In this document: one piece after another, positions 1-64,000 of the stretch | Numbering within the stretch: the first letter of the stretch is position 1 | How the letters are laid out: each line of letters opens with the position of its first letter | Source of the DNA: Owenia fusiformis | Lineage: Eukaryota; Annelida; Polychaeta; Sabellida; Oweniidae | Direction of reading: 5' to 3' | Assembly: GCA_903813345.2 (NCBI GenBank) | Contig: CAIIXF020000005.1 | Location: forward strand, 18,975,375-19,039,374 | DNA: 64,000 nt | The notes under the pieces: generated by a model | What the model was told of the DNA's origin: nothing | What the model saw: only the letters and a program-made list of their open reading frames with translations | Databases searched by the model: none | Program-made: the position numbers and the translations under genes

Positions 1-47
1 ATAATCATTAAAATCAAAGGTTGGTCATGAAATAAAATCTGAATTAA

Positions 48-689
48 CCCTAGAAGCCCTAAGGGGGGGTCAAAATGACCCCCCCTGTTAAGTTTTTTCC
101 CCATAACTTTTTATTGGCATCTGGTAGGGTCTTCAAATTTTCAGTAGCTGAAGCTACAGATATAAGACATGTTTTCTGAAAAAATCAGCAGAATTGTACA
201 TAGGGTTACTGATTTATTATGATGTAATCATCAGCTGCAATAAACAAAATCGGAAAAAGCTAGCACTATTTCTACCATACGTGTTATCTTTCGAATAAGA
301 TTACACAATCATTCATCATCATAGCTGTCAAAGTTTTTACACCAAGTTGTAGATAATTGAATGAAGTATATTTTGGTAAAAAATTGAACATCCTAGCTTT
401 ACTAATTTGTTATTTATTTATTATGATGTAATCATCAGCTCCAATAGACAAAATCAGAAAAAAGCTAGCACTAATTCTACCATACGTGTTGTCTTAAGAA
501 TAAAATTACGCAATCTCACATCATCGTAGTTGTTAAAACTTTTATACCAAGTTGTAGATAATTGAATGAAGTATATGTGGAAAAAGTTTGAACATCCTAG
601 CTCTACTAATAAAAATTTTACAAGGGGGGTGCCCTTTTGACCCCCCCTTAGGTGTTCGTGTGACTATTTTTACCTTAGGGCTTCTAGGG
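48..689. mobile_element. piggyBac-like MITE with TTAA target sites
   Basis: The ends are perfect inverted repeats of 17 bp, CCCTAGAAGCCCTAAGG at 48-64 and its complement at 673-689, each flanked by TTAA (44-47 and 690-693). TTAA duplication plus a CCCTAG-type end is the signature of piggyBac elements. Just inside both ends lie runs of G/C that also pair (GGGGGTC/GACCCCC). The interior has no long ORF and is mostly a tandem duplication of about 203 bp (about 211-375 and 415-575). It is therefore a non-autonomous copy. Superfamily assignment rests on end sequence and target site only. Confidence 0.8.
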
Positions 690-2553
690 TTAATAGACTA
701 GAAATAGGGATGATATAAAATATTGTGAGCAAAACACTGTGATAGTTTTTAAGAAAATTGTTTCAGTGTTCATATAATCATTATAATAGTTGAATCTGTG
801 CTTACCTTTTTGCTAATGCTCTTTCAGTCTCTCAAAATGTTATTGTAATACTATTGATGATTTAGTGAAATAAAATGCTTATATCTCAGAGTTATTATTT
901 TATTATTAGCATCTTCAGTGATATGGATTTTTGACATGTGTCAATCAAGCAAGTTTCTACATTCTATGGGCCATTGCATTCACATGGAAAACACATTCTT
1001 ACTGTTTTAAAAATACAACCCATAACAAATAGATAAATTTGTATCCATTTTAAAATCATTTTCCAGTTGAAATTGTAGACGTCTTTCATTAAATTTGATA
1101 ACCTTGTCACACAGATATTCATAAAAGTAACTTCAAACTAACACCAACCCAAAATCAAGAAAATGTTTTTTTTAATTTTCGACCATGACGGACTCGATCA
1201 CTCCATTCTACGACAAATCCAATGATGATGAATTGAAAAATTCGTGCTGTTAAAAATGATATGCTGAATATCAATTACGTCTAATAAATAACTTAAAAAT
1301 TGGTGCATTTACCATTGCAGATGTGAAAGAATTAATCACTGGGTTAGCGTGATCGGGTCCCAATTGGGTTACAATTAATCGCAATTTTGTTAAGTTGCGA
1401 TTAACAACGCGAATTTATTTTTATTTTATCGATGGTGCAAGGTATTCCCGTGAATACATCGTTGAAATTTAATTATTTTCTAGAAAAACCAAAATAATCA
1501 AGCGGTGAATTAAAACCTCTGAAGACTGCAATAAGACGTGCGATCAGACTTAATGTCGTATTGTCCGATGTCCGTATTTCTTATTTTATTTTTAGGATCT
1601 TCGGAGTTGTAGATTTTTGACATATCTCATTATCTGTCTCTGTTTATATCAAAGTTCCTGCCGCCAAATAGCCTTGGATGCAGAATTAAACAGTTCAATT
1701 ATCAGAAGCTTGGTAGAACAAGATGATGCGTCCCATTTAAATTGATGAAACAATCGAGCGTAAATCGTTCGTTTTATTTAATCGTTTTTACACGTTTTAT
1801 TAATAGATAACTCCCTTAAAACGTCGTTCAACATACATTAAATTAAATATCTATGTCTTCAATTACATTTAAAGCTGTTATATTTGTTTCTGTTTCGTTG
1901 CAGACGTGATAAAATTAATTATTGGGTCAAAATTAAAATTTGGTCGCGCATTTTGGTTACAATTAACCACGAGTTACAATTGACCAAGCGAATCCGATTT
2001 TGTTCAAAAAAAATATTTTAATGAAATAATATTACGAAACTGATTACATTTCCTGAATTCCCCATCCTTCCCCATCACAAAAATCTCGTCAAAACGTTTT
2101 TAAACCGAAAACTTTTCATTTAAACGAAAAATGAACAATGAATGCGATCGAACGATAGATAAATCACGACCATGATATAATCATGTCAGATCATTTTTCC
2201 GAGAGGCCCATTTTCTCTCAAAACGGGATAATTATGTACAAAGAGCGGTAAAATCGACCACTATACCAAGAAATCGCCCCCGAGGGACCTACTTATTACT
2301 TAAAATTATCGAATTTGGTGCACTTTTATGAGTCGCCATGTGGGTTACAATTAACCACATGCGCAACTTCAGTTAAGCATGACTTGACCAAAACGTCTTT
2401 ATTTTGAATGAAATTCACCGTGGCGATTGTTTAGGACAAGGATACTCTACATAAAAAACATTTTTGATTTTTAATCGATATTTTTTATTTAATGCACACT
2501 TTTACCATTTTTGGTCGCAGGGGTGCAATTAGCAATGTCATTAGTCTCGCGTG

Positions 2554-2974
2554 AGGGGTCAGGAAAACAGAAACTTTCGCTAATTTTTAGATCTTTCTGA
2601 AGTATAGCTTTATTATACTCAAATGAAAGGCAATTAAGAGTACATTGCAAATATTGTATCTTTTTTCTGATTCAAGCCTCGTAAAATTCAAAATGGCCGT
2701 CTTATGTACGATTTCGCAATAATTTTTTGATCCCTTCAAAGTATGGCTATATTATACTCAAATTGAAGGAATTTTGGAGTAGATCACAATTATGGTATTA
2801 TTTTTCAGATTTGTTCCTCAGAAAATTCAAAATGGCTACTTTGCAGGAATTCGTAATTCTAAAATCTAAATTTTTCAATTTTAACCAAAGTAATGAGTAT
2901 AATTGATTGGAATTCGGTAATTGATATTTTGTTCATTGGGATTTGCTACTCCGTGGAGTTGCCATTATCTAGTT
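2554..2974 (+). mobile_element. 5'-truncated Helentron-like element (ATCCCAWCGAAC family)
   Basis: This stretch is closely similar to 13981-14388 and shares its 3' end: a GTTCATTGGGAT arm, then a short palindrome ACTCCGTGGAGT, then a terminus reading CTAGTT. The 5' hairpin and (TCCG)n tract present in the full copy at 13639 are missing here, so only the 3' half remains. No coding capacity is visible. Confidence 0.65.
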
Positions 2975-3078
2975 TCAGGTCGGATGCGACTTCGAGTTGG
3001 TGTGGCCCCTCTAGTAACCACTCTTAGTGATGCTTTGGAGGTCACTTGATTCAAATATTATGTTGTTGTGTTATTTAG

Positions 3079-6000
3079 AGAAAGATGCAAGAGAAAGAGA
3101 ACTTCAACAAGCACAAGATGAATGGGATGCTGTAGAGACAATAGTACCAGGTATACATGTTTGACATTTTTTATTTATTTATTACTCAAGTTAACAATCT
3201 ATCAGTAGTATTTATATACTACAGGTATATTATTAATTGACCATACTGTTTAGAGGGATAAAAACATGGGCTTTGAACGTTGAAAGCCCATGATAAAAAT
3301 GACGGACCTGTACATCTGTTATGTTTTAACATTTCTTTTTACTGTTTAAGTTCATCCAACTCATGGGTTAAAGCCTTTGACAATCCTTTTGAATGTGAAA
3401 ATGTTTAATTTTTATAATATTGAATTTTATTTAAAAAGTGGTGGACTTGTATGGATTCCAATGTACATTTGTAGTTTGGATGTTGATGTTTACCCTCCAA
3501 TAGCGATAGTCTCTGCCAATAATTTGATGTAGTTAGAAAAAACATAATCTAATTAGTGTGTTACAATGTTTATTTATTTGTAATAGATTGAATTTTAAAA
3601 TTGTTTGTTTTTGTGTTTTTAACAGCTGGTTGTACTGAAGGTAACAAGAAAAACATTTGCCATTAGTGAATCTTGTACAATGTACATATGTAGTTATTTG
3701 TAGTAACACTGTCAGTTTCCCCTTCTTCGTAGTCATGTGTCAAGTCTCTGGTCCCCTCATCCTCCTATGCAGGTGTCCAGAATCCGTACTTCCGTTTCCC
3801 CCTGCTTTAACCAATTTGGAAGCACCTGATTAAACTGAATCACGTGATCTTATTATGCGCAATGACTTATACATGATTTCTGTCGCAGTGTTGCGACAGC
3901 CAATCAGATTGCGAGTTCTTAATCGGGGAAATGCTAACTGCTTATCGTAGGGGGTAAAAAGAAAGAATATAGTCTGGATTTTGAAGCCCTGTGATCAGAG
4001 GTTGTGGTCCCCTCCACCTTTTATGTCTTATATTTAGGAGGGGAATACAGTTGATTTGTACAACTTAAATAAACCTATGCTATGTTTTAATAAATTATAG
4101 ACGTGTTTTATCCTTGTGTGATACATGAGTTTTTGTAGGCAAAATATGAGTTAAATCCATCATTAACTCAAGTTCAATGCCCATTCAATCGAAAAGTTAC
4201 ACTCGGTGGAAGATTTGTTTAAGCCCAACTTTCTCCTAGTTCAATTTTCAACTCTTGGATGCCCTGAAACCTCCTTTTATTACTACATGTATTGTAAATG
4301 TTACATTTCTTGATTGAATGAATGCCTTTTTATGTCACCACCAAAAAGTTGTGACATATTGTTATGGTCTCCGTTTTTTGTGACGGTGGTTGGTGGTTGG
4401 CGATCGGCGGCTGTCCATCGGCGGTTGGCTTCTGTAACAAATTCTAACTTCCAATAACTTAACAAATACTGTTTAGACTGACTTCAGTTTTTTTCAAAAT
4501 CATCTACCTCATCAAAAAGGCCTTTTTTCAACTTTTTCAAAATTCAGCAACTAGGTGGTGACATTTTGTCATGTTAATGCCTTTCTCTATTCTTGTTTTA
4601 GCTTGTGTATAATTTAAAAGATGTCACTAAAATCAGTTCTTTAACTTACACCTAATGTTCATCACCAATGATTGTCATAGGCAGAGAAATCCTTTGACAA
4701 TGTTAAGAATTAATGAATTATAAAATACAAATGTACCATATAATGTGATCGTGTCTAACCCTTTCCACACTAACCTTTTGATTTGCAGTTTTTGCAGTCA
4801 TTGATAATGATTAATGCTCCAACTTTCTAGGTATTAAATAATATTATCATGATTTGAAAATATATTGTTCTTTTTTTCAACTTGATTTTCATCTAAAAGA
4901 TAACGGAAACATGGGTATGAACCAAACCTGAACATACTGTGAGCATTTTAGAATCCGTTGAGTTAAACATACCACCGGGTCCTTAATACATACTTAAAGC
5001 CCCATGCCTTAGCCATGATACACTTACCAAGCTCACAGAATCACAAGGTCTGGTTAGAACCTGTGTGGAAGGAATACATCTTTAAATCAACAAAATGTTC
5101 AAATGACACTTCATATTCAGTAATGGTTCATTTATATTGTGTGCAGGAATTAAGCAACTGTTTTGTTAGGGAGCATCTCAAAAGTTCAATGTAGGATTAC
5201 CTACTGTATTTGAACAGTTAATCTATGACCCCCACACTCCCTCTCCTCTCATAACTGATGTCAGACATCGATCTTATGAAATGCTCCCTTAAACTCATTG
5301 TTGTTTGTGTTATACTTATTTTTATTTCTATGTTCTAGGAACTGGGGGTAATGGAGGAACTGTACCTCATTCACAGCCATTGATTCTCTATAACGAAGCA
5401 CTGCAATTCTTTCAAACAGCAGATCTTTCAAAGTATAAGGTATGTCTATCAGTAATAGTTTAATTGATTATATGAAAGTTGTAATCAATTTTGTGTATTT
5501 CCCCTTTACTGGCAATGTCGTATATAAGTGGCCCTTTTGGAATCTAACATTGTATTAGTACATTAAAAATTGCAGGCCTCGGCATGTTTCTTTTCTCATT
5601 TTAAAAAACTGAAAATATAAGTGAAGTCAGTATTCTCTACCAAGAGCGAAAATATTTGGATAAGATACTCTTAAAGCATTGCTTGTATGAATTTCCCTTG
5701 ACCACTAATAAAATTGTCACATGCTATCATAAAATGTTCACGCACATCACCCATTAGATGGTTAACAAGATGGTACAAAAGACAATTTAATCTTATTTAT
5801 TCTCATATTTACTCCAGAAGGGGATCAGAACAGAGATTGAAAGGTCAGGGCTGGCCAAGATCAAGTTCATGCTGTTTGGGCCCCCTAAACTGAACAAAGC
5901 CCTCAATAATGAGAGAGACTTGGTGTTTGCCATGGCTGCATGTAAGAGTGCTTACTTTAAATACCCCCAATAACTAAAATGGAACGAGGGGTACAGCTTC

Positions 6001-9000
6001 ATTTTGAGATACAAAACCATGTGAATTGAATTAAAGTTCATCTACCATATTCTCTGTAATGAAAACACACTGCAGATTCCAAATTGAAAAGGGATTCCAA
6101 TAAGTGCACATACCAAAAAATTAGAAAAAAATATTGTGGATAAGTTTTAAAGTTGTTATCACTAAGGTTTACATACTTCACAGCTCCTGTATTTCTTTTC
6201 TGCATTACATACATGTACGATAATATAATAATATAATATAATTTGTATAATCATCAATCGATATCTTCTTGTGTAAATAATCAAACTAATGCATTAAACT
6301 TTGTGTTTTCTTACACCATATTCAACATAAAAGTTGCATGTGCGCTCATTGAAACTGTGTGCTCATCAGAGAGAATATGGTATGTGAGGAATCATTTAAG
6401 TCTCACTAACTCAATACATTCTTGTTTTAGATTAATCTATCTACAAATAAGAAATAACACCTTTGATTTCATTTTCATGTTTTAGTATATTCAATAGATT
6501 TGGTTTGATCACATATTGTTAATGTTGATATGTACTGTACTTTACGTGTAGGTGCCTTGGATAACAATGAAGCAACTCACCTCAGAATTCTACAGACGAT
6601 GTACAGGAAACTAACTGGGTCTAAATTTGATTGTGCCAGGTTTGGAGATCATTGGGAAACTATAGGATTTCAAGGTAATTAAAGGTGTAGTCACACTTAT
6701 TTTATTTACAGGGTGGTCCAAAAAAGTGAATCCCTGCAACAGGCTATATTTTCCTTAATACTTGCATGAAGAGGCTCATATTATCACATGTTGTAGAGAC
6801 CGGTCTAAAATTTTGGTTGATGCCATAATTTATTCTCAGTCTTAAATTTTGAAGAAATTAAGATATTGTGCAAAATTTTACCAAGGTGATTCACAGAAAT
6901 TGTTGAAACACATTGGATGATCTTAAAACAGCTTTCAGTTAGAGATACAAGTTTAAAACCCTACCATATGGCAAAAGGGACACTATTTAAGCAGAAAACA
7001 CATTTCACACTTTCATTGATCATTTTGAAGCAGTTTTAACCATTCAACAGTTCAGGGGTACGTTACCTACACGAACAGTTAGAGGGGGGCCTCTTGTGGA
7101 AGGAAGTTGCCCCCTGTGACCAGGAATCTGAGAAACCCTTCATCCAATATACCGTATTCTCTGTAATTAGCGCCCAGGGCGTTTAGAAAATTGAAAATAC
7201 ATTATTTAGACCATTCTAATAAGCGCCCATGTATGAAAGAAATCAGAAATCCCGAGGAATTTCATGTAGGCAATTTTTCTTGACAAGAATGCATTTTCTT
7301 CAACATATTTTTATAATAATATGACAAGTGCTGTTATTGGAGAGAATACGGTAAAGATCGCTTAGACAATATTGACAGTGGTTGAAGACCCGTCTATGTC
7401 TAATTTATTTCCGGCACGCCCACTTTGTCATTATCGCCGATTACCTTCAATATTTCCACTAGAGACTGCTGGATATCGATCTTAAGTTATACATTATTTC
7501 TAATTTGATGAGAGATCATCATTATTCGTGCAAAAGTCGTGTAAAAGTCGAGAAACATTAAAAAGAAACCAGAAAGTTCACGACCTTGACATGCGCAGAA
7601 CATCTGCGCAGTAGCTTTTGAAATTTCTGAATGCCGATAAAGAACAATTCCTTCATTCATTATGGACTATTTGGAGACAATATTAGCATGGTATGGTGTG
7701 GGAAGCACCCATCGATAGATATGTATCGAGAGGATGCATAGAATTACAAAACGGGTCGTGTTTACAGCAGTTTTAGGGTAAGTACTCTATTATCGCCCGC
7801 TCCTGGATTTTGAGAAATATTTTTTTCCTGATATATTCTTCAATTCTTGTTGATTCCTCGATGTTTCTTGAACTTTGTGAAGCGGGGTGGGCGCTTATTA
7901 GAGAGTGGGCGGTAATTACAGAGAATACGGTATTTAAAAAATCAAAAGAAAATCCAATATTCAATGTTTTGAGCCATATTTCATTAGAATTGGTCCATGA
8001 TTCATCAAGATATTAACATTTCAAGATCATATAGGGGTATGTTTACGATTTCACTGGAAAATGTTTTAGTCTATGGAAGCATAGAACATTTCTTTGGATC
8101 ATAATAACTTTGCAACTAACAAAGGTAGGATGCTAGTTTTAAGCCATAATGTACGGGATTCAAAATTGAACAAAGTCAGAAAATATTAGTTCTTTAAGAC
8201 TGCAGGTTAAAACAATCTGAGGGGAAGGGTGTTGAAGGGTTGAAGAATCGCGGATATTGAAAATCACATTTTATCCATTTTCAGTAATATTTGATTAGGG
8301 CTTATAATTTCTGCAAATTTCAAGACTTAGAAAAATGTATGGTACCAACATAAATTTTAGACCTTCCTCTACAACATGTGAACATATGAAAGAGTTCCTG
8401 CAAGTAATAAGGGAAATATGGCCAGTGGCAAGGGTTCACTTTTTTTGGACCACCCTGTACTTTGTTGATACTTAACGTCCTAGGATGTGTTTGAACATTT
8501 TATCGGTCTTTCAATCTCTCTACATTCAAGGTATATCAATTTCTATTCTATAATGCTTGAACAAGCCTGGTGGTGCTCTGTGTTCAATCTTTTGTTTTGT
8601 GCATTTCTGGTTTATCTTTCTTGATCAAGGTTTCGTAGAACCTGTATTAGGCTTGCATCAAGCTTTTTGCCCTCTCTCAGTTTCCCATTTATGTGCAGAA
8701 TTTTATTTAGTGAGAGGGAACATAATGGCTTGGCACAAGACTATACCTGTATATTATATGTACAGTTTTCATTAAATGATACTAGGCCAGAGGTCTTTGG
8801 GGTCCCTGCATTTTTTTTTTCAATTTATTTCAATTTCCTTGATATTGATATAAATACAAAAGTATGCCTTTGTTAACTTAATAACATTATCGGCATAGTA
8901 CATTTTAAAAATATAACACAGGAATTTACACAATACAAAAACCACGTAGTATGTTCAGTCTGTATGTATGCTTGCTCCCCATCCCACCCATAAGGTTCCC

Positions 9001-12000
9001 AAAGAATTTTAGAATGTTTCACTGGTTGTTTAAAACTGTGATTGCTGTTGAGACATAGTGAGCCACGATTTCACTAATTTTGCTATTCATCACAACACTA
9101 AGGTTGGTATCCCCATACAAAAGTGTATCTGATTTCTTAGAGGTTGTTAAATTTCTGAAATCGGGCAGACATGCCAGTTCGTCGAGTCCTGCAAGAAGCA
9201 ATTCCCTTTCATTTATGAGCAGTGGACATTTAATTAGAAAATGAGAAGTGGTTTGATGAGCTGCACCACATGGACATTTGGGATCATTAACTGTGGTAAA
9301 ATTGTGGGCATGTAAATGGCTATTAAGCAAGAGTCCAGCTCTAAGTCTGTTGAAAGTAATTTCTGTTTGTCTTGGCATGGTGTACTCCATTTTGGATGTG
9401 GGTAAGGATGCATGGCTCCTTTGCTTCCTGACTGATCTTTTGAATCTTGAGATTGGCTGCCCAACTCGGATAATTGGGTCCCTGCATTTCTTACCAATTA
9501 TAATTCAAGATTCTTAAATCTCATGTTTTGTCAGACCTTGTATGTCTTAACTGTCTAGAATCTTTATTTAGTAGGAAATTATTAATTTTATACCATTATA
9601 AAAAGATAATGTGTTATGAACAATATATACATACCTCATATTTTGAACCTTCTATGCTTTGCCTTGTAGGTCCATGAACTTTTTAACTTATGTTTACAAA
9701 TAACCATATTTTTGTTTCTGCAACTATTTCTAGGTACTGACCCATCGACTGATCTGCGAGGAACAGGACTTCTAGGCTTAATGACAATATTGTACTGCCT
9801 GTCTGACTCTAAGATGCAGCCTATTATGAAAGATATTTACAAACTCTCTCTGCATGAAACTCAGGTATGTGTAATAGTTTGTAGCTTTGTTTTTATTTCA
9901 CCACCAAAAAGTGGTGACATATTGCTATGGTCTCGTTTTTTTTTTGGCAGCGGTTGTTGTTTGGTGATTAGTGGTTGGTGGTTGGCGATTGGTGGGTGGC
10001 TGTTGGCATCTGCACTGTTTAGACTGATGTGTAATAGTTTATAGCTTTGTTTTTATGTCACCACCAAAAAGTGGAGTGGATTGGTTGGTGATTGGTGATT
10101 GGCGATTGGCGGTTGGTGTGTAGACTGACTTCAATTTTTTTCAAAATCATCTACAAGTTATCAGAAGTTCAAATCTGACTATATATTTAAGATTTCACCT
10201 TCAATGACCTTTTCAAGGTCAAAAAGGTCTTTTTTCAACTTGCTTCAAATATTGATCAATTTTATTTCAAAATCATCTACAAGTTCTCAAAAGTTCAAAT
10301 CTGACTATAGATTTGACCTTCAATGACATTCTCAAAGTCAAAAAAGATTTGACCTTCAATGACCTTCTCAATCATTTCTTCTTAATCATTTAGAGTGAAC
10401 CTTCCAGGACTTAAAAGGGCTCAGAACTTAAATCTCATCTTAAAATTCCCCAGAATTAAAATATTTTAAGATGATAACTTAAATCCATCAGTTTTGATGG
10501 TTATAAAGTGTATGTAAAAGTCATTTTTTCTTTCTTGCTTTGAAAAATGTTTTTATGAATTAGTAATTTTTTATTATTGTATAACTGTGCTAAAATATAC
10601 ATGTAATTTCATATAACATATCAATCTTTTGAATTGATATCCAAACTTTTATCACATGAAACATTGAGTGCACAATAAGTAATTTTACTAATCTGTATTT
10701 AATGTTGTAATGTTAATAACTATATTTCAAGAGGGGGAATATCCCAGAATTCATAGAAGAACCTATCGCCATATAAAGATGAACCTCTAGAGGTTCAATT
10801 TTACCCAATCAGCAGTTTCAATTTTGAGTGACAGTGAGAGATTCATCCATATGACATCTGGGGTATTCCCTCCTCTTCTCTAATCCTAATATAATTCTAT
10901 TCTATCCATAGCCAAATGTTTGTGACAAAAACACATCCAAATAATACATGTACTTACCAGTTTCATAATTTTATAGCCATACTTAATCCAGGCTTAAAAA
11001 TGTACCTGATTCCCTATCAAATTGAAATCGAAAAGGCGAGTGATCTATTTATTCATTTCTGATGCCAAAAATATTTGTTTCCTTCTATACTACACCCCCA
11101 AAATGCAATCTGATTTTCGACGCTGTTCCGGTGCCAAATTTCGGTGCCGTTTCGGCACCAAATGGACTGACTAGTCTGGTAGCAAATTTTGGTGTCCAAA
11201 GGTTTCGGTGTCGGAACGGTGTCGAAACGGCGCAGGAACAGTGCCGAATTATTTCGATGCCGAAACGGCGTCGAATTATATTGGCTGTGTAATACAACCA
11301 TTTTATGAAAGGTACCTTCCCCTTCCCGGCCTAATATAAGTTAATGGTCACCCCTTAAATCCTTATGTCATACAGATTGTTAATCAGTGTGTATAATGTT
11401 GAACATATTTAAGATAAAAGATGTGAAGTATTGTAGGAAGTTAAAGTATGGCTTATATGTTACACCCTTTGCATCATGAAGTACTTTTTTCTCAATTTTA
11501 ATTTTCATGAGGTTAAAGATTATGAACATTGGAATTTCACTGGTCAAGCTAACTAAGATGGCTTCTTATAGCCCACCTAACCATGGACTTTCAATAGGAT
11601 TTCTATGGAATGCCCATGACCTAACCAACAGAGTTACTTTCAGGAAAAGGTGACACATTTTCATTTACTTGTCCCCTAAGTACTTGTACATGTACAGTAT
11701 ATGTTGGCTCAACCACCCATGTTTTGCCTCTTAGTCTCTCCCTCCTCTTCCACCTGCTCCTCCATCTTCAGGTTGTGTGGGTATTCCAACGCCTTCTTCT
11801 TCTTCGCTCTGGGTTTCTCCAGGGACCATAAGGTTAGCAACTGTGGTTTCAATCATGGTTGTATAAGCTGTTGAGAAATCCTGGATCCACATTTCATTGT
11901 TGTTGGCATACTGTCTTACAAGGTCAATGGTAAAGGAATCCGCGCATGAGAAATAGTTGCACTCTGATTGGCCAGTTGGTGTGACAATGATGTGTTTGAC

Positions 12001-15000
12001 GAGGCACATATCTGAGTTGAGCATCATTGGACCATTGCCTGCAGCTTGACGTCGCCGACGACCCTGGGGAGGTGGACGAGGATTTCCTGGAATCCATTGC
12101 CACCTAGCTTCCTCATTGGCTGGTGCAATGTTGATCTGGATCCAGTTCCGGTTCAACAGATCACGGAAGTAGGCATTATCGAGAAGATCAGCATTTCCTA
12201 CCCATGGGCCATTAAACCCAGAGTCCCCTGATCGAGCCCTGCCCAGAGTATGTGCACCTAGTAATGCAACCGATCCAGTCTCATCTAAACCAAATGCATC
12301 ATCAAAAAAGTCCAGTACGTCATTGAGTGTACCATGACCACCATTGTTAGGGAACATTCTTATTTCAGCAGTATTTGGTGATGTTTCACAATCTTGACGG
12401 CCAATGCGAAATTGTATGTCAGGGTACACTGGGTTACACCCCTGTGGGACACATGCTTCTGCTGCACGTCTTAATGCTTCTAAACCAGCAAGCTGCCAGA
12501 AATCTGCCCTGGATATGAGGTTTGCATAGGGTGCATAGACAGGCTCAAGGTCATTGATGTAGATTTGCAGGCCTGCATTATCGGAGTTCGCAAGATTGAC
12601 ACATCTGAAATAACACAATTTTGAAATATTATTGGACTTAATTTAGCAATGCAATATTTGTTTCTGTATCTTGAGCAATTGAAACTTCTTTTCTATAAGT
12701 AGATCACAATATAATATTATTAATAATCAAGTTAAATGATGATAGAAGAACAGTACTGTGTGACATTTTGTCATATTAATGAAGTATTATATTCATACTA
12801 TCACTCCAAACAGACTCAATACGAGGTCTTGTTTATTTAAAATAAAATATCTCCTTACCCATCACAACCTCCTACACAGTCGTGAAATGCTAATCTGACT
12901 AGTCCACCAATGCGTGGGTGATCATTGTTCACCACTTTGGCTTCAATGTGCTCTTCAAGGGCACTTCGCATCTGTAAAATCTCATCAATGGTGAGATTTG
13001 GTTGTTCGTCATTAACTTGAGGTTGAGCGCTATCAGATTCACTTGGGCCACTGGCCTGGTTACCATTTGGAGGTTGTTGGTTACCATTTGAAGCTGGTTG
13101 GTTACCATTTGAAGCTTGTTGATTACCATTTGAAGCTTGTTGATTACCCATTGAAGCTGGTTGGTTACCATTTGAAGGTCGTGGACCACTAGGGCCACGA
13201 GATTGCTTAGCTTGTCCTGCTCCTAATGCCATCAACAAGCAAGCCAAATGTAAGACTCTCATGTTGGTTTATGGTAGCGCAATTCTGGAATAAAATATTT
13301 CAAGATTTTGAAAGTAGTTTGTACTTATACAATGCATAATATCACAAATGGGTACATTAACTACCATGTACATGTACACTGTATCTGCTACCTTGGTAAG
13401 ACACAAGAGTCAGATTCTGAACTTTTCCGTAAATTTCTGTCATAAATAATTTACGATAGGACAACTATACGGAAAATGTTTAAAACCAATTCTGAATTAT
13501 TCCTTAAACTTGTCCCCATCTTCTGTGTTTATGTCGCAAACTAGAGCGATTTGGACAATGATCTTTAAAACACCTGTGTGCGCGTATCGAGATTGCTCCA
13601 TTGAACTCGTCCAGTGTATTTAATGAGGGGCCCACCTTAATTATCCCAACGAACGAAGTTCGGTAGGGATATAGTGAAGCCCTCCGTCCGTCAGTCCGTC
13701 AGTCAGTCCGTCCGTCCGTCCGTCCGTCCGTAAGATAACTCAAATACGAGTTGACGGATTTTCTTCATATTTAGTGGAAAGATGTATATTGGTGAATAGT
13801 TGTACGCAAGATGGCCGCCGCTTTAAAAATGACGGGACTTTTTCGCAAAAACCATAAATTTTTCATTCTAAACCAAAGTAATTCATATTATTGTTTGAAA
13901 TTTTGGTAGTATATTCGCAACATCTATCTATTTCACATATATTCCGTGTTTTTCATCCTGACCCCCAGGGGCCGTGTATGGGGGGTCAGGAAAAAAGTAA
14001 TTTTCGCTAATTTTTAGATCTTTCTGAAGTATGGCTTTATTATACTCAAATGAAAGGCAATTAAGAGTAGATTGCAAATATTGTATCTTTTTTCTGATTC
14101 GAGCCTCGTAAAATTCAAAATGGCCGTCTAATGTACAATTTCGCAATAATTTTTCGATCCCTTCAAAGTATGGCTATATTATACTCAGTGGAGTGGATCA
14201 CAATTATGGTATTATTCTTCAGATTTGTACCTCAGAAAATTCAAAATGGCTGCTTTGCAGGAATTCGCAATTCTAAAATCTAAATTCTTCAATTTTAACC
14301 AAAGAAATGAGTATAATTGATTGGAATTCGGTAATTGATATTTTGTTCGTTGGGATTTGCTACTCCGCGGAGTTGCCATTGTCTAGTTCAATTACAATTA
14401 AATTCCTGTTTTTGGGCTTATTATTATCATAAATATATGTATAGGCTATTTGTATAAATACTGCAAATCGATTGCAATATGATAGAATGCTTATTTTACC
14501 CAAGTTAGAGTTAATTTTGTATATAAATGTGAAATAATTTGGGGAATCTACTAACAGTTTGGGGGTTTCTCCAAATTTATCGTCGTTAGGGAAATGATGT
14601 CACATTACACAAGAGCGAGCTACGAGTATTACGTCATCAATATGCGCTGGATGATATGGAGACATTCATTGTGACATTTGTTTTGGGGAATTCCTAACAA
14701 TGGCCAAATACTTTCACTTTCTTTATTAGAGCAGTTTCACATTTGATTAGATAGCGAAAGCATATTTATTGCATTTAATTGATGAAAATAAATCTAATTG
14801 ATGATATTCTTAAAAAACTCATTTTTATTAAGCCCTTGATAGTTATATGCATCCTTTAACAATTGAATTTACGATACACAAAAGTTCAGAATCAGACTCC
14901 AGTATGGTCAATTAAGTATTATGTGGGGAAGGTATATAGTAATCACGACTTGTATATAGCAATGTGCCAAAACATAAAATCATGCTATTCTTCATAGGGA

Positions 15001-18000
15001 GTCCAGAATCATGTTTCGTTAATGGACTCTTAGCAGGGGTTCATTCCTAAAAGTGGACTAGTGTAATTTATTTGTCACAATTGAAATGAGCAAATAAACT
15101 CCCTTTTATTGTTGAATCCAATGAAAATAAGAAACATATTTGAATAATATACACAGCTGAAGAACCTGCTTGACCATAGAGTAATACAGTAAAACCTATA
15201 TACTAGTGAACACCTATGGAGCCACACAAGTGTTCACTGTATTTAGGTGTTCACTACAGAAAGGTGATTTTATACAGGAGTCAATGTAAAATGTGGTGTT
15301 CACTTAACACAGGTATTCACTAGAGAGGTGTTCACTAAGACAGGTTTTACTGTACTTGTAATAATGTTTTGGCCATGTCAACCTAAGATTGAGACTGAAA
15401 GGCTATATAATTTGTAAATTGTGTTTTCAAATGTTAAAGATGACACCAGTAATTGATTCAAGAACCAGAGATATGATTAAGAAAATATGAATTAATTGTG
15501 ATGCCCTTATTGTAACCAGGACCTCATTTATATTATATATTATTAAGATTATTTATATGTCAAACAAATGGCATTTTCCATAAATGGGCAAAAAGGCGGA
15601 GTTGACACTCTCCTTAAAGTGTGCGCCTGACCCAGCTAGTATAGCACAGAGTTTATACTGGCGGATTAGACTAGTTCATTTTTTATATGTGTGTGAAAGC
15701 TTTCTCTTATTTGCGTTTTTTCGTTTAGTACGGTTCTGTTATAATTGCCGATGTCATATAACCGGGATAAAACAATGATTATCGTTGACTGCCCACACAC
15801 AAAACATACGTTGAGTGAACAGTGTTATTACAAACAACATGCTTTAGAATACAAAGCGTAGTGTGATAATAAGCTGTACACTACCACTGCTGCATGTACA
15901 TATTACTAATTTACTAGGGCTCCCAAAGAGTGGATAGGGAGGTTGTGTTTGTCACTTTTAAATTTTACATTTCAAAATTGTCATTTTACATGTCATAATT
16001 TGTTGGTTTCATTCGTTTAGCCAATCAAAACATTGTAAAACAATAAATTGTCTGTTACGTACAATCAATTTTGTTCAGTTTTGATTAGTTGTCAGAATAA
16101 AGTTACGTTCATCTGAATCCATGTATCAAAACAAAAATCCTATTTTCACTTCAAAATACTTCAGCGAGATGAAGGCTCGGAATTGTTACATGCAATAACT
16201 TATTGTCGTATTCGTTATTTTATCTTCTCGATAGTAGCATTTAGTCGCACATTTGATGCAAGGTCACCTTGTTACGTACCTCTTGGGGAACCCCACATTT
16301 ATGTGTGTACTCATGGAAGTAAATTCCCCGGTGTAGCCGAGAGCCACAAACTTTTCAACAGGTTGGAAATGACCAATTTCTCTCATATATACTCTAAATA
16401 TTTTATTATTTAGCACCTACAAAGTATTGCTAATAACCATATGTAATTTCAATAAGGAAACTTATCTGGCTACATGTAAATTCAATATCAACACTAGCTG
16501 TTCTCTCAACACGTCCTGGCTTACCTTGTGGTGACAAACCCTGGATTTTCGCTATTTATAGTTTATCAACACCTGGACGCATGCGCATTTTATAGTTTAT
16601 CCGGCACTTTAATGGCCAAAAAGGGGAGTTTAACTATATAGGCAAACAATTTGCAGGATTCTTCGAGAAAATCATGTGAATTAAGGCCGTTGCTTGATTT
16701 TGCTCAGTTGCTCCAGGCAACTCACAAGACTTCGCCTCCTTATCTAATCAGCAGTTTCAATTTTGAGTGACATTGCATAATATACTGTTGATGCGTCAAT
16801 TGTATTGAAAGTGAAAGAAGATTTAGAGAGCTGCAAGCTGCAGCTACCACAGATAAAGCAATGGCAATTTTGATTATTAATTCAATTTTTCAAACTCAGG
16901 TCTTAGAAGTTTTTTTTATGTATACCTTAACAATGAAGTATTTGGATCCATGACAGTGGATTGAATTACAACAGGTGAACTGCATTTACAGATTTTAATA
17001 AAACATTAAACTTTGATTTAAATGACTCCTACCAACATAATTTAGTAAAATTATGGTCAAATATACCCCTGTAAATATATGCTCTTTCATTACTGTTTGG
17101 TACAATATCTGCAGATACTGTTTCAAAATAGTTCACAAAGTATATATTTTAATGAGTACTCAATAATGTGCTTTGGTGAGCAATGACAAATTTAACATCC
17201 ACGTTTATTATTTAAACCTCAGGAATAAGACAATAATATAAATTAAAAAGTAAAATAATTGATTACCTTTTTTTGCACTTCTTTGTGTCTTGTTGTTTGT
17301 GTTGAGACTGCATTAAGATTATGATCACTTGTACCTATTATACCTAATAAGCCATTAGGTAATAAGCCATTAGGTAATAACCGTGACATGCATTACTGTC
17401 TATATATAGGCTTTACCAGGGCTTATGTTTACCATGGAACATTAAGGGATCATCTCAACATTTTACATTAAATTCTATACATGATCTATTTCCAAGACTG
17501 CCACATGACAAACGCATACATGTAATGGAAGCATGGTATGTTTTTGTTTGAAGGATTGCTAAAACTGGTTTTCACAGTAGAGGTCCTAAATCGGATTGTG
17601 CTTTTCAACAGGTGAGCCCAAAAAATTCTGAATCATTGCCTGGCAAAAGGTTTTGAACTTCATAATGTTATTAAAGGTGATTAGTTCAACTATTGTTTCA
17701 TTGACCAGTGGTCACCTGTTGATGGGTCAATTGTATTGAAAGTGAAAGAAGATTGATTTAGAGGCTCCCCTTTAGAGAGCTGCAAGCTACAGCTAGCACA
17801 GATAAAGCAATGGCCATTTTGATTATTAATTCAATTTGGCAAATGAATTAATAGCAAGTTGTTTTATTTTATATTATTTATGTTTTCTTGTTTTTTAATA
17901 ACTTATTAATTTTATTATAATTCACTATGTTGGCTTCTGCAACTAGAACACTTCAGAGTCCCATGACCTATTGACTTAATTTATGTAATGAAACACCTTC

Positions 18001-21000
18001 CAAATGGAACAGGTTTCAGAGGTATCAAAGGTGTTCCACAATTCACACCTTTTACTCTAATACTGTTCTAGTCCCTTAGCTACAATCATAAGTCTATTGT
18101 TAGAACCTCAACATTTGACATGATCATGTCATAGTAAGATGACAATTGACTTAAGAATTATTGGTTTATGGGTATGGATATTAATAATACTTTGTTATAT
18201 TAATCTGTACTTCCAGAACTTTCCATTTTCCGTGATGGGGATCAATGTGACGAGAATTGTTCTTCAGTCATTGAGGGAAGGAATACTCAACAAGTAAGGA
18301 AAGAATGAATGCTAAGTACTACCCATTGGCAACAATAGCACCAATGGAACCTAAATTCTGATTTATACAAGCCCAAGTAGCCATTACAATATCTGCTTTT
18401 ACAATGAAACACTTTTGCAATATCAATGATTTTTGGTTCACATGGTGTGCCAACTGCCAATGGAATTACTAACTCGTAATAATAATCATTATCAATATTA
18501 AGAATGGCAGGAGAACAAATTGATTGTACTGCCATCTTTGTTTAAAAATGATTTCTATTCACCTTTAGTCTGTTGTAATAATCATTTAATTGACCTTTTG
18601 CGATCAGAATTCAGGAATTTTGTTTATGGATACTGTTGTCATGTATTTCGTCTTATTGGTGTGACATCATATAGAAATGATATTAGACATGATGGAATCA
18701 CGAAATGGTGGACACTTGGCAGTTTTGAGCTAAAAATATTGTCGTTTCTTTTATGAAAACCATGGGTCGGATATTTACCAGGTATGCCGATTTGACTAGA
18801 TCATGATTATTACTATATATGTGCGAAGTTTGAGTGAAATTCATACTAAACATCGATGCCTATAAGCGCCCCCCGTTTTTGTCAAAATCGGGGGGCGCTT
18901 AACCGCTATCTAAATCATGTCAGTGAGATCTTAGACTTGGTATGTGCTTAGCATGAATGTTGATCTAGTCAAATCGAGCGCTTTCAAGAAAAATAAATCA
19001 ATAAAGCACGAAATATAGCAGAGAATCTCTCAAAATCAAACATCTAGAGCTAGGTGGCCTAATTGTGACGTCACTACAAGATAGAATCCATTCGGTGATC
19101 GCAAATCATCAATTGTTTCAACGACTTGTTATATTGTATTGTTATAATGATGCTGTTTATTTACCAGAGAATGCAATAGAAGACAGCAGGTGCTTGAGGT
19201 GGTGAATGATCTGTATGCTGGTACATACCTTTATCTCTATCAAATATGGAAGTCACAACACAAGACTATAGCAGACTCAGGCTTCGTCATTAAAGGTAAA
19301 TAGTGAACGAGCGAGTACAAAAATTGAATACTTGAAAATTGAAAATTTGATTTGTTGTTTGCTAAAAAAGGTACCATGACATCCTATTGATAAAAGTTTG
19401 GAGGATGGAGGAAGTGAAAAGTTACAAGTTATCTGGTATGGCAGCCATTTTGAAAAGGAAATTCCATTTTGTATTTGATTCACTTTATACATGGCAAACA
19501 TCTTATTATGTCACCACCAAAAGTGGTGACATCAAAAGTGGTGACATATTGTTATGGTCTCCGTTTTTTTTGCGACGGCGGTTGGCGTCCGGCGGTTGGT
19601 GGTTGGCGTCCGGCGGTTGGCGTCCGGCGTCTGTAACAATTTCTTACAACTTCCTATAACTTAACAAATACTGTTTAGACTGACTTCAATTTTTTTCTAA
19701 ATCATCTACATGTTCTCAGAAGTTCAAATCTGACTTTAGATTTGACATTTGACCTTCAATGACCTTCTCAAAGTCAAAAAGGTCTTTTTTCAACTTGCTT
19801 CACATTGACTAAATTTTTTTTCAAAATCATCTACATGTTCTCAGAAATTCAAATCTGACTTTAGATTTGACATTTGACCTTCAAATCTGACTTTAGATTT
19901 GACATTTGACCTTCAATGACCTTCTCAAGGTCAAAAAGGTCTGTTTTCAACTTGCTTCAAATTGACTAAATTTTTTTTTCAAAATCATCTACGTGTTCTC
20001 AGAAATTCAAATCTGACTTAAGATTTGACTTAAGATTTGACATTTGACCTTCTCAAGGTCAAAAAAGGTCAAAAAGGTCTGTTTTCAACTTGCTTCAAAT
20101 TGACTAAAAAAAATTTTCAAAATCATCTATGTGTTCTCAGAAATTCAAATCTGACTTTAGATTTAACTTAAGATTTGACATTTGACCTTCAATGACCTTC
20201 TCAAAGTCAAAAAAGGTCAAAAAGGTCTTTTTTCAACTTGCTTCAAATTGACTAAATTTTTTTTTCAAAATCATCTACATGTTCTCAGAAATTCAAATCT
20301 GACTTTAGATTTGACATTTGACCTTCAATGACCTTCTCAAGGTCAAAAAAGGTCTGTTTTCAACTTGCCCAAAAATTGACTAAATTTTTTTTTCAAAATC
20401 ATCTACGTGTTCTCAGAAATTCAAATCTGACTTAAGATTTGACTTAAGATTTGACATTTGACCTTCAATGACCTTCTCAAGGTCAAAAAGGTCTGTTTTC
20501 AACTTGCTTCAAATTGACTAGAAAAAATTTTCAAAATCATCTTCGTGTTCTCAGAAATTCAAATCTGACTTTAGATTTGACTTAAGATTTGACATTTGAC
20601 CTTCAATGACCTTCTCAAAGTCAAAAAAGGTCAAAAAGGTCTTTTTTCAACTTGCTTCAAATTGACTAAAAAAATTTTTCAAAATCATCTACATGTTCTC
20701 AGAAATTCAAATCTGACTTTAGATTTGACATTTGACCTTCTCAAGGTCAAAAAAGGTCTGTTTTCAACTTGCTTCAAATTGACTAAAATCTTTTTTCAAA
20801 ATCATCCACATGTTCTCAGAAATTCAAATCTGACTTTAGATTTGACATTTGACCTTCAATGACCTTCTCAATGTCAAAAAAGGTCAAAAAGGTATTTTTT
20901 CATCTTGCTTCAAATTGACTAAATTTTTTTTCAAAATCATCTACATGTTCTCAGAAATTCAAATCTGACTTTAGATTTGACATTTGACCTTTAATGACCT

Positions 21001-22866
21001 TCTCAAGGTCAAAAAAGGTCAAAAAGGTCTGTTTTCAACTTGCTTCAAATTGACTTAATTTTTTTTTCAAAATCATCTACATGTTCTTAGAAATTCAAAT
21101 CTGACTTTAGATTTGACATTTGACCTTCAATGACCTTCTCAAGGTCAAAAAAGGTCTGTTTTCAACTTGCTTCAAATTGACTAAATTTTTTTTTCAAAAT
21201 CATCTACGTGTTCTCAGAAATTCAAATCTGACTTAAGATTTGACTTAAGATTTGACATTTGACCTTCAATGACCTTCCCAAGGTCAAAAAAGGTCTGTTT
21301 TCAACTTGCTTCAAATTGACTAGAAAAAATTTTCAAAATCATCTTCGTGTTCTCAGAAATTCAAATCTGACTTTAGATTTGACTTAAGATTTGACATTTG
21401 ACCTTCAATGACCTTCTCAAAGTCAAAAAAGGTCAAAAAGGTCTTTTTTCAACTTGCTTCAAATTGACTAAAAAATTTTTTCAAAATCATCTACATGTTC
21501 TCAGAAATTCAAATCTGACTTTAGATTTGACATTTGACCTTCTCAAGGTCAAAAAAGGTCTGTTTTCAACTTGCTTCAAATTGACTAAAATCTTTTTTCA
21601 AAATCATCCACATGTTCTCAGAAATTCAAATCTGACTTTAGATTTGACATTTGACCTTCAATGACCTTCTCAATGTCAAAAAAGGTCAAAAAGGTATTTT
21701 TTCATCTTGCTTCAAATTGACTAAATTTTTTTTCAAAATCATCTACATGTTCTCAGAAATTCAAATCTGACTTTAGATTTGACATTTGACCTTTAATGAC
21801 CTTCTCAAGGTCAAAAAAGGTCAAAAAGGTCTGTTTTCAACTTGCTTCAAATTGACTTAATTTTTTTTTCAAAATCATCTACATGTTCTTAGAAATTCAA
21901 ATCTGACTTTAGATTTGACATTTGACCTTCAATGACCTTCTCAAGGTCAAAAAAGGTCTGTTTTCAACTTGCTTCAAATTGACTAAATTTTTTTTTCAAA
22001 ATCATCTACGTGTTCTCAGAAATTCAAATCTGACTTAAGATTTGACTTAAGATTTGACATTTGACCTTCAATGACCTTCTCAAGGTCAAAAAAGGTCTGT
22101 TTTCAACTTGCTTCAAATTGACTAAAAAAAATTTTCAAAATCATCTTCGTGTTCTCAGAAATTCAAATCTGACTTTAGATTTGACTTAAGATTTGATATT
22201 TGACCTTCAATGACCTTCTCAAAGTCAAAAAAGGTCAAAAAGGTCTTTTTTCAACTTGCTTCAAATTGACTAAAAAAAATTTTCAAAATCATCTACATGT
22301 TCTCAGAAATTCAAATCTGACTTTAGATTTGACATGTGACCTTTAATGACCTTCTCAAGGTCAAAAAAAGGTCAAAAAGGTCTGTTTTCAACTTGCTTCA
22401 AATTGACCACATTTTTTTTTCAAAATCATCTACATCTTTTCAGAAGTTCAAATTTGACTTTACAAGTTCTCAGAAATTCAAATCTGACTTATATTAAGTT
22501 TGAACTCATAATATTGTGAGCAACTAGGTGGTGACATTTTGTCATGTTAATGCCTTGTCTTTAAATTATCGTTGTCTTATATGATCCAATTATATGATTA
22601 TTAATAACTACTAGAATAGTATTGATTACTATTAAAGTTCTCCTTGCTGTTTGTTTTGTACAAGTAAATGTTTATTCTAATCCATTTTAAATTTTGCAGA
22701 TGTTGAAGCATTTGTGAAGAAAAATCCTTTAAGAATTATGAAAAACTTGGAAATTTACATAGAGGAGCGCAGGAATATACCATCACAAGATTCAACTAAT
22801 GTTGCACATGGAAACAAAAATCTCAAAACTGAAGAACTAGTTTTCAAAGATGTTTGTGCCACCTGA
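3079..22866 (+). CDS. ELMOD3: ELMO domain-containing protein 3 (partial, 5' end not in view)
   Basis: Eight exons can be joined in frame: 3079-3150, 5339-5439, 5818-5941, 6552-6674, 9734-9864, 18217-18293, 19168-19295 and 22700-22866, stop TGA at 22864. All introns are GT-AG and all phases match (1,0,1,1,0,2,1). About 307 residues are visible. ELMOD proteins are GTPase-activating proteins for ARF/ARL GTPases. The signature sits across exons 4 and 5 as [17 protein letters not shown]; the Arg of TDLRG is the proposed catalytic arginine of the family. Exon 2 carries the stretch leading to [11 protein letters not shown], exon 3 [15 protein letters not shown], exon 7 [11 protein letters not shown], all typical of the ELMOD3 branch rather than ELMOD1/2. 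The C-terminal tail after the ELMO domain is polar and lineage-specific. The first exon ([17 protein letters not shown]) must be preceded by others upstream. Introns are large and repeat-filled; one hosts an antisense peroxidase gene. A likely poly(A) signal is AATAAA at 23190. Confidence 0.9.
4332..4580 (+). mobile_element. Helentron-like element, TGTCACCACC family, short complete copy
   Basis: The left end TGTCACCACC (4333-4342) is followed by a loop and its own complement (GTTGTGACA), forming a 5' hairpin. The right end GGTGGTGACA (4554-4563) is the exact complement of the left end, followed by a small palindrome TGACATTTTGTCA. Between them lie a GGTTGG-rich tract and one TGACTTCA-type core unit. 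It lies in the first visible ELMOD3 intron. Longer and shorter copies occur at 9896, 19507 and 25658. Confidence 0.7.
6709..8457. mobile_element. Tc1/mariner-type non-autonomous element with a nested second MITE
   Basis: The termini read CAGGGTGGTCCAAAAAA at 6709 and its complement ending at 8457, extending to about 28 bp with small gaps, and are bordered by TA on both sides (6707-6708 and 8458-8459). No transposase ORF survives. Inside sit short elements with ends ACCGTATTCTCTGTAAT: one pair at about 7150 and 7351 (about 202 bp) and a further inverted end at about 7903-7931. A diverged relative of the same end is at 6046. The element lies in an ELMOD3 intron. A 207-bp element at 60061 shares the terminal 17 bases. 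Confidence 0.75.
9019..9390 (-). pseudogene. 3' tail of a non-LTR retrotransposon (LINE) ORF2
   Basis: A 123-residue reading frame matches the extreme C-terminus of LINE reverse-transcriptase polyproteins: an arginine-rich lead-in ([13 protein letters not shown]), then a zinc-knuckle-like CxCx8Hx4C (KCPCG...SHFLIKCPL) and a helical acidic tail. No reverse transcriptase domain is present upstream on this strand, so it is a 5'-truncated dead copy, as LINE insertions usually are. It lies antisense in an ELMOD3 intron. The clade cannot be named from the tail alone. Confidence 0.65.
9896..10376 (+). mobile_element. Partial, duplicated TGTCACCACC-family element
   Basis: Two left ends follow one another (9896 and 10056), each preceded by the same 28-base stretch starting TGTGTAATAGTTT at 9870 and 10028. 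A local duplication has therefore copied both flank and element start. The second copy continues into TGACCTTCAATGACCTT core units but no GGTGGTGACA right end is found. It starts only about 30 bases beyond the donor site of ELMOD3 exon 9734-9864. Confidence 0.55.
11085..11300. repeat. GC-rich inverted and tandem repeat patch
   Basis: A short, locally GC-rich island inside AT-rich intron. Variants of TTCGGTGCCG and CGGTGTCGAAACGGCG repeat in both orientations, giving open frames on both strands that are not credible genes. It resembles a small foldback repeat. No TIR or target duplication was identified with certainty. Confidence 0.4.
11731..13262 (-). CDS. Secreted plant-type haem peroxidase, nested antisense in ELMOD3
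   Basis: Two coding exons, 13262-12859 and 12604-11731 (GT-AG, phase 2), give a 425-residue protein. Residues 1-18 form a signal peptide ([18 protein letters not shown]). Residues about 20-75 are a low-complexity linker of repeated NGNQ(P/Q)AS units. The catalytic domain belongs to the plant/fungal/bacterial peroxidase superfamily. The distal site is RLAFHDC with Arg123, Phe126 and His127. The proximal haem ligand is His253 in GAHTLGRAR, and its hydrogen-bond partner is probably Asp333 in [10 protein letters not shown] distal Phe, not Trp, is what secretory classes II/III carry and what ascorbate peroxidases lack. Animal members are often labelled ascorbate peroxidase-like and thought to have been acquired laterally, which is family knowledge, not shown here. 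The C-terminus is acidic then Gly/Arg-rich. An acceptor-like TTATTCCAG 22 bases upstream of the ATG suggests a 5'UTR intron. The expected role is H2O2-dependent oxidation outside the cell or in the secretory route; the substrate is unknown. Confidence 0.88.
13407..14899. mobile_element. DNA-transposon-like element with 20-bp TIR, host of a nested repeat
   Basis: GAGTCAGATTCTGAACTTTT at 13407-13426 and its complement (one mismatch) at 14880-14899 face each other, and the next bases also pair loosely (GTAAATT/AATTTAC). No coding capacity remains. About half of the interior is a separate element inserted later (13639-14388). It lies just upstream of the peroxidase start, within the ELMOD3 intron. 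Confidence 0.55.
13639..14388 (+). mobile_element. Helentron-like element, ATCCCAACGAAC family, full copy
   Basis: Left end ATCCCAACGAAC (13643-13654), loop GAA and complement GTTCGGTAGGGAT form a 5' hairpin. A (TCCG)n/(TCAG)n tract follows (13681-13730). Near the right end is GTTCGTTGGGAT (14345-14356), the exact complement of the left end, followed by palindrome ACTCCGCGGAGT and the terminus CTAGTT. Such subterminal repeats, a 5' simple-repeat tract and a 3' hairpin resemble non-autonomous Helentrons. No Rep/helicase ORF is present. Confidence 0.7.
15187..15352. mobile_element. 166-bp Tc1/mariner-type MITE
   Basis: Ends CAGTAAAACCT and AGGTTTTACTG are inverted, bordered by TA on both sides (15185-15186 and 15353-15354). 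Internally, several copies of AGTGAACACCT/AGGTGTTCACT occur in both orientations, so the whole element can fold back. Confidence 0.75.
16745..17850 (+). repeat. Dispersed repeat, two copies in one intron
   Basis: About 16788-16895 and 17725-17845 are near copies (GTCAATTGTATTGAAAGTG ... GATAAAGCAATGGC ... GATTATTAATTCAATTT); the second has a small insertion. The stretch before the first copy, AATCAGCAGTTTCAATTTTG at 16745, also appears at 10808, so a longer family member is implied. No ends were defined. Confidence 0.5.
18789..18977. mobile_element. Small MITE centred on a very strong GC hairpin
   Basis: CGATTTGACTAGATCA (18789-18804) is matched by its complement at 18962-18977. At the centre, TAAGCGCCCCCCG (18863-18875) pairs perfectly with CGGGGGGCGCTTA (18889-18901) around a 13-base loop. 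The element sits between ELMOD3 exons 18217-18293 and 19168-19295. Confidence 0.6.
19507..22553 (+). mobile_element. Expanded TGTCACCACC-family element, about 3 kb
   Basis: The left end TGTCACCACC (19509-19518) is followed by GTGGTGACAT twice, a GGCGTCCGGCGGTTGG tract and then a tandem array. The right end GGTGGTGACA (22527-22536) and TTTTGTCATGTTAATGCC close it. The same ends bound a 250-bp copy at 4332, so the tenfold size difference is almost all array growth. It fills most of the ELMOD3 intron 19296-22699. Confidence 0.75.
19690..22500 (+). repeat. Tandem array of about 130-bp units with an 802-bp higher-order repeat
   Basis: Each unit reads roughly TCAAAATCATCTACATG, TTCTCAGAAATTCAAATC, TGACTTTAGATTTGACA, TGACCTTCAATGACCTT, then CTCAAGGTCAAAAAGGTC and an A/T run. 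Sub-blocks are gained or lost between units. The segment 20430-21240 is repeated almost exactly at 21232-22042, an offset of 802 bases, which indicates a recent block duplication. Open frames through it (20596 and 21398) are identical by-products, not genes. Confidence 0.85.
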
Positions 22867-23161
22867 GAACCTAAGCTAATTGTCTCTTTTGTCATTTGAT
22901 TATGTTCCACATATAATGTCATGATCAAGTAAAACTGAAGAGAAACCAGGGTTCGAAACTCACAACTGCCTGACTGCCTGTGGAAATCATTTTATCGTTC
23001 TTGGCATTCAATTTGGAAAAATGAGTTGCTTATTTGCCAGGGGACTGTTTGCCAATATGACCACAGAATTGTAGCAATCATGTTTTCAACCTTAAATGTG
23101 AACCCTGAGAGAAAGATGTATTATTTTGTCTCCAGTTTGAAAGCGTATACATTGTACATGC

Positions 23162-23230
23162 TGTCAAGTTGTCTGGTTCAATTACAACTAATAAAGAATG
23201 TAACTATCTGGTGAACCAGACAACTTGACA
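23162..23230. mobile_element. 69-bp mini-MITE carrying the ELMOD3 poly(A) signal
   Basis: TGTCAAGTTGTCTGGTTCA (23162-23180) and its perfect 19-base complement (23212-23230) enclose a 31-base loop containing AATAAA at 23190-23195. CATGC flanks both sides (23157-23161 and 23231-23235), a likely 5-bp target duplication. It lies about 300 bases after the ELMOD3 stop. Another AATAAA follows at about 23275, so which signal is used is not known. Confidence 0.6.
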
Positions 23231-24003
23231 CATGCATATTCATTGATCCAATGGTGATCGGGGAGATATACTTAAAATAAACTGACTTATTACTGGAGAA
23301 ATCATTTAATTCACCAAATAAAACAATGTTTCCCTATGTTCCTCCATTCGGAAGTATGGAGGCATGTGTGTGAACTATTAATATAGTCTTAATATAATAA
23401 TGTAAACATTGATGCACTCTTCAAATGTATCTTTGGAAAATGTGTATAGAAATGAGCAGAATGGCGCCAGGCTTTAAATTATGACAAATATTCATTTATA
23501 TGAAATTGTTAAACACACCTAAAAGATTGTTCTGAATGTTTTAATGTAGTTCAGAAAATTCAGATCATATTGTATACATCTTGATTCCACAGACTAGTGT
23601 TGTACCAATTCAGTCTATTATTGTACCAATTTATGGTCCTCAAATTAGCAATTATAGCATCCAGAATTATACAAGTGATCATATTTGTTGTATTTTATCA
23701 AAGTAATGTTGTTAGTGAAGTAATCTCAACTTACTGTTAGTCTATGTGTATGTGGCTGATGTAGCAGTGAAGCTATGCAGAAGGATGGCTTAATAGTCTT
23801 ATTTATTATTATCAACTTGCATTTTCTTCGTAGAATTTCAAGTTGATGTATTTGTGCCAACTAGATTATAAAGTATATAAAAAGTGCAGATGTTAATCCC
23901 ATACTCGAACATGTTCAGAGGGACATATATTATATTAGTGGGATAATCCCAATATCCTGAACCTCATATATGATAATCTATACCTATACTGTATACTAGT
24001 ATA

Positions 24004-25024
24004 CGAGGGTATATCATAAAGTTCTCATAATATCTCTCTAATTTTTTTATTTTTCAATATATCCTGATGCATTTTTCACACAATGTGTAATATAGAATGC
24101 TGTATTAATCTATCAAAAAATATTTGGTATAACTGAAATATTATTTAAGAAATGGTTGCCATAGTAACTGGAAATCAAGGCACCCGGGGCAAATAAAAAA
24201 TTGTGCAGGAATAGCCCCAACTAACCATGTTAAAATGCATAATAAGTTATCAAATAAGCTATGAAACACATCAAACTGTTACATACCATGTATTCTTGAC
24301 TGTTTTAAACTATTATAATGGTCATGTGAATTGTGTGATCTCATAATGGATGATTGTAATGCTTCATTAGAAGTGATGTTAGACACTACAACTGTTTTGT
24401 CAAATATTTCAAGGAAAGTCAATTTTCCACTTTAGTTCATCTTAAATGAATAATAGACCACTATAGGGTGTAATTATGTTGATATATTTAAACCATATTT
24501 GTTTTAGATCATCTTTAATATGAGCAAAGGATTTTTCGAACTAAACTAAACTTTTATCAGTGGGAATATTATTTTCTGATGATCTATGCATCTATGCATT
24601 ATCTTACTCAGTCATTTCTGATCATTAAGCTTTGATTCTCAGAGTCTGGTATCACATCTAATGAAGCATGTAAGCATCCCCCATGACACCACACAATCCA
24701 CATGATCAATTTATTTTATAGTAGAAGCATTTAACAACATATTCAAGTTAACATTTTAATGTGTTTGGTAATTTATGAGAGTTTATTATGTATGTAAACA
24801 AGGTTAATTAAGCTCATTCTCTCAATTATTTTTATTTGCCCCGGGTGCCTTGATTTCCGGTTACTATGGTAATCATTATTTATGTAATATATCTGTTATA
24901 CCAACTATTTTTTGATAGATTTATACATTATTCTATACTGCAGATTCTATGAAAATTTCATTAGAATATATTGAAAAATAAAAAAATTAGAGAGATATTA
25001 TGAGAACTTTATGATATACCCTCG
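24004..25024. mobile_element. 1-kb element with about 210-bp inverted ends, TA target
   Basis: CGAGGGTATATCATAAAGTT starts at 24004 and its complement ends at 25024, bordered by TA (24002-24003, 25025-25026). The arms stay similar for about 210 bases (to about 24212 and from about 24819), including AAGGCACCCGGGGCAAATAA. No transposase frame lies between them. A mariner-type end is inferred. It lies between ELMOD3 and complexin. Confidence 0.7.
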
Positions 25025-25026
25025 TA

Positions 25027-28000
25027 TATTGTAAACATTTATTGTTTATATATTTTGCCCTTTGTATTTCAAGAAGAGACAACAAGAGACCATGAAAATA
25101 TTTACTGAATGTTGTAAAGATGTCACTTCTAGTCTTTCATCAAGTGAAGCCTCCTATTTCCCTACATTGTTTAGGGGAATATTTTTGAAGGGAAGTGTAC
25201 CTAGCTTTGATGCAAAACTAGCAGCTACATACTTTGAGCCTGTACATATGCTGGGGTCAGACTTTTGTCTGAAATTGTTCTTGTCAAAAAGTTTCATTTT
25301 TTCACAAAAGCAATTAGATAACGTTTTTTGCCTCAGTATATTTTACATAATAGTTTTGAATTGCATATTGCTTTAGCCTGAAGATATATAAATGTTAGTA
25401 TACAAATGTGAATATAATCCATGACACTACAATAATAGTTATGGATGTATTGTTTCTAAAGTATTGCTCTCAATTATTCAGATATTTTTGCTTTTAGCAA
25501 AATAGTATATTTTTAGTTTTATTTCAATATCATTAGATGCCTTATGAATGCTTAATCATTAGGAAAGAAAGGGCCTTAAGCTAAGATGTGGAAACTGCTT
25601 CCATCATACGTGTGCCATTGTGAATACATGATCACGCTTACACTCTGAATAGTTTTAATGTCATCACCAGAAGTGGTGTTCGTGGGTTGGTGGTTGGTGT
25701 TTGGCGGTCAGCATCTGTAACAAATGGCAGGTGGTGACATTTTGTCATATGAATATTCACTCATAACTAGGCATGCATTTTCTGCCCAATCAGAGTGAAG
25801 CATAGCGATCTGAAGTGCTAAGGTTATAAGAAAAATACTATTGAAATCTTATCAACTTATATAATGGTAAGATGATTGAAATAGTATAAGGGCATTCTCC
25901 AAGTATTGCTAATATTTTTCGCAATTCTGTTCTTTCAATGCATTCTGCAGAAATGTCTTGACAATCAGCTTAGTATTAATAGTTACGGTTACCATGGTAT
26001 CCATTGTTTTGGGTCTCTGGGTTGTAAATGTTTAATGAAGAAGCAATAGCAATATTTATTGAATGCTTAGTGTCACATGTGTAATGGTTGTGCACATTTC
26101 CATAGATATTTGGTTAATCTGTCCTGCTAAAAGTCTGGATTTGGCAATTTCTAGGCTGACTTAGGAATTTCATGTTCAAGAAAAAGATCATTAGCCTAGA
26201 TGGTGTTCATAATTTAAGTTAAGCATTTTTGATATTTTACATTCTAGTAAGTAGGACTAAAAATGAATAAAAAAATGTATTTATTGAATTTCAGCTCTCT
26301 GATCAGATGGGCCTGTAATGCATGTACTAGTTAGAAGAAATGTTGATCTATATTGTACATGTATGTATATTCTATTTATATTTTTCGCCTATATGAACTT
26401 GTATTTAGTTAACTGGGCTACATATTTCATTGTGATATCTACATATATAAAAATAAATCAAATCTCAATAAAATCAATGAATATAGTAATATAATTTTTA
26501 ATCTTTGTGTGTAATCCACCAAGTTTTTTAAGAAACATTTCGTTACTTCCAGATTTTTTCCAGATTTATGAAACAGTAAACTTCTAAGGTTTAGGAAAAG
26601 AAATCCACCAATGCAATTTTTCATCATAAAAAATAAATAAAGCAGAATTCAGTTCTTTAAATATTTTTTTATTTACATATTCTTAAGATTCATACATTTT
26701 TATACAGTAAGTAACTAACATAATATTTTACTGTATAACACGACTAGAATTCTACTCTTTCCCAAACCTCGATTGTAATCATATAAATGATTATTTGGAA
26801 TGTGAATTATTATTATGACAGTATTGAACATAAACAGCTGATAGCCACATGTATGATCGACACAATTAATTTTGTTGAAGAATGTGTTGAAAAATCTATA
26901 AACCCTAAATGTGTGAATTCTACGGTAAGGTTGATCATGGAATTGAAGAAATGGATTGGAATGTCCCATTGAATCTATGGTCTCACCCATTTTATCCACC
27001 AGGTGAACAGATATTAATCTCTGGACAGATATCGCAATATTAATTTGTTGAGTCATCTAAAAAACTGAGAAAATTATTGATAGCTTGTATTTGATTCCTT
27101 TCTCAAAATGTATGTTTACTATGTTTAACATGTGTGTCAAGATGAAATCTAGCACAAATCACTGGGAATTAGATTAGCTTTTATGTGGAAATATTACTGA
27201 GATAAGGATGACTGAGTGATCTAAATTGAGAATTTTCCATATCCACAAATTGGTTTAAAACAAAACAAAACTGGGTGAGACCAATTTCGTAAAAGATTCC
27301 TATCCATTCCTTCTTGACCATTGGTTGATGAACTTCATAAGCTGATTTTGAATTTTGGTTTTATTGTTTTAGCTTTTTTTCCCAAAGATGTTTATGTATC
27401 AACCTTTGCATTGCTGCATTGTAAATATGTGGTGGTCAGTTAGCTCAAAAAATTGTTTCTCTGGTTATATTGCAACCATAACATGTTAAAACTAAGTACA
27501 TGAATCTTGTAAGGGTTAACATAAAGTTTACATTAAACATTACTAATATCAGTCATATTTGTCTAACAAAATTCAACAAGTATTACTTTTCTACCTCACA
27601 CAGTTTTGCATCAAGCCCCTGTGTTCTTAACCTCAATACTTAAGGAAGGTGTCCAAATGTCAACAGCTGTGGAAAAACTTTTAATTTGAAATGTTGATTT
27701 GTCTTTTACTTGAATATAAAAAATCAACTCTATTTGCAAACCTAACCATCATTTACCCCCTCCCCATAAATATCTAACTTTCGTTATCACACAGGTGTTG
27801 ATATCGGACACCATCCCTTGTACTGTGAATCCTTTGGAAAAAGGGGACAGAATATTCCATGCAAAATTCTGTAAATGCTATCAACAAAGTTTTAAGGACA
27901 TGAATATGGTGATTTAGAGAACCAGAATATACTTGACAACGGCCTTTGTAACAAGGTATATAATACATTTTACTAATTATTTGGTTATTTGTTATCTATC

Positions 28001-30257
28001 ATAAGACACAACTCTTGAAGAATGTAATATTAGGAAAGATGAAATTGTACATTTATAACTATCTAGTACATGATACCACTTAATACATTGTTCATTAAGT
28101 ACATTCTGTGTAACTGCATCATTGTACAAGTTGCTATGAACATCTTGAGTCATGGCAACAAAATTCTACATTCTTGATTTGACCTGGAATTAAAATTATT
28201 TTACACAATATATTCAGCAATAACTAAAAGTCTAATATAAAGGAACTATAAAGTAGTAATCCACACGCAATCTTAATGAACAACCCCTGAGTGGAATGTT
28301 TTAAATTTTGATTGTTGATAATGTAAAATATGTCCTGGTGATTAAAGGTAAACAGGTTCAGTTCAACAAAACAATTTTAGTATGTAGCAATTTAGTAAAA
28401 ATGGAGAGCATTTTGCAAATTGGTAAAACTTTTAAATCAATGGAGTTATCTTGAGCCCCTACGCAAAGGTAATGTGACTTCCTAAACATGAACAAAGCAC
28501 TGAGTATTTAATCTATTATGCTTAATTGCTTAATGCAAAGAAAACATTGATTATTGTTGACACCAAAATTGTAAATGGGATTCTTTTTCAAATACATGCA
28601 ACTCCAGTTTACTACGAGGTGAAAATTTTGAAATTATCAATGTATTTTGAAAGTGGTGATTTTTTGAAAAAATGTGAAAATGAGAAAATACAATTCTTCA
28701 TTATTATAGTATAAAATATTTAATCAATTTAATTGAAGAATTAGCATGCAATATAAGAAAATGCCACAGTTGGCCACAGTTGTAAATACACAAATTAACA
28801 AATGCATATTTTGCATATATGGCACTGAATTTCAGTTTGCTACATTAAACTACAGATGTACTAGGTTACTTGACTTCTCTTTTTAAAGATGGTGACTAAG
28901 CAACAACAGATATTTTGCATTCTTTTTACTAACTCTGGTGATTCTACAAAACAGTATAATGCAGTGTCAAGCAAGCTTTTGTACCTACATGTAAGGTGCT
29001 TGAATTAGCTGCCACTAATAAGCTGTTCAATTCAACAAAATCTTTCTAATGTATATCTTGGTCATAATACATTCTAAAACATTGAATCATCCTATTCCTA
29101 AATATTTTTTACATTGTTGTAAAGAGTACAGGAAATGTCAGTATGCAGTCTCCTTTTCATATGATTTATCAGCCTTTGCTAAATATGTGCTATAATGAGG
29201 ATAATTATATGGTAATACTAAGAAGCCATATCATGTTGAAATTATCATCTCTTATATCCTCACCACTAGGTGAATATGAATAAGCAAGAGAAGTGGCAGT
29301 TGTTGTATATGTCCTTGATGATAAATTGCATACACTCTCACACACAAGAACAAACAAAAACAATTGAAGAAACATAGAAAAGGATCTGTTAGTTCTACAG
29401 CAATGAAAAAAGATGTACTATATAGATTAAGCAAGATCTAAAATTTACAAAAAATCTCTGTGGGAAATTAGTAATTTATCAATTTTATATTCATTTAATA
29501 TTATTCATTACTAATATAAGAAATAAAGCTAGCACTCAGCATATAATGAAATATATGGATATGAGATGCAATCATTGATGCCTTTTATTATAACACATAT
29601 TGTGAAATATGATATCTTAAAATGTAGATCATATAAATTAGAATAAGAACACAAATCATGCAAGCTAACAAGATTACAAAAGCAAAATATGGAGGGACTG
29701 AGAGAGGTGAAGCTACTGAGTCTAATAACATCTAAAAGCAGCAAGTTTGATTCTGATTTTCTAGAAACTAACTTTATTAGTGTAAATATTAAAATTCTGA
29801 AGATGCGCACCACCTTTATCGATAAAGAGTACCAGTGACAAGACTACAGTGTTCTATCAGTCTATCAATGCACTGAAAAGTTCAGTTTGCAAATGTATAT
29901 ATTACCACAGTAATATATTTATTTACATATATTCTTAAAACCCAAAATTTAAAAGTAAATGGTGTGAAAAAAGCGGATCCCAATACCAAAGAGCATAGCA
30001 GGAAGATAGTAAAGTGTTTACAAAGTTGAGTTAAGGAAATACTCCGGAATGATATTTTACTTCAACAACTTGAAGTTAAATTCAAACATCATTGAACTTC
30101 AGACATTTTACATGCAAAATATTTGGCAAAAGTTCATTGAAGTTACAGGTATGCAAACATAGAAAATTAGTAGATGGTAAACAAGGACACATACAATATT
30201 GCCCTTTGGTTGTTTCAGTATTGATAAAGGGGCTTGCATCCCAGGATGGCACTTACG
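25027..30257. other. Gene-free spacer between the 3' ends of ELMOD3 and complexin
   Basis: Strongly AT-rich. Open frames here (for example 25062-25376 and 29529-29813) show no recognisable family, no splice partners and the composition of the background. The only defined item is the short element at 25658-25752. TTTATT at 29918-29923 is AATAAA on the minus strand, 335 bases past the complexin CaaX-exon stop, and could serve as its poly(A) signal. Nothing else was recognised. Confidence 0.6.
25658..25752 (+). mobile_element. Minimal TGTCACCACC-family element
   Basis: This copy is only about 95 bases: left end TGTCATCACC, a GGTTGGTGGTTGG tract, CATCTGTAACAAA, then GGTGGTGACATTTTGTCAT. It shows which parts are constant: the two ends and the short G/T tract, with no TGACCTT array. 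Confidence 0.65.
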
Positions 30258-30367
30258 CTATTGAATACTACATTTTTCTGTTACTTCGCCTGCTTTGGCT
30301 GCAACTTGACCAGGAATGTCCTTTACTTTATCAGTGTATTCACGCATACCGGCAGGGATGATGGACT
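30258..30367 (-). CDS. CPLX: Complexin terminal exon 4 with CaaX box
   Basis: After a CCCTTAG acceptor the exon completes a Glu codon from exon 3a and encodes 35 residues. These start SIIPAGMREY, pass through an amphipathic stretch (VKDIPGQVAAKAGEV) and end in CSIQ before TAG. Cys-Ser-Ile-Gln fits a CaaX box with a Gln end, usually a farnesylation signal; Drosophila complexin ends in a similar box (CVMQ). Only exon 3a can feed it in frame. Confidence 0.85.
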
Positions 30368-32859
30368 CTAAGGGAGAGGCAAAAATAACACCAACATTTA
30401 ATCATGTGTTATAAATATAACTACCTTATCATTTTAATAACTGTTCCATTTGTTTGTTATCATATTTCTTACCAATATCAATCAAATAATTTTTTGAAGC
30501 ACTGATGCTCTAGAAGTCCTTGAATGAGAACTAGCGCTAACACTAGTAATGCAAGTTATCCAAATCTAATGTATTATTTGATGGGATAAAATCATAAGAT
30601 ATCCAATATACCCTGACATTATGCCCTCAGAGATTCAATATCTCCACTTTCTCATTGTTTATTTTGATATTTATTATATACCCGTAGTATATAGATGGAT
30701 TTGGCAATGCTGTTAAGTTCTTTCAGTTTTTTGCAAGCATTTCAAACAAAATTATTAGAAATTGATTGAAATAAAATTGCTCAAATGAACTTGCACCAAC
30801 TTTAATATAAAATGCAGAAGCTGCACTGTTTTTATGAATGTTTGCTTCCCTGATTTCTACATTCCTGTACATACAATATGCATTTACATTGTCCTTCTAA
30901 TAAGTCACCTGCCGTGTCTGAAACACATGGCCCATATGGCTTGTCTTATTATACAAAGTTCATACAACAACAAAGTGATGAAAATTTCTTTTCAAATTCA
31001 TCATCTGAGTCATATTTCGCTTCCGCTGCTAACTCAGCGGGAGTTTTCCTTTTACGTCCTATTTGGCCTGCGCTACTTTCTTCAGGAAGGCCAAATGGAT
31101 TGTTGGGGTCTTTTTTCTTCAACCCATACTGAAACATATGATAAAACAGTCAAATGAAACAATACTAATATTGGTATACCTTCTTCAGCAAGTTCTGCTT
31201 CAGCTGCTAGCTCAGCTGGAGTTTTCTTTTTACGGCCAACAGAGCCAGCTGCCGATTCTTCCGGAAGGCCGAATGGGTTATTTGGATCCTTTTTCTTAAG
31301 TCCATACTGGATAAGCAGCAGTATACAGAGATATCTATATCAATACCTATATACATGTATAAGATATCAAGTTTGATACATATGTAATGTAATTACACAT
31401 GCTGTTCAATTATAAACAAACAATTGGTAATACTTAAACAGATATACATATTATTTATGATTTTAAGATTGGTAAAACTTTCCACAAAAAGGTCTTATTG
31501 TTGAATTAATTTACATTCACATTAAGAATAGATTGATCTACAGTACATGATTACACTTTGTCTGGGTGATATCATTTTTCTCATGTTCTATTCACGTGAA
31601 AGTGATGAATACACAATGTAAACAGGCATGGTGCACATTTAATACAGTATGCACTGGCGGATCTGGGGCCCAGGTCCCCTCCCCTTGGAGAGGCCCATAA
31701 AAAATTGGGCCCAAAAAAGGCCTTAAGTCTCCAAAAAGTGGGCCTTCTTGGCTATTATTAGACCTTTTAAGGCCTTGTATTTTAATTTTGGGACAAATTT
31801 TAAAGAAAATGGGCCTCAAAAAGATTTTCTGCTCAAGCGCGGACATTTTAGCAGACCAGTGATTTGCTCCCCCCCTTGTTGGTTCCCAGATCCGCCCCTG
31901 GTATGAGGTTATTCAGCTGCTGATATTAATATCATATTGAAATTATCACTGATGCCTCAACATTGCAAAGAGTATTGATACTGCCACATTCTATTGTAGT
32001 TTATAATTATACTCTATGCTCTGCATTGTTATACAACACTGCTATTGTTCTCTGTTCTTTCTCAGCTGTACCATTATCATAATTATGCAATTTTTTGTAT
32101 TAAACATCAGTCATAACCAAGCCAAATGGAATACACTGTATTGGAATCTATGTTAAATCACAAACTCTATATGTTAATTGATTAATCTAAGTCATGCTTG
32201 TCATTATGATCTATAGCGACTGAACAACCATAGCAGTAAGCGGCCTTAATTCTATTTTCTTGCACTAACATGTTGGCCTAAGTATAATTGAGTTAGTATA
32301 CCATGCTGCAACTATATAAAACGAGTACATGTACATTACAATCTCCAGTAAATAAGAATGGTCATCTAAATGTCCAAGTGCCCAATTAGTCATCGGGTCA
32401 ATAGACTTCTATTCTAATTGTAGGAGATTTGGCATCTATTAGAACTACAGTTGCCAGTTGCAAAGGCCTGAAAGTGTTTCATGGAAAGTTTCAAGTAGGG
32501 TGAGGGAGAGATATTCAGTTTATGTTTGATCAGTTGACAAGCTGATTATATGCATCATGTGTCTAGTGGGCATTTCATCACCGAGTTTTAAATCTCAATT
32601 ATTGCTATATATACTTAACCTTGTATGTCCAGTGATGCTCGATCATGCCATTTACTAGATACAGGGCTGTCAACTTGGGACCACCTAATATGAGTGACTT
32701 CAAAATGTTGGACACCTAAGTCCAAATCTGAACACTTTTGTCCAAATTTTGAACACCTTTGGCCAACTTTTAAACACCTTTGGCCAAAGTTTGAGCACCT
32801 TTGCCAAACTTTGATCACCTCAAATTTTTCGCGCTCGCTACGCTCGCGGTGTCGTCAAT

Positions 32860-32890
<31 letters not shown>

Positions 32891-35799
32891 AGGGGGGGGT
32901 AGGTACGAAAATTTCCAATGGACATGCGTGACATATACGGGATTCGCGTGACAAATCCGAACAAATTGCGTTCGGTTTTTTTCCGACGTTCGTATTTTTA
33001 CCGTATCGTAAACATATTTCGAAAAATTTTCTACAGAAATATTTTAGCGTGACAATTACCAGTTAAAATGCGTATTTGCGTGACATTTTCTGTCACGCAA
33101 AAAAAACTGGCGTGACTTCAAATTCTTCAGCAAATGCGTGACAAATACGCAAATTGCGGGACAGTTGACAGGCCTGTAGATACCAAAAAGCAAATATATT
33201 TGTAATGGCTTCTAGCAATGTCATGTTTATCTTAGAAAAAATGACAGTTTGTCATTGAAAAACAGAAGAGAAAATGGGACAGGGGATACAAGTTAGTGGA
33301 CTGGCTATACCTAATTGAAGCTGTCGGCATGTGCATACTAGACAGAGTGATACATGGCTCAGATGGAGTAAGGACTTATGCCAAAATGTGCTCATATTGC
33401 TCAATATACAATATTGTCATAGTTAAGTTATATTTGTTCAATTATTGGCCAGATCTGTTTGGTTTATTCATGTGGTCAATAATTCATTATATTGGAATGA
33501 TCAGTGTATCATAGACTGTGAGCAAAGATTGACATAATGCTCCCTAAGATAGATTATGGAAGATTTGCAGTCAAGTAGGATGTGTTGTTAGGTGTGCTGC
33601 CATCTGACATCTACAATACAAACACAAATAGCAGTTCAGGTATATAGTTTTGAGCAGTCGATCTAGGGCTAGGCACTATTGCACGACACTGTCAAACCTG
33701 GGTTTCCAACCTTATCACGAATACCCTGGCGCATTTCTTCCCTTTCTTCTTCCATTTTGCGGTGTTTCTCCTTTCTGCGTTCTTCTGCTTCCAGTCGTGC
33801 CTGGACAACTTCTGGATCCTCTTCCTTGGCCACATCATCATCTTCTTTCTTATCATCACCTCCTATGACACCTGCAGTTGCACACACTTATGATTACACA
33901 CACATAACAAATATAATAGAGTACCACATCTGCAGTTTTGATATTTCCATCTATTTTCAGGGAACTGTTTTTGAATATGTGAATATGGAAGCTCAATAAT
34001 AGATAACAACATATTCCTCAAAGAGGGATCGATGAAATTCATCAATTTCATGCACTTCACTTGAAGTTTCAGATTTATGTGACTATCTGAATTCAGTTGG
34101 AATAAGATGGAAATGTTTGATACTGCAGTGTAGTGGTACTGTTGTACAAACACCAAACAAACCTTATCTCTAATTTCTTGTCTCATGGTTTCACGTTCTT
34201 CCTCCATTTTACGATGTTTCTCTTTTCTACGTTCTTCAGCTTCTCGTCTTGCTTCAGCAATTTCAGGATCTTCGACACCATCCCCCTCACCACCATCATC
34301 ATCCTTTTTATCATCTCCACCAATTGCACCTATATCGTCATCATGCAGTTAACTCAACACTGACATCTCAAACATTTAAAACCACTTGACGAGATACTAC
34401 ATTATTTTTTTTACTTATAAAATAAATCTTTATGGATCCATACATATGTATAGTTTATGTGACTTTATCTTTAATTATATTTTACAGTGTTACAATAGGT
34501 ATAGCTAATCTGTTCAGTGTTATACCTAACGGATTTGGCACTAGACTCATCATCTTGATAAACTAAATGCTGGAATACATATAAATATTTTGATTTATAT
34601 TCATACTCCTCCTGCATGCCTTATTCAGGTATATACTTTTCTTTTGCGGTATTAATCTTGCTCATTGGCTGATGAAGGAGTATGGATATACAACATAATG
34701 ATACACATGTACATAATTGATTTTAATCAGTTTTTCTGTTCTTAATGTCCAATACAAATGCATTACTATACATTGTGGTGTTGTATTCAATAAGTATGAA
34801 ATTGAAAGAATTTAATTTAAATATAATATTTGAATACTTTTTGTTCTTTATTCATTGTATGCATGAACAAGTTATTTGAGTTGTGGTGTGTTCCTTTCTA
34901 TACAGTCATGCAATTAGTATTGCCTAATTCTAAAAATAACTACATAAATATATGCAATCCATGCGTTATGACAAGCTTGCAATAAGTGTGCATATCTGGT
35001 GGAGGGAGTATTCCTTGTTTAATTTGTGTTAAACTACCTTTACTTTTTGAGACACCTGTTCACAGTTCCTGATTGCAATAGACTGATAAAGAGAACAATT
35101 CACACCACTTGATCGATAGAAGAATCCGCAAATTACCTTCGTATGATCACAATACTTTCAATTTCAACTTTCAATACACATTATATAGCCATACTTTATA
35201 TCAGCCTTACCTTTAACAGATTTAAGTTGGTTGCCAACCAGTTGCTTGGCAACGAAGGATGCCATGACTACCTGAGTGGAGGCTGAATGATGCAGTTAAC
35301 AGTAACTGATCGTAGGTGATGATACTATAGGTACTGTTGTGAGATGTTTGACAATGCTACATGTATTTGGCCTCTTCAGTCTGTGGAATTCACACGGCCA
35401 CTACACAAACAAACAAGAATACAATAGACTATCAAACTGAAAGAATGACTTAAAGAGCTCAACAGGCGACAGCTATTCCGGCCCTTGATTACTACTGCAT
35501 CCTGGGTACTAGACTATGTGGTTAACCCCTACAACTCAATCAGGTTAAGTATATTGACAACATCGTGAATTGGTATCCATGGTAACTGCTGGCATGATTA
35601 AATGCCTTGGAAACATGCCAGCAATAGTTAATTACTTTGTCCTAATGACAACACAGTGGAAACTATTACCATGGAAACCATAATATATCACTGGACAGAG
35701 ACACAGACAACAAACATACTGACAATCCTATGAGAGATCCTTACCCTTGACTGAATTTAGCTTGTCTCCTACCACTTGTTTTGCGATGAAAGATGCCAT
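30258..35799 (-). CDS. CPLX: Complexin, with tandemly duplicated alternative exons 1, 2 and 3
   Basis: Complexins are small soluble proteins that bind the assembled SNARE bundle and both clamp and promote synaptic vesicle fusion. Reading 5' to 3' on the minus strand: exon 1a 35799-35745 or 1b 35265-35211, exon 2a 34329-34163 or 2b 33871-33711, exon 3a 31306-31180 followed by exon 4 30367-30258, or exon 3b 31128-30949 with its own stop. The CaaX form has 152 residues, the 3b form 133. The accessory and central helices are in exon 2 (EAEERRKEKHRKMEEERE, then MRQ(G/E)IRDK). The conserved Tyr of RDKYG is the first codon of exon 3, and KKKTPAELAAEAE follows. The N-terminus MASF(I/V)AKQ(V/L)VG is of the insect type. 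All junctions are GT-AG. Sequence conservation in all seven exons argues that none is decayed. Both first exons have an acceptor-like site just upstream (TTCCTTCACAG before 1a, CCTCCACTCAG before 1b), so 5'UTR exons probably lie further upstream. Confidence 0.9.
30949..31128 (-). CDS. CPLX: Complexin alternative terminal exon 3b, non-CaaX end
   Basis: A paralogue of exon 3a: both start YGLKKKDPNNPFGLPEES and share RK(R/K)KTPAELAAEA. It then diverges to KYDSDDEFEKKFSSLCCCMNFV and a TAA. Three adjacent cysteines near the end could be palmitoylated, and KKFSS resembles a basophilic kinase site; both are inferences. No GT inside the divergent tail gives an in-frame join to exon 4. Two minus-strand AATAAA signals (30675-30670 and 30663-30658) lie between this stop and exon 4, consistent with a separate 3' end. 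Confidence 0.8.
   Translation of the reverse strand, partial: YGLKKKDPNNPFGLPEESSAGQIGRKRKTPAELAAEAKYDSDDEFEKKFSSLCCCMNFV
31180..31306 (-). CDS. CPLX: Complexin exon 3a, leads to the CaaX exon
   Basis: Starts in phase 0 with the Tyr of the RDK|YG junction and ends in phase 1 after AELAEE, at donor G|GTATACC. The gap between its donor and the 3b acceptor is only about 51 bases, too short for comfortable splicing of 3a to 3b. If both were joined, the frame would shift and stop within 3b. Confidence 0.85.
31652..31900. mobile_element. GGCGGATC-ended MITE with 5-bp target duplication
   Basis: CACTGGCGGATC at the left and GATCCGCCCCTG at the right are inverted. GTATG flanks both sides (31647-31651 and 31901-31905). 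The interior is a G/C-rich string of GGGCCC and AAGGCC palindromes. It lies in a complexin intron. Relatives are at 38103, 39596, 47224 and 47602. Confidence 0.7.
32662..33176 (+). mobile_element. CAGGGCTGTCAACT-ended element with poly-G tract, copy 1
   Basis: Starts CAGGGCTGTCAACT and ends AGTTGACAGGCCTG, with TAGATA on both outer sides. It is near-identical to 48088-48593. It contains repeated TTTGGCCAA blocks, a CGCTCGCTACGCTCGCG palindrome, a run of about 30 G, and several ATGCGTGACA repeats. No protein family was recognised. It lies in the complexin intron between exons 2b and 3a. Confidence 0.75.
33711..33871 (-). CDS. CPLX: Complexin alternative exon 2b
   Basis: 161 bases, phase 1 in and 0 out. 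It encodes VIGGDDKKEDDD..., an acidic lead-in, then EVVQARLEAEERRKEKHRKM, then EEEREEMRQGIRDK. It retains the SNARE-binding central helix. Acceptor CAACTGCAG and donor AAG|GTTGGA are plausible. If spliced after exon 2a it would be read GTG TCA TAG, an immediate stop, so the two exon-2 copies exclude each other by frame. Confidence 0.85.
34163..34329 (-). CDS. CPLX: Complexin alternative exon 2a
   Basis: 167 bases with the same phases as 2b. It encodes AIGGDDKKDDDGGEGDG, then a helix EIAEARREAEERRKEKHRK, then MEEERETMRQEIRDK. Compared with 2b the acidic linker is Gly-rich and two residues longer, and the central helix has MRQE where 2b has MRQG. The donor (AAG|GTTTGT) and acceptor (GATATAG) are ordinary. 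Confidence 0.85.
35211..35265 (-). CDS. CPLX: Complexin alternative first coding exon 1b
   Basis: Encodes MASFVAKQLVGNQLKSVKG (last Gly split), ending in phase 1 at donor AAAG|GTAAGG. Same length as 1a. The start ATG is preceded by GTAGTC and follows an acceptor-like CTCCACTCAG, so this may be an internal exon with upstream UTR. The N-terminal segment is the part of complexin needed to promote fusion. Confidence 0.85.
35745..35799 (-). CDS. CPLX: Complexin alternative first coding exon 1a
   Basis: Encodes MASFIAKQVVGDKLNSVKG (last Gly split), ending in phase 1 at donor AAGG|GTAAGG. A pyrimidine-rich acceptor (TTTTCCTTCACAG) lies about 35 bases before the ATG, placing the exon border near 35834. 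It differs from 1b at five positions (I/V, V/L, D/N, K/Q, N/K), all outside the MASF core. Confidence 0.85.
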
Positions 35800-36294
35800 G
35801 TTTGAATAATATCCTCCAAGTGACCAACTTAGCTCTGTGAAGGAAAATGGTAAGTAAATGATTGACACAATGGGAATGGGGGAATATTGTTCTGACCGTC
35901 CGCTCCACCAAATAGACTAAAAATCTAGATGAAGCTGAAATAAAATGTGTAAAATGGGCATCCGTGATGAGGTGATGCAAATATAGAATAACAAAGGAAC
36001 TGGTGATAAAATAACGCAAAATAGCAACCATTGTTTCGTTTAGATTTATAACTTATATTATATGCTGCAAATTACAAACAAGTAATATATTAAAGCATTT
36101 TGAAGTTTCTGTGCAGTGTTTTCACCTTCTAAATTATCCATGCATTTTTCATATTTGCTAATTTTGCTTTTCATCGTTAATTGCCGTAAAATAACGCCGT
36201 TAATGAAATCAAAATATGTAGTAAAACATTTAAATGGATGCAACATATAAATTAATATCAAGAAGATGTAGAAACATCTCTACATCATGTACAG

Positions 36295-36513
36295 GGAGGA
36301 TTTATAGCACATTGTATACTATCCTGTATCTGGAATACTAGTTTATTCATCTTGGGAATAACGTTGATGTTTTCCCAAACGACGAACGTATTTTTGATTC
36401 AATTACGACTTTTTACGTATGTAACCCTGATACATAAACATTGTAAGTACTCCCGGGAGCTTATCCAATAATCTAATAGGAACTGTATACTGTGTAAGTG
36501 TAATAAATCCTCC
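36295..36513. mobile_element. 219-bp MITE
   Basis: GGAGGATTTATAGCACATT at the left pairs with TAATAAATCCTCC at the right, and ATACTA/AGTATAC further in also pair. No coding content. Confidence 0.5.
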
Positions 36514-37334
36514 ATATACGCTCATTTCTGCTTCATTGCTCCACCAATTATCAAGTAATATTTTCCTGCACTATATCCAAACCTCTGTGCAGTCTGTGGA
36601 CGAGCACAAAACCAGTAAACGTAAGCCCAACGCGTATACTGGGATATACAGGTTGGCACATCGAATGTGTTACTTTTTCACTTATTTTTATTTGAAATAT
36701 ACCGTCTGAAAGAATATTGATTTTTTCTTTACCGCCCTGTACTGAATGTGATTGTAGAACGGCTAGAAACTGGGTTATGAATGTATGGTGGAGCAACAAA
36801 CTTGTATCTTGCATCGAGTCTCTGGTCATTCCCTCCTCTAGTCTCCATCCCAACACCCCTCATCTCTGGCTATAGAGCTTGCTGCATCATTGCACACACA
36901 TCTAGCCCCCCCCCCCTAGATGGGCCCATTTTTATTATTTCGAGCCTCAAATGGGGCTTCTAATTTTGGTACAAAAAAGGACGACCCCATTTTGGCCCTA
37001 ATGAATTTCCAGATTCGCCTGTTTGGCTTCAAAGTTGAGTGAGCTGGGTCAACATTTCAAACGAATTTACTCATTTGATTAATGTAAAGTGTGGGAGAGA
37101 GGGATGGATGACGTAACTCAAAGGCTTGATGCAAGGGTGTTAAGCATAATATCTACCAAGGTTGTTACAGCTGATAAAATATCCCCAATCCTTGTAACCA
37201 GTGGCCGTGTAGTTCTAGATAACATTAAAGAATATATATTATACTAGAATAGTAATGAGTCTATACTGAAAATTATTCGACATTGTATCATAAATACATA
37301 TTTTCAAATGCATGTATTTAATAGATTATTAGAG

Positions 37335-37568
37335 AGGTTAAGATCGCACTATTTTGGAGAACGTGTACATGAAACGTGTAAAATCGTGGTCCCATCAAGA
37401 ATATTTTCAATTCACCGGCCTTTTAATTTGCCCGATTGAGTATGAAGATGTGAGGAAAAAAGTTGCATTAAGGGGAATTGAGAGGTATGCAATAGTAGAA
37501 TTCGGGAGGGGGTCTTAATATTTCACGTTTACGTTCAAGTTCTCCAAAATGCGTGTAACTAAACCTAC
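37335..37568. mobile_element. 234-bp foldback MITE
   Basis: The left arm contains ATTTTGGAGAACGTG and AAACGTG, the right arm the complements CAAGTTCTCCAAAAT and CACGTTT, in mirrored order over about 60 bases. No ORF. Confidence 0.5.
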
Positions 37569-38102
37569 CTAATATTTCAACATCTGTACGTGTTACATGA
37601 GGTAATCTGACTATTGAGGCGTTGCCGCTTCACCCTCGGGAGACACAATGACGACCAACTATGTATCAGATGCCCTCACCAAAGAACAGACCAAGACACA
37701 TAGAATCAAACATATTGTGCTAACAGAATTAACAATATCATAGTTGTTGTAAGTAACTCAAACTTACCAGATATATAGTGTTTGTAGTAAGCCCTAAATT
37801 ACTGCCATCTGTGGCTGTCGACCTCTTCAAATGCACGTCTACAATGAAATAAAACACAAGTGCAAACTTCTACTACTACTTTTGTACTTAAATTGAAGTA
37901 TGTTGCCAAAAACAAAAATAACAGGGGTCCATGACCAGTAAATTGTTATTAGTTGTTTGTCCAAAACATTGCGTCCCTCAATCTTGCATACAAACCGAAA
38001 AGTATTTTGAAATAGTTTGATTTCATTTTTGAAGAGATCTCCATGTACCCTAGATGTACCTAATTTCTAAGGTTGGACTTTCACGGTACAGCATGAGGGG
38101 AC

Positions 38103-38178
38103 ACTGGCGGATTAGGAGGGGGGGGGTTAGAGTTGAAATGTGCCCCCCCCCCATCCTTGTTAGTTCTCAGATCCGCCC
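38103..38178. mobile_element. Short GGCGGAT-ended MITE
   Basis: ACTGGCGGATTAGG, a run of G, a run of C, then CAGATCCGCCCTTGG. It belongs to the same end family as 31652 but is only about 76 bases long, with a poly-G/poly-C interior. Confidence 0.5.
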
Positions 38179-39595
38179 TTGGGGATGTGGTATGAGAGTG
38201 AAAATTGTTTCAAGTACGATCAATGTTAACGGAATTCGTTTCATTTGTATAATAAAAATATATATTTTTCCAATTTCTTCCCAAACATGGAATATTGTAC
38301 TTTTGACCTCCTTTCAACTGATCACTTGTTCAATGTACACCTCATGAAAAAATAGTTGGTCTGATCTATAAACGCCATCATAGGTTCAAATGATCAGCAC
38401 ATCTGAAGAACTGCATCAAAGATGCTGAGCTTGGTTCGTTGAATGACGAAATTATCAAAATGAGGTCAAATTCACCTATTTTTTATAGGTCAGTGTCATC
38501 AAAAGCGAATACTGGTAATGTAAAAAATGTAAACTAAAAGTCAATGGCCGTTAAAGGTCGGACTCTCTCAGGTCACATACGATATGTCAGGGTGGTCTAA
38601 TGGTGTCGAAGGAGGTCATATTCATTCATATGTCAATATGTAATCTGAAAGTCAACGTGGTTTAAGTTCTATGTCAACTAATATCTTAATATAAGAGGCT
38701 TATGAGTGCGTTATTGATATTCCTCAGTAACGATCTGAATCCAGTATGCAATGTTCAATCATGGGCTGCATGGGCATATTGACATAAAACTATTAACTTC
38801 TACAATTCAAGATTGTAAATCGAATCCTAGCACACTATGCAAGTGGCAAGTAATTCTTGCCTCTATCGATTTCCTTTCAAGAACATTACATACACACTTC
38901 TGACACTAGAAAATAGGCATTTTAGATATTTTCTTGCATAAACACTGAGGAAAACCATGCCGTGATTGATTGGGGCAATAGAAATCTACTTTGCAAGTGC
39001 AATCACCAATGTTCGTGAATATATCGCATCGCAACTTAGCGCAACATCCCAGCTTTCAGTCTAGTGTATGGCGCCAACCGAAGAAAACATGGGGAATTTG
39101 ATAAACGAACCAAGCAAAATAAGTTGGAGCGCATAAGAATCCTGTTATTTGTTACTCAGTCATTTTGATTCACAGAGTTCCAGTTGCATTGTTTCCTAAA
39201 ATCAACACTCGATGCTGCTCACTTCGTGCAAATTTTGGAAAGCAACACCTCCAAGGAATGGTCATTCCACAATGTACCGAGACGGAGTCCGGGGCTTAAA
39301 ACCTTAACCAATTTCAGCCTCGGTTTTATAGATTTTACTGTTCCCGGGATCACTGTACTCTTCTCTACTATGGCCTTACTGAGCACCACCATTTTGGAAT
39401 CATGAAAATGTTAGCCATCCCGAAAATTATTATCCTTGGTATCAAGTTAGAAAGTTAGTGCTTGCAGTTACTCGAATTTAACAATAGGCCACTTTTCTAA
39501 ATAGATTCCAGCTTTTAGAAACATTTAATTATGATACTTTTTTATCCTTTCAGAAGTTTAGGTACAAGCCCCTGTGAGCCCCCCCCCCTCCCCCC

Positions 39596-39746
39596 GTGGC
39601 GGATCCAGGGGGGGGACATGGGCCCCGGCCCCCTTTTAGTCGGTCCAGAATTTAGTTTTAGTTTTTGGGCCCCAAACTTTTGTAGGGCCTTTTTGGTTTT
39701 AGGCCTCAAAATCCCCCCCCCTTGTTAATTTCTGGATCCGCCACTG
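39596..39746. mobile_element. GTGGCGGATCC-ended MITE
   Basis: GTGGCGGATCCAGG at the left and TCTGGATCCGCCAC at the right are perfect inverted ends. The interior is GGGCCC- and G/C-run-rich, as in the other family members. Confidence 0.7.
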
Positions 39747-42425
39747 CCCCCCCCCACACTACACACCTCCCACAAGAGATGATGTGTGGATGAAGTAGAT
39801 AAGGGAGTTCAGTCTTGAAGAAAGACTACCATTTAAGTATTGAAATTTAAACGATAGTTCGAACATGGGTTAAACATAATCTCTTGTCTTACTCTTCTGT
39901 ATGCTATCATGATGCTATCTACCTAGACAAAAACCCTCTGCCTGGCTGAGAGCAAAGGGGTGAACGCGTGGATGCAATCGTCCACTTCCCTCGCAGCAGA
40001 GGCATTGTAGTGGACTTAACCTGGATCCCACCATTGATGAATAACAAATTCATTTATTGCTTCACCAAATTAGAGAAAGAAAAAATCACCCATTGCAATG
40101 TTGAGATGTGGTTGCGACGTTTGTAGTGCATCTGAGTGCAAATAATCTATTAACACTGCAACTACTAATGCTGCTAATATTGATACAGAATAATATCTGA
40201 TAATTTATAGTAAACAAATGTCCTTTCTCACAAATAAATAATTTCTGAGAATACATGTCAATGTATGCAGCATCAAGACCATACACAACCGTCTACCGAT
40301 TCTAAACACACCAAATTACCTCCATGATTTAATAAGAAGAATCTTAAGTACTTACCGGTCCCTTTGGTGTTTATGATCTGTCTATTGCTGGATTCTACGA
40401 CAGGTTGACTGCACAGAAAAACAAAATGGTGAACCGATATTAACGTTGGAAGCGATGCAGTGTGGGATGCTACAATAAATAATTAATGTTATTGATCCGC
40501 AAGCTGGCCGTAGTTGTGCTGCGATATCTGGATATTGAATGATCTGTAGCATTGTCAGACTTTCATGCAATATTGAACTAATAAACACAAATGCACATGA
40601 TTGCAAATTACGATAAGTTAATAAACCTAAATAAATGTGCACCCTACAGTGTAACTGATTATAGTGAATCAATATTTTGTCTTTACTAATTAGCGCAATC
40701 ATGGCAATGCATTGGTTCTGGAACACCCCTCCCTTTCTGGCATGAAATCATTTGATTGCATAAATGTCATTTTATGTAGCTGGATCATTCTGGTTTCTTT
40801 GGCACTCAGGGTCAGGCAAAAATATATAACTAGTTGACATAACAACTCATGTTTGTTTTGGGTTTGCATTTATGAGCGCAACAATAATCAATATAACAGT
40901 AGAAATAGCTATGTTCCATTTTGATGATATAAAACTGATGACGTAGGTGTGCTAGGTCAACATTTAACAAAATGATTTAAAAGTTCCAAGTGTTCCAATG
41001 CACTCTGCAGATACATGGGCAGAGCCGGGGCAGAGCCAAATGAATATGTGATTTCAACAAAATGATGGAATCAGGCACAGCTTTTCATTTTATGGACGTC
41101 TACTTTTGAAAATAAAAACAACGGGTTTTTATGTTCAGTCCAGCAGTAAACGTAAGGTGGCTTTGACTCTGTTTTGGTTGTTTTTCTGCAAAGTATGAAT
41201 TGGAGCGCATTGGGAACGTATTCTCATTCTGGAAGTCACTCGATCACTGAGTCATAATAACAGACTATGAATTTATAAAACCTACCATAGTGACTTGATT
41301 CTTACCACTATGATTGCATGGATCAACCATCATGTAGGCAAAATGACAACGAATGATAAAAACTGCAGAGAAAAAGTAATTTACCATTAACCTTCAATAA
41401 ACCAAAATATTTTACTTATTCTTACATTTGTGTCGTGTATATTTTTCTCATCAGTTAATTTGAGTGAAGAATCGATATACATTTGCCTCAGCATCAGAAA
41501 GTGAGGGACGAGCTAATAGAACAAGACCATACATTTGTATGTAACAGGCTTACTTCAATCAATATCGTGTTTAATTTCCCAATTTCTTCCCAATTCTCAA
41601 AGCATTATGTTTAACAGGAAGCAAATGATGTTTGACTTGGGTACACTCTCGGATCACATGGTTTCAGAGAAACATCTTTCTCTAGAAACCCCAGGGTTTA
41701 ATAGATGGCATGTGAACTTGGTTATAGAATCATTATATTAAATACTTTTTAATGTTCTTTAAAGTGAATCATCTCGCAATGTTAGAATTATGTGGGCTAC
41801 CCACAGACTTCGTGTAGTATGCCAAACGTATATATATATAAGGGTTATGTACTGGGAGGTTTTGGATACAGGGTTTATCCCAAGGGAGGGGGGGGGTGTA
41901 TAGGGATATTGTATATCCTATAAGAGGGTGAAAATTTATTGTATATTGTATAAGAGGGGGCAAAATTTATTGTATATGGTATAAGAGGAGTAAAAAATAT
42001 GGTATATGGTATAATAGAAAATATATGGTATATGGTACCTATAGAATTAAAGAAGGCTAATAATGCAGAAATTGTACCCTAAAGTTCCCAATTGTGCCAA
42101 CTCTCTGACTGTAACCGTGTTGGAAAAACATGGAAAAGTAGTCTCTCTAATTGGTTCCACATTCCAGGTCAATCAATGCTGTAAGTTTAGAGAAAATCAC
42201 TCTCAAACTAAGAGTTTTGTGCCCTTTTCATTCAAATTTTCACAGGAGGTGTTAAAAACATTCTCGAATAAGAATCACGCCCGGTGATCAGAAGAAATGA
42301 ACGGAGGGAAAGTAGCTGATTTTCGGTAGAAAATTCAACAAATCTTGAAGATTGAATAGCTAAATGAATAGGTGCAGTGGACGGGTAAATATGTTAGGTT
42401 TTCTTGGATTTTTTTTGAATTGTAG

Positions 42426-42966
42426 AGATAAAAGATCTATTAAAAATGCAGCGTCGCCAACGTGCAAATGCCAATATTTTTGCTATAAATCAAGCAACAG
42501 GGGTCTACATGACCTGTAATAAATACTTTTAAGTGAAGTAATTATCACAAAACTATTGTCATCGTTGGTTTTGTAAAACACGTTACCATACGTTATATAA
42601 AAAGTAACCGAAAATTATTAAAATTGAACAGAGGGGGAGTAATGTGTCTACAAGACATATGAAAAGAGATGTAACTTGACTTTATTTCCAAAAACTCCAT
42701 ATGTCCCTATTTTTCACTTTTCAGAGTTGTAACATCAAGCTGTTACTGAGTTCATTTTTTAAGTACACGAGTTTGTGGAAATTCCTCCCACCCTCCGTTC
42801 ACCCCCTCCCCTCCGTGCAATTTCAATTATTTTCGATTATTTTTTTATCTATCATTTGGAAATTTATTTTTAAAAACCGTCAATGAAATTAGTTTTGTGA
42901 TAAAAACATTGGCATTTGCACGTTGGCGACGCTGCACCTTTTTAATACTGTAGATCTTTTATCTAT
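42426..42966. mobile_element. Foldback element, first of an adjacent pair
   Basis: AGATAAAAGATCTATTAAAA, then GCAGCGTCGCCAACGTGC and AAATGCCAAT at 42426-42476, is mirrored at 42908-42966. The arms continue weakly inward (ATCACAAAACTA appears on both sides in inverted order). No transposase frame. It ends 5 bases before the next foldback begins. Confidence 0.65.
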
Positions 42967-42971
42967 TCATG

Positions 42972-43402
42972 ACAAAATGTCGGAACGTCGAAGGTACGAT
43001 TTTACTTTTTTCCTTATTTAACACGTTGTAGGCAGAATTCCCACGACATTTTTTTATCTCAAACGTGTATCAGTATCATATGTTTAAGAAAATGTACATA
43101 TTTGCGTACAAATAGTTTAGAAGACAACAGAATCGTCGATTTAATTCCTCATCTGAGTTACATAAACGGTTTTTCGAAAAACAGTTAAAATCTGCACTTT
43201 TAACCCAAACCGTTTATGTAACTTAAGTGAGGAATTAAATCGACGATTCTGTTGTCGTCTGAGCTATTTTTCGCAAACATGTATATTTTCTAAAACATAT
43301 GATGCTGATACACGTTTGTGTGAAAAAATGTCATGGGGATTCTGCCTAACGCGTGAAATACGGAAAAAAGAAAAATCGTACCTTCGACGTTCCGACATTT
43401 TG
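42972..43402. mobile_element. Near-complete palindrome, arms about 200 bp
   Basis: The left arm 42972-43172 starts ACAAAATGTCGGAACGTCG; the right arm 43207-43402 is its complement with scattered mismatches. A 34-base loop separates them, bounded by AAACGGTTT/AAACCGTTT. Mismatches between the arms show it is not a very recent duplication. Confidence 0.8.
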
Positions 43403-44689
43403 TTACCAAAACGATTCGATCACCAGTGAAACTTAAGCAGGGGAGTGTAAGTCGGTGTGGGTAATATTATTTTTCCATGGGGACTAAATTGATAGAAAGA
43501 TGGCAGTACCGGTCTGTTCTCTCACCTACCGTTTAAGCCATTTAGGGTGAGATGGTGAATAATCTTATACTGTTACACAAGACCTTTGTCACAATAAATG
43601 AATGAATATGGGAGAAACATCCCCCGGAGGCAGGGGTCCAAACATCATCCACTCTGTCTGTTTCTTCTGATCTTATCATAGGGCACATGAGCAGATAGTA
43701 GAGATGTTCTGAAAGGAAAATCGTCTCTATGAAGCAAAGAAAAAATTGATGCAGACACTGGAACAGATATGTAGTAGAAACCAGGGTCCGTAGATAGCCA
43801 GGTTTGCCAAAGAGGTTTACTTTTCAAAAATCAAGAGTTGACATTTGACAATTATGGCCCAAAACCACTTGAAAAGTGCTCAGAATAGTAAATGGTCGAT
43901 GAATGCTTCGCCTTCGTGCAGTATGTGTATGGGTTAGTACATATGCTTTTATATTTCCAATATCAGAAGGATACATGATTCTTGATTCCTTAAATAAATT
44001 ATCAAATGATATCTCCAATAGTAAAAAAATAAATAAAAAAAAATTAATTAAAGTATGCAAAGAAAGTAAGTAAAATGAACAGAGCATGCATTAAAATGCC
44101 CATTAAAATATGTCGGATCATCCCTGATATTTATTTACAATATTTAAAATTGCCAAAATACCTGAAATACTCATGCCATTGCATGGATAGATACGCGTGT
44201 TTTCTACTCTTTCCTTGGTAGCAGACGGTGGGTGATGATCATGCATGAGGCCTTAAGAATGATACAATTCTTGTGCGCGATTGACAATTACATGTTTACC
44301 AAAATGGAAGAGTTTTATGAGTGAAAACATGTGTTAAACTAGAAACGTTTACTTCTAAAAGGAAGTGGAGATATTGGGAAAACATATTTAGGTTATGCAA
44401 GCTAGGATTCACACACAATAGACTCTATGACTTTAAATGTTCAAGGGAATGTTAGTTTAAGTTTTTAAGAGTAAGCGTTGCAGAGTCACTGTCTGTGAAA
44501 TCAAGACATATCTTTGGTTTACGCTCTCGGTCACAATGTGTTCCACTTGCACTTTTAGACTCCATCGGATCATTCATATATATCTGTGCCAGTGGTGTAA
44601 AAGTATTTAACTTGTTTAGAAAGCGATCTGTATCCATATGCCATCTATTTATAGTCCATTTGTCATTTTCTGAACGTATGAATATTTAA

Positions 44690-44984
44690 AAGTATGATGT
44701 TTTTCTGTGTAAATACTATCATTAGGGATTATTGGAGTGATTTAGCAGGGTTGCTAAAAAACTAACGTTGGGGAAAATTTTTGTATCTATCACCATAGTA
44801 ACATACCAGGTACATGGTGGTATCCCGACGCTAAGTCAATAGTCAACGCCATATTAAGCCAATGCACCCCTCCCTAATTAGCCGATATACTTTTTTCCCC
44901 AAACTAACTTTTTGTCCAACCCAGTTAAATCACTTCAGAAAACCCTTATTATCATAAATCGACCATAAAACATCATACTTTTAA
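44690..44984. mobile_element. 295-bp foldback MITE
   Basis: The left arm AAAGTATGATGTTTT, ATTATTGGAGTGATTTA, GGGTTG is matched by its complement at the right (CAACCCAGTTAAATCACTTC ... AAAACATCATACTTT). Arms are about 80-90 bases with gaps. No ORF. Confidence 0.6.
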
Positions 44985-45266
44985 CAATTTCTAGGTTCAT
45001 GTATAGGGGTGACAAATGGACTATTATTGTTCATGTTCGGCTCGCTTTACATTTACTGTACTGTAAATTGCGTTATTGGTGACGAGCTGTCAATCCGCCA
45101 AATTAAATACTGTAACAGCCAAAATTTTCAAAATTTACCCAATCCGCCGCTAAATTGAAGCAAGTGACATTATGTGCTTTTGATATTTGAGCGTAGGCCT
45201 GGGAAGCTCGCAAACGATTTCTTTATGCGTCGTTTAAATGGAACAGGCGGTATGAGTGGATGCTAA

Positions 45267-45406
45267 TGCCTTGGTCACATTTGCTCCGATTTTCACTACG
45301 GCGCCCGGCCGATTGAGTAGTTTGTTCAAAATTGAATACAATATTGAGCAAAACACTCAATCGGCCGGGCGCCGGCCGATGGATCGGAGCAAATGTGACC
45401 TAGGCA
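45267..45406. mobile_element. 140-bp hairpin MITE
   Basis: TGCCTTGGTCACATTTGCTC and, further in, GCGCCCGGCCGATTGAGT are matched by near-perfect complements on the right arm (ending AAATGTGACCTAGGCA). The small interior loop contains TTCAAAATTGAATACAATATT. Confidence 0.7.
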
Positions 45407-46195
45407 TAAGTTGTTGTTGTTGCACGAATCCCTGGAACTGGACACGAAGTCAGTCTTCGTTTCAAAATGGCCGGTGTGAAAGAAATTATGGCCCCCCTTT
45501 TAAAGGCCCTTACTGGCCCTGATTGGCCTATATATTTGCGTAGTGTCGAACTTTCACTTCCTAAGCACCTGGTTGTATTTGTGACCAGAACCGTAAAAAG
45601 TATTTTGACTGATTTATATGGTTGTATGATTGACAAACAGTGCTCTGTACTGATTCAATGCACCGTTTCAGTTATCCCTTATTGTATATAATTCCAAAGA
45701 TGAAGGCCATGCCCTAAATTGTCGTTGTAAGCAGTTGTCGTCATGGTAATTGTCCGCCGAATTCATTGAGCAAAGTGGTCACGGGTGAGTTCCAAAAGAG
45801 TTTAACTCTAAAAATATCTACTGGGCTTTCAAGTGCAAATGTAACTCTAAATGCATAATACAACGTTGATATATACATTTAAACTAATAGTCCTTGCTGC
45901 AAGTCAAACAAGTTTGCTTTCACTGGCACAAAGCGGAAACTGTCTTCGCTTCCGAATCGAGAAAATTGATTTGTAAATATCCAAACAATTGCGTTATACG
46001 ATGCAAAATATTCAGATGAAATTTGGAGGAGGAAAGCAATTTAGATGAATCAAGAAAACAAAACATCTCATAAAATTTTGTTTCCGGAAGCCAGGCCCTG
46101 TTGAAACGAATGTCTTCGTTTCGGTTGATCCCCAGTAATGAATACATGTAAGAGCAGTATGTGACGAAAAGAACGCTGAACATTATAGGAAATAT

Positions 46196-46384
46196 ATGAC
46201 GCCGATTAAGAATAAGGTCACAGAAATGGAGCGAGGAATATATACAAGACCAATAATTCCGAAAGATCAAAGAAAATGTAAATTATGTAAAATCAACACT
46301 GGTACAAAAACTCATTTTATTTTTGAATGCCAAAAATTGGAAAAAATGAGATATGAATACTTTGATACGTTTAATGTGCTATAA
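46196..46384 (+). pseudogene. LINE ORF2 C-terminal fragment
   Basis: About 62 residues end a reading frame with RKCKLCKINTGTKTHFIFEC, a CX2CX8HX4C knuckle of the type that closes many LINE polyproteins, followed by QKLEKMRYEYFDTF. The knuckle spacing after the second Cys equals that of the fragment at 9019-9390, but the sequences differ, so these are two different LINE lineages. No reverse transcriptase remains. Confidence 0.55.
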
Positions 46385-46470
46385 AAGTTAACAGAAAATG
46401 ACAAAACAAAAAATGTCAAAACCATGCTGGATTTTGAAAAATTTTTGAACCAAGATAACTTCTTCTGTTT

Positions 46471-47050
46471 GGACCTATTCCACATATTATTTACATGACC
46501 GGGAACACAATGAAAATGGTCAGAATGACCATAAACATGATGAAATAATCTTTTCAGCCCTCTGAAAATATGACTGAAAATAGCTGAAAGTACGTGCTCA
46601 GGAAAAGTCAATGAACAGAATCTTTTGATTTTTTCAGAAAATGTGCCTAACATATTGCTCTAAATGATACAATCTTTGAAATTTTAAAAAATCTTCTGAA
46701 ACAATAATGGGAAAATAGATCGATTTAAAATGCTCTAATACAATCTTTGAAATTTTAGAAAATTGTCTTAAACAAAAATGGCGGTCATAAAAAGGAAAAT
46801 AGATCGCTTTTTTTTCTTTTTCTATGAATGATATCAAATTTTTAAAGATTGTATCATTTAGAGCAATATATTGGGCACATTTTCTGAAAAATTCAAAAGA
46901 TTCTGTTCAGTGACCTTTCCTACCTCCTACTTTTAGTTTTTTTCAGTCACATTTTCATAGGGCTGAAAAGATTATTTCATCATGTTTAGGGTCATTCTGA
47001 CCATTAACATTGTGATCCTGGACCTGTAAATGGTATTTGGAACTAGTTGA
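46471..47050. mobile_element. Foldback element with about 180-bp arms
   Basis: ATGGTCAGAATGACC, AATAATCTTTTCAGCCCT, ACAGAATCTTTTGA and TTGCTCTAAATGATACAATC on the left recur as complements, in reverse order, at 46845-47050. The centre has further copies of ACAATCTTTGAAATTTTA. It begins about 90 bases after the LINE fragment. Confidence 0.7.
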
Positions 47051-47223
47051 ATGGACTGGAGGTCAAAACAGAACTCTGTTATCTTTGTTAAAAAATGTCT
47101 AAAAATGAAAAAAAATTGTCACTTTCTGTTTTTTTCATTTCCTGTTAACTTCCATAGCACCTTAACAATATAAATATATACATGTAGGCTAACAGTAGTG
47201 ACGTGTATATATCTAATGATTTT

Positions 47224-47488
47224 CCGCTTGCGCGGAAAAAAATTTTGGGCCCCTAAAACGCAAAAGTGGGCCCAAATTTTGAAATTTTGAGGCCCATTTT
47301 CTTCAAAATTTGGCCTGAATTTAAAAATAAGGCCTTAAAAGGCCCAGTAATGACCAAAAAGGCCGACTTTTTGAAGGCCTTAAGGCCTTTTTTGGCCCAA
47401 AATTTTTTTTGGGCCCAATTTTTTTTTCTGGGCCCACCCAAGGGGGGGGGGCCCGGGCCCCCAGGCCCCCCCCCTAATCCGCCAGTGA
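47224..47488. mobile_element. GGGCCC-rich member of the GGCGGATC MITE family, diverged left end
   Basis: The right end CTAATCCGCCAGTGAG matches the family. The left end (CCGCTTGCGCGGAAA) has diverged. The interior is a dense set of GGGCCC, AAGGCC and GGCCTT palindromes like 31652. Confidence 0.5.
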
Positions 47489-47601
47489 GTTTTAGTTTTA
47501 GATTTTTAGTACAATAAAGCATTGAATATATTAACTGAGAAAAATCTCAAATGAACTGTAACTTTCATTTCAAAGTTACAGCTCTACATAGCCTAAAGCA
47601 G

Positions 47602-47662
47602 TGGCGGACTCCAGGAGGCAAATGTTGCCCATCCCCCTTGTTCTGCCAGGATCCGCCACTGT
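47602..47662. mobile_element. 60-bp minimal GTGGCGGA-ended MITE
   Basis: AGTGGCGGACTCCAGG at the left and CAGGATCCGCCACT at the right, only about 30 bases apart. This is the smallest complete member in the window, ending in a poly-C run just outside. Confidence 0.65.
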
Positions 47663-48087
47663 AAAGAATAAAGCCCCCCCCCCCCCCAATAAAGAATTCA
47701 TACAGTAATAAACAATTTAAACATCTAACTACTTGAAAGAGTCTGGGGAATTACGGAAACTGTTTTCAGCATATAAACTTACATGTACATGTACGGATAG
47801 ATAATCAGTAATTCGGCGGACCTTTGAGACAGGGACGAAGGTGCAAACACCCCACCGAGTATGCTTTTTCTGAAATGCTGTCCTGATTTTCATTCATTTC
47901 CCCACTAGTTTTATGTTTGATGCACCAATATGTTGTGTTTTGAGACATGGTTAACCACTTTAAAAAATGCATCCATTATTAATTTATTTACTGATTTAGA
48001 TTCTAATTGTGATGAGGTGAAAAGCTTTTGAAAGTGAAATATTATCTCACCTCGACCTTCTCTATAGCCTAATTATATTACTAGTAT

Positions 48088-48593
48088 CAGGGCTGTCAAC
48101 TTGGGATCACCTAATATGAGTGACTTCAAAATGTTGGACACCTAAGTCCAAATCTGAACACTTTTGTCCAAATTTTGAACACCTTTGGCCAACTTTTAAA
48201 CACCTTTGGCCAAAGTTTGAGCACCTTTGCCAAACTTTGAACACCTCAAATTTTTCGCGCTCGCTACGCTCGCGATGTCGTCAACGGGGGGGGGGGGGGG
48301 GGGGGGGGGTAGGGGTAGGTACGAAATAATTTCAAAGAACATGCGTGACACATACGGGATTCGCGTGACAAATCCGAACAAATTGCGTTCGGTTTTTTCC
48401 GGCGTTCGTATTTTTACCGTATCGTAAACATATTTCGAAAAAATTCCTACATAAATATTTTTGCTTGACAATTACCAGGTAAAATGCGTATTTTGCGTGA
48501 CATTTTCTGTCACGCAAAAAAAACTGGCGTGACTTCAAATTCTTCAGCAAATGCGTGACAAATACGCAAATTGCGGGACAGTTGACAGGCCTG
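48088..48593 (+). mobile_element. CAGGGCTGTCAACT-ended element with poly-G tract, copy 2
   Basis: Nearly identical over its whole length to 32662-33176, including TTTGGCCAA blocks, CGCTCGCTACGCTCGCG, the G run (about 24 here) and the ATGCGTGACA repeats. The shared length of about 510 bases with few changes suggests recent activity of the family. The flanking duplication is less clear here (GTAT). Confidence 0.75.
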
Positions 48594-48686
48594 CGTATGT
48601 ACATTGTTTTCGTGTTCCAGTATCGATAACTATCAGGAGTTAGTGGAGACATACATGTAGTGAACTCCAAACTTGTCTATAGAAAG

Positions 48687-49322
48687 AAAAACTCGGGAAA
48701 AACCATAGATCCCGGCCAGATTCTTTTGTAGTAGAATCAGTAGCTCAATAATATTTCCTCAAGATGAGACACCTCAGAAAATTTCAAATTTTAAAATGAC
48801 GATTCGGCAGCCATTTCTGAAAAATATGAGACAAATCATACCTCATTCGAAGGGTCTTGTTATTCTTTACCTTTTTTATCACCAATGGCCGTTATTCAAG
48901 CAATACTGCGTTGATAAGAGGCCAAAACAGTGATATTTTATCGCCGGACTCTTGTCTGTCCAAATCTGAATGTTGCTCCCGTGGTTCCAGAAATGTGACG
49001 TCATCATTACAATGATATTTGGACACACAAGAGTCCGGATTTCGTGAAAAATATTCGCCGTATTGAAAGTCAAATAACTGCATCCATAGGTTATTTACTC
49101 GAACCAAACAAGTAGAAATAGAAAGATGAAGATCTCAGCTATAAAATAAGTGCAAAATCTGTCACGGGGAAACAGGTACCATTTTGTATAAGGAACGTTT
49201 TGAAAGGTGGACACTTTTTTTTCGAAATTTTCCAATTTAGTGTCGTATCTTCTGTATTATTCTTTGAGCCTATGATCCTACTACAAAACGATCTGGCCAA
49301 TATCTGTGGGAAAAACTCTCAA
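48687..49322. mobile_element. Foldback element just upstream of SLC35E3
   Basis: The left arm has GGCCAGATTCTTTTGTAGTA, the right arm TACTACAAAACGATCTGGCC. Inner pairs include GCCGGACTCTTGTCTGTCC and its near complement around 49020. The right end lies about 240 bases before the SLC35E3 ATG, so it overlaps the region where a promoter or 5'UTR is expected. Confidence 0.65.
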
Positions 49323-49498
49323 TGTTGCCGGTGACTTAACCGGAAGTTTACTTCTGCTAGTAGTTCTACGGAGTGAATGATCTGGTTTTTAACTTTCTCA
49401 AAATCAATGTTTATACTTTTATATACTGAAACATAAACAAAACGTACAATATAAAGTTATTTGAAAATCCTATCAACTGTTTGAAGCATTTCCCTTAA

Positions 49499-57570
<8,072 letters not shown>

Positions 57571-58316
57571 AATAATCTTATAGGGTTGGGAGAAGTTTAC
57601 ATTCATTATTGTTCAATGTTCAGTAATGTGTGAAGCCTATGCGCACCTCCCCAAGTTTAACATGTCTTTCAGTAAGGCTCTGGTACAAGGCTAAAATTGC
57701 TGTTTTTAACTCAAGTTTTAATATATTGGAAAAGGTACTGATATATTTTAGTATATGGAATGGATGCACTGGGATCTTGGTTGAAGGAGGGTACTACAAA
57801 TGCCTGTAGGCACCTATTAGACAAAATGGCTTGATTGAAAAACAGATTTCATGAACAGTAAAATGTTTTAGATTTAAGGCCAACAATTCAAACCACAGTC
57901 ACTTTTGAGGAACTGAAATGGCATAGATCCACTATGGTAAAAGATAGTGGGACATCCTGGTACAGATTTTGAGATTTTTCTATTTTGTTGATTTTCTAGA
58001 ACCCTATCCATTGTTGTATCTGGCCATTTGAATTCCTCATCAGTAATAGTAGAGATCTGTACAACAGATATATTGATTGTATATGCTCATAAAAATATTT
58101 CAAGATGCTCATTTACCCAAATCTTAACATAAAACTTGATGTTAACCTGATGTATGTTTTATGATCAACTTGCCCAAATCGAGGTCATGTATATATCACT
58201 CAAGCTGTTTAAGAATAAGAACTATGAAATGATATTGTTAACATATCTTGTTTCCTTGTATTACACTTACTAACTGTTCATATGTACATTGTAGAGTGTT
58301 TGAATCTGTGTATAGA
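57571..58316. other. Region after SLC35E3
   Basis: 3'UTR and flank, or the last intron if the 57458 donor is used. No repeat ends or coding exons recognised. AATAAA at about 58412 and 58490 are possible poly(A) signals but fall inside the next MITE. Confidence 0.4.
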
Positions 58317-58784
58317 CATACCTGTCAACTCTGGATTTAAATCAGGGCATCTCTGTTTATTTTGGTAATTCCCAGATATTTTAGTTCTATAAATTTTTCA
58401 TTTTGTTATTCTTAATAAAGAGTTTCCATTTTTTAAATATGTACAAGTATCTAGTTTTGACTTCTGATTTTTTAATTATCCTGCTTTTGAAATAAATCTC
58501 CTTCTTAGACTTCTGGTTCCTATTTTTCTTCTTTTTTAAAAACTCAGATTTTCTGACTTTCCATATTCTTTAAAAATGTTTTGATTTGAAGAAATTGAAT
58601 ATATTATTTTGGTTTTAAAAAATTGAATATATTATTTTTTGTGAACCTCTCTTGAATTTTTCTAGTATTTTCTCATATTATTAAATCTAATGGTGCCCTG
58701 ATTTTTCTTATTTTTAAATACTCCTATTTCCCATGTTCTGAAAAATTCTCCTATGTTTTTAATGACAAATAGTTGGCAGGTATG
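58317..58784. mobile_element. 468-bp MITE, CATACCTGTCAACT ends
   Basis: CATACCTGTCAACT at 58317-58330 and AGTTGGCAGGTATG at 58771-58784 are inverted with one mismatch. The interior is T-rich with repeated TTTTTC and TTCTGATTTT stretches and no ORF. Confidence 0.6.
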
Positions 58785-59094
58785 ATTCTAATTTATTGCT
58801 TAATGTGATAGATATTATGTGATGTTACTCTCTTCATGTCCATTAAGGAACCCTGATTTATATGGTTTCTTTTTACTAATACTGAACTTAACATGGTACT
58901 TAACTAACATTTACTACCACTAAGGCTACTACTCATTATACTGTGTCAAATCAAGGACGTCTCACCCTTATAAAAAATTCAACCTTGAAAGTCAGAATTT
59001 AAATAATTATATTGCTCTTTAAAAAATATTTTTTAAATGTATGTATTTCATGCATACATGTCAGAATTTAAATGGTTTGATCAAAAAGATACTG

Positions 59095-59335
59095 CCAATA
59101 TTATAATGAATACTAACAATTAGTTCATTGAATACTGGCAATAATGTAATGAATATTGCCAATATTATAATGAATGCTGGCAAAAGTTTATTGAATACTG
59201 CCAATATTATAATGAATGTGGCAATAGTTTATTGAATACTGCCAATAGTTCATTGAATACTGCCAATAGTTCATTGAATACTGCCAATAGTTTAATGAAT
59301 ACTGGCAATAGTATAATGAACATTGCCAGAAGTGT
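59095..59335 (+). repeat. 21-bp minisatellite
   Basis: Units of the type AATACTGCCAATAGTTCATTG repeat about ten times with spacing near 21 bases. As 21 is a multiple of three it yields a spurious open frame of NTANSSL repeats at 59232. Confidence 0.75.
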
Positions 59336-60060
59336 CACTTTTATGAACTCTTATAGTAGTTTGATGAACACTAGATATGGTACTTTTAATTGTGTAAATA
59401 ATGTGAATGACAGAGAACATAATTTGTCATATGCCATTGAGTGGAAAACTAGTCTGGTATCGCATTCCCAAATCCATACTGGAGAAAGAAACATATCATA
59501 GTAAACTAAATTTAGTAATTTACTATAATAAACATGCATGTATGTTGGCAGAAAAATAGCCTAATATACTGTTGTTGAATAGAGGTAGATTCAAATCATT
59601 ACTTAAAGATAATTTTGATTCAGGTAAAATGAAATATTTTTGGAACAATACTAATTCAGGATGGTTGCAGGGGTTGAACTATGCAATCATTGAACAAAAC
59701 ATATTGCAACCATTTACATTTCAATGTGAAATGGTTGCAGTTTATAATGGTTGCAGATTACAATGATTGTATAGAAATGGTTGCGCAGTCGATGAAAAGG
59801 GGTTGACTTCGCTGGGTTGATGGTTGCACATGATTGCTTATCATTGTACAATTGTTTTTCCTTTGATCTTAGTAGTTGAAACAATCAGTTTCAATGATTG
59901 AGGGAAACGGTTTAAGTTGGGACTTTAAAGGTTGAATTTTTCATAAGGGTATCTCGAGATAGACGTCCTTGGTCAAACATAAGTGAATTTTTGACACTCC
60001 ACCATGATGCATTAACAAAGCACATAACATCTCTGTATGTACAAATGTACTTTATATATA

Positions 60061-60267
60061 CAGGGTGGTCCAAAAAAAATTGGAACATTTGTTCTTTGAA
60101 CACAAAACCTTTATTTTTAAATTAACTTTGTTGTTTGCACCTATAAACTTTACATCAGATAAATAAGTGATTGAACAATACTCAGTAAAATTTTGGTGCA
60201 TTTTAGAGGAAAAATAACGATTTTGAGTACAATTATCAAATGTTCCAATTTTTTTTGGACCACCCTG
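60061..60267. mobile_element. 207-bp Tc1/mariner-type MITE
   Basis: Perfect inverted ends of about 31 bases, starting CAGGGTGGTCCAAAAAA and running into TTGGAACATTTG, with TA on both sides (60059-60060, 60268-60269). The terminal 17 bases equal those of the 1.75-kb element at 6709; the inner sequence is different. Confidence 0.85.
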
Positions 60268-61007
60268 TATGTATGTGACTTCTAACTAATACTTTCCACT
60301 ATGATGAATTATAATGGTTTACTAACCTGCCTCATATGGTGCATGCTATATGTGGTAGCAGTCTAATCCCTTGGGTTGTCTTCCTTTTGTTGATATTTTT
60401 TCCCAAAACATGCATGTGGACGTTTTCAATTAAAAGGGCTCTGTCTGTAATTTTTGAAATCGTTGTTTGTTATATTGAATCAAATCATCCCAAAATGTTT
60501 AATTCATGATTATCTGAAATGTGCACCATCAATAAACTTTGATACAAATCTCATTTTCTGAAAATATGAAAGCCTAAAAAATTCCCTGTTTAGTTAGCAG
60601 TATGACAAGTCCAAATTTAATGAATATTTGCACCTTTATCAATTTTAAAAGCCGAAAAAGAATACAGTTGTTAAGCTTCTATAATTAACCTACAGAAAAA
60701 AGACATAAATATAAACATATTGATGGTGGAAATTACATATTTTGGGTTATTTATTTGCATGAATTTCCAGTTTTATTAGCAATATGTCAGAATCAGATAT
60801 AAAGGGGAAACAATTTTTCAGAATTTCCAACCAACATGTTCAATATCTTATTGAATTAAAACAATATGAAGGTACAAGGAGCAAGTGAGTTTAATACTTA
60901 ACTTGCTCTCCAAAAGGAATCATATGATTCTTTGCATTACTCCAATTTGCGATAAGAGTTCAGTTGGTAATTTACATAAATATCTCCCATGATGCATCGC
61001 TTTGGAT

Positions 61008-61906
61008 TAGTGGTGTCAATTAACTGCTTGAGCATTAACCGGTTAACCGGGTGTTTTTACCGGTTAAAGTCGGTTAACCGGCGGGAAATTTGAACTGATA
61101 ATTTAAAATGAAATCTTCATCTTCGATCTTGAAAGTTGAAAAAATTGGAAAAATGATATATTAGCGTTTATTTTTTACGTTCCTCAAGCTTTACTCTATT
61201 CTATTCATACACTACCTGACTACTTGTACCTCTAAATTACTTACCACACTGGTTTACCCTTGGAATCTCCACGAACGCACCATAACAACGACAATTGCAG
61301 CTGATTAGTGTTTATTTTAATTTTAATTTTCTCACTACCAATTGCGAGGCTTTGACCTTTGACATTTTGGCGACGTTGATAGACAACAATAATATAAAAA
61401 CTGACGAATTAAAAAATGCATATAATTTATTTATGAAATGAGTTTGTAAGGAATAATCTGGCCTATGAGTTGATTACACATGGCTGACACTTGAAAAACA
61501 AACAGATTAACATGCAAAGTAATCGCGGTAAAGCAATGTGGCAGGGATTAAAGTTGCTGATTGGATGTTTGTAAGGAGTTATTGAACCTACATGTATCAC
61601 ATGTGAGTAGCTCACATGAAACTGACGCTTGAAAAACAAACAGATTAACATGCAAAGTAAGCGCGGGAAAGCAATGTGGCAGGGATTAAAGTTTCTGATT
61701 GGATATTTGTAAGGAGTTATGGGACTTATGACATGTATGAGTAGCTTACGTGAAACTGACACTTTAAAAGCAAACAGATTAGCATGCAATATAAGCGCGG
61801 GAAATAACAGAATTATACACGGTCAACTAACCACCCATAAAAACACAGACCGGTCAAGACATTATCGGCGGTTAACCGGTTAACCGGTTAATACTTGACA
61901 CCTCTA
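61008..61906. mobile_element. Non-autonomous hAT element with 8-bp target duplication
   Basis: The ends are TAGTGGTGTCAA and its near complement TTGACACCTCTA, each followed inward by stacked TTAACCGG units (palindromic themselves). CTTTGGAT flanks both sides (61000-61007 and 61907-61914), a perfect 8-bp duplication as hAT transposases make. Internally a unit of about 140 bases (AACAGATTAACATGCAA, GCAATGTGGCAGGGATTAAA, TTTGTAAGGAGTTAT) is present three times from about 61440 to 61800. No transposase frame. Confidence 0.88.
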
Positions 61907-62736
61907 CTTTGGATGGTACAAATTTCGTTGGCCCGTCGAACAAGTTGATTACTTTGAACGAAACGTCCGGAGATTGCAAAGTCAAAGGCCATGATCCGCT
62001 AATTTCATTGGTCGAATGATTACATCATACCGTATAGCATCAATATGGCGGACAATTACTCAAACAAAATTTCAACAAATTCTGATAAAACTAGGGTGAA
62101 TCTGACAAAATAACAGTTTCTCAGCTTCTGATCTTCCATGAGCCCTCAAGCATAGTTATATGATCCAATCTATTCAATAATCAGAAAGATAATTGGAGAT
62201 TCAAAGTAAAATTTTTAATATTTTATTATGTTCAATGGTGTCTGAGCAATTTCTGGGAAATCACTGTGACGTCACTGGAATTGGACAACATTTTCAACTC
62301 CAAATCTAGATTTCTTCGGCTTTGGGGATTATAGTTCAAAAAGGCTTGTTGTATATCTTAATTACATACAAATCAATCGTTTGTGCAAATGCAACTCTAC
62401 ATAAATGTTTAATAAAGCCGCAGTGCATTGAAAATCGCACCCCTGTGTAGTCCCATAGGAAAGAACCAGGATGTAGACGAAGTTGTACCCTATATGAGAG
62501 CTCTTAAAACTTGTGTAACTTAACTGAACTAAACTAAACTTTATCGCGTATTGGAGTATTGCAAAATTATCTTTTACAGACCAACTTAAATGATTTCTTC
62601 ATAGATTTGAAATACAATACTAATACACTAAAACAAGCTTTAGAATACAGCTGCTGATTGTGTCTCAGAAAATCCACTGATTTTGCATTGGAATATCTTT
62701 TAGGCTAATTGTATCTTGATTTCTCCCTTGCCTAGA

Positions 62737-64000
62737 ATGAAGCCTTGTGTCTTAATTGTGTCTTGCCTCTCCCATTCCTCTGACCCTATAATGAAGCCTT
62801 GTGTCTTAATTGTGTCTTGCCTCTCCCATTCCTCTGACCCTATAATGAAGCCTTGTGTCTAAATTGTGTCTTGCCTCTCCCATTCCTCTGACCCTATAAT
62901 GAAGCCTTGTGTCTTAATTGTGTCTTGCCTCTCCCATTCTTCTGACCCTATAATGAAGCCTTGTGTCTAAATTGTGTCTTGCATCTCCCATTCCTCTGAC
63001 CCTATAATGAAGCCTTGTGTCTTAATTTTGTCTTGCCTCTCCCATTCCTCTGACCCTATAATGAAGCCTTGTGTCTAAATTGTGTCTTGCCTCTCCCATT
63101 CCTCTGACCCTACAATGAAGCCTTGTGTCTTAATTGTGTCTTGCCTCTCCCATTCCTCTGACCCTATAATGAAGCCTTGTGTCTTAATTGTGTCTTGCCT
63201 CTCTCATTCCTCTGACCCTATAATGAAGCCTTGTGTCTTAATTGTGTCTTGCCTCTTCCATTCCTCTGACCCTATAATGAAGCCGTGTGTCTTAATTGTG
63301 TCTTGCCTCTCCCATTCCTCTGACCCTATAATGAAGCCTTGTGTCTAAATTGTGTCTTGCCTTTCCCATTCCTCTGACCCTATAATGAAGCCTTGTGTCT
63401 AAATTGTGTCTTGCCTCTCCCATTCCTCTGACCCTATAATGAAGCCTTGTGTCTAAATAGTGTCTTGCCTCTCCCATTCCTCTGACCCTATAATGAAGCC
63501 TTGTGTCTAAATTGTGTCTTGCTTCTCCCATTCCTCTGACCCTATAATGAAGCCTTGTGACTAAATTGCGTCTTGCCTCTCCCATTCCTCTGACCCTATA
63601 ATGAAGCCTTGTGTCTAAATTGTGACTTGCCTCTCCCATTCCTCTGACCCTATAATGAAGCATTGTGTCTTCTTTCCTTGCCTCTCCCATTTCTCTGAAC
63701 CAAAACTGAAGCCTGGTGTCTTGTGCCTTGCCTCTCCCATTCCTCAGAACCAAAAATGAAGCTTGTCTCTCACACACTCTGACCCTATAATGAAGCTGTG
63801 TGCCTTGTACCTTGTCTCTCTCATACTCCCAACCCTATAATGAAGCCGTATGTCTTATGCCTTGCTCTTCCACACTCTCACCCTGTAATGAAGCCGTGTG
63901 CCTTGTACCTTGTCTCTCTCATACTCCCAACCCTATAATGAAGCCTTATGTCTTATGCCTTGCTCTTCCACACTCTCACCCTGTAATGAAGCTGTGTGCC
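62737..64000 (+). repeat. 54-bp satellite array, open at the window end
   Basis: Units of 54 bases (AATGAAGCCTTGTGTCTTAA, TTGTGTCTTGCCTCTCCC, ATTCCTCTGACCCTAT) repeat about 18 times with few changes to about 63700. They then pass into a more diverged form with a larger period of about 105 bases (TGCCTTGTACCTTGTCTCTC alternating with TCTTATGCCTTGCTCTTCC). As 54 is divisible by three, long open frames appear on both strands (63082-63348 plus, 63292-63777 minus); these are by-products. Confidence 0.9.

Follow-up and report, generated by a model that had tools for sequence, protein, structure and literature searches.

The minus strand of the window, by which we mean the whole 64,000-nucleotide stretch of Owenia fusiformis DNA that was analysed, carries a complexin gene whose exons lie in the order 1a-1b-2a-2b-3a-3b-4. 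Three of its four coding exons are doubled. We consider it probable that this apparently lone complexin gene has undergone an ancient tandem duplication of each of three successive coding exons, and that each mRNA contains one copy from every pair. The exon order confirms that given by an earlier, sequence-only reading of the same DNA.

Structure of the gene

The exons and associated signals are listed in Table 1. Exon 4 falls beyond positions 30949-35799, the range to which the sequence-only reading had assigned the gene. Exons 1a and 1b both exit in phase 1, exons 2a and 2b enter in phase 1 and exit in phase 0, and exon 3a enters in phase 0 and exits in phase 1. Exon 3b also enters in phase 0, and is open as far as its own stop codon. 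The two copies in pairs 1 and 2 have identical entry and exit phases, while those in pair 3 share the entry phase, and share the exit phase only if a donor at 30909 is used. Exons 2a and 2b, at 167 nt and 161 nt, are both 2 mod 3 in length; exon 3a, at 127 nt, is 1 mod 3. The protein assembled from the first copy of each pair (all-a) has 152 residues, and that assembled from the second copies (all-b) has 131. When all seven exons were used as tblastn queries, no convincing further exon copies were found in the window.

Table 1. Positions of the complexin exons and neighbouring signals, numbered from the first letter of the window
Feature	Position	Strand	Content
Exon 1a	35834-35745	-	ATG 35799; 35 nt 5′ UTR, then MASFIAKQVVGDKLNSVK and the first base of the next codon
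Exon 1b	35271-35211	-	ATG 35265; 6 nt untranslated, then MASFVAKQLVGNQLKSVK and the first base of the next codon
Exon 2a	34329-34163	-	Acidic linker, accessory helix region and SNARE-binding central helix (...EERRKEKHRKMEEERETMRQEIRDK)
Exon 2b	33871-33711	-	Second copy of exon 2 (...EERRKEKHRKMEEEREEMRQGIRDK)
Exon 3a	31306-31180	-	YGLKKKDPNNPFGLPEESAAGSVGRKKKTPAELAAEAELAEE; joined to exon 4
3a-3b gap	31129..31179	-	Exactly 51 nt
Exon 3b, coding part	31128-30949	-	YGLKKKDPNNPFGLPEESSAGQIGRKRKTPAELAAEA, own tail KYDSDDEFEKKFSSLCCCMNFV, stop TAA 30951-30949
Possible exon 3b extension	30909..30948	-	To strong donor CGGCAG/gtgact after 30909, 40 nt past the stop
Possible poly(A) signals	30663..30806	-	ATTAAA 30806, AATAAA 30675 and 30663; would make 3b a terminal exon
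Exon 4	30367-30258	-	ESIIPAGMREYTDKVKDIPGQVAAKAGEVTEKCSIQ, stop; CAAX-type box CSIQ; one copy found

The intron between exons 2b and 3a contains a stretch rich in the word GTCACGC, with a long run of C, at 32694-33163. Frames at about 48196-48676 resemble this stretch by eye.

Identity of the encoded proteins

Two of the eight possible exon combinations, all-a and all-b, were scanned against Pfam. Both matched the Synaphin family (PF05835, cut-off 27 bits), with scores of 135 bits (E 3e-39) and 138 bits (E 3.4e-40) respectively. Among PDB sequences, squid synaphin A (1l4a, E 3.8e-15) is the nearest to the all-a protein, followed by complexin-1 (E 2.3e-13); squid synaphin A and mammalian complexin-1 are thus the closest solved relatives by sequence, with the central helix in common. 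Across the 2a/3a, 2b/3b, squid and mammalian sequences 27 columns are invariant. Residues R34, R45, R49, K55 and Y56 of the alignment (alignment A1) are common to both exon 2/3 copies, squid synaphin A and mammalian complexin-1, and we take them to be the SNARE contacts R48, R59, R63, K69 and Y70 of rat complexin-1. Pattern searches for relatives of alignment A1 gave 298 hits among viral contigs and 497 among bacterial and archaeal genomes; as expected for an animal gene, no hit was confirmed.

Reading frames of the exon combinations

All eight combinations of one copy from each pair were translated, and all eight maintained an open frame. The suggestion in the sequence-only reading that up to 2x2x2 proteins could be encoded is therefore borne out at the level of open frames. 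The dead ends that it had listed were also all seen in the translated joins. Joining 2a to 2b reads ...DKVS followed immediately by a stop, omission of exon 2 reads VWT and then a stop, and joining 3a to 3b shifts the frame and leads to a stop after 15 codons. A further dead end, absent from that list, is the 1a-1b join, in which the frame is shifted and a stop is met 16 codons beyond the shared lysine. Double inclusion is unproductive for all three pairs. Messages containing both copies of a pair, or lacking exon 2, would be frameshifted and probably lost by nonsense-mediated decay.

These properties had been described as a frame-locked splicing code, a wording that our analysis does not support. 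Exons 2 and 3a are phase-asymmetric, so that retention of both copies, or skipping of both, produces a frameshift with no need for special evolution. Asymmetric exon phases alone give the frame lock; since any tandem copy of a phase-asymmetric exon shifts the frame, we rejected an evolved frame-lock code as a special feature of this gene. The gap between exons 3a and 3b, estimated previously at about 51 bases, has exactly that length. The accompanying proposal that it is too short to be spliced is plausible but unproven, and the frame already spoils the 3a-3b join. Some invertebrates do splice introns of about 50 nt.

Splice sites

Splice sites were scored with a rough consensus based on general frequencies rather than on this species, and were ranked among the 461 AG and 457 GT sites in 8 kb. 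On this scale the acceptors ranked 1 (exon 1a), 6 (1b), 169 (2a), 24 (2b), 14 (3a), 99 (3b) and 2 (exon 4) of 461, and the donors 2 (1a), 1 (1b), 34 (2a), 53 (2b) and 39 (3a) of 457. Because their acceptors are so strong, exons 1a and 1b look less like alternative first exons than like internal exons lying behind an unseen 5′ exon, or like exons that accept a spliced leader. The acceptor of 2a is poor and that of 3b modest, and the donors take intermediate ranks in 2a, 2b and 3a. Weak or middling splice sites are often seen in regulated exons, and the poor 2a and modest 3b acceptors suggest that these two copies may be used rarely or under tight regulation.

RNA pairing between flanking introns was evaluated for six exons and in no case exceeded chance. 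Exon 2a is surrounded by an imperfect 28-nt inverted repeat (34111-34138 and 34350-34377, 75% complementary), one of eight inverted pairs. The pairing of its introns was equalled by 48 of 500 shuffled sequences, and that around the other five exons by 41-427 of 500. These pairings were rejected as evidence for RNA stems that loop out exons.

Two C-terminal tails

Exon 3b carries its own stop, and exon 4 is therefore coding only when it is reached from 3a. On the 3a route translation continues into exon 4 and finishes with CSIQ, a CAAX-type box. Proteins made by the 3b route diverge from the shared sequence after AELAAEA and continue into a cysteine-rich tail (SSLCCCMNFV), finishing with KYDSDDEFEKKFSSLCCCMNFV; its end, CCCMNFV, is without a CAAX box and has no cysteine four residues from the terminus. 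Neither the 3b stop nor this switch of C-terminal tail was mentioned in the sequence-only reading. A final glutamine in a CAAX box favours farnesylation, and from the sequence we infer that the tail encoded by 3a and exon 4 is farnesylated at CSIQ. That the 3b tail might be palmitoylated at its run of three cysteines is a guess. Scored for a C-terminal amphipathic helix, the exon 4 region gave a muH of 0.39, which was matched by 45 of 2000 shuffles, and a shorter cut gave 0.35, which 230 of 2000 matched. For the 3b tail two cuts were scored, and 218 and 331 of 2000 shuffles did as well.

There are two ways in which a 3b message could end. The 581-nt stretch before exon 4 contains five poly(A)-type hexamers, compared with a mean of 2.1 in 300 shuffles, a count that fits 3b as a terminal exon. 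The donor after 30909 scores 9.3; the three other listed candidates reach 2.2-3.3, and the 1a and 1b donors 10.0 and 11.4 respectively. Use of this donor would give a 220-nt 3b exon, 1 mod 3 in length, that exits in phase 1 as 3a does, an agreement with a chance of 1 in 3. It fits an internal 3b exon joined to exon 4, the latter then being 3′ untranslated sequence. The rule for nonsense-mediated decay places the critical distance from stop to junction at 50-55 nt, and the 40 nt that would separate the 3b stop from this junction fits escape from decay. The same protein is produced from 3b whether it is terminal or joined to exon 4.

An alternative is that the locus makes two fixed products, 'a' (1a-2a-3a-4) and 'b' (1b-2b-3b), for example from two promoters or as nested, interleaved genes with separate 3′ ends. 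In its favour, all-a and all-b are each complete Synaphin-family proteins; against it, the phases permit every mix of copies. The stop and possible poly(A) signals of 3b would provide one of the separate 3′ ends, but the strong donor past that stop, which has the phase of 3a, suggests that 3b can join exon 4. Likewise the b copy is the downstream one in each pair, by naming, but the strong 3′ splice sites directly upstream of 1a and 1b suit internal exons more than a pair of first exons. We consider two fixed products unlikely.

Age and constraint of the exon copies

Synonymous differences between the copies (pS) are 0.88, 0.82 and 0.68 for exon pairs 1, 2 and 3, whereas the corresponding nonsynonymous values (pN) are 0.12, 0.15 and 0.12. 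Synonymous sites are saturated in pairs 1 and 2 and nearly so in pair 3, and amino-acid identity within pairs is 72-89% (74, 74 and 87% by tblastn). Third codon positions hold 57 of the 88 differences between copies (binomial p 1.7e-9 pooled, <0.001 in each pair). This excess, together with the Pfam Synaphin E-values, indicates that the exon copies are not due to chance.

Neutral drift of one copy was simulated at 0.5 substitutions per site in 2000 runs. The simulation gave means of 11.6, 36.0 and 23.4 amino-acid differences for exons 1, 2 and 3, on average more than twice the observed numbers (5 of 18, 13 of 53 and 4 of 37 residues respectively), and a stop codon arose in 50%, 88% and 74% of the runs. 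The exon 1 pair, with 18 codons, is the weakest case, the simulated minimum of 3 being lower than the observed 5. All three pairs look old and apparently constrained. The view of the sequence-only reading that the copies look functional thus holds up, by the low pN at saturated or near-saturated pS, the excess at third positions and the neutral simulation. This constraint covers exon pairs 1-3 only, the 3b tail and exon 4 being without a comparison sequence. Flanking introns of the copies, compared over up to 200 nt, showed no significant similarity (best E 0.044 in six comparisons). The order in time of the three duplications is not resolvable, because synonymous sites are saturated or nearly so and bootstrap ranges overlap.

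Only three of the 13 differences between exons 2a and 2b (R/L, T/E and E/G) fall in the helical part that runs on from ARREAEE, so that a choice between them would mainly change the acidic linker and the accessory region. It may be that exon choice is real and yet some copies, 2a being the best candidate, are minor, serving rare cell types or a decay switch rather than protein diversity. This would agree with the weak 2a acceptor (169 of 461) and with the immediate stop in the 2a-2b join. However, a pure decay switch has no need of a conserved reading frame, and 2a/2b pN is low at near-saturated pS. In the 30-residue central helix stretch, moreover, each of the two copies agrees with squid synaphin A at all but two residues, and they differ from each other at three. 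A merely minor role for such copies therefore seems to us improbable, and we favour productive use of both members of each pair. The comparison with squid, a single alignment, also suggests that the exon 2 duplication may date back to the divergence of the phyla.

Copy number in the genome

No complexin match was found outside the locus in the 498-Mb assembly, all four PF05835 matches and all six matches of the all-a protein lying here. The all-a search picked up exon 1a at no better than E 0.08, and 1b was absent from its matches, so that a stray exon 1 elsewhere could escape. The genome apparently contains a single complexin gene. This supports duplication exon by exon rather than of a whole gene, as proposed from the exon order. 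An assembly artefact merging two complexin loci or haplotypes, which the sequence-only reading had raised as a possible objection, is very improbable, as we found no point in its support, it does not fit the interleaved (not side-by-side) order of the copies or synonymous differences that are near saturation and far exceed haplotype divergence, the flanking introns of the copies are without significant similarity, and no second complexin locus was found in the assembly.

Lineage markers in the assembly fit a protostome and probably an annelid. The mature miR-2 sequence, which is protostome-specific, occurs in three exact copies within 3 kb, and let-7 in one. The erythrocruorin linker domain matched at three places on a single contig, one of them with an internal stop, whereas the mollusc haemocyanin domain matched nowhere; the control genomes for these two domain searches were prokaryotic and so offered no positive control. 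A search for COX1 found no match.

Other features of the window

A frame at 11731-12642 on the minus strand matches the plant/fungal-type haem peroxidase family (PF00141) with 59.8 bits, against a cut-off of 27, in an animal genome. Just upstream of it, a frame at 12855-13268 (minus strand) has no Pfam match, but by eye contains repeated SNGNQQ and a peroxidase-like RLAFHDC. On the plus strand, a frame at 49499-49963 resembles the triose-phosphate/nucleotide-sugar transporter family (PF03151) with 24.6 bits, below the cut-off of 30; by eye it is SLC35-like. Frames at 50630-51286, 59145-59501 and 63292-63834 have repetitive translations and, as judged by eye, consist of short tandem DNA repeats.

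Discussion

We propose that in this complexin gene one exon of each pair is selected, and that all of the exons are used. The exon 1 pair would set the N-terminus of the protein, the exon 2 pair the accessory helix and the SNARE-binding central helix, and the exon 3 pair the start of the C-terminal domain. With 3a the protein would continue through exon 4 to a CAAX tail that is presumably farnesylated, while with 3b it would close with a short, cysteine-rich and possibly palmitoylated tail. The domain names are those used in PMC5445133; according to that paper, the C-terminal domain is held necessary for inhibiting release, and the role of complexin prenylation is poorly understood beyond synaptic targeting.

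If the three parts were chosen independently, one gene could tune release by cell type. Each neuron would then mix its own N-terminus, accessory and central helix, and membrane tail, and up to eight complexins of graded clamp and trigger strength would come from one locus. We put this forward tentatively, and regard it as somewhat doubtful. Mammals have four complexin genes. The division of clamping and triggering among the complexin domains is disputed, and the arguments have often come from interspecies swaps. A gene in which each exon pair exchanges nearly one domain would provide nature's own form of such experiments.

The mechanism of tandem exon duplication and exclusive choice has been well described (PMC9013439); we found no passage there on limits set by frame or by steric constraints. 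The vertebrate SNAP-25 exons 5a and 5b are alike in being an ancient tandem duplication, spliced in a mutually exclusive way, within a release-machinery gene that is present as a single copy (PMC2581893). They differ in that SNAP-25 has one pair rather than three, encodes another protein, and has had its exon choice shown experimentally, in mouse (PMC2581893). In the present assembly the SNAP-25 domain (PF00835) gave two matches, on different contigs, with no tandem pair of the domain. The present gene, apparently the sole complexin gene of this invertebrate, would add to SNAP-25 another case in which exon duplication diversifies the release machinery.

Alternative tails are known from the single Drosophila complexin gene, in which splicing selects the CAAX-box or the non-CAAX tail of Cpx7A and Cpx7B (PMC10312600, PMC5445133 and PMC4611016). 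The exon 7 alternatives in that gene encode approximately the last 20 residues and are mutually dissimilar in amino acids (PMC10312600, PMC5445133, PMC4611016). Here, in contrast, the choice of tail is tied to a duplicated exon 3, the non-CAAX tail has a cysteine triplet, and exons 1 and 2 are doubled too.

Several sets of mutually exclusive exons occur in the muscle myosin heavy chain and tropomyosin genes. For TPM1, peptide evidence for five mutually exclusive exon events is given in PMC9741552. Our gene resembles these in having multiple tandem exon pairs, but they encode contractile proteins, whereas here three of four coding exons are doubled in the gene for a protein of about 131-152 residues. 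Tandem exon choice and alternative complexin tails were already known. Among the titles and opening lines of abstracts listed in searches of open-access literature, none describes a complexin with such an exon plan; prior annotation is quite possible.
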